Below are positions 1 through 35,965 of a DNA stretch of 35,965 bases, one piece after another (position 1 is the stretch's first letter; the number at the start of each line of letters is the position of its first letter). Under the pieces are notes generated by a model, which saw nothing but the letters and a program-made list of their open reading frames with translations, was not told where the DNA came from and did not search any database. The stretch lies in NCBI GenBank assembly GCA_022767445.1, contig JALENJ010000026.1, positions 1 through 35,965 of the forward strand, in the 5' to 3' direction. Made by a program: the position numbers and the translations under genes. This DNA is from Erysipelotrichaceae bacterium. GTDB taxonomy: Bacteria > Bacillota_I > Bacilli_A > Erysipelotrichales > Erysipelotrichaceae.

Positions 1-91
1 AGTGGCCACACCTGTTCCCATCCCGAACACAGAAGTTAAGCACTGCAGCGGCAAAAATAGCGTCAGCAAATCGAGCACGTTGCCGGGTCTT
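1..91 (+). rRNA. rrf: 5S ribosomal RNA, 3' part
   Basis: The window opens inside a 5S rRNA. The near-invariant loop sequence around ACCTGTTCCCATCCCGAACA and the following AGAAGTTAAGC are at about 10-41, and the 3' closing strand ends near GTTGCCGGG at about 80-88. The first 20-25 bases are outside the window. A U-rich terminator follows at once, so this is probably the end of an rRNA operon. The 3' end is placed to within a few bases only. The stretch can be translated in frame with the next gene, but that reading is spurious. Confidence 0.93.
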
Positions 92-94
92 ATC

Positions 95-120
95 AGAGTC
101 CTATTTGGACTCTTTTCTTT
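95..120 (+). terminator. Intrinsic terminator of the rRNA operon
   Basis: A perfect 7-bp stem (AGAGTCC at 95-101 with GGACTCT at 107-113) and a 5-base loop are followed by a T-rich run. It lies directly behind the 5S rRNA. Confidence 0.9.
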
Positions 121-136
121 TTTCCCTTTTTCAAGG

Positions 137-142
137 TATAAT
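137..142 (+). promoter_or_regulatory. -10 box immediately before the VanY-like gene
   Basis: A perfect TATAAT ends 6 bases before the ATG at 149. Transcription starting about 7 bases past the box would begin at the start codon, giving a leaderless mRNA. No convincing -35 is visible in the T-rich terminator tail upstream, and there is no well-spaced SD. Confidence 0.5.
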
Positions 143-148
143 ATTTTT

Positions 149-988
149 ATGAGTAAACCTAGTAAATACCAAACACGTATACGTATATTAATCGCATTAT
201 TCATGGGGTTATTTTTATTGTTGTTTGTGCTATTAGCTAAGCTTATTTTCTTTACACCAAGGCAATCTTCTAAGACGGATTGTAAGGATTGTTTCTCAAC
301 CTCGAATGAGCTTGTGGGAAGTAATTCAAATCAGGCAAGTGATGATGAATCAGGTTTTTCTAGTACATCAGATGAGCAGTCTGATGACAATGTTGATGAA
401 CAAGAAGAAGTTGTACCTTCTGTGGATACTCAGACGATTACATCTATCTATAAAGTCACAAATAAATCTCATCTAATGAATAGTAACTATGTACCTAGTG
501 ATTTAAGAGTCGCGAATGTATCATCCAATGGTGCACAGTATCTAAGAGATGAAGCTGCTACTCATCTAGAACAAATGATCCAGGATGCTAGCCGTGATGG
601 TATTCAGCTTTATTTGGTAAGTGGTTATCGTTCTTATTCGACACAGGTTGATTTATATAATGAATATGTTAGAACAGATGGAAAAGAGTTAGCTGATTCT
701 TATGATGCACAACCTGGTGCTAGTGAACATCAATTGGGTTTGGCTGTTGATTTATCAGATGGTGATCGCAGTCATGATATTGATTATTCCTTTGAGGGAA
801 CAAGTGCTTATCAATGGTTATTGAGCAATAGCTATAAATATGGATACATATTGCGTTATCCACAAAACAAACAGTCGATTACCGGAATTGTTTATAATCC
901 TTGGAGTTTTAGATACATTGGTGTTGAGGAAGCCAAAAAGATTTATGAGTCTGGACTAACTGTTGAAGAATACTACAAAATTCAGTAA
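149..988 (+). CDS. VanY/LdcB-family D-Ala-D-Ala carboxypeptidase-like protein, probable pseudoenzyme
   Basis: 279 aa. Residues about 12-33 form one membrane anchor. A low-complexity Ser/Asp/Glu linker (about 40-95) and an extracytoplasmic VanY/LdcB peptidase domain follow. The first zinc motif SEHQLGLAVD is intact (H194, D201), and SGYRSYSTQ is typical of the family. The second site, normally YEPWHxRY, reads YNPWSFRY, so the catalytic Glu is N250 and the third zinc ligand His is S253. Family members trim peptidoglycan stem peptides. Losing both residues argues against normal hydrolysis and for a binding or regulatory role, though the fold looks complete. The start at 149 was chosen because it precedes the anchor; the in-frame extension upstream runs into 5S rRNA. 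There is no SD, and a TATAAT lies 6 bases before the ATG. Confidence 0.85.
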   Translation: MSKPSKYQTRIRILIALFMGLFLLLFVLLAKLIFFTPRQSSKTDCKDCFSTSNELVGSNSNQASDDESGFSSTSDEQSDDNVDEQEEVVPSVDTQTITSIYKVTNKSHLMNSNYVPSDLRVANVSSNGAQYLRDEAATHLEQMIQDASRDGIQLYLVSGYRSYSTQVDLYNEYVRTDGKELADSYDAQPGASEHQLGLAVDLSDGDRSHDIDYSFEGTSAYQWLLSNSYKYGYILRYPQNKQSITGIVYNPWSFRYIGVEEAKKIYESGLTVEEYYKIQ

Positions 989-994
989 ATTATT

Positions 995-1018
995 GATGGG
1001 AAAATTCCCATCTTTTTT
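995..1018 (+). terminator. Intrinsic terminator after the VanY-like gene
   Basis: GATGGGA (995-1001) pairs with TCCCATC (1006-1012) around a 4-base loop, followed by six T. Confidence 0.9.
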
Positions 1019-1074
1019 ACCAAATGTAATACTTTTAGTGTAGAATAGACAAGTGCGTTTTTAAGGAGATAGAG

Positions 1075-2856
1075 ATGATTAAACAGCTTTCAAAAAGTAT
1101 TAGAGAGTTTATGAAACCGACAATTTTGACGCCTATTTTCGTTGTTGGTGAAGTTCTGATGGAAGCCTTTATTCCTTACTTAATATCATTATTAGTGAAT
1201 GATATTAAAGCGGGATGTGATGTTTCTGTTGTTTTAAGTTATGCATGGAAATTGATAGGGTTGTCACTGCTTTCCTTGTTGTTTGGATATTTAGCAGGTA
1301 TCTATTGTGCAGAGGCTAGTACAGGTTTTGCGAAAAATTTACGTTTTGATATTTTCTCCAATATTCAGAAGTTCTCTTTCTCGAATATTGATAACTTCTC
1401 TTCTGCATCCTTAGTAACACGTTTGACAACGGATATTCAGAATGTCCAATTGGCATTCATGATGATTATTCGTACTGCTGTGCGTGCTCCATTAAATCTA
1501 ATTTTCTCGTTTGTGATGGCTTATGTAATGGGTGGAACGATGGCGGTTGTATTCTTATTTATTATTCCAATTCTAGGCTTAGGTTTATATTTAATTGCGA
1601 GAAATGCGATGCCTATTTTCAAGAAGGCTTTCCCTCTGTTCGATAAGTTAAATCGTGTTGTCGAAGAGGATGTAAAGGGTATTCGCGTAGTGAAATCTTT
1701 TGTACGCGAAGATCATGAAATTGAGAAGTTTGAAAATACTTCCGAAGAAATTCGTCGTGAATTTACTCGTGCCGAGAGAATTCTCGCTTTGAATAATCCT
1801 TTTATGCAGATGAGCATTTACGCTGTTATGTTATTTGTCATGATGTTTGGTTCTCAGAAAATCATTTCAACAAGTGGAGCTGCTTTAGACATTGGTCAAT
1901 TCTCTACATTGATGACATATAGTTTCCAGATCATGGTTTCCTTGATGATGTTATCTATGATCTTTGTATTAATTTCATTCTCTGAGGAGTCTTGTCGACG
2001 TATTGTTGAAGTATTGAATGAAAAGAGCTCTATCACTTCTAAGGAGAATGCAATTACTACTGTTAAGGATGGTTCCATTGACTTTGACCATGTAACATTC
2101 AAGTATTCTGAAAATGCAGAAAAGCCTGTATTGAATGATATTGATATTCATATCAAGTCTGGTGAAACAATTGGTATTATTGGTGGAACTGGTTCTGCGA
2201 AGTCTTCTTTTGTACAGTTGATTCCTCGTTTGTATGATGTTACGGAGGGTACTGTTCGTGTTGGTAAGGATGATGTTCGTGACTATGATTTGGTAACGTT
2301 ACGTGATTCTGTAGCGATGGTATTACAGAAGAATGTATTGTTCTCTGGTACGATTGCGGATAATATCCGTTGGGGTAATAAAGATGCTACATTAGAAGAG
2401 GTAAAACATGTATGTCATCTAGCATGTGCGGATGAATTTATTGAGCAGATGCCTGATGGATATGATACTTGGATCGAACAGGGTGGTACAAACGTTTCTG
2501 GTGGACAGAAGCAGAGATTATGTATCGCACGTGCACTATTGAAACAACCTAAGATTTTGATTTTAGATGACTCTACATCTGCAGTAGATACTAAGACTGA
2601 TGCTTTGATTCGTAAGGCGATGCGTGAATACATCCCAGAGACGACAAAGATTATCATTGCACAAAGAACTTCATCTGTTGCAGATGCAGATCGAATTATC
2701 GTATTAGATGACGGTAAGATCAACGCAATTGGTACAAGTGAAGAGTTATTAAGAACAAATCAAATCTATCGTGAAGTTTATCTATCACAAAATAAACAAG
2801 GTACTGAAACAATTGAAGAGGAAGGAGCTAATGAAGATGAAAAACAATCGTTCTAA
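1075..2856 (+). CDS. ABC exporter half-transporter, degenerate-ATP-site subunit
   Basis: 593 aa in the usual exporter layout: six membrane helices over about residues 15-310, then the nucleotide-binding domain. The ATP site is non-canonical. Walker A at 370-377 is GGTGSAKS, with A375 in place of the conserved Gly. The Walker B catalytic Glu is D499, and the switch His is Q530. The signature VSGGQ (474-478) is normal. This is the pattern of the degenerate subunit in heterodimeric multidrug exporters of the TM287/288, BmrCD and LmrCD type, so it should pair with the next gene. The SD AAGGAGAT is well placed, and a TAGAAT -10 lies near 1040. The substrate cannot be read from sequence; drugs, lipids or peptides are possible. 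Confidence 0.93.
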   Translation: MIKQLSKSIREFMKPTILTPIFVVGEVLMEAFIPYLISLLVNDIKAGCDVSVVLSYAWKLIGLSLLSLLFGYLAGIYCAEASTGFAKNLRFDIFSNIQKFSFSNIDNFSSASLVTRLTTDIQNVQLAFMMIIRTAVRAPLNLIFSFVMAYVMGGTMAVVFLFIIPILGLGLYLIARNAMPIFKKAFPLFDKLNRVVEEDVKGIRVVKSFVREDHEIEKFENTSEEIRREFTRAERILALNNPFMQMSIYAVMLFVMMFGSQKIISTSGAALDIGQFSTLMTYSFQIMVSLMMLSMIFVLISFSEESCRRIVEVLNEKSSITSKENAITTVKDGSIDFDHVTFKYSENAEKPVLNDIDIHIKSGETIGIIGGTGSAKSSFVQLIPRLYDVTEGTVRVGKDDVRDYDLVTLRDSVAMVLQKNVLFSGTIADNIRWGNKDATLEEVKHVCHLACADEFIEQMPDGYDTWIEQGGTNVSGGQKQRLCIARALLKQPKILILDDSTSAVDTKTDALIRKAMREYIPETTKIIIAQRTSSVADADRIIVLDDGKINAIGTSEELLRTNQIYREVYLSQNKQGTETIEEEGANEDEKQSF

Positions 2857-4723
2857 ATCTGTTAGTAGAATTATTAAGTTAGTGCTCTCTTTCTTCCCTG
2901 TGCTTTTACCTTTGATTGTTGTGATGATTATCTTGAATGCAATACTGGGTGCTTTACCATCTATTTTCCAACAGAATGTCATTGCGATTCTTCAGGAAGC
3001 TTGGGAGAATGGTTGGACTTGGGAAGTTACGCAACCGCTCGTTACTAAGGTGGTAGCTATATTAGCAATCATCTATATCGTTGCGTTGATTATCAGCTTT
3101 ATTTACAACCAGTTGATAGCTGTATTTACACAGGGTGTATTACAGAAGTTGCGTAATCGTGTATTTACACATATGCAGACATTACCTATTCGTTATTTTG
3201 ATACGCATCAGCATGGCGATATCATGTCTTATTACACGAATGATATTGAAGCGATGCGTCAGATGATTTCGCAGAGTTTCCCTCAGTTGTTAATATCTTT
3301 GATTACAGTCTTAACAATCTTGGTGATTATGTTCTATTACAGTATTCCAATGGCACTTGTAATTATCTTAGGCGCGTGTGTAACGATTACTGTAACGAAA
3401 AAACTTGGCGGTCTATCTGCGAAGTACTTCGTTCTTCAGCAGAAGGCAACTGGTAATACTGAGGGTGTTATTGAAGAGATGGTAAATGGCCAAAAGGTTA
3501 TTAAGGTATTCAACCATCAAGCGGAAGCGGAAGAAGCTTTCAACAAAGCAAATGATGAACTTTATCAAGCTTCCAATACTGCCAATCGTTATTCCAATAT
3601 TTTGATGCCTGTATTGAACAATATCAACTATTTAATTTATGTATTCGTTGCGGTTGCGGGTGGTATCTTCATCCAAAATCAGATTCCAAATATTTCGATT
3701 TCTGGGCTTCCATTCTCAATTGCGGTTGTTGTGCCTTTCTTAGGTATGTCTCGTCAGTTTGCGGGTGCGATTCAGCAGATTTCCCCACAGATTAACTCAA
3801 TCGTTATGGGTCTTGCGGGTGCAGAGAGAATCTTTGACTTGTTAGATCAAGAACCTGAAGTTGATCATGGTGTAGTTGAGCTAGTAAACGCAACTGAAAA
3901 GGACGGAACACTCAAGGAAACAAGTGAAAAGACAGAACTTTGGGCTTGGAAGTATCCTCATGAGGATGGAACTGTTACCTTGACTAAGGTTGCTGGTGAT
4001 GTTCGTTTTGCGAATGTTGACTTTGCGTATAATCCTGAAAAGGTTATCCTGCATGACATTACATTGTATGGTAAACCTGGTCAGAAGATTGCCTTTGTTG
4101 GTGCAACTGGTGCAGGTAAGACAACAATCACAAACTTAATCAATCGTTTCTATGATTTAGCGGATGGTAAGATTCGCTATGATGGCATCAATATCAATAA
4201 GATCAAGAAGTCTTCATTGCGTAAATCATTAGGTATTGTCTTACAGGATACTGTACTATTTACAGGAACTGTCATGGATAATATCCGTTATGGACGTTTG
4301 GACGCTACGGATGAAGAATGTATCGCAGCTGCTAAACTTGCGGGTGCTGATGGCTTTATTCGTCACTTACCACAAGGATATCAAACAATGTTAAATGGAG
4401 ATGGATCCAATCTATCCCAAGGTCAATGTCAGTTGTTAGCAATTTCTAGAGCTGCCGTTGCGGATCCTCCTGTTATGATCATGGATGAAGCAACTTCATC
4501 TATTGATACACGTACAGAGCAGATTGTACAAACTGGTATGGATCGTTTGATGAATGGTCGTACGGTATTTGTTATTGCACACCGTCTATCAACGGTTAAG
4601 AATTCAAATGTTATTATCGTTCTTGATCATGGACGTATCATTGAACGTGGTACACATGAAGAATTACTTGAACAAAAGGGTCAATATTATCAGTTATATA
4701 CTGGGGCATTTGAACTAGAATAG
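2831..4723 (+). CDS. ABC exporter half-transporter, catalytic subunit
   Basis: About 630 aa, six membrane helices then an ATPase domain. The catalytic residues are present: Walker A GATGAGKT (424-431), Walker B MDE with E553, and switch H584. The signature reads LSQGQ (528-532) instead of LSGGQ. In such heterodimers that variant contributes to the degenerate site, so it complements the first subunit. A linker insert between membrane and ATPase domains (about 352-400, with a WAWKYP motif) is common in this half. The start overlaps the upstream gene by 26 bases, implying coupled translation. The SD GGAAGGAG sits 3 bases before ATG 2831 and 9 before ATG 2837, so 2837 is equally possible. A longer in-frame start at 2771 lies deep in the partner gene and lacks an SD. 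Confidence 0.93.
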   Translation: MKMKNNRSKSVSRIIKLVLSFFPVLLPLIVVMIILNAILGALPSIFQQNVIAILQEAWENGWTWEVTQPLVTKVVAILAIIYIVALIISFIYNQLIAVFTQGVLQKLRNRVFTHMQTLPIRYFDTHQHGDIMSYYTNDIEAMRQMISQSFPQLLISLITVLTILVIMFYYSIPMALVIILGACVTITVTKKLGGLSAKYFVLQQKATGNTEGVIEEMVNGQKVIKVFNHQAEAEEAFNKANDELYQASNTANRYSNILMPVLNNINYLIYVFVAVAGGIFIQNQIPNISISGLPFSIAVVVPFLGMSRQFAGAIQQISPQINSIVMGLAGAERIFDLLDQEPEVDHGVVELVNATEKDGTLKETSEKTELWAWKYPHEDGTVTLTKVAGDVRFANVDFAYNPEKVILHDITLYGKPGQKIAFVGATGAGKTTITNLINRFYDLADGKIRYDGININKIKKSSLRKSLGIVLQDTVLFTGTVMDNIRYGRLDATDEECIAAAKLAGADGFIRHLPQGYQTMLNGDGSNLSQGQCQLLAISRAAVADPPVMIMDEATSSIDTRTEQIVQTGMDRLMNGRTVFVIAHRLSTVKNSNVIIVLDHGRIIERGTHEELLEQKGQYYQLYTGAFELE

Positions 4724-4730
4724 TATAAAA

Positions 4731-4781
4731 GAGGCTGTACGCCTCAAGTAAATCTATAAAATTCACTTAATCGTTACAGCC
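4731..4781 (+). terminator. Mutually exclusive hairpins behind the ABC operon
   Basis: GAGGC (4731-4735) pairs with GCCTC (4741-4745). Alternatively GGCTGTA (4733-4739) pairs with TACAGCC (4775-4781). There is no long T run, so this may be a decayed or interrupted terminator. A second, stronger hairpin follows at 4813. Confidence 0.35.
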
Positions 4782-4812
4782 CCTAGGATTAATAACAAGT
4801 ATGAATGAATAT

Positions 4813-4851
4813 AAATGCCTAGCTAATGGGTAGTTTAGCTAGGCATTTTAA
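4813..4851. terminator. Bidirectional intrinsic terminator between convergent genes
   Basis: A perfect 14-bp inverted repeat (AAATGCCTAGCTAA at 4813-4826 and its complement at 4835-4848) surrounds an 8-base loop. It is A-rich on the left and T-rich on the right, as expected for a terminator serving both the ABC operon and the opposing PHP gene. Confidence 0.9.
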
Positions 4852-4854
4852 ATA

Positions 4855-5664
4855 TTACCAGAAGCGTTTCTTACGCTCTTTGGCAGCGGATATTAAATCA
4901 TAATCTGTTTGAATATTGAGTGGTAATCCTTCTACAACGGATAGTGCACGGTTAAGGTATTCATCGGTTAGGAAGTATTCTGGATTGTGGATATCTAGAC
5001 CGATGATAATTGGACATTGTTTTTGAGCAAAGATTTCAAAGAAGGTATGTGTTGGATACGCATAGCGTGTACCATCTTTGTAGGTTTTTAGGCCTGTTCT
5101 GACACCTGAACCACAGTTTATTTCCAGGGGAATGTCATAATATAGAGATAAGTCTGCGATACGATTTGCGGCTTGTCTAACAGAATCATCTATCTGTGGA
5201 TAGCTCCATAGGGCAACATCTGGGTGGGCTATATAATCACACATATAGTGTTTACAAGCTTCTTCGATGCAATCAACATATTGATGTAATTGTTGTGGGG
5301 TTGTGATTTCATAAGCACTGTCTTTGTCGATGGATAGGTTATGTTGGCCAAGTATCACATAATCTAGTTCTTTACGATACTTGGTGATGGTTTCCCACTC
5401 GGTAGGATAATATTCAATTTCCATACCAAGGTAGATGTCGATTTGGTCTTTGTATTGTTCTTGAAGTGAACGAATGGATTGGTAGTAGTCATCTACCTGT
5501 GTAATATCCATTCTTTCTCTTGGTTGAGGTGTATTGTATGCGGCGTGATCACTGAAGCCTAGTTTACGGAATCCTGCTTGGATAGCTGCTTGTACATATT
5601 CTTCATCTGTTCCAATTGCGTGACCGCACCGTGATGTATGTGTGTGATAATTTGCTTGTATCAT
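4855..5664 (-). CDS. PHP-domain phosphoesterase, histidinol-phosphatase (HisJ/HisK) family
   Basis: 269 aa. The PHP metal-site motifs are visible: YHTHTSRCGH at the N terminus, FSDH near residue 39, GMEIEY near 100, GQHN near 126, AHPD near 165, and GLDIH near the C terminus. Family members use a trinuclear metal centre to hydrolyse phosphate monoesters, and the closest named group is histidinol-phosphatase of the PHP type. No other histidine-biosynthesis gene is in the window, so the substrate may differ. An SD (AAGGAGT) lies just upstream. The gene diverges from the metal ATPase and converges on the ABC operon. Confidence 0.82.
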   Translation of the reverse strand: MIQANYHTHTSRCGHAIGTDEEYVQAAIQAGFRKLGFSDHAAYNTPQPRERMDITQVDDYYQSIRSLQEQYKDQIDIYLGMEIEYYPTEWETITKYRKELDYVILGQHNLSIDKDSAYEITTPQQLHQYVDCIEEACKHYMCDYIAHPDVALWSYPQIDDSVRQAANRIADLSLYYDIPLEINCGSGVRTGLKTYKDGTRYAYPTHTFFEIFAQKQCPIIIGLDIHNPEYFLTDEYLNRALSVVEGLPLNIQTDYDLISAAKERKKRFW

Positions 5665-5707
5665 GTGTGTACTCCTTGTAACATGGATAAGTATATCATA
5701 GTTAGTG

Positions 5708-5760
5708 TTGACAAAGTATGGGTATGTATTATCATATACTTGAACGGTTGTTCAAGTATG
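5708..5760 (+). promoter_or_regulatory. Promoter with ArsR/SmtB-like palindromic operator for the metal ATPase
   Basis: TTGACA (5708-5713), a 16-bp spacer and TATCAT (5730-5735) form a promoter. Directly over the expected start point lies a perfect inverted repeat, ATACTTGAAC (5736-5745), four bases, then GTTCAAGTAT (5750-5759). The TGAAC-n4-GTTCA core resembles operators of metal-sensing ArsR/SmtB repressors such as CzrA and CadC. Binding here would block transcription. No such repressor gene is in the window. Confidence 0.7.
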
Positions 5761-5771
5761 AGGTATGTTAT

Positions 5772-8069
5772 ATGGAATATAAATATCAGGTAGTAGAGAT
5801 TGATTGTGCGGATTGTGCTGCTGAGCTTGCTGATGAAATCCGTAAGATAGATGGGGTACAGAGTGCTGACATTCATTTTATGCAGGAAAAGTTGATCTTT
5901 TCCTGTGATGAATCATTACATGATGAGATAGAAAAGAAGGTATTTGATATCATTCATAATGATGAGCCAGATGCCAAGATTACACCAATCATGGATGAGG
6001 AAAGTCATCCCTATAAGTTTAAGATCAAGAATATTGACTGTGCAGATTGTGCAAATGAATTGGCTGAAAAGGCAATGCATATACAGGGTGTTGAAAGAGC
6101 AGAGTCTGATTTTATCCATGCGGTAATGACGGTTTGGTTTCCTACTAAGGAGTATGCACGCATTGAAAAAGAACTTGCGGATATGATTGCCAAAGAGGAG
6201 CCTGATGTTGAGTTTTCTCGCTATTATACTGAACATACACAACAACAAGAGGAGAATCATGAACAACAGACAATGATCATTCGTTTAATTGTTGGTGCGT
6301 TGTTATTTGGAGTGGCTTTGTTTACACATGACCTCTTCAGTAATATCGTCGCAATTATATCCTTTGTGGTACTTGGATATGATGTTGTGCTAAAAGCGTT
6401 TGGTAATCTTAGAAGAGGTCATCTATTAGATGAACATTTCTTGATGACAATCGCAACTTTTGCGGCATTGTATTTAGGTGACTTTAAAGAAGCGACTGCT
6501 GTTATGTTGTTTTATCAGGTGGGAGAGTTCTTCCAGGACTTAGCGGTTGATCGATCTCGTAAGTCTATCGCTAGTCTAATGGATATCCGTCCAGATTTTG
6601 CTAGCGTACAAAGTGGAGATACATTCATTCAAGTTGATCCAAGTCAGGTCAATGTAGGTGATATTATCCAGGTAAAACCTGGTGAAAGAATTCCGTTGGA
6701 TGGTGTCATTGTTGCTGGTAGTTCTTCGTTAGATACTGCATCATTAACAGGTGAGTCCAATCTAAAGGATGTGGATGTTGGTGATGAGGTTATCAGTGGT
6801 GTTGTAAGTACAAATGGTGTTATTCAGATTCAAGTAACAAAGGAATATGGTGATTCTACTGTGGCTAAGATATTGAATCTGATTGAAAGTGATAATGATT
6901 CTAAGTCATCACAAGAGAAGTTTATTACGAAGTTCTCTCATTACTACACACCCATCGTAGTTGGACTAGCAATTCTTGTGGCGATTGTTGTAGGAATAGT
7001 GAGTAGAGATATCAATGAAGGTATTTATCGTGCATGCACGTTCTTAGTTATTTCTTGTCCATGTGCTTTGGTAATATCAATTCCTCTGTCTTTCTTTGCG
7101 GGTATTGGTGGTTTATCCGCAAACGGTATTATGTTAAAGGGTTCTAATTATGTCGAACAAATTGCAAAGCTAGATACGATTGTATTTGATAAGACAGGTA
7201 CTTTAACAACAGGTAAGTTTGCGGTAAGCAAAGTACTAGGAAGTAATGATGATAATACTGTATTACGTATTGCGGCATATGCGGAGAGTTATTCCAATCA
7301 CCCAATTGCTAGGGCAATACAAAGTGCTTATCAAGAAGAGATTGATCCATCACGAATCCAAGATTTAAAAGAAATTGCTGGAAGAGGTATAGTATTAAAG
7401 CTTGATGGTAGAGATGTACTTGTTGGTAATTACAAGTTAATGCAAGAAAACAATATTGCATGCATGGAATATAATGAAGCAGGAACATATGTATATGTAG
7501 CACAGGACGGAAACTTCTTAGGATGTATTTTGTTGAAGGATACAATAAAAAATGGTGCCGAAGAAGCGGTTCATCAGTTATCTAAGAATCATGCTTGCAT
7601 GATGGTGTCTGGCGATGCACAAGCAATCTGTGATGAGGTTGGTGCAGAGCTACATATGAAGGATGTGTATGGTGAATGCTTGCCAGAGGATAAGATTGCT
7701 TATGTAAATAAACAAAAGAGCCAGGGCAGTGTTGCCTTTGTGGGTGATGGTGTTAATGATGTACCTGTTATGCGTAGTGCGGATATTGGTTTTGCGATGG
7801 GTATGCAGGGTAGTGATGCGGCGATTGAAGCTGCGGATGTTGTCATTACAGATGATAATCTGGATAAGATCTCTGTAACGATTCAACATGCAAAACGTAT
7901 TATTCGTATCGCCAATGAAAATATTGTATTTGCGATAGCTATCAAAGTATTAGCGCTCATTCTAGGAGCGCTAGGTATTGCGAATATGTGGATGGCAATC
8001 TTTGCGGATACTGGTGTGGCTATCTTATGTGTATTAAACGCAGTTCGACTATTAAAAGTAAGAGCTTAG
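5772..8069 (+). CDS. P1B-type heavy-metal ATPase (Zn/Cd/Pb exporter, CadA/ZntA-like)
   Basis: 765 aa. There are two tandem N-terminal heavy-metal-associated domains, each with a CADC metal motif (first C12/C15, second near residue 95). Membrane helices follow, then the TGES actuator motif, the intramembrane CPC motif (C429-P-C431), the phosphorylation site DKTGT (D473), the HP motif SNHP, and the hinge GDGVND. CPC with these features fits export of soft divalent cations, more likely Zn2+/Cd2+/Pb2+ than copper, though selectivity is not certain. The start at 5772 was chosen because GAGGT lies 7 bases upstream and because upstream in-frame ATGs fall inside the promoter and operator. Expression is probably metal-induced. 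Confidence 0.92.
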   Translation: MEYKYQVVEIDCADCAAELADEIRKIDGVQSADIHFMQEKLIFSCDESLHDEIEKKVFDIIHNDEPDAKITPIMDEESHPYKFKIKNIDCADCANELAEKAMHIQGVERAESDFIHAVMTVWFPTKEYARIEKELADMIAKEEPDVEFSRYYTEHTQQQEENHEQQTMIIRLIVGALLFGVALFTHDLFSNIVAIISFVVLGYDVVLKAFGNLRRGHLLDEHFLMTIATFAALYLGDFKEATAVMLFYQVGEFFQDLAVDRSRKSIASLMDIRPDFASVQSGDTFIQVDPSQVNVGDIIQVKPGERIPLDGVIVAGSSSLDTASLTGESNLKDVDVGDEVISGVVSTNGVIQIQVTKEYGDSTVAKILNLIESDNDSKSSQEKFITKFSHYYTPIVVGLAILVAIVVGIVSRDINEGIYRACTFLVISCPCALVISIPLSFFAGIGGLSANGIMLKGSNYVEQIAKLDTIVFDKTGTLTTGKFAVSKVLGSNDDNTVLRIAAYAESYSNHPIARAIQSAYQEEIDPSRIQDLKEIAGRGIVLKLDGRDVLVGNYKLMQENNIACMEYNEAGTYVYVAQDGNFLGCILLKDTIKNGAEEAVHQLSKNHACMMVSGDAQAICDEVGAELHMKDVYGECLPEDKIAYVNKQKSQGSVAFVGDGVNDVPVMRSADIGFAMGMQGSDAAIEAADVVITDDNLDKISVTIQHAKRIIRIANENIVFAIAIKVLALILGALGIANMWMAIFADTGVAILCVLNAVRLLKVRA

Positions 8070-8126
8070 TCTAGGAGTGGTATAGGCTGTTGTGATAGAA
8101 TAGGATCGATATAAGGAGGTAATCTT

Positions 8127-8219
8127 TTGCATATCTTAGATATCGTATCAATTTTAGTCCTGATACTTGTGATTGTACTTGCATTACTACGGTATCAGTG
8201 GAAAAGAGGAAAAAGATGA
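8127..8219 (+). CDS. 30-residue single-pass membrane peptide
   Basis: A short gene starting with TTG, 6 bases after a perfect AAGGAGGT SD (8113-8120). Its stop overlaps the ATG of the next gene as ATGA. The peptide is MHILDIVSILVLILVIVLAL followed by LRYQWKRGKR: one hydrophobic helix, then a strongly basic tail, expected to stay cytoplasmic. I know no family for it. The near-ideal SD, the four-base overlap and the membrane topology argue that it is translated, perhaps as a partner of the following membrane protein or as a coupling leader. It could instead be only a translational lead-in. Confidence 0.65.
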   Translation: MHILDIVSILVLILVIVLALLRYQWKRGKR

Positions 8220-8554
8220 GAAAGCTATTAACACAGTTATTTGTCAATGCTCTATCACTATGGGTCATTGACTTCGTGATGAGTTCTGTATATATTTCTA
8301 CACCGACAGCATTGGTTGGAACAGCATTAATCTTAGTGATATTAAATGCAGCATTAAAGCCTGTATTACAGTTGGTTTCATTACCAGTCACATTCCTAAC
8401 ATTGGGATTGTTCGCACTATTTATCAATGCATTTGTATTAGAGCTTGCCTTTAGTTTCGTATCAGGTTCCTATATTGCAGGTTTCTCTTCTGCAGTTTGG
8501 GCAAGTATTCTATTATCTATTGTCAATTCAGCACTGAATACAATCATGGATTAA
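8216..8554 (+). CDS. YvlD-like small membrane protein (phage holin 4 superfamily, PF04020)
   Basis: 112 aa, almost entirely hydrophobic with about four membrane helices. The central stretch with LNAALKPVLQLVSLPVTFLT and LGLFALFINA is characteristic of the PF04020 family (YvlD in Bacillus). Despite the holin name, most members are chromosomal and of unknown function; some are linked to envelope stress. The ATG at 8216 was preferred to a GTG at 8198 because it overlaps the stop of the preceding 30-residue ORF and has AGAGG just upstream. A terminator follows, so the two genes form a small unit, perhaps transcribed with the metal ATPase. Confidence 0.85.
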   Translation: MRKLLTQLFVNALSLWVIDFVMSSVYISTPTALVGTALILVILNAALKPVLQLVSLPVTFLTLGLFALFINAFVLELAFSFVSGSYIAGFSSAVWASILLSIVNSALNTIMD

Positions 8555-8581
8555 CATCGTATATTATGTACGATGTTTTTT
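8554..8581 (+). terminator. Intrinsic terminator after the YvlD-like gene
   Basis: ACATCGTA (8554-8561) pairs with TACGATGT (8569-8576) around a 7-base loop, followed by a run of T. Confidence 0.9.
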
Positions 8582-8588
8582 AAATATC

Positions 8589-8597
8589 TGCTATAAT
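8589..8597 (+). promoter_or_regulatory. Extended -10 promoter of the dtd operon
   Basis: TG-C-TATAAT is a textbook extended -10 and ends 10 bases before the dtd ATG. The expected start point is only 3-4 bases ahead of the ATG, and no SD is present. Confidence 0.65.
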
Positions 8598-8607
8598 TTT
8601 TATCGAT

Positions 8608-9057
8608 ATGAGAACGATTATACAAAGAGTTACGCATGCCAGTGTCACCATTGCGGGACAAGTTCATGGCAAGATTGAACAGGGATTTATGATCCTTGTA
8701 GGTATTAAGGATAGTGATGATGAAGCTGTTGTAAAGAAGATGGCTGAAAAGATCGCAAAGTTAAGAATTTTTGACGATGAAAACGGAAAGATGAATCTAT
8801 CACTCGACAAAGTTGGTGGAAAGATTCTATCGATTTCACAATTTACATTATTTGCGAATTGTAAGAAGGGAAATCGACCAAGCTTTGATGAAGCAGGTAA
8901 ACCCGAACATGCGAAAAAGATGTATCTATACTTCAATGAAGTACTTCGAGGTTTAGAAATTGAAGTACAAGAAGGCATCTTTGCGGCAGATATGAAGGTA
9001 GAACTGTTGAATGATGGACCAATCACAATCTTTTTAGACTCGGAGGATTTAAAATGA
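8608..9057 (+). CDS. dtd: D-aminoacyl-tRNA deacylase
   Basis: 149 aa, the normal family length. The N terminus MRTIIQRVTHASVTI, the core SQFTLFANCKKGNRPSF and the C-terminal NDGPITIFLDS (the NxGPxT active-site motif) identify DTD. It hydrolyses D-amino acids mischarged on tRNA and so keeps translation homochiral. The gene lacks an SD and starts right behind an extended -10 box. Its TGA overlaps the folD ATG as ATGA, so folD is translationally coupled. Confidence 0.97.
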   Translation: MRTIIQRVTHASVTIAGQVHGKIEQGFMILVGIKDSDDEAVVKKMAEKIAKLRIFDDENGKMNLSLDKVGGKILSISQFTLFANCKKGNRPSFDEAGKPEHAKKMYLYFNEVLRGLEIEVQEGIFAADMKVELLNDGPITIFLDSEDLK

Positions 9058-9911
9058 CAGAGATTATTTATGGAAGTGAACTATCATCCGAGCTAAAACA
9101 GAGTATGCGTGCAAAGGTGGATGCTTGGGTAAAAGAAGGAAAGAGAAAACCATGTTTAGCGGTTATTCTTGTTGGAGATAATCCTGCCTCAGTATCGTAT
9201 GTCCGCGGCAAGGAAAAAGCATGCCAGGCTGTAGGAATTGATACACAGACATTACGTTTGGATGCCAATATTTCTCAGGCGGATTTAGAGAGTGAAATTC
9301 GTAAGTGTTCGAATGATTCCAAGGTGGATGGTATCTTGATCCAATTGCCACTGCCAATTGGATTAGATGAGGATAGAGCGATCGCTTGTGTTGATCCAAA
9401 TAAGGATGTGGATGGACTTCATCCACTCAACTTTGGTAAGTTCTTTATGAATCAACCATCATTTATCCCATGTACACCACTGGGTATTATGGAATTATTA
9501 AAACGTATGCATTGTGATCCACAAGGTAAGCATGCGGTTGTAATCGGCAGATCCAAGCTTGTAGGTACACCTGTAGCTAGATTGTTGCAGAATGCGAATG
9601 CGACAGTAACGATATGCCATTCACATACTGCTAACTTGAAACAGATAGCCAATATGGCGGATATTCTAATTGTAGCGGTAGGTAAGGCAAAGATTATCGA
9701 TGCGTCCTATATCAAAGAAGGAGCGTATGTCATTGATGTCGGTGTCAACTCTGTCGATGGTCATCTTTGTGGGGATGTTGATTTTGACTCAGCATTAGGC
9801 AAAGCAGGTGCGATTACCCCTGTACCTAAGGGCGTTGGCCCAATGACGATATGCATGTTGTTGCAAAATACAATCACTGCATATGAAAGAGGTGAGTTAC
9901 ATGATAACTGA
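9054..9911 (+). CDS. folD: Bifunctional methylenetetrahydrofolate dehydrogenase / methenyltetrahydrofolate cyclohydrolase
   Basis: 285 aa, the full family length. Visible landmarks are the substrate-site Tyr/Lys region SYVRGKEKACQAVGI (about 42-56), QLPLP followed by DVDGLHPLN, the Rossmann stretch VVIGRSKLVGTPVARLL, and the C-terminal TPVPKGVGPMT. FolD interconverts 5,10-methylene-, 5,10-methenyl- and 10-formyl-THF in the cytosol for purine and fMet-tRNA synthesis. It overlaps dtd by four bases and DUF951 by eleven, so dtd-folD-DUF951-ychF reads as one operon. Confidence 0.97.
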   Translation: MTEIIYGSELSSELKQSMRAKVDAWVKEGKRKPCLAVILVGDNPASVSYVRGKEKACQAVGIDTQTLRLDANISQADLESEIRKCSNDSKVDGILIQLPLPIGLDEDRAIACVDPNKDVDGLHPLNFGKFFMNQPSFIPCTPLGIMELLKRMHCDPQGKHAVVIGRSKLVGTPVARLLQNANATVTICHSHTANLKQIANMADILIVAVGKAKIIDASYIKEGAYVIDVGVNSVDGHLCGDVDFDSALGKAGAITPVPKGVGPMTICMLLQNTITAYERGELHDN

Positions 9912-10110
9912 TTATGGTCTCAATGATATCGTAGAGATGAAAAAAGAACATCCATGTAGAAAATCCAAATATTGGAAAATCATTCGTATGGGTGCGGATA
10001 TTAAGATTAAGTGTCAGGGATGTGGTGCTGTTGTAATGTTTCCTCGACATGAGTTTGAGCGTAAACTAAAGAAAATGATTGAAAAAGCACCGGTTGAAAG
10101 TGAGGAATAG
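9901..10110 (+). CDS. DUF951 family protein
   Basis: 69 aa. Its sequence begins MITDYGLNDIVEMKKEHPC and carries CQGCG, the compact pattern of DUF951 (PF06107), a small Firmicutes family of unknown function. Cys residues at HPC and CQGC could bind zinc. The start at 9901 was preferred to an upstream ATG at 9883 because AGAGGTGA lies about 7 bases before it and the family normally begins here. It sits between folD and ychF, its common genomic position near ychF in Firmicutes as I recall. The function is not established. Confidence 0.88.
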   Translation: MITDYGLNDIVEMKKEHPCRKSKYWKIIRMGADIKIKCQGCGAVVMFPRHEFERKLKKMIEKAPVESEE

Positions 10111-10112
10111 AT

Positions 10113-11216
10113 ATGGCATTAACGGCAGGCATCGTTGGATTACCAAACGTTGGTAAATCTACATTATTTAATGCAATTACAAATAGTCAGGTACTAGCAG
10201 AGAACTATCCGTTTGCGACGATTAGTCCAAACGTTGGTGTGGTTGAAGTACCAGATAAGAGAATGGATGATTTCGTTGAGATCTTCCATCCAAAGAAGAC
10301 AATCTACACAACGTTTGAGTTCACGGATATCGCTGGTCTTGTAAAGGGTGCTTCCAAAGGTGAAGGCCTTGGAAACCAATTCTTAGCGAATATCCGCCAG
10401 ACAGATGCGATTGTACACGTTGTTAGATGTTTTGATGATAACAACATTGAACATGTAGAAGGTTCTGTAGATCCAATCAGAGATATTGAGGAAATCAACT
10501 TAGAATTATGCCTAAGTGATTTAGATACAATACAAAATCGTATCGCAAAGATTGCAAAAAAAGCACAGACATCTAAGGACAAAGATGCGATGGCTGAATA
10601 TACTGCATTACAGAAGTTTGAAAAGCTGCTAGAAGCAGGAACACCAGTACGCTTAAGTGACTTGGATGATACGGATAAAGAAATCCTAAAAAACTATGGA
10701 CTACTAACATCTAAGCCAGTCATCTATGTCGCAAATATGAGCGAAGATGAAGTTGGTAATCCGGAAGGCAATGCTTATTACCAAAAGGTAAAAGAGTTCG
10801 CAAGTAAAGAAGGTAGTGAGTGCATCGCTATTTGTGCACGCATGGAAGAAGAGCTAGCAGGCTTAGATAAAGAAGAGAAGATTGCATTCATGCAGGATTT
10901 GGGAATTGCCCAATCAGGTTTGGATAAGATCATCCGTGCTGCCTATCACTTGTTAGGATTGAGAACATTCTTTACTGTTGGTGAACCAGAATGCCGTGCA
11001 TGGACATTCCATGAAGGAATGAAGGCACCACAGTGTGCAGGTGTCATCCACACAGACTTCGAAAAGGGATTTATTCGGGCGGAGATTTACAGCTATGAGG
11101 ACTTGATGGAATATCGTACAGAACAATCCGTCAAGGAACATGGCAAGATGCGATTAGAAGGTAAAGAGTACTTGATGAAAGATGGCGATGTTGTCTTCTT
11201 TAGATTCAATGTATAA
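10113..11216 (+). CDS. ychF: Obg-like P-loop ATPase YchF
   Basis: 367 aa. The P-loop GLPNVGKSTLFNA is at about 8-20, with switch/G3 DIAGLVKGAS. The usual NKxD is replaced by NMSE (about 208), the change that makes YchF/OLA1 prefer ATP over GTP. The C-terminal TGS domain is intact (FFTVGEPECRAWT to FRFNV). YchF binds ribosomes and acts in translation and oxidative-stress responses. The start is 2 bases after the DUF951 stop with a GAGG SD, so it is the last gene of the dtd operon. Confidence 0.96.
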   Translation: MALTAGIVGLPNVGKSTLFNAITNSQVLAENYPFATISPNVGVVEVPDKRMDDFVEIFHPKKTIYTTFEFTDIAGLVKGASKGEGLGNQFLANIRQTDAIVHVVRCFDDNNIEHVEGSVDPIRDIEEINLELCLSDLDTIQNRIAKIAKKAQTSKDKDAMAEYTALQKFEKLLEAGTPVRLSDLDDTDKEILKNYGLLTSKPVIYVANMSEDEVGNPEGNAYYQKVKEFASKEGSECIAICARMEEELAGLDKEEKIAFMQDLGIAQSGLDKIIRAAYHLLGLRTFFTVGEPECRAWTFHEGMKAPQCAGVIHTDFEKGFIRAEIYSYEDLMEYRTEQSVKEHGKMRLEGKEYLMKDGDVVFFRFNV

Positions 11217-11270
11217 TTCACATACTTTTCACTGGGAATCATGTTAAAATAATAAAAACAGGAGGTTCTT

Positions 11271-11594
11271 ATGAAACTGATATTAGCGATTGTATCCAAT
11301 GATGATGCATCTGCAGTTTCTGCTGCACTTACTAAGAATAATTTCTACATGACACGTCTTGCGACAACAGGAGGCTTCTTACGTGCTGGTAATACAACAT
11401 TGATTGTCGGTACGGAGGATGAATTGGTAGATAAATGTATCGAGGTGATTGGCGAAGAAGCCAAACGTCGTACAGAAATCGTACCATCCACAGCTTCTTA
11501 TGATGTTGGTCGATACGCATCCTTCCCAGTGGAAGTACAAATTGGTGGCGCAACAATCTTTGTGCTAGATGTAGAACAATTTAAGAAATTATAG
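11271..11594 (+). CDS. darA: Cyclic-di-AMP receptor DarA/PstA (PII-like)
   Basis: 107 aa, the usual length. MKLILAIVSNDDASAVSAAL, then TRLATTGGFLRAGNTTL and the C-terminal GGATIFVLDVEQF are the signature of the YaaQ/DarA/PstA family. Members form PII-like trimers that bind c-di-AMP, linking this second messenger to still-unclear targets. It has its own leader, with TG-T-TAAAAT near 11242 as a possible extended -10 and a strong AGGAGG SD, and its own terminator, so it is monocistronic. Confidence 0.93.
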   Translation: MKLILAIVSNDDASAVSAALTKNNFYMTRLATTGGFLRAGNTTLIVGTEDELVDKCIEVIGEEAKRRTEIVPSTASYDVGRYASFPVEVQIGGATIFVLDVEQFKKL

Positions 11595-11617
11595 AGCAGG
11601 GTAACCTGCTCCTTTTT
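11594..11617 (+). terminator. Intrinsic terminator of darA
   Basis: GAGCAGG (11594-11600) pairs with CCTGCTC (11605-11611) around GTAA, followed by a short T run. Confidence 0.85.
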
Positions 11618-11633
11618 AAAAATAGAGGAGAAT

Positions 11634-12200
11634 ATGACAGTATTATTTGTAAACGGAGCCTTTCGCAAAGACTCAAGAACATATATGCTCGCAGAAAAGT
11701 ATCTAGAAAGATATCAAGAAGACATCGAGACAGTTGAACTTGGAGATACGGATTTGCGACCATTATTGAGAAAATCATTAGAACAATATTGTGAAGATGG
11801 TCGCAAACATACGTATAAAGATTCCATGTATGACTACGCAAAACAATTTTCACAAGTAGATGAGATTGTAATCGCAGCACCATTTTGGAATTTTGGCTTG
11901 CCAGCCATCGTACATGACTATTTAGAACTTGTATGTACGCAAGGCATTACATTTGATCTAGATAAAGATGGTAACTATTACAGTCTATGCAAAGCAAAGA
12001 AACTCGCACTCATATTAACTGCAGGTGGCAAACTACCTGTTGCTGATTGTGCAATCAGCTATATCAAGACACTTTGTAGAGAGTTTTGGAAGATTGATGA
12101 TGTACAATACTACTACGCAGATGGAATTGACTTAGTAGGAGCTGATACAAAGCGAATACTTGAGGGTGTGATTGAACAGTATGGTAGTACGCAAAAGTAA
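11634..12200 (+). CDS. Flavodoxin-fold NAD(P)H oxidoreductase (azoreductase-like)
   Basis: 188 aa. The flavodoxin-like FMN-binding pattern is visible: VNGAFRKDSRTYMLAEKYL at the N terminus (phosphate loop) and APFWNFGLPAIVHDYLE at about 83-99, the hallmark of AzoR/NQO-type FMN-dependent NADH reductases. The likely reaction is two-electron reduction of quinones, azo compounds or nitroaromatics by NAD(P)H in the cytosol; the physiological substrate is unknown. AGAGGAGA provides a good SD. The gene overlaps the following acetyltransferase, suggesting co-expression. Confidence 0.88.
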   Translation: MTVLFVNGAFRKDSRTYMLAEKYLERYQEDIETVELGDTDLRPLLRKSLEQYCEDGRKHTYKDSMYDYAKQFSQVDEIVIAAPFWNFGLPAIVHDYLELVCTQGITFDLDKDGNYYSLCKAKKLALILTAGGKLPVADCAISYIKTLCREFWKIDDVQYYYADGIDLVGADTKRILEGVIEQYGSTQK

Positions 12201-12675
12201 TGTGAATGATATACCTGCAATCATGCAGATAGTCAACCACGCAAAACAACAAATGCATAAAAATGGTATTGACCAATGGCAAGATGGCTATCCTAACGAA
12301 GCTACAATCTTACAGGATATTCAACTGAATTGTAGTTATGTTGTACAGCAGGATCAAACTATTGTTGGTACTGTATGTTTGATGATTAGTGATGAGGTGA
12401 GTTATCATCATATTGAAAACGGTCGTTGGTTAAATCAACAATCGTATCTTGTGATTCATCGCATCGCTGTTATGCAAAGGGGTGTGGCTGGTATATTACT
12501 TGATGAAGCGATACATCTTGCGGTTGAAAATGATATTTACAACATTCGTGTGGATACGCATGAGGATAATATAGCAATGCGTAGGTTCTTGTCTAAGAAT
12601 GGATTTCAAGAGTGTGGTGTAATTTATCTTGAAAACCATTCTAAGAGAATTACATATCAAAAAATACTAGAGTAA
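12172..12675 (+). CDS. GNAT-family N-acetyltransferase
   Basis: About 165 aa. The GNAT fold is recognisable: an N-terminal VRKSNVNDIPAIMQIVNHA, then the acetyl-CoA loop region VIHRIAVMQRGVAGILLDEAI (a Q-x-x-G-x-G-type motif) and the C-terminal VDTHEDNIAMRRFLSKNGFQ, where Asn and the following helix are typical. It should move an acetyl group from acetyl-CoA to an amine; the substrate is not predictable. Two starts are possible: TTG 12172 with GAGGG 5 bases upstream, or ATG 12181 with no SD. I chose the TTG on spacing. It overlaps the oxidoreductase by 29 bases. Confidence 0.85.
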   Translation: MNSMVVRKSNVNDIPAIMQIVNHAKQQMHKNGIDQWQDGYPNEATILQDIQLNCSYVVQQDQTIVGTVCLMISDEVSYHHIENGRWLNQQSYLVIHRIAVMQRGVAGILLDEAIHLAVENDIYNIRVDTHEDNIAMRRFLSKNGFQECGVIYLENHSKRITYQKILE

Positions 12676-12706
12676 TGGAGTATATCCAGTCATCTAGTAT
12701 TTTTTA
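12661..12706. terminator. Bidirectional terminator shared by the GNAT gene and cca
   Basis: AAAATACTAGA (12661-12671) pairs with TCTAGTATTTT (12693-12703), with an inner TGGA/TCCA stem. The stops of both converging genes lie inside it, so it is part of both coding ends. Confidence 0.8.
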
Positions 12707-13871
12707 GTTTGTTATGTAAGTAATCTGATGTGTTATGTGATGGATTCTCTATCACATCAGATAAACAGTCTGCTAGTATATCAGCTATCTGTTTACCTAA
12801 ATAACCATACTGTTTTAGTGTGTTACCGTTGATTACTAGATCCTTTAAAGAGTATGGTTCGTGATTGTTGATGATTTCTTGATAGTATGCATGAATGGTT
12901 GAAGCTTGATAGGAATCATCAATCACGCAGCGGAAACTGTGATAGGTATCAAATGGTATTTTGAGTTTTGATAATAGATATTTAAGTTCAATTTTGTTTG
13001 TAAGAGATACATGCATGTTTTGTATACAGGTGATGATAATATTAATTTCATCAGTAGAGTATGTCAATCGCTTGAGTATTTGTTTAGGGCTTTGTTGGTT
13101 ACGTAAAAGGATTGCCATACGGATATTAGCATCACCTTTAGATTGTGCAAGGATCTTTGTGTTATCTAACAACCACGAGGTAGATAGTTCTGGTAGAAAG
13201 ACTTGGATCACATCTGGATAATTTGTAATGATGTCTGGCAGTGAATGGGTTTGAAGGATTCCTATCCATTCACTGTGAATGCGTTCTACTGATATTTCTT
13301 TGAGTAAGTCTTTTTGTGCGTGGATTGCATGTGCAGTATTCTCCTCGATAGTAAAGCTGAGTCTACCCGCAAAACGCAATGCACGTAGGATGCGTAGTGC
13401 ATCTTCATCGAATCTTTCAACTGGGTTGCCGATACAACGGATAATTTCGTTGTGTAGGTCATCAATACCATTGAAGAAGTCTAGTATTTCATCATCACCT
13501 CGAGTGCAAAGTGCATTAATGGTGAAGTCTCTGCGTTTGCAATCTTCTTGAATACTCTTAGAGTATTGGACGGATGATGGACGACGGTGGTCGATGTAGC
13601 TGCTTTCACTGCGGAAGGTCGTTACTTCGATAGGATGATGTTCAATCAGTACGGTTAATGTACCAAATTTTTTGCCTGTCTCAATGACAGGATAATCTTT
13701 AAATACCTCTAGCATCTGATCTGGTGTTGCCTCTGTTGTTAGATCATAGTCATGTACGGGTAGATTGAGCAGAGTATTACGAATGGCACCTCCAACAACG
13801 AATGCTTGGAAGTGATGTGTCTCTAGTAGTTTGATGAGAGTTTGCACATATGCTGGTATTTCGATTTTCAT
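12690..13871 (-). CDS. cca: CCA-adding tRNA nucleotidyltransferase
   Basis: 393 aa, class II nucleotidyltransferase. Visible are FVVGGAIRNTLL and the catalytic DYDLTT (GG...DxD), the RRDFTINAL motif, and the RFDEDALRILRALRFAGRL helix that reads the incoming base. The enzyme builds or repairs the 3' CCA of tRNAs without a template. No HD phosphohydrolase domain is present, as usual for Gram-positive forms. It begins MKIEIPAYVQTLIKLLE. No SD precedes the ATG, and a full promoter ends 6 bases before it. This is the clearest leaderless candidate in the window. Confidence 0.96.
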   Translation of the reverse strand: MKIEIPAYVQTLIKLLETHHFQAFVVGGAIRNTLLNLPVHDYDLTTEATPDQMLEVFKDYPVIETGKKFGTLTVLIEHHPIEVTTFRSESSYIDHRRPSSVQYSKSIQEDCKRRDFTINALCTRGDDEILDFFNGIDDLHNEIIRCIGNPVERFDEDALRILRALRFAGRLSFTIEENTAHAIHAQKDLLKEISVERIHSEWIGILQTHSLPDIITNYPDVIQVFLPELSTSWLLDNTKILAQSKGDANIRMAILLRNQQSPKQILKRLTYSTDEINIIITCIQNMHVSLTNKIELKYLLSKLKIPFDTYHSFRCVIDDSYQASTIHAYYQEIINNHEPYSLKDLVINGNTLKQYGYLGKQIADILADCLSDVIENPSHNTSDYLHNKLKNTR

Positions 13872-13877
13872 AGTTCT

Positions 13878-13905
13878 ATTATAAAGTGTTATTTGACGTT
13901 CACAA
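13878..13905 (-). promoter_or_regulatory. Promoter of cca giving a leaderless transcript
   Basis: On the minus strand TTGTGA (13905-13900), a 16-bp spacer and a perfect TATAAT (13883-13878) are followed by six bases and then the cca ATG. The expected +1 is the A or neighbouring base of the start codon. Confidence 0.75.
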
Positions 13906-13996
13906 CATGATTTATTCTTTTCATTCGTTGAAATACAGAATATGATAATGATAGTAATTTGTTCTGGTTTTTACATTTTGAAAGGGAGAATTCGTT

Positions 13997-14473
13997 ATGA
14001 GGATTGGACAATCAACAGATATTCATCGTTTAGCTGCTGGTAGAAAATTAATTTTAGGTGGTGTTGAGATTCCTTCGGAATTGGGATTGGTTGGTCATAG
14101 TGATGCGGATGCGTTATGCCATGCGATTGCGGAGGCGATATTGGGTGCACTTGCCTTGGGTGATTTGGGGCATTGGTTTCCAGATACTGATCCGAAGTGG
14201 GAAGGTGCTAGTTCTATCATCATCTTAAAGGAAGTCGGTTTGATGATGAAATCGCATGGATACCGTATTGGTAACGTAGATAGTTTAATCATGATTGAAA
14301 AACCGAAGATGGCACCACACATTCAAGAGATGGTTAATCATATCGCTGAGGCATTGGAGTGTGATAAATCACGCATCAGTGTAAAGGCGACTCGTGGTGA
14401 GGGTCTTGGTTTTGTAGGAAACTGTGAGGGTGTACAAGCACAAGCAGTTGTCCTACTTGAAAAGGAGGATTGA
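13997..14473 (+). CDS. ispF: 2-C-methyl-D-erythritol 2,4-cyclodiphosphate synthase
   Basis: 158 aa, the full family length. The zinc ligands lie in the DxH motif of STDIHRL (about 8-10) and in GHSDADALCHAIAEAILGAL (about 34-53). ALGDLGHWFPDTDPKW and the C-terminal KATRGEGLGFVGNCEG are standard for IspF. It closes the fifth step of the MEP isoprenoid pathway, making the cyclic diphosphate precursor of IPP. Other MEP genes are not nearby. The SD AAAGGGAGA is clear. Its last codons carry the AAAGGAGGA SD for the following HD gene, so the two are co-transcribed. Confidence 0.97.
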   Translation: MRIGQSTDIHRLAAGRKLILGGVEIPSELGLVGHSDADALCHAIAEAILGALALGDLGHWFPDTDPKWEGASSIIILKEVGLMMKSHGYRIGNVDSLIMIEKPKMAPHIQEMVNHIAEALECDKSRISVKATRGEGLGFVGNCEGVQAQAVVLLEKED

Positions 14474-14476
14474 TGC

Positions 14477-15718
14477 ATGTTTGCGAAAACTTCGGAAGTG
14501 AAAGTATTGCGTGATCCGATTCATGGATATGTACATATCGATTTACAGGTTGTATGGGATTGTGTAAATAGCAATTGGTTTCAACGCCTTCGTCGCATTC
14601 GTCAATTGGGTGGTGCGTATGTAGTCTATCATTGTGCTGAACATACTCGTTTTTCTCACTCGCTTGGTGTGTATGAGATTATCCGTCGTATGGTAACGGA
14701 GGTGCCGGATATTGTCAGTGCTCTAAATGAGCATGACAAAGTGACAATCATGCTTGCAGGTTTACTGCATGATATTGGTCATGGCCCGTATAGTCATGCG
14801 TTTGAGGCAATCACGAACACATCGCATGAGGTATTTACTTGTCGTATCATTGAAGAAAATACTGAGATTACTAAGATTCTAGAGAAAGCTACGAAAGGTT
14901 TATCCAAGGATGTAGCGGATGTGATTCGTCACCAAAGTAAGAATCCACTGCTAACACAGATGATCAGTTCTCAACTAGATGCGGATCGCATGGATTATCT
15001 ATTGCGTGATGCGTATTTTACTGGTACGAAGTATGGTGAGTTTGATTTGGAGAGAATACTACGTACACTCCGTGTTGTGGATGGCAAGCATTTGGTTGTA
15101 AAGGAGAGTGGTGTCTACGCTGTTGAGAATTACATCATGGCTAGATATCACATGTATTGGCAGGTATATTATCATCCGGTCGCACGTAGTTTTGAGACGA
15201 TATTACATCTGTTGTTTAAACGTCTAAGGGATGTAAAGGGCGTAAGTGATCCATCGGTGATTCCTTTGTTTAAAACGGTGATCATGCAAAAGAAGATATC
15301 GTTAAAGCAATACTTCATGTTGGATGAATATGCGTTTGGATATGGTTTCTTGATGTTGTGCAATCATTCAGATGCGATTGTTAGAGATTTTGCGGAAAGA
15401 TTACGTGATCGCCGATTGTTTGCGTATGCGGAAAGTGAGAAAGATCAAAACCGTAGAATTCGTCATCAATTAAAGAAGCGTGGTTATGACTTGGATTATT
15501 ATTGGTCTAAGGATGAAGTATCACAAAGACCATATGAACCATATACGGATAGTCGTGGTGATGCGATTTGGGTGAAGTTGAAGGACAATTCGACTGTTGA
15601 GATGTCTAACGCATCCAATATTGTATATAGTTTGATTCATGGACCTACGCGTGATGAACTCAATGTGTATTATCCTAAGGAAAGTGAATGGAATGATGAA
15701 GTCAAATTGAGCGAGTAG
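14477..15718 (+). CDS. SAMHD1/YwfO-like HD-domain phosphohydrolase
   Basis: 413 aa. It begins VLRDPIHGYVHID. The HD metal site is intact: HTRFSHSLGVYEI (H...R), LLHDIGHGPYSHAFE (HD), and LDADRMDYLLRDAYFTGT (D). This is the pattern of the SAMHD1/dGTPase-like family that includes B. subtilis YwfO and E. faecalis EF1143. Characterised members are dNTP triphosphohydrolases, so control of nucleotide pools is the likely role. AAAGGAGGA is 8 bases upstream, overlapping the ispF end. A short GAGC/GCTC hairpin with TATTTTTC overlaps the stop and might be a weak terminator. Confidence 0.9.
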   Translation: MFAKTSEVKVLRDPIHGYVHIDLQVVWDCVNSNWFQRLRRIRQLGGAYVVYHCAEHTRFSHSLGVYEIIRRMVTEVPDIVSALNEHDKVTIMLAGLLHDIGHGPYSHAFEAITNTSHEVFTCRIIEENTEITKILEKATKGLSKDVADVIRHQSKNPLLTQMISSQLDADRMDYLLRDAYFTGTKYGEFDLERILRTLRVVDGKHLVVKESGVYAVENYIMARYHMYWQVYYHPVARSFETILHLLFKRLRDVKGVSDPSVIPLFKTVIMQKKISLKQYFMLDEYAFGYGFLMLCNHSDAIVRDFAERLRDRRLFAYAESEKDQNRRIRHQLKKRGYDLDYYWSKDEVSQRPYEPYTDSRGDAIWVKLKDNSTVEMSNASNIVYSLIHGPTRDELNVYYPKESEWNDEVKLSE

Positions 15719-15745
15719 CTCTATTTTTCTCTTGGAGAAAAGTCA

Positions 15746-15773
15746 TTGACATATGTGTATCTTCGCCTATAAT
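15746..15773 (+). promoter_or_regulatory. Promoter of the DUF1934 gene
   Basis: A perfect TTGACA (15746-15751), a 16-bp spacer and a perfect TATAAT (15768-15773). Its expected +1 is near 15780, which excludes an in-frame ATG at 15753 as the gene start. Confidence 0.88.
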
Positions 15774-15791
15774 CATTGCAAGAAGGTGAAA

Positions 15792-16163
15792 ATGGTAATC
15801 AAGGTTAAGTTAACGCAATACGATTTATTGGATGATAAGAATGAAGTTTTACTGGAGAGTAAGGCGATCTATGATAAAACTTCATTAAAGTATATAGAAG
15901 ATAGCACACATGCAAAGCATGAAATCTACTTTGAAGATGATCATATTATTCTAAATCGTAATGCGGATATACAGGCAAATATTGTACTGCATGATTCTAA
16001 ATTAGGCGAAGGAATCGTAGATTCTCCATATGGACGTATGACCATGCAGACAAAGTTGATACAAGCTCAAAAATGCGATGAATACTGGATGATCGAGTAT
16101 CAGTTGTTAATGAATGATGAAATCGTTTTACATCGACAATTACGCTGGAATTTCACCTTTTGA
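15792..16163 (+). CDS. DUF1934 family protein (YwiB-like)
   Basis: 123 aa beginning MVIKVKLTQYDLL. Alternating short beta strands, the mid-section SLKYIEDST and the end YGRMTMQTKLIQA...IEYQLLMNDE fit DUF1934 (PF09148, YwiB), a small calycin-like beta-barrel of unknown function. The start at 15792 follows GAAGGTG by 4 bases and lies just downstream of a consensus promoter. Its place before rpoE matches the ywiB neighbourhood as I recall it from Bacillus, where argS lies close by; argS is not here. Confidence 0.75.
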   Translation: MVIKVKLTQYDLLDDKNEVLLESKAIYDKTSLKYIEDSTHAKHEIYFEDDHIILNRNADIQANIVLHDSKLGEGIVDSPYGRMTMQTKLIQAQKCDEYWMIEYQLLMNDEIVLHRQLRWNFTF

Positions 16164-16171
16164 AAAAATGT

Positions 16172-16200
16172 TTGACTTTATGATGAACATGGGGTATAGT
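16172..16200 (+). promoter_or_regulatory. Promoter of rpoE
   Basis: TTGACT (16172-16177), a 17-bp spacer and TATAGT (16195-16200). The rpoE ATG is 50 bases downstream with an AAAGGAGA SD. Confidence 0.85.
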
Positions 16201-16249
16201 GCCATGGCGTAGCAAACTTACATGCACTTTATAAAAGGAGATTTCATAG

Positions 16250-16588
16250 ATGGTTAATAATGAGACAATGACGGATGTAGCCTATAATTGGCTCAAGAAA
16301 AGAAAAAAAGAAGTAGATTTTTCGAAGATATGGGATGAGGTTGTTAAGGTGATGGAAATACCTGAGGACAAAATCAGACGTAAGAAGGCACAGTTCTATA
16401 GTGACTTGATGCTGGATAATCGTTTTGCGGCACTGGATAATAATAAGTGGGATTTGCGCAATCGCCGTAAGTTTGAAGAAGTACATATCGATACATCCGA
16501 AATTGAATTAGAGGATGATGATATCGAGGATACAATTGAACCGGATGGATTAGATTTACCAAAAGGTGACGATGCATTTGATAATTAG
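16250..16588 (+). CDS. rpoE: RNA polymerase delta subunit
   Basis: 112 aa. The N-terminal HARE-HTH domain (MTDVAYNWLKKRKKEVDFSK, then NRFAALDNNKWDLR) is followed by a short acidic tail rich in Asp/Glu. This is the Gram-positive-specific delta factor, which helps RNA polymerase release from nucleic acids and tunes promoter sensitivity to initiating NTP. The acidic tail is shorter than in B. subtilis (protein about 173 aa), so the polyanionic displacement activity may be reduced. It has its own promoter and terminator. Its place upstream of fba and murA matches the B. subtilis order. Confidence 0.93.
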   Translation: MVNNETMTDVAYNWLKKRKKEVDFSKIWDEVVKVMEIPEDKIRRKKAQFYSDLMLDNRFAALDNNKWDLRNRRKFEEVHIDTSEIELEDDDIEDTIEPDGLDLPKGDDAFDN

Positions 16589-16597
16589 GGGTAAAAT

Positions 16598-16619
16598 GGC
16601 TAAGAAATTAGCCTTTTTT
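16598..16619 (+). terminator. Intrinsic terminator of rpoE
   Basis: GGCTAA (16598-16603) pairs with TTAGCC (16608-16613) around GAAA, followed by six T. Confidence 0.9.
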
Positions 16620-16690
16620 GATTGCGGTACTTTAAAAATATAGAGAAATAGTTTACTATAAATACGCTAAATAAGGAGGAAATAAGTCTT

Positions 16691-17557
16691 ATGGTATTAG
16701 TTTCTGCAAAAGAAATGATTGAAAAGGCTCATGAAGGTCACTATGCAATTGGTGCTTTTAACATCAACAACATGGAATGGACAAAGGCTATCTTAGCTGC
16801 TTGTCAACAAGCAAACTCACCTGTAATTCTTCAGGTTTCTGAGGGTGCTGCTAAGTATATGTGTGGTTTCAAACAATGTGTTGATATGGTTAAGAACATT
16901 CATGACCAAATGGGTATCACAGTTCCAGTAGCTCTTCACTTAGACCACGGAACATTCGAAGGTGCAAAGGCTTGCATCGAAGCAGGTTTTACATCTGTAA
17001 TGTTTGATGGTTCTCATTATGATTTCGAAGAGAACATGGAAAAATCCAAGGAAATCATCAAGTTAGCACACGACAAGGGTGTATCTGTTGAGTGCGAAGT
17101 TGGTGGTATCGGTGGTACAGAGGATGGCGTTACATCTAACGGTGAATTAGCTGATCCTAAAGAATGTGCTGAAATTGCTGGCTTAGGCGTAGATTTCTTA
17201 GCTGCAGGTATCGGTAACATCCACGGTGTTTACCCAGCTGACTGGGCAGGTTTAAACTTTGAAAGATTACAGGAGATTGACACAGCTGTTAATGGCAAAC
17301 CATTAGTATTGCATGGTGGTTCTGGTATTCCATTTGACCAAGTACATAAGGCTATTACAATGGGTGTATCCAAGATCAACGTAAATACAGACTTACAGAT
17401 TGTATTTGCTAAGGCTACTCGTGAATACATCGAAGCTGGTAAGGACCAACAGGGTAAGGGCTTTGACCCACGTAAGCTTCTAAAACCAGGAGCTGACGCT
17501 ATCACAGCTAAAGTAGTTGAGATGGTTAACCAATTCGGTTCTGCTGACAAGGCTTAA
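16691..17557 (+). CDS. fba: Class II fructose-1,6-bisphosphate aldolase
   Basis: 288 aa. Zinc and catalytic motifs are present: ALHLDHGTFE (catalytic Asp, zinc His), DGSHYDFEEN, CEVGGIGGTEDGV, GNIHGVYP and LHGGSGIP, ending in an INVNTD phosphate-site strand. It cleaves fructose-1,6-bisphosphate to DHAP and GAP in glycolysis, and reverses in gluconeogenesis. The SD AAGGAGGA is strong, and codon use is enriched in GGT, GCT and AAC compared with neighbours, as expected for a highly expressed glycolytic gene. A terminator follows, so it is monocistronic. Confidence 0.97.
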   Translation: MVLVSAKEMIEKAHEGHYAIGAFNINNMEWTKAILAACQQANSPVILQVSEGAAKYMCGFKQCVDMVKNIHDQMGITVPVALHLDHGTFEGAKACIEAGFTSVMFDGSHYDFEENMEKSKEIIKLAHDKGVSVECEVGGIGGTEDGVTSNGELADPKECAEIAGLGVDFLAAGIGNIHGVYPADWAGLNFERLQEIDTAVNGKPLVLHGGSGIPFDQVHKAITMGVSKINVNTDLQIVFAKATREYIEAGKDQQGKGFDPRKLLKPGADAITAKVVEMVNQFGSADKA

Positions 17558-17569
17558 TCAAAGATAATG

Positions 17570-17597
17570 GATGTCTGCTAACACAGGCATCTTTTTT
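17570..17597 (+). terminator. Intrinsic terminator of fba
   Basis: GATGTCTG (17570-17577) pairs with CAGGCATC (17584-17591) with one G-T pair and a 6-base loop, followed by six T. Confidence 0.88.
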
Positions 17598-17640
17598 CTA
17601 CCCCTAGAAGTAATGTAGAATTTCATGTAAAATGCTGTAT

Positions 17641-18309
17641 ATGATTAAAGCGGTATTATTTGACATGGATGGTATTCTCTACGATAGTGAATACTACTAT
17701 ATGCAAGGTACAATCGATCAGATGCGTACTTATGGTTATACAGGTACGGATGAGAGTATCTATCAGATTATCGGTACAACCATGCAAAGAACATATGAGA
17801 TCCTCTATGATTTACTCGATGGGAAAGTTCCTCTTAAAACAATTGAGAAAAATAATACGGAGTACTTTAATGTAAAACATCCCATTCCTTTTAAGGAAAT
17901 TATGTTTCCGGATGTTCCAGAAGCTTTGAAACAGATGAAGGACATGGGCTTAATGCTGGCAGTTTGTTCCGCATCGTCATATGATTTAATCGTTGCGAGT
18001 TTGAAAGATATGGGAATTGATTCCTATTTTGACTTTATCGAAAGTGGTGAAAACTGCCCACGATCAAAGCCATATCCAGATATTTATCTACTTGCTCAAC
18101 AAACACTAAAAGTAAAAAAAGAAGAATGTCTTGTATATGAAGACAGCTGTGTTGGCATACAGGCAGGTATCTCTGCGGGGATTCGCACAGTCGCTAGAAT
18201 TGATACACGATTCCATCAAGATCAATCCAAGGCGGATATACAAGTGAAAGATATCAACGAATTATTAGCGTTGATCAGAAAGGAAAATGAATATGCAGGA
18301 AGTCATTAA
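17641..18309 (+). CDS. HAD-superfamily hydrolase (beta-phosphoglucomutase/phosphatase subgroup)
   Basis: 222 aa. Motif I FDMDGILYDSE lies at residues about 8-18 with both Asp residues. A helical cap follows, then motif II VCSASS, the Lys of motif III (SKPYPDIYL), and motif IV VYEDSCVGIQAG. This is the subfamily I layout of beta-phosphoglucomutase, phosphoglycolate phosphatase and related phosphatases; the substrate is not predictable. There is no SD. A TAAAAT box ends 7 bases before ATG 17641, and TAGAAT lies at 17616, so a leaderless start at 17641 or 17632 is possible. It overlaps murA by 17 bases. Confidence 0.87.
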   Translation: MIKAVLFDMDGILYDSEYYYMQGTIDQMRTYGYTGTDESIYQIIGTTMQRTYEILYDLLDGKVPLKTIEKNNTEYFNVKHPIPFKEIMFPDVPEALKQMKDMGLMLAVCSASSYDLIVASLKDMGIDSYFDFIESGENCPRSKPYPDIYLLAQQTLKVKKEECLVYEDSCVGIQAGISAGIRTVARIDTRFHQDQSKADIQVKDINELLALIRKENEYAGSH

Positions 18310-19555
18310 AATTGAAGGTGGACATACACTTGAAGGAGAGGTTACAATCTCCAGCGCAAAAAACGCGACTGTTGCGCTTATTCCTGCGGCTGTTCTAGCA
18401 CATGGACCAGTCACAATCGTTGGTGTTCCACAGATTGCGGATGTTGAATCTCTAACGAAGATTTTGAATATCCTCAATGTTGATGTACAGTCTTCCTCCG
18501 CAGATCATTTAATTATCGATCCAACGAACATTCAAAACATCGACCTGACGGATGATGCAGTTACCAAGTTACGTGCGTCCTACTACTTTATGGGTGCTTT
18601 ATTAGGTAGATTTGGTCGTGTACGTATGAAGATGCCAGGTGGATGTTACCTAGGTCCTAGACCAATTGACTTACATCTAAAGGGATTTGAGGCATTGGGT
18701 GCGACAGTTACCTATGATAAAGCTTGTTATACAATCAAAGCGAAGGAACTAAAGGGAGCGAAGATCTTCTTGGACTTAGCCAGTGTTGGGGCAACCATCA
18801 ATATTATGATGGCTGCGGTATACGCTAAGGGTCGTACAATCATTGAAAATGCGGCGAAGGAACCTGAGATTATCGACGTTGCGACATTACTTAATAAGAT
18901 GGGTGCCCACATCCGTGGTGCAGGCACAAATGTTATTACGATTGATGGTGTTGATCAGTTGATGGGATGTTTCCATGAGATTATCCCAGATCGTATTGAA
19001 GCAGGTACATTCCTAATCATCGCAGCAGCTTGTGCCAAGAAGATGGTGATTAAGAATATCATCCCACAACACTTAGACGCTCTAACTTCTAAATTACAGG
19101 AGATGGGCGTTGATATGGATATTGATGTAGACCGTATCACAGTAAGACATAGTGATTCTCTCGTCGCTACTGATATAACAACAAGACCATATCCAGGTTT
19201 TGCGACGGACTTACAACAACCACTCACTACCCTAATGACACAAGCCAAGGGTGAATCTAGAGTGGTAGAGACCATCTACGTAGAGCGCTTTAAGCACTGT
19301 GGAGAACTACAACGTATGGGTGCAGATATTGAAGTACAAACTGGCTCTGCTAGTATCAAGGGACCAAGTTCTCTATTTGGCACAAAGGTGACTGCCACAG
19401 ACTTGCGTTGTGGAGCAGCGATGTTAGTCGCAGGTTTATTGGCTGAGGGTGTTACAGAGATTCATGATATCTATCATATCGACCGTGGCTATGCAGGTAT
19501 TGATCAAAAGCTAAAGAACCTAGGTGCTGTGATTTGGCGTGAAACGGTCGAATAA
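18293..19555 (+). CDS. murA: UDP-N-acetylglucosamine 1-carboxyvinyltransferase
   Basis: 420 aa, the full EPT-fold length. The PEP-site motif MPGGCYLGPRPIDLHLKGFE includes the catalytic Cys (C118) that fosfomycin alkylates. SSAKNATVALIPAA near the N terminus and the C-terminal DLRCGAAMLVAGLLAEG are standard. It makes the first committed step of peptidoglycan synthesis. Start 18293 was preferred to 18287 because AAGGA lies 8 bases upstream of it and only 2 bases from the other. Its position between fba and rpmE matches B. subtilis murAB (murZ), so it may be the second MurA paralogue, with another copy elsewhere. Confidence 0.95.
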   Translation: MQEVIKIEGGHTLEGEVTISSAKNATVALIPAAVLAHGPVTIVGVPQIADVESLTKILNILNVDVQSSSADHLIIDPTNIQNIDLTDDAVTKLRASYYFMGALLGRFGRVRMKMPGGCYLGPRPIDLHLKGFEALGATVTYDKACYTIKAKELKGAKIFLDLASVGATINIMMAAVYAKGRTIIENAAKEPEIIDVATLLNKMGAHIRGAGTNVITIDGVDQLMGCFHEIIPDRIEAGTFLIIAAACAKKMVIKNIIPQHLDALTSKLQEMGVDMDIDVDRITVRHSDSLVATDITTRPYPGFATDLQQPLTTLMTQAKGESRVVETIYVERFKHCGELQRMGADIEVQTGSASIKGPSSLFGTKVTATDLRCGAAMLVAGLLAEGVTEIHDIYHIDRGYAGIDQKLKNLGAVIWRETVE

Positions 19556-19560
19556 AACCA

Positions 19561-19589
19561 TTGCACGAAAAAAATTGTTGTGGTAGTAT
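19561..19589 (+). promoter_or_regulatory. Promoter of rpmE
   Basis: TTGCAC (19561-19566), a 17-bp spacer and TAGTAT (19584-19589), placed between murA and rpmE. The predicted mRNA has a leader of about 55 bases. Confidence 0.65.
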
Positions 19590-19605
19590 ATGTAAGCATT
19601 TAGCA

Positions 19606-19644
19606 CTTTCTTTAAACCAATCAGAGGTTTAAGGCAGAAGGGAG
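19606..19644 (+). promoter_or_regulatory. Candidate L31 autoregulatory leader hairpin masking the rpmE SD
   Basis: TTAAACC (19612-19618) pairs with GGTTTAA (19626-19632) around AATCAGA. The stem can extend by pairing CTTTC (19606-19610) with GAAGG (19637-19641) across an unpaired GGCA, which buries part of the AAGGGAG SD. Ribosomal-protein leaders of L31 are known in Firmicutes; whether this matches that published motif is unverified. Confidence 0.45.
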
Positions 19645-19651
19645 ATAAAAT

Positions 19652-19855
19652 ATGAAAAAAGATATTCATCCAGCTTATCACAAGGCAAAGGTAGTATGTA
19701 CTAGCTGTGGTTCAGAGTTCGAAACAGGTTCTGTATTATCAGAAATCAAAGTAGATACATGCTCAAATTGCCATCCATTCTATACTGGACGTCAAAGATT
19801 CGCACAGGCTCAAGGACGTATCGAGAAGTTCAATAAGAAATACGGTATTAAGTAA
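19652..19855 (+). CDS. rpmE: Ribosomal protein L31, zinc-binding type
   Basis: 67 aa beginning [16 protein letters not shown]. Cysteines in CTSC and CSNC give the four-Cys zinc-ribbon form of L31, and [10 protein letters not shown] is the family signature. L31 sits at the central protuberance and bridges the subunits. The zinc form contrasts with the Cys-less YtiA/RpmE2 form induced in zinc starvation. It has its own promoter, a structured leader and a terminator. The prfA neighbour is the conserved Firmicutes arrangement. Confidence 0.96.
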
Positions 19856-19861
19856 GAAGTT

Positions 19862-19888
19862 GGTTCGGTATAATTCCGAACCTTTTTC
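19862..19888 (+). terminator. Intrinsic terminator of rpmE
   Basis: GGTTCGG (19862-19868) pairs with CCGAACC (19876-19882) around a 7-base loop, followed by TTTTTC. Confidence 0.9.
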
Positions 19889-19941
19889 TTTGATGGAAAA
19901 CTATGATAAAGTTGTAAATAGAAATACGTGGAGATATTGAT

Positions 19942-21018
19942 ATGGACGCTGTAAGAACGAAATTAAGAGAAATTGAAAAACAATATAAGGAGATTGTAGA
20001 GAAACTGATGGATGAAAGCATCATGTCAGATTCCAAACAACTCACAAAATTATCGAAGGAACAAGCTAGACTCACACAACCTGTGGAAGCTTGGCATCAA
20101 CTACAGGAGTTAGATTCTCGTATTGAACAAGCAGACGAGATGTTAAAAGAGAATGACCCTGAACTAAAGGAAATGGCCCACTTAGAGAAAGAGGAGTGTG
20201 AACCTGAAAGAGAAGCTCTTCTAGAGAGAATTCAACATTTACTTGTACCACGTGATCCAGATGATGATCATGATGTCATTATGGAAATCCGTGGAGGTGC
20301 TGGTGGAGATGAAGGAAATATCTTCGCTGGTGATTTATATCGTATGTACAGTAAGTACGCTGAAAGCAAGGGTTGGAAGGTACAGGTCTTAGAGGCTTCT
20401 GTCAGTGAAGCTGGTGGCTATACCCAGATTATCTTCTCTGTAAAGGGTATAGATGTGTACAAGGAATTGAAGTTTGAATCTGGTGTACACCGTGTACAAC
20501 GCGTACCAAAGACAGAGACGCAAGGGCGTATTCATACCTCAACAGCGACAGTGTTATGCCAACCTGAAGCAGAGGATACGGATATTGAGATTGATCCAAA
20601 GGACTTAACAATTGAGACACACCGTGCATCTGGTGCCGGTGGACAGCACATCAACAAGACAGACTCTGCTGTACGTATCGTACATATTCCAACTGGTATT
20701 ACAGTTAACTGCCAAGAGGGACGCTCACAAATAGAAAACCGTGAAACGGCGATGCGTTTGATACGTGCTCGTGTCTATGAAGAATTAAAGCGTAGACAAG
20801 AGGAAGAAGCCGGCAAGATTCGTCGTGCTAAGATTGGTACGGGTGATCGTTCTGAGAAGATCCGCACCTATAACTATCCACAAAACCGTGTAACAGACCA
20901 CCGCATCGGTTTAACGATCACACAGTTAGACCGTATCATGGAAGGTAAACTGGATGGTGTAATCGAAGGACTTCTTGCGGAAGAAGAGAAGAGAAAGCTT
21001 GAGGAAACACAGTTGTGA
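19942..21018 (+). CDS. prfA: Peptide chain release factor 1
   Basis: 358 aa, the full length. The GGQ peptidyl-hydrolysis motif is at G233-G234-Q235 within SGAGGQHINKTDSA, and the RF1 domain LNQ/PxT-type region lies upstream. RF1 recognises UAA and UAG and releases the peptide. Its UGA stop overlaps the GTG of prmC, whose product methylates the GGQ Gln, so modifier and target are translationally coupled. GTGGAGAT serves as SD. Confidence 0.97.
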   Translation: MDAVRTKLREIEKQYKEIVEKLMDESIMSDSKQLTKLSKEQARLTQPVEAWHQLQELDSRIEQADEMLKENDPELKEMAHLEKEECEPEREALLERIQHLLVPRDPDDDHDVIMEIRGGAGGDEGNIFAGDLYRMYSKYAESKGWKVQVLEASVSEAGGYTQIIFSVKGIDVYKELKFESGVHRVQRVPKTETQGRIHTSTATVLCQPEAEDTDIEIDPKDLTIETHRASGAGGQHINKTDSAVRIVHIPTGITVNCQEGRSQIENRETAMRLIRARVYEELKRRQEEEAGKIRRAKIGTGDRSEKIRTYNYPQNRVTDHRIGLTITQLDRIMEGKLDGVIEGLLAEEEKRKLEETQL

Positions 21019-21869
21019 GTACATTTGCGAAAACAATCAAGCAGTACGAAAGAGAATGTGAAAAACAGGATATCCCTACAGAGACAGTCCTAGCTTATCT
21101 TGTCGAACTTACACAAAGAGACCGCTATGATCTATTCATGCATATAGATGATGAAATTCCAGATGATTTAGCTAGTGAATTCCATGCTGGCATGGATAGA
21201 ATCTTACACCAAGAACCAATGGCCCATGTATTAGGCTACTCTTGGTTTTATGGATATAAGATGATTGTCAACGAGGATGTACTGATACCACGAAGTGAAA
21301 CAGAGGAACTATGTGCACAAATTCTTGCTCGCATTGATGAACACTTTTCAAATCAAGCTACAATCGAATGTGCTGATGTAGGAACAGGTTCAGGTGCCAT
21401 TGCGATTACCGTTGCGAAAGAAGAAAAGAAAGTGCGTATGCACGCAACGGATATCAGTGAAGAAGCACTCGTCACTGCTAGAAAGAATGCAGAAAACAAC
21501 GAAGTATCTGTAGAATTCAAAGCTGGTGATATGTTGCAACCACTCATTGATGGTGGATTAAAACTAGATGTATTAATCTCAAATCCACCATACATCCCCC
21601 AGGATGAAAAGATGGAGACATCTGTCGTAGACTTTGAACCACATGTAGCACTATTTGGTGGACAAGATGGTTTAAAGTTCTATCGTATGATCTTTAAAGA
21701 TTGTCGAAAAGTCCTAAAGGATAAAGCATTCATGGCATTTGAAATGGGTTGGGATCAACGCGAGAGAATGAGTCAGCTCGTTAAAGAGATGTTGCCAGAA
21801 GCACGCTATGAGATCATCAAAGATATGAATGGCAAAGATAGAATGTTGTTTGTATATTTCAACTGTTAA
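21015..21869 (+). CDS. prmC: Release-factor glutamine N5-methyltransferase
   Basis: 284 aa. A helical N-terminal domain is followed by an SAM-dependent Rossmann domain with DVGTGSGAIAI (motif I) and the active-site NPPY at N190-Y193 in ISNPPYIPQDE, diagnostic of PrmC/HemK. It methylates the GGQ Gln of RF1 and RF2. The start is a GTG overlapping the prfA stop, with GAGG 10 bases upstream. A terminator closes the prfA-prmC unit. Confidence 0.96.
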   Translation: MSTFAKTIKQYERECEKQDIPTETVLAYLVELTQRDRYDLFMHIDDEIPDDLASEFHAGMDRILHQEPMAHVLGYSWFYGYKMIVNEDVLIPRSETEELCAQILARIDEHFSNQATIECADVGTGSGAIAITVAKEEKKVRMHATDISEEALVTARKNAENNEVSVEFKAGDMLQPLIDGGLKLDVLISNPPYIPQDEKMETSVVDFEPHVALFGGQDGLKFYRMIFKDCRKVLKDKAFMAFEMGWDQRERMSQLVKEMLPEARYEIIKDMNGKDRMLFVYFNC

Positions 21870-21871
21870 TT

Positions 21872-21893
21872 AGGAGCTAAGGCTCCTTTTTTT
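21872..21893 (+). terminator. Intrinsic terminator of prfA-prmC
   Basis: AGGAGC (21872-21877) pairs with GCTCCT (21882-21887) around TAAG, followed by a run of seven T counting the last stem base. Confidence 0.88.
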
Positions 21894-21898
21894 CATTT

Positions 21899-21927
21899 TT
21901 AACAATTTATACAGAACATAGTACAAT
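21899..21927 (+). promoter_or_regulatory. Promoter of the adenylation-decarboxylase operon
   Basis: TTAACA (21899-21904), a 17-bp spacer and TACAAT (21922-21927), followed by a TAGGAG SD before ATG 21949. Confidence 0.7.
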
Positions 21928-21948
21928 AGATACGTTAGGAGAAAATGT

Positions 21949-23472
21949 ATGATCAAAAATGTTTTAGAGTGGTTAGAAAATTCTTACAAGAAGAAGCCAA
22001 ATGATATAGCAGTTACAGATGAAAGTAATGAAATGACCTATGCACAACTTGTACATAGTGCAAAGGTAATTGCTACTGCATTGAGTCAATATATCTCACC
22101 AAGACAACCGGTAGCGATGTACATGGAAAAAAGTACAACAACATTAGCGGCGATGTATGGAACAGTATATGCTGGAGGATTCTATTCACTCATCGATACA
22201 CGACAACCAATCGGTAGAATTGAAAAGATAATCGAAGTCTTAAATCCAAATGTTGTCTTAAGTAATCAACAATTCTATCAAGAAGCCAAGGAGAAACTTG
22301 GTGATTCTGTTCGTATCATCAAAGTAGAAGATATTCTAGCAAATGATACAATCGATGAAGACAGGCTTGCATGTATTCGTAAACAAGCTGTTAGTACAGA
22401 TCCTTTGTATGTTAACTTTACCAGTGGTTCTACAGGTGTTCCAAAAGGAGTTGTAGTAGGACATGGATCTGTCATTGATTTCATACCAGAGTTTGTAAAG
22501 ATGTCAGGAATCAATGAGAAAGACCATATCGCAAACCAAGCTCCATTTGACTTTGATGTATCGGTAAAAGATATCTACAGCAGTATCTATGTAGGCGCAA
22601 GAGTAGAATTAATTCCACGTGAATTCTTCAGTAACCCAACCCACTTAATGGATTTTTTGTGTGACCATGAAGTTACCGTATTGACATGGGCAGTCAGTGC
22701 AATGTGCTTTGTATCAATTATGAATGGATTTGGATATCGCAATCCAGACAAGATTCGTCTAGTTATGTTTAGTGGTGAAGTGATGCCAATCAAACATCTA
22801 AATATCTGGATGAAGAACTGTCCACAAGCAAGCTTTATCAATCTATATGGTCCTACAGAGATTACATGTAACTGTACCTATTATCGCTTAGAGAATAGAG
22901 TCTATGAAAGCGATGAGATTATACCGATTGGACATGCATTCAATAATGAGAAAGTATTCTTACTATCAGAAGATGATACAGAAGTCACAAATACCAATGA
23001 AAGTGGAGAAATCTGTGTAGCTGGTGAATGTCTAGCACTTGGCTATTATCACGATGAAGCCAAAACAAATTCTGTATTCGTACAGAATCCACTGAACCAT
23101 GCATACTATGAACGTATCTATCGCACTGGAGATCTTGCCAAATACAACGATCAAGGAGAGCTTGTATATATTGGACGTAAAGACTTCCAGATTAAGCACC
23201 TTGGGCATCGCATTGAGCTAGGTGAGGTTGAAACACTTGTACAAGGTCGCACTGGTATCATGCGTGCATGTGCAATCTACGATCACAACAAGAAACGTAT
23301 ATACTTATTCTGGGTAGGTGATCGCGAACAAAAAGAATTACACCAAGAACTAAAAGAAATCATGCCAAGCTACATGGTACCAAGCAAACTCGTACAACTG
23401 GAAGAGATGCCAATGACCAAGAATGGCAAGATGGATCGAGCAGTACTAAAGAAGATGGAAGGAATCGACTAA
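21949..23472 (+). CDS. DltA-like amino acid adenylation enzyme (stand-alone)
   Basis: 507 aa, the DltA length. The adenylate-forming core motifs are visible: FTSGSTGVPKGV (about 153-164), FDFDVSVKD (the Asp typical of alpha-amino-acid substrates), NLYGPTEIT, YRTGDLA, GRKDFQIKHLGHRIELGEVE, and the C-terminal NGKMDR with catalytic K494. DltA activates D-Ala and loads it on DltC for teichoic acid alanylation. Here dltB, dltC and dltD are absent, and the gene is instead coupled to a decarboxylase (stop TAA overlaps its ATG by one base). It may activate another amino acid for an unidentified carrier. Calling it dltA would go beyond what the context supports. Confidence 0.85.
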   Translation: MIKNVLEWLENSYKKKPNDIAVTDESNEMTYAQLVHSAKVIATALSQYISPRQPVAMYMEKSTTTLAAMYGTVYAGGFYSLIDTRQPIGRIEKIIEVLNPNVVLSNQQFYQEAKEKLGDSVRIIKVEDILANDTIDEDRLACIRKQAVSTDPLYVNFTSGSTGVPKGVVVGHGSVIDFIPEFVKMSGINEKDHIANQAPFDFDVSVKDIYSSIYVGARVELIPREFFSNPTHLMDFLCDHEVTVLTWAVSAMCFVSIMNGFGYRNPDKIRLVMFSGEVMPIKHLNIWMKNCPQASFINLYGPTEITCNCTYYRLENRVYESDEIIPIGHAFNNEKVFLLSEDDTEVTNTNESGEICVAGECLALGYYHDEAKTNSVFVQNPLNHAYYERIYRTGDLAKYNDQGELVYIGRKDFQIKHLGHRIELGEVETLVQGRTGIMRACAIYDHNKKRIYLFWVGDREQKELHQELKEIMPSYMVPSKLVQLEEMPMTKNGKMDRAVLKKMEGID

Positions 23473-24647
23473 TGCAAGAAAAGGAACTAGCGTATATCGC
23501 AAAGAATTATCCAACACCTTGTTTTATCTTCGACTTAGAAGAAGTAACACAACGTGTTAAAAAGATGAGAGAGATTGTAGGTGGTGAATATCATCTATGT
23601 TATTCCATCAAGGCAAATCCTTTCTTGATTCCAACGATGGAAAAAATTACAGACAAGCTAGAGGTATGTAGTCCTGGGGAACTTTCTATCTGTAAACAAC
23701 TTCATGTACAACCAACAAAGATTCTATATTCCGGTGTCAATAAGACAGCAGTTGATGTTGAGGATGCGATGGCATATGGTGTGATTCACTATACTGCAGA
23801 ATCACTACTTCATATGGATATCGTCAACCAAGTAGCAGCTAACCATCATAAAAAAGTTGAAATTCTACCACGTTTAAATGCAGGTAGTCAGTTTGGTATG
23901 TCCAAAGAAGATCTCTTCTCAATTTACGCAAATGAAGAGAAATATCCAAACCTAATCGTCAAGGGTATTCACTACTTTGCGGGTACGCAACGCAAGAAGA
24001 GCGATAAACAAGTAAAAGAGTTAGATATGTTGGTAGAACTCATCAAAGAGATTCAAACAACATTCAACCGTAAGGTTGAACAAATCGAGTATGGACCAGG
24101 TCTATCAGTTCCTCTATTTGAGGGAGAAGACTTCAGTGATACATTAAAACCACTAGAGAACGTACAGGAAAAGTTAAAAGAACTATCACAGGTAGTTGAT
24201 TTAACAATTGAAATGGGTAGATTCTATGCGACATCCTGCGGTACTTACTTAACACGTGCGATGGATTGTAAGTCCAACGAGGGTGTTAACTACTGCATTG
24301 TGGATGGTGGTATGAATCATCTTAACTACTATGGACAAATGATGGGTATGAAGATACCACACATCCAGCACTTACACACATCTCAAAACACAGAAGATAA
24401 GAAATGGTGTTTGTGTGGAAGTCTATGTACAACAGCAGATGTCCTTGTTAGAGAGGTAAACCTACAAGGATTAACACCAGGTGACTACCTTGCGTTTAAC
24501 AACTGCGGTGCCTACTCCGTTACTGAAGGAATCCACTTATTCCTAAGTCGTACGATGCCAATGATTTTATTACGCACTGCAGAAAATGAGTATACAGTTG
24601 CACGATCAATGCAGGAATCTTATCCGATTAACACAATTCAAAATTAG
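23472..24647 (+). CDS. Fold-III PLP-dependent amino acid decarboxylase
   Basis: 391 aa in the LysA/ODC/NspC superfamily (alanine-racemase fold). The PLP Lys is K47 in YSIKANP. EMGRFYATSCGTYL gives the phosphate-binding motif (EPGR-like), and GSLCTTADVL supplies the second-subunit active-site Cys and Asp. NNCGAYSVT is the C-terminal PLP contact. The middle motif reads GIHYFAGTQRK rather than the HIGSQ of DAP decarboxylase. From memory this resembles the BtrK-like group, which acts on carrier-bound substrates, but that is unverified. Its ATG overlaps the stop of the adenylation gene, and GGAAGGA provides the SD. No lysine-pathway genes are nearby, so lysA is doubtful. Confidence 0.85.
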   Translation: MQEKELAYIAKNYPTPCFIFDLEEVTQRVKKMREIVGGEYHLCYSIKANPFLIPTMEKITDKLEVCSPGELSICKQLHVQPTKILYSGVNKTAVDVEDAMAYGVIHYTAESLLHMDIVNQVAANHHKKVEILPRLNAGSQFGMSKEDLFSIYANEEKYPNLIVKGIHYFAGTQRKKSDKQVKELDMLVELIKEIQTTFNRKVEQIEYGPGLSVPLFEGEDFSDTLKPLENVQEKLKELSQVVDLTIEMGRFYATSCGTYLTRAMDCKSNEGVNYCIVDGGMNHLNYYGQMMGMKIPHIQHLHTSQNTEDKKWCLCGSLCTTADVLVREVNLQGLTPGDYLAFNNCGAYSVTEGIHLFLSRTMPMILLRTAENEYTVARSMQESYPINTIQN

Positions 24648-24661
24648 TAATTATCGTATAT

Positions 24662-24699
24662 TAAGAGTCCTAGCTAAGAATGTTATGACTCTTATTTAT
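24662..24699 (+). terminator. Probable terminator of the adenylation-decarboxylase operon
   Basis: TAAGAGTC (24662-24669) pairs with GACTCTTA (24687-24694) around a 17-base loop, followed by TTTATTTG. The long loop and broken T run make it weaker than others here. The rest of the roughly 200 bases to the next gene is AT-rich with no gene that I can see. Confidence 0.5.
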
Positions 24700-24891
24700 T
24701 TGTGATCCTTTGTTATGGAATCTCTTGCAATGTGATGATTGACACAAAGATGAGATTTGATACGATTCAATTAGATAGTAATCCTAAATAATATTTAGAG
24801 AGCTTTAGATTTATACAACAAGTCATATCACATAAAATCATTTACACACGCATTAGAAATTCACATCAGTATTTTGAAAGGTGCAAAGTTT

Positions 24892-25173
24892 TTGACTATG
24901 AAGAATAATATTGCAGTATTAAGAAGTGTTTTGGGATTATGTATTATAACAGTTTTATTGACAATTAAATTTCCAATCATTCATTCAGACATTGGAACAT
25001 TGTTAATACCATGGTACAAATGGGTGTATGGTGTGATTGCATTTGTTATACTTTTTGGACTGTTTGTGGTTTTATCAAAGAGAAAAACAGATGACCTGTT
25101 GTTGAAGCGTATGGAATTTATTTTGTCCATATTATTTATAATATCTCTTTTATCAAATATTGTATTTTTCTAG
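24892..25173 (+). CDS. Small integral membrane protein of unknown function
   Basis: 93 aa with three hydrophobic helices: VLRSVLGLCIITVLLTI, then YGVIAFVILFGLFVVLS, a basic loop SKRKTDDLLLKR, and FILSILFIISLLSNIVFF. I recognise no family. The TTG at 24892 has AAAGGTG 8 bases before it; ATG 24898 is the alternative with poorer spacing. It is separated from the decarboxylase by about 240 AT-rich bases and closed by its own terminator, so it is probably transcribed alone. A purely fortuitous ORF is unlikely given the clean three-helix pattern and the terminator, but expression is unproven. Confidence 0.6.
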   Translation: MTMKNNIAVLRSVLGLCIITVLLTIKFPIIHSDIGTLLIPWYKWVYGVIAFVILFGLFVVLSKRKTDDLLLKRMEFILSILFIISLLSNIVFF

Positions 25174-25195
25174 GAGTATTTATTTGATAGATTAT

Positions 25196-25234
25196 AAAAG
25201 ATTTAGTTCTTTGCAATAGGGACTAAATCTTTTG
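25196..25234 (+). terminator. Intrinsic terminator of the small membrane protein gene
   Basis: AAAAGATTTAGTTC (25196-25209) pairs with GGACTAAATCTTTT (25219-25233, with one G-T pair). The T run comes from the right arm. The following 190 bases to the acpS terminator hold nothing I can recognise. Confidence 0.75.
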
Positions 25235-25425
25235 CTTTGAAAGATAGGGGTATTAAGGCACAATTATACTTTTTATTGTCCAATCACAAATTTTCATTTC
25301 GGAAATACTATGTTCTATCTACTGATATTTGGGTGTCATGGTTGAATATGAATAATGTAACAATTACTTTGGCGTTAAAAATGTAATATTTAGGTTGTTT
25401 CTAAAAAGCAGTGCCAAAAATAAAT

Positions 25426-25457
25426 AAAACACTTAGTCGATGGGCTAAGTGTTTTTT
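25426..25457. terminator. Terminator at the acpS 3' end
   Basis: AAAACACTTAG (25426-25436) pairs with CTAAGTGTTTT (25445-25455) around an 8-base loop, with A and T runs on the two sides. The acpS stop lies in the right arm. Confidence 0.85.
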
Positions 25458-25753
25458 ACAATGGCGATGGCGATACCTGCATCGTGGGAGATGCTGATTT
25501 CTAAGTCTGGATGATCTTTGATATAGGGTTTACCTGTTGAATCGTTTAGTATGCTGTAGGTGAGGTAGTCTTTATCTTGAGTTGCTTTAAAGATTGCTTC
25601 TTTTGCCGCAAATCTTCCTGCAAAGTATAATATCTTCTGCTTTTGTGTATGTTTCGCACAGTATTCTTTCATTTCTAGTTCTGTTAAAACGTGTGAAATG
25701 ATGGTTTTTTGAGTATCTATGCGGTTTATATCTACGATGTCGATTCCTAACAT
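25445..25753 (-). CDS. acpS: Holo-[acyl-carrier-protein] synthase
   Basis: 102 aa, somewhat shorter than the usual 115-125. MLGIDIVDINRI carries the Mg-binding Asp, and FAGRFAAKEAIFKA carries the Glu/Lys of the phosphopantetheinyl-transferase motif. ISISHDAGIAIAIV ends the fold. It transfers 4'-phosphopantetheine from CoA to a Ser of apo-ACP. The missing residues come from loops between core motifs, so it looks functional. No SD is seen; AATAAT lies 6 bases before the ATG. It is on the opposite strand to its neighbours, 0.8 kb from the adenylation-decarboxylase pair, which would need a PPTase if a carrier protein is involved. Confidence 0.93.
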   Translation of the reverse strand: MLGIDIVDINRIDTQKTIISHVLTELEMKEYCAKHTQKQKILYFAGRFAAKEAIFKATQDKDYLTYSILNDSTGKPYIKDHPDLEISISHDAGIAIAIVKNT

Positions 25754-25782
25754 GGTATTATTATTGCATGGTTGAGCTTTTC

Positions 25783-25811
25783 TTGCATAGATATTTGTTC
25801 GACGATAGAAT
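25783..25811 (+). promoter_or_regulatory. Promoter of the sortase-LCP operon
   Basis: TTGCAT (25783-25788), a 17-bp spacer and TAGAAT (25806-25811), followed by a GAGGT SD before ATG 25827. Confidence 0.65.
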
Positions 25812-25826
25812 AATGCAGAGGTACTT

Positions 25827-26612
25827 ATGAGTAAAAAGAGTAAAAAGAAGTTGTCAAAGACAGCGAGAATTATATTAGATGTTGTTAGGGTGTTATGCTT
25901 GGGTGTAGCGATTTTCTCAGGCTATCAGCTATATACAGGATTAAAGAGTTATAACGAGGCAGGGAATACCTATGACAACCTGCGTAAGAATGCAGTTGTT
26001 AAGCAGGATGATGATAGTGATGATGTTGCTAGTGAGAAAATCAACTATGAACAGCTCTTACAACAGAATGCGGATTTTGCAGGTTGGTTAACATTACCAA
26101 ATTCCAATGTGGATTATCCGGTTGTATTTGGTGCGAGTGTGGATACAGAAAGATATGGAAATGACTATTATCTAAGACATTTGTTTGATGGTACTTATAA
26201 TGTAAGTGGTACAGTATTTATCGACTACAACAATGGCAGAGATTTCACTCACAAGAATACTGTCATTTATGGTCACCATATGTTAAATGATTCGATGTTT
26301 GCGGATATCGAAAAGTACAAGGATCAATCTTACTATGATAGTCATAAGGAGATTTATTTTGATACACCAGATGCCAAGTATACCATTTATCCAGTCGCTG
26401 GTTATTTAACAACTGGTACAGGCGATTATGTACAATTTGACTTCAGTGGTGATCAAGAGTTCTTGAATTATGTGGATCGTTTTGTCTCTGGGTCAACTTT
26501 CAAGAGTGAACAGACCATTGAGGCGAGTGATCAGATTGTGATGTTCTCTACATGTTCCTATGATGTAGATGATGGAAGATATGTATTAGTTGGTAAATTG
26601 GTTAAAAATTAG
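25827..26612 (+). CDS. srtB: Class B sortase
   Basis: 261 aa. A basic N terminus with one membrane helix (about 14-34) is followed by the sortase domain. The catalytic triad is visible as H150 in YGHHM, C243 in FSTCSY and R251 in DGRYVLVGK, with WLTLPNSNVDYPVV as the usual class B entry motif. SrtB enzymes attach surface proteins or pilin-type substrates to peptidoglycan by transpeptidation at the outer membrane face. No protein with a sorting signal is in this window, so its substrate lies elsewhere. The LCP gene starts 11 bases later, suggesting one envelope-assembly operon. Confidence 0.92.
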   Translation: MSKKSKKKLSKTARIILDVVRVLCLGVAIFSGYQLYTGLKSYNEAGNTYDNLRKNAVVKQDDDSDDVASEKINYEQLLQQNADFAGWLTLPNSNVDYPVVFGASVDTERYGNDYYLRHLFDGTYNVSGTVFIDYNNGRDFTHKNTVIYGHHMLNDSMFADIEKYKDQSYYDSHKEIYFDTPDAKYTIYPVAGYLTTGTGDYVQFDFSGDQEFLNYVDRFVSGSTFKSEQTIEASDQIVMFSTCSYDVDDGRYVLVGKLVKN

Positions 26613-26623
26613 GAATAACATCT

Positions 26624-28198
26624 ATGAGTGAACTACAGAATAGACCGATAAAAAAGAGAAAACAGAGAAAGAAGAGATATATCAGCGCACGTTTTTTGTG
26701 GCTGATACTTTTCTTGGCGAGTATCGTGTTTGGGATTACGTTTTGGCGTATGCCGATGTTTCCGACAAAGTGGAGTTTGTTCGTTGTTGGTGGACTTGCG
26801 ATACTCGATTGGCTAACGTTTTTAATTACCTCAAAGTTAAAGCCAAGTAATTGGTTTGCACAGATTATGAATACGCTGCTTGCGTTGGCATTGATTGTGG
26901 TTAATGTGTTATTGCCATATTACACGGAGCGTTTAAGCAATGTGTTTTCCTCTGTGCTTGGTAATGAGGTAAAGATTAGTCTATATGTAATGAGTGATGC
27001 GTATAAGCAGAGTCATAGAGATATTTTTGAAAACAGTGAATATACTGAGGATATGAAGTTATCTGCATATGGAAATGCGGAGTTTATCACTTCAACAGCG
27101 ATTGATGGTGAGAATCAAAAGTATGTATTGGAACAGTTAAAGACAGACCTAAAGGTGGATAAAGTATCAACTGTCAATAGTAGTTCTATTCAAACAGCTG
27201 TTAAGAAGTTATATGAAAATGAAGGTGATGTCTTAATCTTGAGTGATTCGTACTTATCAACGGTAGTTGAAACGGAAGAGTATAAGCATTTTAAAGAGGA
27301 GACGAAGGTTATAGGTAGTTATTTACGCAAGATTGATAATTCTGCTTTTACACAGAATCAGCGGAATCTTGCGGATGAACCATTTACATTATTCATTGCG
27401 GGTAATGATCAACCTGGTGAGTTGAGTCTGGAAGGTAGAACGGATGTTGATATTGCGGTAACTGTCAATCCAACGACACATCAGATTCTGATGGTGAATA
27501 TCCCACGTGACTCGTTCATCAAGAATCCTGCGTATCAAAACCAAAGAGATAAGTTAACTCACCTTGGTTTAAACGGTATCCAAAATAGTTTACAAGGTTT
27601 AAGTCAGCTGTTGGATACAGATGTCAATGAATATATGTTGGTAAACTTTACAACATTTACGGATATCATCAATGCGGTAAATGGTGTGGATATCGATAAT
27701 CCATTTGAGTTTACAACGTACTTCTCGAATCGTACGTATCCAGCTGGTAGACTGCACTTGGATGGTGAACTAGCACTTGAGTATGTGCGTGAAAGATATA
27801 GCTTGCCTAACGGTGACTTTGATCGAAACATGCATCAACAGATTGTGCTTTCTGCGATGATTCAAAAGTTACTCAGTCCTGAGCTTATCAAATCCTTTAA
27901 CAATATCTTATCTGCTTTGCAGGGTAAGTTCTTAACCAATGTTTCGATGGACACAATCTATGCATTATGTAAGAAACAATTGGATGAAAATATAGAGTGG
28001 AATATTGTGAAGTATCACCTGGATGGTGATACGGGTAGTGAATATTGTGCATCGGCACCAGATCAGTTGTTGTCGGTTGTATATCTATACCAGAATCAAT
28101 TGGATTTTGTGAATGAACAGATTGATAAAGTATTAGAAGGAAGTGAAATTTCCCAGGAAACATTGCCTGAGGGAATGGATGATAGTTTAGAACAATAG
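26624..28198 (+). CDS. LytR-CpsA-Psr (LCP) family cell-wall glycopolymer ligase
   Basis: 524 aa. A basic start and about three membrane helices (about 23-110) precede a large extracellular part. The LCP core holds GRTDVDIAVTVNPTTHQIL, then VNIPRDSF, INAVNGVDIDNPFEF, and LDGELALEYVRERYSLPNGDFDRN, including the Arg and Asp residues that bind the polyprenyl pyrophosphate. LCP enzymes transfer teichoic acid-like or capsular polymers from undecaprenyl pyrophosphate to peptidoglycan. The region of about 110-255 before the core is an accessory domain I cannot name. It lies between srtB and a hexapeptide transferase gene, and the SD AGGA is weak. Confidence 0.92.
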   Translation: MSELQNRPIKKRKQRKKRYISARFLWLILFLASIVFGITFWRMPMFPTKWSLFVVGGLAILDWLTFLITSKLKPSNWFAQIMNTLLALALIVVNVLLPYYTERLSNVFSSVLGNEVKISLYVMSDAYKQSHRDIFENSEYTEDMKLSAYGNAEFITSTAIDGENQKYVLEQLKTDLKVDKVSTVNSSSIQTAVKKLYENEGDVLILSDSYLSTVVETEEYKHFKEETKVIGSYLRKIDNSAFTQNQRNLADEPFTLFIAGNDQPGELSLEGRTDVDIAVTVNPTTHQILMVNIPRDSFIKNPAYQNQRDKLTHLGLNGIQNSLQGLSQLLDTDVNEYMLVNFTTFTDIINAVNGVDIDNPFEFTTYFSNRTYPAGRLHLDGELALEYVRERYSLPNGDFDRNMHQQIVLSAMIQKLLSPELIKSFNNILSALQGKFLTNVSMDTIYALCKKQLDENIEWNIVKYHLDGDTGSEYCASAPDQLLSVVYLYQNQLDFVNEQIDKVLEGSEISQETLPEGMDDSLEQ

Positions 28199-28206
28199 GA
28201 GGCTAT

Positions 28207-28869
28207 ATGTATCAGATTACGGATTTATATGATTTAGAACATACGCAGGCAAAGGAATATCTTTCCAAGTTCACTTATCCTTGGCAAGCTCTTGCGGGAA
28301 TTAAGGATTTCATCATCGAGCTTGGTGAAAGCTTAGATCAAAGTGAATATACAGAGGTATCTGAACATGTGTGGATTCACAAGAGCGCGACTGTATTTCC
28401 ATCTGCTTATATCGGTGCGCCATGCATTATTGGACCACGCAGTGAAGTGAGACATTGTGCTTTTATCCGCTCTTCTGCTTTGGTTGGTGCGGATTGCGTT
28501 GTTGGAAATAGTTGTGAGTTAAAGAATGTCATCTTGTTTGATCACGTTCAGACGCCGCACTATAACTATGTGGGTGATTCTATCTTGGGATATTACTCTC
28601 ATATGGGTGCTGGTTCTGTAACATCTAATGTAAAGAGTGATAAGAATCTAGTGACAATACGTGATCATGATGAAAAGATTGAGACTGGACTCAAGAAGTT
28701 TGGTGCAATGCTTGGTGATTATGTTGAGGTAGGTTGTAATTCTGTATTAAATCCAGGTACAGTGATAGGTCGTCATTCTCGTGTATATCCAACATCTAGT
28801 GTAAGAGGTTTGGTTGATGAGAAATCCATCTGGAAGAATGATGGTACTGTTACAAAGATCCATGAATAA
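28207..28869 (+). CDS. Left-handed beta-helix (hexapeptide) transferase, GlmU C-terminal-like
   Basis: 220 aa. Hexapeptide repeats form a left-handed beta-helix: VWIHKSATVFPSAYIGAPCI, then CAFIRSSALVGADCVVGNSCELKNV, GYYSHMGAGSVTSNV, and GDYVEVGCNSVLNPGTVIG. This resembles the acetyltransferase half of GlmU-type sugar-nucleotide enzymes, but the N-terminal uridylyltransferase domain is missing. Such proteins are often annotated UDP-GlcNAc pyrophosphorylase, which this architecture cannot support. The likely role is O- or N-acylation of a sugar nucleotide for the envelope. The SD TAGGAGG is 8 bases after the LCP stop; the gene ends the srtB operon. Confidence 0.82.
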   Translation: MYQITDLYDLEHTQAKEYLSKFTYPWQALAGIKDFIIELGESLDQSEYTEVSEHVWIHKSATVFPSAYIGAPCIIGPRSEVRHCAFIRSSALVGADCVVGNSCELKNVILFDHVQTPHYNYVGDSILGYYSHMGAGSVTSNVKSDKNLVTIRDHDEKIETGLKKFGAMLGDYVEVGCNSVLNPGTVIGRHSRVYPTSSVRGLVDEKSIWKNDGTVTKIHE

Positions 28870-28871
28870 CA

Positions 28872-28903
28872 ATAGCTGCGGAATATCCGCAGCTATATTT
28901 TTT
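28872..28903. terminator. Bidirectional terminator between the srtB operon and ltaE
   Basis: ATAGCTGCGGA (28872-28882) pairs with TCCGCAGCTAT (28886-28896), followed by ATTTTTTTG. The ltaE stop (28893) is inside the right arm. Confidence 0.9.
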
Positions 28904-29918
28904 TGATTAGTTTTTCTACGTTTTCTTGTTTGGTCGCAAAGGATGTCACAAAGCGTACTGCTGTATGTGTTTCATCGATGGTTGCCCATTTTGAGAAGCA
29001 GAACTCTTGGGATAGTTCTTTGAGTTTCTCGTTGTCTAGAATTGGGAATAGTTGGTTTGTTTGGGCTGGGAAATAGAAGCTGTATCCCTTATCTTGGAAG
29101 CCTTTGGCTAAGAGTTCTGCCATATCAATCGCATGTTTGGCAATGGTTAGGTAACGGTTGTCTTTGAACAGTTCTTCGAACTGGATACCGAGTAATCTTC
29201 CTTTCGCTAACATTCCACCATGTTGCTTGATGGAGTAGCGGAAGTCTTTTTTGTATGCTGGATTTAGGATGACGATACACTCTCCAAATAGGGCACCTAC
29301 CTTTGTACCCCCAATATAGAAGACATCACATAAGTTAGCGATATCTTGTATCGTAACATCATTACAGGAAGCAGTTAGCCCATAGCCAAGACGTGCACCG
29401 TCAATGAATAATGGAATTTCGTGTTTTTGGCAGACCGCATATAAGTCTGTGAGTTCTTGTTTGGTATAGAGCGTTCCGCTTTCCGTAGGAAATGAGATAT
29501 AGACAATTCCTGGTTGGACGATATGTTCCGCGCTTTCATCTTCGTAGTGGGCTTTGATTAGTGTATCAACTTGTGTGGCAGTAATCTTACCATCATTTGT
29601 TGGGATGATAAGACATTTATGTCCCACGGATTCTAGAGCACCTGTTTCATGAACGTTGATATGACCACTTTCGGCACAGATCGCACCCTGGTGATGTTTT
29701 AAGATAGACGTAATCACAGCAATGTTGGTTTGGGTTCCACCTACCATAAAGTGAACATCTGCATCTGGTCGATTGATTGCATTTTGAATGAGTTTAATCG
29801 CATGCATGCAGTGAGGATCTTTACCATAACCTATGCATTGTTCATCATTTGTTTTTGTAAGAGCTTCAAGTATTTCAGGAATACATCCTTCAATGTAATC
29901 ACTATCGAATCGAATCAT
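28893..29918 (-). CDS. ltaE: Low-specificity L-threonine aldolase (beta-eliminating lyase family)
   Basis: 341 aa, fold-I PLP enzyme. FDSDYIEGCIPEIL starts the family pattern; GGTQTNIAVI, ESGHINVHETGALE and IDGARLGYGL are active-site strands, and the PLP Lys is in YIGGTKVGALFGE (about residue 199). The family cleaves L-threonine or allo-threonine to glycine and acetaldehyde. It uses GGAGGT as SD and diverges from tsaC, which also uses threonine (for t6A synthesis), although that link may be accidental. Confidence 0.9.
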   Translation of the reverse strand: MIRFDSDYIEGCIPEILEALTKTNDEQCIGYGKDPHCMHAIKLIQNAINRPDADVHFMVGGTQTNIAVITSILKHHQGAICAESGHINVHETGALESVGHKCLIIPTNDGKITATQVDTLIKAHYEDESAEHIVQPGIVYISFPTESGTLYTKQELTDLYAVCQKHEIPLFIDGARLGYGLTASCNDVTIQDIANLCDVFYIGGTKVGALFGECIVILNPAYKKDFRYSIKQHGGMLAKGRLLGIQFEELFKDNRYLTIAKHAIDMAELLAKGFQDKGYSFYFPAQTNQLFPILDNEKLKELSQEFCFSKWATIDETHTAVRFVTSFATKQENVEKLIKKI

Positions 29919-29941
29919 CTATATACCTCCATATTTCGCGT

Positions 29942-29951
29942 TATAATTATA
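29942..29951. promoter_or_regulatory. Overlapping divergent -10 boxes for ltaE and tsaC
   Basis: The palindrome TATAATTATA holds a perfect TATAAT on the plus strand (29942-29947, for tsaC) and another on the minus strand (29951-29946, for ltaE), sharing two bases. Neither has a good -35. The two promoters could not both be melted at once, so transcription may be mutually exclusive. Confidence 0.55.
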
Positions 29952-29984
29952 AAGCAATGCAACAGAAGTAGAAAAGAGGAAGCT

Positions 29985-30581
29985 ATGCGTCGTTTTCGTG
30001 AAGATGAATTTCAAGAGGCAGTACAAGTATTGAAGAATGATGGAGTAATCAGTGTACCTACAGATACGGTATATGGAGTCTGTGCACAGGTATCCAGCAA
30101 ACAAGCAGAGGAAAATCTTAGAAATGTGAAGAATCGTCCAGCAACAAAGGCCTTTCCTGTGATGTGTGCGAATCTATCACAGATCGAAGAGATCGCGGAA
30201 GTAAGTCTCAAAGCTAAGACTATCATCCAGGCATTTATGCCAGGTCCTATCACAGTGATATTAAATCGTAAGAAGGGTGTATCTCTTTCTATCGATGATT
30301 TGGATACAGTCGCAATCCGTATGGCCACATCTACTGTATTGGAAAAGATCATCGCAAATTTGGGTAGACCTATCTTTATGACCAGCGCCAATCAATCTGG
30401 TCAACCAACTTGTACGTCATTGGATGAAATAGAGAAGGCATGCCCTTTGTTGGATGGAATGCTTGAAGGGGAAGTATCATTTGGCCAGGCTAGTACGATT
30501 GTGGATTGTAGTAAAGATGAGATTGCGATATTGCGTCAAGGCCCAATTTCACTAGAGGAAATTCAGGATAAATTGAAGTAA
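29985..30581 (+). CDS. tsaC: L-threonylcarbamoyladenylate synthase (TsaC/Sua5, YrdC domain)
   Basis: 198 aa. YrdC-domain motifs are GVISVPTDTVYGVCA (about 18-32), NRPATKAFPV (the Lys/Arg nucleotide-binding strip), FMPGPITVILN, and IFMTSANQSGQPT. It makes threonylcarbamoyl-AMP from Thr, bicarbonate and ATP for t6A37 of ANN-decoding tRNAs. The length shows the TsaC short form without the Sua5 C-terminal domain. Start 29985 has AGAGGA 5-6 bases upstream and follows the promoter; an in-frame start at 29730 would be inside ltaE. The order tsaC-upp matches B. subtilis ywlC-upp. Confidence 0.93.
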   Translation: MRRFREDEFQEAVQVLKNDGVISVPTDTVYGVCAQVSSKQAEENLRNVKNRPATKAFPVMCANLSQIEEIAEVSLKAKTIIQAFMPGPITVILNRKKGVSLSIDDLDTVAIRMATSTVLEKIIANLGRPIFMTSANQSGQPTCTSLDEIEKACPLLDGMLEGEVSFGQASTIVDCSKDEIAILRQGPISLEEIQDKLK

Positions 30582-30587
30582 TCTGGT

Positions 30588-30620
30588 ACGGCTAGTATCT
30601 TGCATGATAGCCGTTATTTG
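30588..30620 (+). terminator. Possible terminator hairpin of tsaC
   Basis: ACGGCTA (30588-30594) pairs with TAGCCGT (30608-30614), then TATTTG. The loop is long and the T run short. The right arm overlaps the upp promoter spacer. Confidence 0.4.
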
Positions 30621-30628
30621 TATATGAT
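30600..30628 (+). promoter_or_regulatory. Promoter of upp
   Basis: TTGCAT (30600-30605), a 17-bp spacer and TATGAT (30623-30628), with SD GGAGGT before ATG 30657. Confidence 0.65.
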
Positions 30629-30656
30629 TTAGTGCAGGAAAGACGGAGGTAAGACT

Positions 30657-31277
30657 ATGTTAGAAGTATTGAATCATCCGCTAATTACACATAAATTAAC
30701 GCAGATGCGTCGTAAGGATTGCAACACAAAGGATTTTCGTGAGAATCTAGATGAGATTGCGGAATTGATGGCGTATGAAGTTTGTCGAGATTTGCCAACG
30801 AATCCAATTGAGATTGAAACACCAGTCGCAAAATGCACAGGGTATGAGTTAAGCAAAGAAGTAGTTATTGTACCTATCCTACGTGCTGGTATTGGTCTAT
30901 TAGATGGAATTCGTCGTTTGGTTCCAACAGCGAAGGTTGGTTTCATCGGTATGTATCGCGATGAGACAACACTAGAACCTGTTGAATATTTTGCGAAGTT
31001 CCCAAAGAACTTGGAAGATTCAATTGTCATGGTTGTTGACCCTATGTTGGCTACCGGTGGTAGTGCGAATGACGCAATCACACAGATTAAAAAGCGCGGT
31101 GCTAAGAACATCAAGCTCGTATGTCTTGTGGCAGCACCTGAAGGTGTCAAAGTTATTCAAAAGAGTCACCCAGATGTAGATGTATATATCGCAGCTTTAG
31201 ATGATCATCTCAATGAATCTGGATACATTGTGCCAGGTCTTGGCGATGCGGGTGACCGTATCTTCGGTACGAAATAA
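30657..31277 (+). CDS. upp: Uracil phosphoribosyltransferase
   Basis: 206 aa. [19 protein letters not shown] is the family N terminus, and the PRPP loop is [16 protein letters not shown] (about 123-138). [20 protein letters not shown] is the uracil site. It salvages uracil to UMP with PRPP in the cytosol. The SD ACGGAGGT is strong. In B. subtilis upp lies near ywlC/tsaC and just before the atp operon and ywzB; here DUF1146 follows directly and the ATP synthase genes are absent. Confidence 0.97.
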
Positions 31278-31280
31278 TTC

Positions 31281-31481
31281 ATGCCGTATCTGCAGTTTAT
31301 ATTACGCGCAGCTGTCTATCTAGTGATGTTTATCGTTACGTGGTATGCGATGGATGCCATCTCATATGAAAAGCTATTGCGTAAAAACAAAGTGAATCAA
31401 GCACAGGTGTTATATTTTATCCTAGTGATGGCAATTGCCTATCTAGCAGGTTCCTTTATACTCGTATTTATACACTTTTAA
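31281..31481 (+). CDS. DUF1146 family small membrane protein (YwzB-like)
   Basis: 66 aa with two membrane helices (about 8-27 and 43-64) separated by the basic loop SYEKLLRKNKVNQAQ. YEKLL...N...Q is the usual DUF1146 (PF06612) pattern. The function is unknown; B. subtilis ywzB follows the ATP synthase operon. It begins 3 bases after the upp stop without an SD, so it probably relies on ribosomes finishing upp. A strong terminator overlaps its stop. Confidence 0.85.
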   Translation: MPYLQFILRAAVYLVMFIVTWYAMDAISYEKLLRKNKVNQAQVLYFILVMAIAYLAGSFILVFIHF

Positions 31482-31503
31482 CCCGAGAAATCGGGTTTTT
31501 TTG
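31480..31503 (+). terminator. Intrinsic terminator of upp-DUF1146
   Basis: AACCCGA (31480-31486) pairs with TCGGGTT (31491-31497) around GAAA, followed by a run of T. Confidence 0.92.
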
Positions 31504-31553
31504 TGGAGATTTCGAATCCCCTTGGAATATAGAAGTAAAGGGAGAAGTAAAAC

Positions 31554-32081
31554 ATGAAGGAATCTTTACAACAACATGATTTTTGGCATCATTATATGTC
31601 CTGTCGCAAGGACTTATATCGTATCCTACAACCACATAATGTCGAAGCAGGAATGATATCAGAGGCGAACTGGGTGATACGTTGCCGGTATCAATCCGGA
31701 GGAGAGATTGGTATACGGGTGAAACCTGGTGATATCTGTTACATCGACTTTGGTCAATCCTATCTCAATGAGATGGGATATCAACACTTTGGACTTGTCA
31801 TGTCCGTATGCGCTAAGAAGGCACTTGTCGTTCCGATGACATCCAATGAACACACATACCAAAAGGCATATGATGCAATCTACCATCCTGAGGGTAAGTA
31901 TCATTTAATGAAGATAGGACTCGTAGATGGTTTAAATAAACCATCAGTGCTATTTCTCAATGACATACGTTTTATCAATACCGCAAGAGTCATTGATATC
32001 AAAGCTCATATATCACCCACATCACCGATGTTTAAAGAAGTACAGAAGAGAATGTTGAAGGTAATGTTTAGCACAGAATAA
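31554..32081 (+). CDS. MazF/PemK-fold protein without antitoxin
   Basis: 175 aa. A charged N-terminal region of about 55 aa precedes a MazF-like beta-barrel: VKPGDICYIDFG (about 56-67), GYQHFGLVMSV (75-85), ALVVPMTSN (90-98), and later KPSVLFLNDIRFINTARV. In MazF toxins the third element usually reads GxxxxRP with a catalytic Arg; here it is YQHFG (H78-F79). The Thr of PMTSN remains. No antitoxin ORF precedes or follows. It may be a weak or non-toxic RNA-binding relative. The SD AGGGAGA is clear. It sits where this lineage places it ahead of tilS; I do not know its function. Confidence 0.65.
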   Translation: MKESLQQHDFWHHYMSCRKDLYRILQPHNVEAGMISEANWVIRCRYQSGGEIGIRVKPGDICYIDFGQSYLNEMGYQHFGLVMSVCAKKALVVPMTSNEHTYQKAYDAIYHPEGKYHLMKIGLVDGLNKPSVLFLNDIRFINTARVIDIKAHISPTSPMFKEVQKRMLKVMFSTE

Positions 32082-32104
32082 TCACGTTATGATATTATAC
32101 TTCC

Positions 32105-33310
32105 ATGGAAAAGTTACAAGGAAGATGGTTAATCGCTACATCAACAGGTCCAGACTCTATGGCACTTTTAGATATGTGTTTGAAAGCTGGTATGGATTGT
32201 GTTGTGGCACATGTAAATTATCATCATCGTAAACAAGCAGAACAAGAAGAGGCGTATATTCGTTCTTTTTGTGATGAACATGCATTAAAGCTATTTGTAC
32301 ATAATGAACCTTTCACTTACGAGGGTAACTTTGAAGCTGCTGCACGTGATTTGCGTTATTCCTTTTTCATCGATATCGCAAAGAAGGAAGGTCTACAAGG
32401 TGTTTTAATAGGTCATCATGAAGATGACCTATTAGAGACATTCATCATGCAGGATAGTAAGAATATCATACCTGCATACTATGGGCTAAAAGAGGAAATC
32501 ATCATGCAGGGAGTACTCTTTAAGCGTCCTCTTCTGCATATGAGTAAAGCACAGTTATTGCAGTATTGTGATGACAATCAGATTACGTATTTCATTGATG
32601 AAACAAACTTAAGTGATGAGTACACACGTAATCAGATTCGCCATCAACAGGTAGAAGTGATGAGCCGCTTTGTAAGAGATGCATATCTACAAGAGATTAA
32701 ACAAAGAAACGCTGTACTACAAGAGAGAAGATGTAGAGTTAAGACGTATATTCTGGATGATAGAATTTCTTTACGTACGTACCGTACGTTATCTGAAGAT
32801 GATCGGTTAACGATGTTACGGATGTTTGTAGAGGATGTTCCTCGATATTCTTTGAAGCATTTAAAGAATATCGATCATACGATTATGCATGCAGGTGATT
32901 TTATCATAGAGATGGATGGGTTTAGTCTTGTGTGTGATGGTGTATCTATCATCAAGTATGATAACATGCATGCATATAGTTATTCCTTTACATCATTGAA
33001 TGATGTAAAGGATATCAAGATGAAACACTTTTATACAACAGGTGGAGAAGCTGGGGTAAATGCGGTTACGTTAAGTGAGGATGATTTTCCCATCACAATA
33101 CGCAGTTTTATGGATGGGGATAAGATTCGTATGCGCTTTGGAAGTAAGCAGATACATCGTTTCTTTATCGACCGTCATATTTCTCTGTATCGACGTAAGA
33201 CTTGGCCAGTTGTTGTAAATGTGAAGGGTGAGGTTATTCTTGTGCCTGGGTTAGGTTGTAATGTGCAGCATTACTCTACAATGCCTAATTTGAATGTGGT
33301 ACAATACTGA
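32105..33310 (+). CDS. tilS: tRNA(Ile)-lysidine synthase
   Basis: 401 aa. The N-type PP-loop reads STGPDSMALL (about 13-22), a variant of SGGxDS with Thr for the first Gly. VVAHVNYHHR, EAAARDLRYSFF, the HHEDDLLETF motif and NLSDEYTRNQIRHQ are typical TilS. It converts C34 of the CAU-anticodon tRNA-Ile to lysidine, which is essential for AUA decoding. Domain composition and the place before hpt and ftsH are the classic Firmicutes arrangement. There is no SD, and TATTAT ends 6 bases before the ATG. Confidence 0.93.
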   Translation: MEKLQGRWLIATSTGPDSMALLDMCLKAGMDCVVAHVNYHHRKQAEQEEAYIRSFCDEHALKLFVHNEPFTYEGNFEAAARDLRYSFFIDIAKKEGLQGVLIGHHEDDLLETFIMQDSKNIIPAYYGLKEEIIMQGVLFKRPLLHMSKAQLLQYCDDNQITYFIDETNLSDEYTRNQIRHQQVEVMSRFVRDAYLQEIKQRNAVLQERRCRVKTYILDDRISLRTYRTLSEDDRLTMLRMFVEDVPRYSLKHLKNIDHTIMHAGDFIIEMDGFSLVCDGVSIIKYDNMHAYSYSFTSLNDVKDIKMKHFYTTGGEAGVNAVTLSEDDFPITIRSFMDGDKIRMRFGSKQIHRFFIDRHISLYRRKTWPVVVNVKGEVILVPGLGCNVQHYSTMPNLNVVQY

Positions 33311-33331
33311 TAATACAAAGGAGCTATTTTC

Positions 33332-33883
33332 ATGTGGGCAGAAAAGGATATTAAGAAGGTTTTAGTCAGCGAAGAACAGATTTGTAATAGAGCGAAGGAG
33401 TTGGGGGCACAGATCACAGAAGATTATGCAAGTAAGCCACCTCTATTAGTAGCGCTATTAAGAGGCTCTGTTCCTTTTTTAGCTGAGTTAATTAAGCATA
33501 TTGATTTGGACATCCAATATGATTTTATGGATGTTAGTAGTTATGAGGGAACTGAGTCAATTGGCGATATTAAGATCATCAAGGACTTGGATACTTCCGT
33601 AAAGGGATTGGATATCTTATTGGTTGAGGATATTGTCGATACAGGTAGAACAATTCGTACAGTGTGTGAAACATTACTACATAAGGGTGCTAGCAGTGTT
33701 AAGGTTGTTACACTTTTAGATAAGCCAAGTAGAAGAATTGTAGATGTTAAGGCTGATTATGTAGGTTTTGAAGTAGCGAATGAATTCGTTATCGGTTATG
33801 GTATGGACTTTGATCAAAAGTATCGTTGTCTACCATACATCGGTGTTCTAAAAGACGAATGTTATCAAAATATTGAGGAGTAA
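33332..33883 (+). CDS. hpt: Hypoxanthine phosphoribosyltransferase
   Basis: 183 aa. It has the family N-terminal AKELGAQITEDYASKPPLLV, the LLRGSVPFLAELI loop and the PRPP motif ILLVEDIVDTGRTIRTV (about 94-110). It salvages hypoxanthine and guanine to IMP and GMP with PRPP. In B. subtilis HprT the tilS-hprT-ftsH order is conserved, and an HprT-TilS partnership in controlling ftsH has been reported. The SD AAAGGAG is 9 bases before the ATG, and ftsH starts 4 bases after the stop. Confidence 0.96.
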   Translation: MWAEKDIKKVLVSEEQICNRAKELGAQITEDYASKPPLLVALLRGSVPFLAELIKHIDLDIQYDFMDVSSYEGTESIGDIKIIKDLDTSVKGLDILLVEDIVDTGRTIRTVCETLLHKGASSVKVVTLLDKPSRRIVDVKADYVGFEVANEFVIGYGMDFDQKYRCLPYIGVLKDECYQNIEE

Positions 33884-33887
33884 ATGA

Positions 33888-35774
33888 ATGCAGAGAAATA
33901 GATTTGCAAATATCATGCCCTATTTGGTGATCATTATAGCCATTGTTGCGCTATGGGGATTAAACTTTGGGGCATCATCGGAGCGTATTACTTACAATCA
34001 ATTGCAGACGGTCATTAAGGATGAATCAATTGATGAAGTATCGATCTCCGTTGGTCAGAATGTATCGACTGTTAGAGGTACATATAAGAAAGACAATCAG
34101 ACGGTAAGCTTCAGTGCAACAATCCCATCCACATCAGATGAGATCAGTGGTCTTACAAACAAATTAAAAGCAGATGATGCCAAGATTACCATTGTTGATT
34201 CTGATGCGTCCAATATCTTCTTAGAGACATTGATTTCTATCGTACCGTTTATCTTGTTTGCTGTATTTGCGGTATGGATGTTAAATCGTATGAATGGTGC
34301 CCAAGGGGCAAATGCTAAGGCATTTGAATTCTCCAAGTCAAGAGCGAAACTAGAGGGTAAGATTCGTGTACGCTTTACGGATGTTGCGGGATGTGATGAA
34401 GAGAAGCAAGAGATGGCTGAGATTATCGACTATCTAAAATATCCAAAGAAGTTTGAAAAGATGGGTGCTCGTATTCCTAAGGGAATCTTGTTGAGTGGTC
34501 ATCCAGGTACTGGTAAGACATTATTAGCAAAGGCAGTTGCTGGTGAGGCAAATGTTCCTTTCTATAGTATCTCCGGTTCTGATTTCGTAGAGATGTTCGT
34601 TGGTGTCGGTGCTAGCCGTGTGCGTGATATGTTTAAGAAGGCACAACAAACTGCACCATGTATTATCTTTATCGATGAGATCGATGCCGTAGGACGTCAA
34701 CGTGGAGCTGGTTTTGGTGGCGGTCACGATGAACGTGAACAGACATTGAATCAGTTGTTAGTTGAAATGGATGGTATGGAAGAAAACACTGGTGTTGTGG
34801 TAATTGCCGCAACAAATAGACCAGATGTTCTAGACCCAGCCCTATTACGTGCAGGTAGATTTGATCGTCAGATTACAGTTGCTTTACCTGATCGCAAGGG
34901 TAGAGAAGCAATCTTGCACGTACATGCAAGAAATAAGAAGTTTGTAAGTGACTTGGATTTATCCGCACTTGCAAAACGTACACCAGGATTCTCAGGTGCG
35001 GACCTAGAGAACGTATTGAACGAAGCTGCGATTTTAGCGGTTCGTGAAAATACGGAAGAAATTGGCATGAAGCAGATTGATGAGGCAATTGACCGTGTCA
35101 TGATGGGACCTGCTAAAGTCAGCCGTACTTATGATGATAAGACGAAGAAGCTGGTTGCTTACCACGAGAGTGGACATGCGATCATCGGTCTATTCTTAGA
35201 GAATGCGCAAGTTGTGCAGAAAGTTACAATCATCCCACGTGGACAAGCAGGTGGATATAACCTGATGACACCGAAGGAAGAAAAGATGATGAACACAAAG
35301 AATGACTTGTTAGATACAATCACATCCTATATGGGGGGACGTACTGCCGAGGAGATTTTCTTTGATGATATTACAACAGGTGCTAGCAACGATATTGAAC
35401 GTGCAACAAATATCGCTAAGGATATGGTTACACTCTATGGTATGAGTGATCTTGGACCTATCAAGTACAACTCTGGCAATGAGAATGTATTCCTGGGTAG
35501 AGATTACAACCAACCAAATAACGTATCTGGTGAGGTTGCTTACGAGATTGATCAAGAAGTTCGTAAGATTGTCAACATGTGCCATACAAAGGCAAGACAG
35601 ATTATCGAATCACACCGCAGTGAGCTTGAAGCGATTGCCCATGCATTAATGGAATATGAAACATTAACAGCTGAGCAGATTCAACGAGTCGTTAAGGGTG
35701 AGGATATCTCTGCTGACTTCAAGTATGATGATGGCACAGTAGAACCAATCACAGAAGAGCCAATAGCTGAATAA
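33888..35774 (+). CDS. ftsH: ATP-dependent zinc metalloprotease FtsH
   Basis: 628 aa. Two membrane helices (about 9-26 and 107-127) flank an extracytoplasmic domain. An AAA+ domain follows with Walker A GHPGTGKT, Walker [10 protein letters not shown] and the arginine-finger region [10 protein letters not shown]. The peptidase has HESGH with zinc ligands H426 and H430, and the third ligand lies in [13 protein letters not shown]. FtsH degrades misfolded membrane proteins and some regulators. The SD GAGGAG is 7 bases upstream. Downstream the expected terminator is cut after its left arm by an IS3-type end. Confidence 0.97.
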
Positions 35775-35789
35775 CAAAAAGAGCCGCAA

Positions 35790-35965
35790 TGAAGTGAACC
35801 CAATTTCATGGACACGTTAATTTACAGACATGATAAGGCTTGATTCCTTGCCTGACAAGGGGTTAGGCCTTTTAATTTTGTCTGTATTCTTTCTTCGTTG
35901 TAATAGTGTATGTATTCTTCCATGGCACATTTCAATTCTTCCAATGTATGGAACTCATATTCATG
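35790..35965 (-). mobile_element. IS3-family (IS150-like) insertion sequence, one end
   Basis: The element's terminal repeat begins at TGAAGTGAACCCAATTTCA (35790 on) and continues with TGGACACGTT. It resembles the TGAAxTGACCCC...GGACA ends of IS150-group elements. A transposase 3' end read leftward starts 33 bases inside. The element continues beyond the window. The first base of the element is accurate to about one or two bases. Confidence 0.75.
35822..35965 (-). CDS. IS3-family transposase OrfB, C-terminal fragment at the window edge
   Basis: The minus strand from the window edge reads 47 codons then TAA. It includes LEELKCAMEEYIHYYNEERI followed by QTKLKGLTPCQARNQ, the conserved C-terminal end of the rve/DDE integrase domain of IS3-family OrfB (the YIxYYNxxRIqxKLxGlsP pattern). 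The catalytic DDE residues are off the window, so activity cannot be judged. No frame disruption is seen in this stretch. Confidence 0.88.
   Translation of the reverse strand, partial: HEYEFHTLEELKCAMEEYIHYYNEERIQTKLKGLTPCQARNQALSCL

Follow-up and report, generated by a model that had tools for sequence, protein, structure and literature searches.

Genes and signals at the locus

We have analyzed a small open reading frame in a 35,965 nt stretch of genomic DNA from an Erysipelotrichaceae bacterium (GenBank assembly GCA_022767445.1, contig JALENJ010000026.1), referred to here as the window. The ORF occupies positions 8127 to 8219 of the forward strand and comprises 30 codons, (M)HILDIVSILVLILVIVLALLRYQWKRGKR, from a TTG start at 8127 to a TGA stop at 8217-8219; it is predicted to encode a single-helix membrane peptide, in which a profile scan identified no Pfam family. 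The Shine-Dalgarno sequence AAGGAGGT (8113-8120, forward strand) precedes the TTG by 6 nt. The upstream neighbor encodes a heavy-metal P1B-type ATPase of the Zn/Cd type (5718-8069, forward strand; Pfam PF00122, PF00702 and PF00403; TIGR01512 at 471.6 bits, cut-off 313.5), whose stop codon lies 57 nt before the ORF. The downstream neighbor encodes a YvlD-like membrane protein of family PF04020 (8216-8554, forward strand; Pfam E value 1.3e-25), and its ATG at 8216 shares bases with the small-ORF TGA in an ATGA overlap. A preliminary description of this DNA had listed the TTG start, the Shine-Dalgarno sequence at 6 nt, the ATGA overlap and one hydrophobic helix, all of which are borne out by the sequence.

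The basic tail of the peptide, also remarked upon earlier, is present, but its codons double as a Shine-Dalgarno-like AGAGGA of the PF04020 gene (8205-8210, forward strand), which lies inside the final codons of the small ORF (aaa aga gga aaa aga). The same AGAGGA arrangement is found in the last peptide codons of a related genome, G042, and the tail of the window peptide may therefore be partly a by-product, dictated by the overlap with this signal. We read the Shine-Dalgarno overlap in the window and G042 as a local overlap and not as the purpose of the peptide.

A possible promoter, an extended -10 element TGATAGAAT at 8093-8101 of the forward strand, lies 25 nt before the start codon and has no good -35; it was found by a dedicated -10 scan and was not reported by a two-hexamer promoter scan. 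A terminator-like stem with a T run follows the PF04020 gene (8553-8577, forward strand). Given these two signals, the peptide and the PF04020 gene may be a two-gene unit of their own, and the overlap of the small-ORF stop with the PF04020 start suggests that the two are translationally coupled in the window. Among the free-standing homologues treated below, the best -10 score was at least 5 upstream of 19 of the 23 scanned. Loci L147, L150, L152 and others have a perfect extended -10 (TGnTATAAT) 9-29 nt upstream of the peptide start, and at some loci of the scanned set a terminator-like stem lies between the ATPase and the peptide. Because of these -10-like sites and stems, co-transcription of the free peptides with the ATPase is doubtful.

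The region 5718-11216 of the window and the related loci form a loose conserved cluster, whose members are lost one by one between species: the metal ATPase, a Peptidase_S11 enzyme or the peptide, PF04020, a flavodoxin-like gene, dtd, folD, DUF951 and a GTPase.

Conservation of the small ORF

The genus sample consisted of 70 genomes of the window's GTDB genus (Erysipelotrichaceae/Solobacterium). An HMM built from 16 peptides was searched over 272 genomes of the family, and the loci were then inspected individually. Free-standing copies were identified in this way in 24 of the 70 genus genomes (G000, G042, G070, G021, G015, G078, G049, G017, G011, G072, G043, G066, G065, G014, G064, G074, G012, G077, G055, G004, G073, G061, G016 and G071), and the 272 family genomes yielded no convincing free form in any other genus. 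When 84,980 named species were scanned with the closer peptides, 13 loci emerged, every title of which is Erysipelotrichaceae or Solobacterium; a free copy (L236) is present in the record of an isolate, Erysipelotrichaceae bacterium NK3D112. The best small-frame hits in other genera (L168 and L169 of genus g19, about position 1500) lie antisense across the beginning of a gene and were set aside; they score E values of about 1e-6 with the peptide profile (5.6e-7 and 1.1e-6), which is a warning on short hydrophobic profiles.

The nearest relative with the three-gene layout of the window is G042, which has at the same place a 30-codon ORF with 60% identity to the window peptide. This ORF begins with ATG, and AAAGGAGGT and the ATGA overlap are likewise present. 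Values of pN/pS range from 0.04 to 0.51 across 11 homologue pairs. For eight disjoint pairs of free homologues the pooled pN/pS is 0.23 in frame, versus 1.08 and 2.92 off-frame, and the pair formed by the window and G042 gives 0.48 (Fisher test of synonymous versus non-synonymous changes, p = 0.01). The low in-frame values and the conserved copies indicate that the frame is very probably translated and under constraint. The two checks proposed in the preliminary description, a peptide in the same place in relatives and codon conservation, gave positive answers, and the small membrane protein that it postulated is confirmed by comparison as the product of a real gene. It had also named, as evidence to the contrary, relatives with frame-breaking changes that keep the Shine-Dalgarno sequence and the next gene. 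Four genomes (G002, G044, G040 and G048) have the ATPase and PF04020 genes 12-26 nt apart with no peptide between them; the peptide is absent there, not frame-broken, and these are therefore not relatives of that kind.

Genomic position of the free peptides

An ATPase gene is present in all 24 genomes with a free peptide and is directly upstream of the peptide, on the same strand and with a gap of 18-168 nt, in 18 of them. In G017 the gap amounts to 1012 nt, in G071 the ATPase is followed by a MATE-type gene and then by the peptide, and in the other four genomes (G074, G077, G073 and G061) the peptide lies away from the ATPase. The MATE-type gene adjoins the peptide in G071 and in two of these four genomes; at the G071 (L059) and G073 (L160) loci the peptide follows this transporter-like gene, which was named by eye. 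A HAD-type gene is found downstream of the peptide in G073 and G061 (L161).

PF04020 is the next gene after the peptide in 5 of the 24 genomes, with an ATGA overlap in G000, G042, G070 and G021 and a gap of 56 nt in G015; it is located elsewhere in 7 and was not found by Pfam profile search in the remaining 12. The preliminary description had suggested that the peptide is a small subunit or a translational leader of the YvlD-like protein. In the window the overlap that it observed does suggest coupling; as a general rule the partnership is rejected on these counts. The overlap or close spacing in five genomes, the terminator that in the window comes only after PF04020, and the occurrence of PF04020 somewhere in 26 of the 34 genomes with the slot S11 enzyme described below speak for such a role. 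Against it stand the 12 free-peptide genomes without the gene, the 7 that carry it elsewhere and the four that retain ATPase and PF04020 without the peptide, and we consider it unlikely.

Similarity to the membrane anchor of Peptidase_S11 enzymes

A Peptidase_S11 (D-Ala-D-Ala carboxypeptidase) gene follows this ATPase on the same strand in 19 other genus genomes, immediately in 16 and after 0.6-1.5 kb in three (G045, G047 and G051). The family assignment was verified with Pfam for four such proteins. Most of the ATPase-linked S11 enzymes have a C-terminal transmembrane helix, and it is this helix that the free peptides resemble. When the full-length S11 protein of G082 was compared by tblastn with the 24 free loci, 15 matched with E≤0.17 (best, 6e-6). 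The matches correspond to the last ~32 residues of the enzyme, and most begin at residue 398 or 399, the latter an internal Met, and at the start codon of the peptide. The rest of the enzyme had no convincing match in these 24 loci, and no remnant was detected beyond the tail. The window locus is not among the 15; having no pairwise tail match, it is linked to the anchor by the profile, by G042 and by its position.

At E≤0.01, an HMM made from 34 fused tails recovered 19 of the 23 free peptides searched, the window peptide with a value of 0.00096; the other four lay above the threshold. In the reciprocal search the free-peptide profile detected 18 of 35 tails at E≤0.01, the other 17 scoring above it, and reversed HMMs, used as a control, found no peptides or tails. 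E values of short hydrophobic profiles are nevertheless unreliable, as the antisense stretches L168 and L169 score better than most tails; for this reason the claim of homology is carried by position, motif and mutual exclusion together, and not by the E values alone. The outer end of the helix bears the motif [FLVI][DN]xx[CS] in all 23 free peptides tested, including that of the window, and in 30 of 35 tails; among 1359 background ORFs that contain a TM-like stretch, 31 have it (2.3%). A PP near the C-terminal end is found in 17 of 24 free peptides, 25 of 28 tails from the genus and none of 7 tails from other genera; the window peptide does not have it. No internal Shine-Dalgarno sequence was seen by eye before the tail in the fused S11 genes.

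The window peptide thus matches the C-terminal anchor of the ATPase-linked S11 subfamily, whereas a catalytic Peptidase_S11 domain is excluded by its 30 residues, the lack of any Pfam family and the lack of an enzyme remnant. From these comparisons we regard it as highly probable that the peptide and the C-terminal anchor of a Peptidase_S11 (dacA-like) enzyme are homologous, the peptide being the free-standing form.

Mutual exclusion and history of the two forms

The slot S11 enzyme was identified in 32 of the 70 genus genomes (E≤1e-30), or in 34 when G041 and a fragment in G010 are counted. The slot enzyme and the free peptide occur together in none of the 70 genomes (Fisher test 2.8e-9 or 3.6e-10, phylogeny ignored); the ATPase tree provides four independent pairs on supported branches, a number at which no test reaches 0.05. 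Free-peptide genomes do have other S11 genes, and the 20 of these that were inspected end without this anchor helix.

In the ATPase tree (57 rows) the free form as a single clade is rejected (p-AU 7e-7), and so is the fused form as a single clade within the genus (6e-5); in a quick ATPase tree, well-supported branches force at least 5 changes of the free label. Among 15 ATPase loci inspected in other genera, a tailed S11 gene lies behind the ATPase in five (G221, G222, G213, G211 and G285), the first four having been selected because the profile pointed there. In G285 this gene is followed by PF04020, and G094 has a tailed S11 with one gene between enzyme and ATPase.

The simplest history that we infer has the fused form first; it was then reduced to the anchor repeatedly and in some lineages lost, although ancient transfers or a renewed fusion are possible. 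The fused form would be ancestral in the ATPase cluster, and the enzyme part would have been lost more than once, so that a small gene remained, made up of a promoter, a start codon with its Shine-Dalgarno sequence and the final ~30 codons. Origin by reduction, an enzyme gene cut down to its membrane anchor, is probable. The stronger proposal, that several independent reductions of a cell-wall enzyme gene left nothing but the ~30-residue anchor and that selection maintains it, is more tentative. The opposite direction, in which an older free peptide was captured by the S11 enzyme through fusion, would account for a free form that is widespread in the genus and, like the fused form, polyphyletic on the ATPase tree; however, the fused form occupies the same place in other genera (g49, g54 and g71) and in the basal G082, no convincing free form appeared outside the genus in the 272 family genomes, and this order of events seems to us unlikely.

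An unrelated single-helix peptide, similar to the S11 anchor through shared hydrophobicity alone, is somewhat less likely again. Chance hydrophobic matches do reach E values of 1e-6, and the window peptide has neither the PP end nor a pairwise match; but its relatives align with the tail end to end from the start codon, the motif has a low background frequency, and the shared position, the exclusion and the reversed-profile controls all argue against coincidence. Least probable of all is a decaying relic of the enzyme gene, translated but functionless and open by chance or through coupling to PF04020: constraint is weaker in the window pair than in most others and the peptide is wholly absent from G002, G044, G040 and G048, yet the pooled in-frame constraint over eight pairs, the mostly good Shine-Dalgarno sequences and the retention in 24 of 70 genomes, including those where nothing is coupled, weigh against decay.

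Proposed function

Reduction of an enzyme to its anchor, with the anchor now living alone and kept by selection, is the reading that we favor as a whole, with moderate confidence. The enzyme domain should be located outside the cell, as is established for S11 enzymes, and the anchor helix should accordingly run from outside to inside. In the free peptides, positive charges are almost absent ahead of the helix but usually occur behind it, a pattern that fits the same direction, so their topology would be N-out, C-in, like that of the enzyme's anchor. The molecular function of the peptide is inferred. A helix that is kept alone has to act within the membrane; with less assurance than for the topology, we suggest that it binds another membrane protein side-on and serves as a small accessory subunit, most likely of the neighboring metal ATPase, working in the manner of PacL1 or KdpF (see below). 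This first guess reflects the frequency of the ATPase, which is the commonest neighbor, and its presence in every free-peptide genome. The identification of the ATPase as the partner is tentative, since the peptide genes have their own -10-like sites (19 of 23), some terminator-like stems stand behind the ATPase, and 4 of the 24 peptides lie away from it, two of these and that of G071 beside a MATE-type gene. The overlap with PF04020 in the window lineage would be a later, local arrangement giving translational coupling.

Comparison with known small proteins

The peptide family resembles PF00768 (Peptidase_S11, DacA-type) proteins in matching the anchor of the ATPase-linked subfamily, its final ~32 residues; unlike them it is without a catalytic domain and has its own start codon and Shine-Dalgarno sequence. 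Small single-helix proteins that attend a membrane transporter are known, CcoS/FixS with CcoI among them. Another example is AcrZ with AcrB (PMC7267776). FixS and other known families gave no match above noise when the 24 peptides were searched with Pfam and NCBIfam, the best sub-threshold scores being 0.011 for an LPxTATN sorting signal, 0.03 for MotB_plug and 0.034 for FeoB_associated.

Small membrane proteins encoded with P1B ATPases include PacL1/PacL (DUF1490) and DUF6110, and a P1B ATPase has been shown to depend on PacL1, which is 93 residues long and contains a Glu/Ala region as well as a metal-binding motif (PMC9374683). Like the free peptides, 18 of 24 of which are encoded directly behind the ATPase, PacL1 has one transmembrane helix and a gene beside a metal-exporting P1B ATPase; its metal-binding motif, however, is missing from the window peptide, and the 24 peptides had no match to DUF1490 or DUF6110 at E≤0.1. 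KdpF (PMC3618439), a peptide of 30 residues that belongs to the potassium P-type ATPase KdpABC, is similar in size, single helix and P-type ATPase neighbor, but the ATPase beside the window peptide is of the different IB class, and none of the 24 peptides matched a Kdp family in Pfam. The portions of the literature on small membrane and anchor-derived proteins covered by our search contain no description of such a peptide.

Single-helix small proteins are often found and their origin is rarely traceable; here, in a family of ~30 residues that gene callers likely miss, the presumed source is visible in relatives. If the anchor does work alone, carboxypeptidases may have in their C-terminal anchors interaction modules rather than simple tethers, and comparison of the fused and free forms could point to the partner. 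The anchor of a "simple" tethered enzyme would then have a function of its own, separable from catalysis, and that function would probably be the binding of a membrane transporter encoded beside it.

Follow-up and report, generated by a model that had tools for sequence, protein, structure and literature searches.

A probable Dlt-like surface-modification system with a built-in decarboxylase, apparently widespread in gut bacteria

Two adjoining genes in a 35,965-nucleotide stretch of an Erysipelotrichaceae genome (hereafter the window) encode an adenylation enzyme and a fold-III PLP decarboxylase that probably belong to a surface-modification system of Dlt-like, MBOAT-SGNH type in which decarboxylation is built in. 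Five proteins make up the predicted system: the adenylation enzyme, the decarboxylase, a DltC-like carrier, an MBOAT protein with a fused acyl-shuttle tyrosine motif and an SGNH transferase. In our preferred reading, to which we assign a probability of about 0.62, the pair supplies this system's cytoplasmic half, and glutamate or aspartate loaded through its side chain is decarboxylated on the carrier and delivered as GABA or beta-alanine to a surface polymer. The parts are of known kinds and their combination, which is apparently widespread in gut bacteria, seems new as far as the open-access literature goes, in which we found no account of Dlt-like operons that include a decarboxylase; since most subscription papers lay outside the search, its novelty is unproven.

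The genes for the DltA-like/NRPS A-domain enzyme (positions 21949-23472, plus strand, 507 aa) and the BtrK-like decarboxylase (23472-24647, plus strand, 391 aa, with Orn/DAP/Arg decarboxylase domains) are both complete and overlap by one base in the sequence TAATG, as described in the initial annotation. The former matches the amino-acid adenylation model TIGR01733 with 333.6 bits, above the cut-off. The residues named in that annotation are real (K494 in the adenylation enzyme; K47, EMGR, GSLCTTAD and GTQ in the decarboxylase), and both the catalytic K494 and K47 are invariant among orthologues. The promoter and terminator that had been ascribed to the pair were not confirmed. A weak promoter-like site, TTAACA-17-TACAAT, is located upstream of the adenylation gene (21899-21927, plus strand, 10 of 12 consensus matches), and such sites are not enriched in the window (19 observed versus 20.0 in shuffles). 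The sole good plus-strand terminator (21872-21887) is located upstream of the pair and ends prmC, and the terminator scan of the window saw none directly after 24647. The pair is flanked by prfA-prmC on one side and by a small membrane ORF, acpS, a sortase gene and a gene for an LCP-family protein on the other. The 4'-phosphopantetheinyl transferase gene acpS, rightly noted as lying near the pair (25445-25753, minus strand; PF01648, E = 3e-13), presumably encodes the enzyme that primes the carrier, since only one PP-binding carrier was detected in the genome and acpS adjoins the operon in the loci of two relatives (L036 and L045).

The remaining components are encoded elsewhere in the same genome (1.91 Mb in 74 contigs, 97% complete), in which the window enzymes are the only AMP-binding protein and the only decarboxylase of this fold-III kind. 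The single detectable PP-binding carrier (L002:6502-6729; 75 aa, with a DSF motif) is encoded on a different contig, C35, between the genes for a DltB-like MBOAT protein (L002:6750-8291) and an SGNH-type protein (L002:5540-6496), the latter with a GDSESS motif and a weak GDSL match below cut-off (PF13472, E = 1.6e-4). The statement in the initial annotation that a carrier and DltBCD are missing is thus true of the window and false of the genome, and the supposed orphan pair is one half of a five-gene system. We rejected an assembly artefact as the cause of the split: the closest relative, G059, is assembled in a single contig and is split likewise, with the pair at 178.6-181.3 kb (adenylation enzyme 81% and decarboxylase 87% identical to those of the window) and the MBOAT-carrier-SGNH block at 237.7 kb, about 57 kb away. 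The separation seen in the genome of the window is therefore biological, and since the five genes do not form one operon there, we infer their joint action in this genome.

In 23 relatives (L036-L058), one uninterrupted cluster holds the genes for the adenylation enzyme, the decarboxylase, the carrier and the MBOAT protein. The SGNH gene is also present in 22 of these; in the remaining one, L054, the contig stops at that point. Gene order is variable, the adenylation-decarboxylase-carrier genes being preceded or followed by the MBOAT-SGNH genes in some loci and the order being adenylation-carrier-decarboxylase-MBOAT-SGNH in Ruminococcus, which indicates that the linkage is under selection, beyond inherited order. 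A profile scan of contigs from about 85,000 species yielded at least 557 loci that encode relatives of the decarboxylase. Among the best 80 of these, some of which stop at contig ends, an adenylation enzyme is encoded nearby in 77, a carrier in 76, an MBOAT protein in 68 and a recognisable SGNH protein in 45. These 80 loci span Bacillota, Actinomycetota (Coriobacteriia) and Spirochaetota (Treponema); the system, in hundreds of loci at least, occurs in Lachnospiraceae, Ruminococcaceae, Coriobacteriia, Erysipelotrichaceae and a Treponema. Pairwise distances of the adenylation enzymes and the decarboxylases were correlated (r = 0.78; maximum of 0.12 in 999 permutations), a value to which shared species history contributes part. 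The decarboxylase lies within the operon in three phyla and co-evolves with the adenylation enzyme. The initial annotation had proposed that the two enzymes activate an amino acid and decarboxylate it, perhaps on a carrier from another locus, to make an amine-bearing surface modification, and this central idea is well supported. Clustering of recurrent operon neighbours returned mostly antisense shadow ORFs. In L036, whose contig is shared with L082, a single adenylation-decarboxylase-carrier set is accompanied by two genes for MBOAT proteins and three for SGNH-like proteins around it, which suggests several acceptors for one loaded carrier.

The nearest relative of the decarboxylase in the PDB is BtrK by phmmer, profile search (202.9 bits, versus 187.1 for the next molecule, SbnH), Foldseek (rank 1, E = 1.5e-32) and VIA-align (Z = 41.4, rmsd 2.1 over 381 aligned residues; Z = 40.0 for the next entry), the structure comparisons being based on a predicted model with a mean pLDDT of 93. 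BtrK converts BtrI-S-glutamate to GABA-S-BtrI by decarboxylation, and the substrates of SbnH, FigC, AcsE and MccE are likewise amino acids with a conjugated side chain, while many other fold-III decarboxylases use free amino acids (PMC7857480). The GTQ variant, which had been read as a hint of carrier-bound substrates, fits this relationship by analogy, as BtrK has GTQ as well. In the tree, the operon decarboxylases form one clade (100/99) apart from LysA, and BtrK and SbnH are placed weakly on long branches. All 25 tested operon decarboxylases have a short loop (R[LIK]xxxxQFG or similar; RLNAGSQFGM in the window enzyme) that is about 15 residues longer in BtrK, SbnH and DapDC, and this difference from BtrK could reflect a different substrate. 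The motif C-[TS]-x-x-D is found in about 100 of 105 operon decarboxylases, with CTTAD in the window enzyme in place of CE(S/T)GD; DapDC has CE-x-x-D, and the Aquifex enzyme CETGD.

We also examined the specificity pocket of the adenylation enzyme, in which D203, V204 and K207 correspond to GrsA positions 235, 236 and 239. In GrsA numbering, the full code is D235, V236, K239, T278, M299, S301, L322, C330 and N331, that is, DVKTMSLCN as compared with DLMTLCTVA in the DltA of Bacillus cereus; the pocket sequences used for GrsA and for this DltA agree with the PDB at every letter. The difference is only suggestive of a substrate other than D-alanine. The 98 decarboxylase-linked enzymes fall into two pocket types, DVK....CN (78 enzymes) and IAR....AS (20). 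Position 239 is basic in all 98 (Lys in 78, Arg in 20), whereas it is Met in B. cereus DltA and Trp in GrsA; position 301 is Ser in all of them, and position 235, the usual anchor of the alpha-amine, is Asp in 78 and Ile in 20. A Lys or Arg beside the substrate points to a dicarboxylic amino acid, which needs such a basic residue, implying that this is the kind of substrate that the enzyme would activate. Some glutamate-activating NRPS domains have Lys at position 239, and Arg is found in domains for iso-linked Glu or Asp. The basic residue would permit an acidic substrate and does not tell which carboxyl group is activated.

In 17 relatives the adenylation enzyme has no decarboxylase nearby, and the pocket is of the SM(S/T) type in 10, the DAK type in 5 and the DVK type in 2. 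Two of the loci, L078 and L079, have a decarboxylase-type pocket and five further decarboxylase-less relatives have Lys239, so the basic residue alone is no sign of decarboxylation. At L078:7488-8186 a gene for a hexapeptide-repeat acyltransferase is located in the decarboxylase's usual place. Some of the DAK-pocket relatives (L065:5620-7897, L071:6074-8317, L072:5396-7708 and L081) represent a sister Dlt-like operon with a DAK..G pocket and an Asp/Glu racemase gene directly upstream of the adenylation gene, and this operon possibly loads D-Asp or D-Glu. A second sister operon (L064, L066-L070, L073-L075 and L080) contains the adenylation, carrier, MBOAT and usually SGNH genes, again with no decarboxylase gene. 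Its enzymes have Ser at the alpha-amine position 235 in an SM(S/T)Y....LDI pocket, from which the substrate is probably no normal alpha-amino acid.

An amino acid loaded by its alpha-carboxyl group leaves nothing for PLP-dependent alpha-decarboxylation, whereas side-chain-loaded Glu or Asp does, which leads to the model of side-chain loading. The adenylation enzyme would load Glu by its gamma-carboxyl or Asp by its beta-carboxyl group onto the phosphopantetheine arm of the carrier, and the BtrK-like decarboxylase would then remove the free alpha-carboxylate, giving gamma-aminobutyryl- or beta-alanyl-S-carrier. Such decarboxylation is the chemistry of BtrK. The MBOAT protein would carry the acyl moiety through the membrane and onto its own C-terminal Tyr, from which the SGNH protein would transfer it to teichoic acid or another surface glycopolymer, adding a positive charge. 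The computation shows the gene complement with its linkage, distribution and co-evolution, the family relations, the conserved basic pocket residue and the shuttle motif; the substrate, its loading through the side chain, the order of steps, the product, the acceptor and the priming of the carrier by AcpS are inferred. GABA thioesters are prone to cyclisation, which disfavours GABA as the product unless transfer is fast. In its fullest form the scheme would be a widespread and so far undescribed class of surface modification in gut bacteria: an acidic amino acid would lose its carboxylate while held on the carrier, and cells would bear ester-linked GABA (or beta-alanine) on their surface polymers, possibly freed as GABA by ester hydrolysis. 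We consider this tentative proposal rather doubtful in its entirety.

The same five genes might also act with the decarboxylase first, so that GABA is made from free Glu, or beta-alanine from free Asp, before the resulting omega-amino acid is loaded by the adenylation enzyme. This order of steps, which we regard as the least improbable of the alternatives, would predict operon linkage equally well and is in line with the use of free amino acids by many fold-III decarboxylases. It agrees less well with the Lys or Arg at position 239 in 98 of 98 enzymes, which fits an extra carboxylate and not a decarboxylated substrate with an ammonium group there, or with the conjugated substrates of the nearest relatives, BtrK and SbnH.

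The C-terminus of the C35 MBOAT protein reads MMYAGF, with Met in place of the first Phe of the FxYxxF motif. Among 84 decarboxylase-linked MBOAT proteins, 56 have strict FxYxxF and a further 22 have Yxx[FLMIV], amounting to 78 of 84, and an SGNH/GDSL partner is encoded with the C35 MBOAT protein in the same layout as in the 22 relatives. In MBOAT-SGNH systems the C-terminal motif takes the acyl group outside the membrane, and those with a fused motif use acyl-CoA and no carrier (PMC12148441). The fused shuttle motif together with a dedicated carrier makes the layout here a hybrid. The operon adjoins capsule-type or surface-polysaccharide genes in L038, a Solobacterium-type relative, and in L114, from the spirochaete Treponema sp. 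CETP13, where the polysaccharide cluster includes a member of the CDP-glycerol:polyglycerophosphate transferase family. These neighbours suggest that the acyl group probably goes to a surface glycopolymer, and to a different one from species to species. The window's genome encodes two sulfatase-fold proteins of LtaS-like size, which matched no NCBIfam model at E = 1e-50. Production of a small secreted NRPS-type metabolite by the pair, the MBOAT-SGNH proteins serving something else, has a precedent in the carrier and BtrK-like decarboxylase of butirosin biosynthesis (PMC7857480); we find it improbable given the linkage to MBOAT-SGNH genes in most loci, the shuttle motif and the surface-polysaccharide genes beside the operon in these two loci.

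Two further schemes would end in alanylation, and we consider both very unlikely. Aspartate might be loaded by its alpha-carboxyl group and lose the beta-carboxyl, giving alanyl-S-carrier and hence alanylation from aspartate. This would yield the group that Dlt normally transfers, and D235 with K239, seen in 78 of 98 enzymes, is the pattern of ordinary alpha-activation of an acidic amino acid; against this, position 235 is Ile in the other 20, and we know of no fold-III enzyme that catalyses beta-decarboxylation. In ordinary D-alanylation, the window enzyme would be DltA, the C35 genes would encode DltB, DltC and DltD, and the decarboxylase would be an unrelated neighbour. A dltBCD-like set with this gene as the only dltA candidate, which according to the initial annotation would speak against a new system, is literally what the genome contains, with its single adenylation enzyme and single carrier, and the DltA family models do match. 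However, the equivalog cut-offs are missed widely by the adenylation enzyme (TIGR01734, 295.9 bits versus 559.85), the MBOAT protein (TIGR04091, 149.5 versus 375) and the carrier (TIGR01688, 22.9 versus 52.35), so that the latter two seem to be distant matches only to their Dlt counterparts. As the decarboxylase moreover travels with the operon in three phyla and co-evolves with the adenylation enzyme, and the pocket reads DVK..CN against DLM..VA in DltA, ordinary D-alanylation does not account for the system. A search with TIGR01734 in 61 genomes of the phylum, mostly very small, recovered no true DltA.

A role of the decarboxylase as the organism's LysA was rejected as hardly credible: it matches TIGR01048 and the genome has no other LysA, but the score of 178.6 bits is 119 bits short of the cut-off of 297.9, CTTAD replaces the CE-x-x-D of LysA, the enzyme does not cluster with LysA in the tree, and DapB_C, found in 11 of 14 control genomes, was not found in this one, so that the DAP pathway, of which DapB was the sole enzyme sought, is probably absent. 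Loading of DAP and its decarboxylation to lysyl-carrier is possible in other species; DapB is absent here.

Among the closest known parallels to the proposed system is Dlt itself (DltA-DltB-DltC-DltD with DltX), which D-alanylates teichoic acids and likewise consists of an adenylation enzyme, a small carrier, an MBOAT protein and an SGNH-type protein that bring a carrier-activated amino acid to a surface polymer. The system described here differs by its conserved decarboxylase, its specificity pocket, the scores of its tested parts below the Dlt equivalog cut-offs and the fusion of the shuttle motif to the MBOAT C-terminus. BtrI/BtrJ/BtrK of the butirosin pathway provide the decarboxylase nearest by sequence and fold, with GTQ and CT-x-x-D in common and a carrier-bound amino acid as the expected substrate. 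BtrJ is an ATP-grasp ligase; here loading would instead be performed by the adenylation enzyme, the decarboxylase loop is shorter, and the link is to membrane acyltransfer and not to antibiotic assembly. The exosortase-A-associated families TIGR03098 and TIGR03099, which we take from their names to be an adenylating ligase and a fold-III decarboxylase, presumably likewise occur with a PP-binding protein in surface-polysaccharide loci. The window proteins fall well below their cut-offs (198.1 bits versus 592.35 and 179.9 versus 478.45), and the definitions of these families include no MBOAT-SGNH proteins, unlike the system here. PatA/PatB and other MBOAT-SGNH acyltransferases share the C-terminal FxYxxF-type motif and the SGNH partner, but use acyl-CoA and no carrier (PMC12148441), in contrast to the dedicated carrier and adenylation enzyme found here.

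Dlt-type D-alanylation governs surface charge, antimicrobial-peptide resistance and host sensing in Gram-positive bacteria. If a parallel Dlt-type system uses an amino acid of its own and decarboxylates it as part of the process, gut bacteria would bear surface amines that have not yet been looked for, and the hitherto unexplained ligase-decarboxylase-carrier genes associated with exosortase A may become interpretable. The key steps are accessible in vitro with three soluble proteins.

Several other features of the genome were observed. The PP-binding search (E <= 10) detected no fatty-acid ACP besides the one carrier even though the genome has acpS, which may reflect a divergent ACP or a gap in the assembly. 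An ORF in the window (31554-32081) has a marginal PemK/MazF-like match (24.0 bits versus a cut-off of 23.1). A second, more distant MBOAT gene (L171:3264-4711) is split over two overlapping frames, possibly by a frameshift or a sequencing error, and is followed by a gene for a membrane-anchored protein. The MBOAT-carrier-SGNH block on C35 is adjoined by genes for a MurE-like ligase, an aspartate racemase and an ATP-grasp protein (L002:359-3825), which are conserved in G059 and perhaps serve the synthesis of a D-Asp peptidoglycan bridge.
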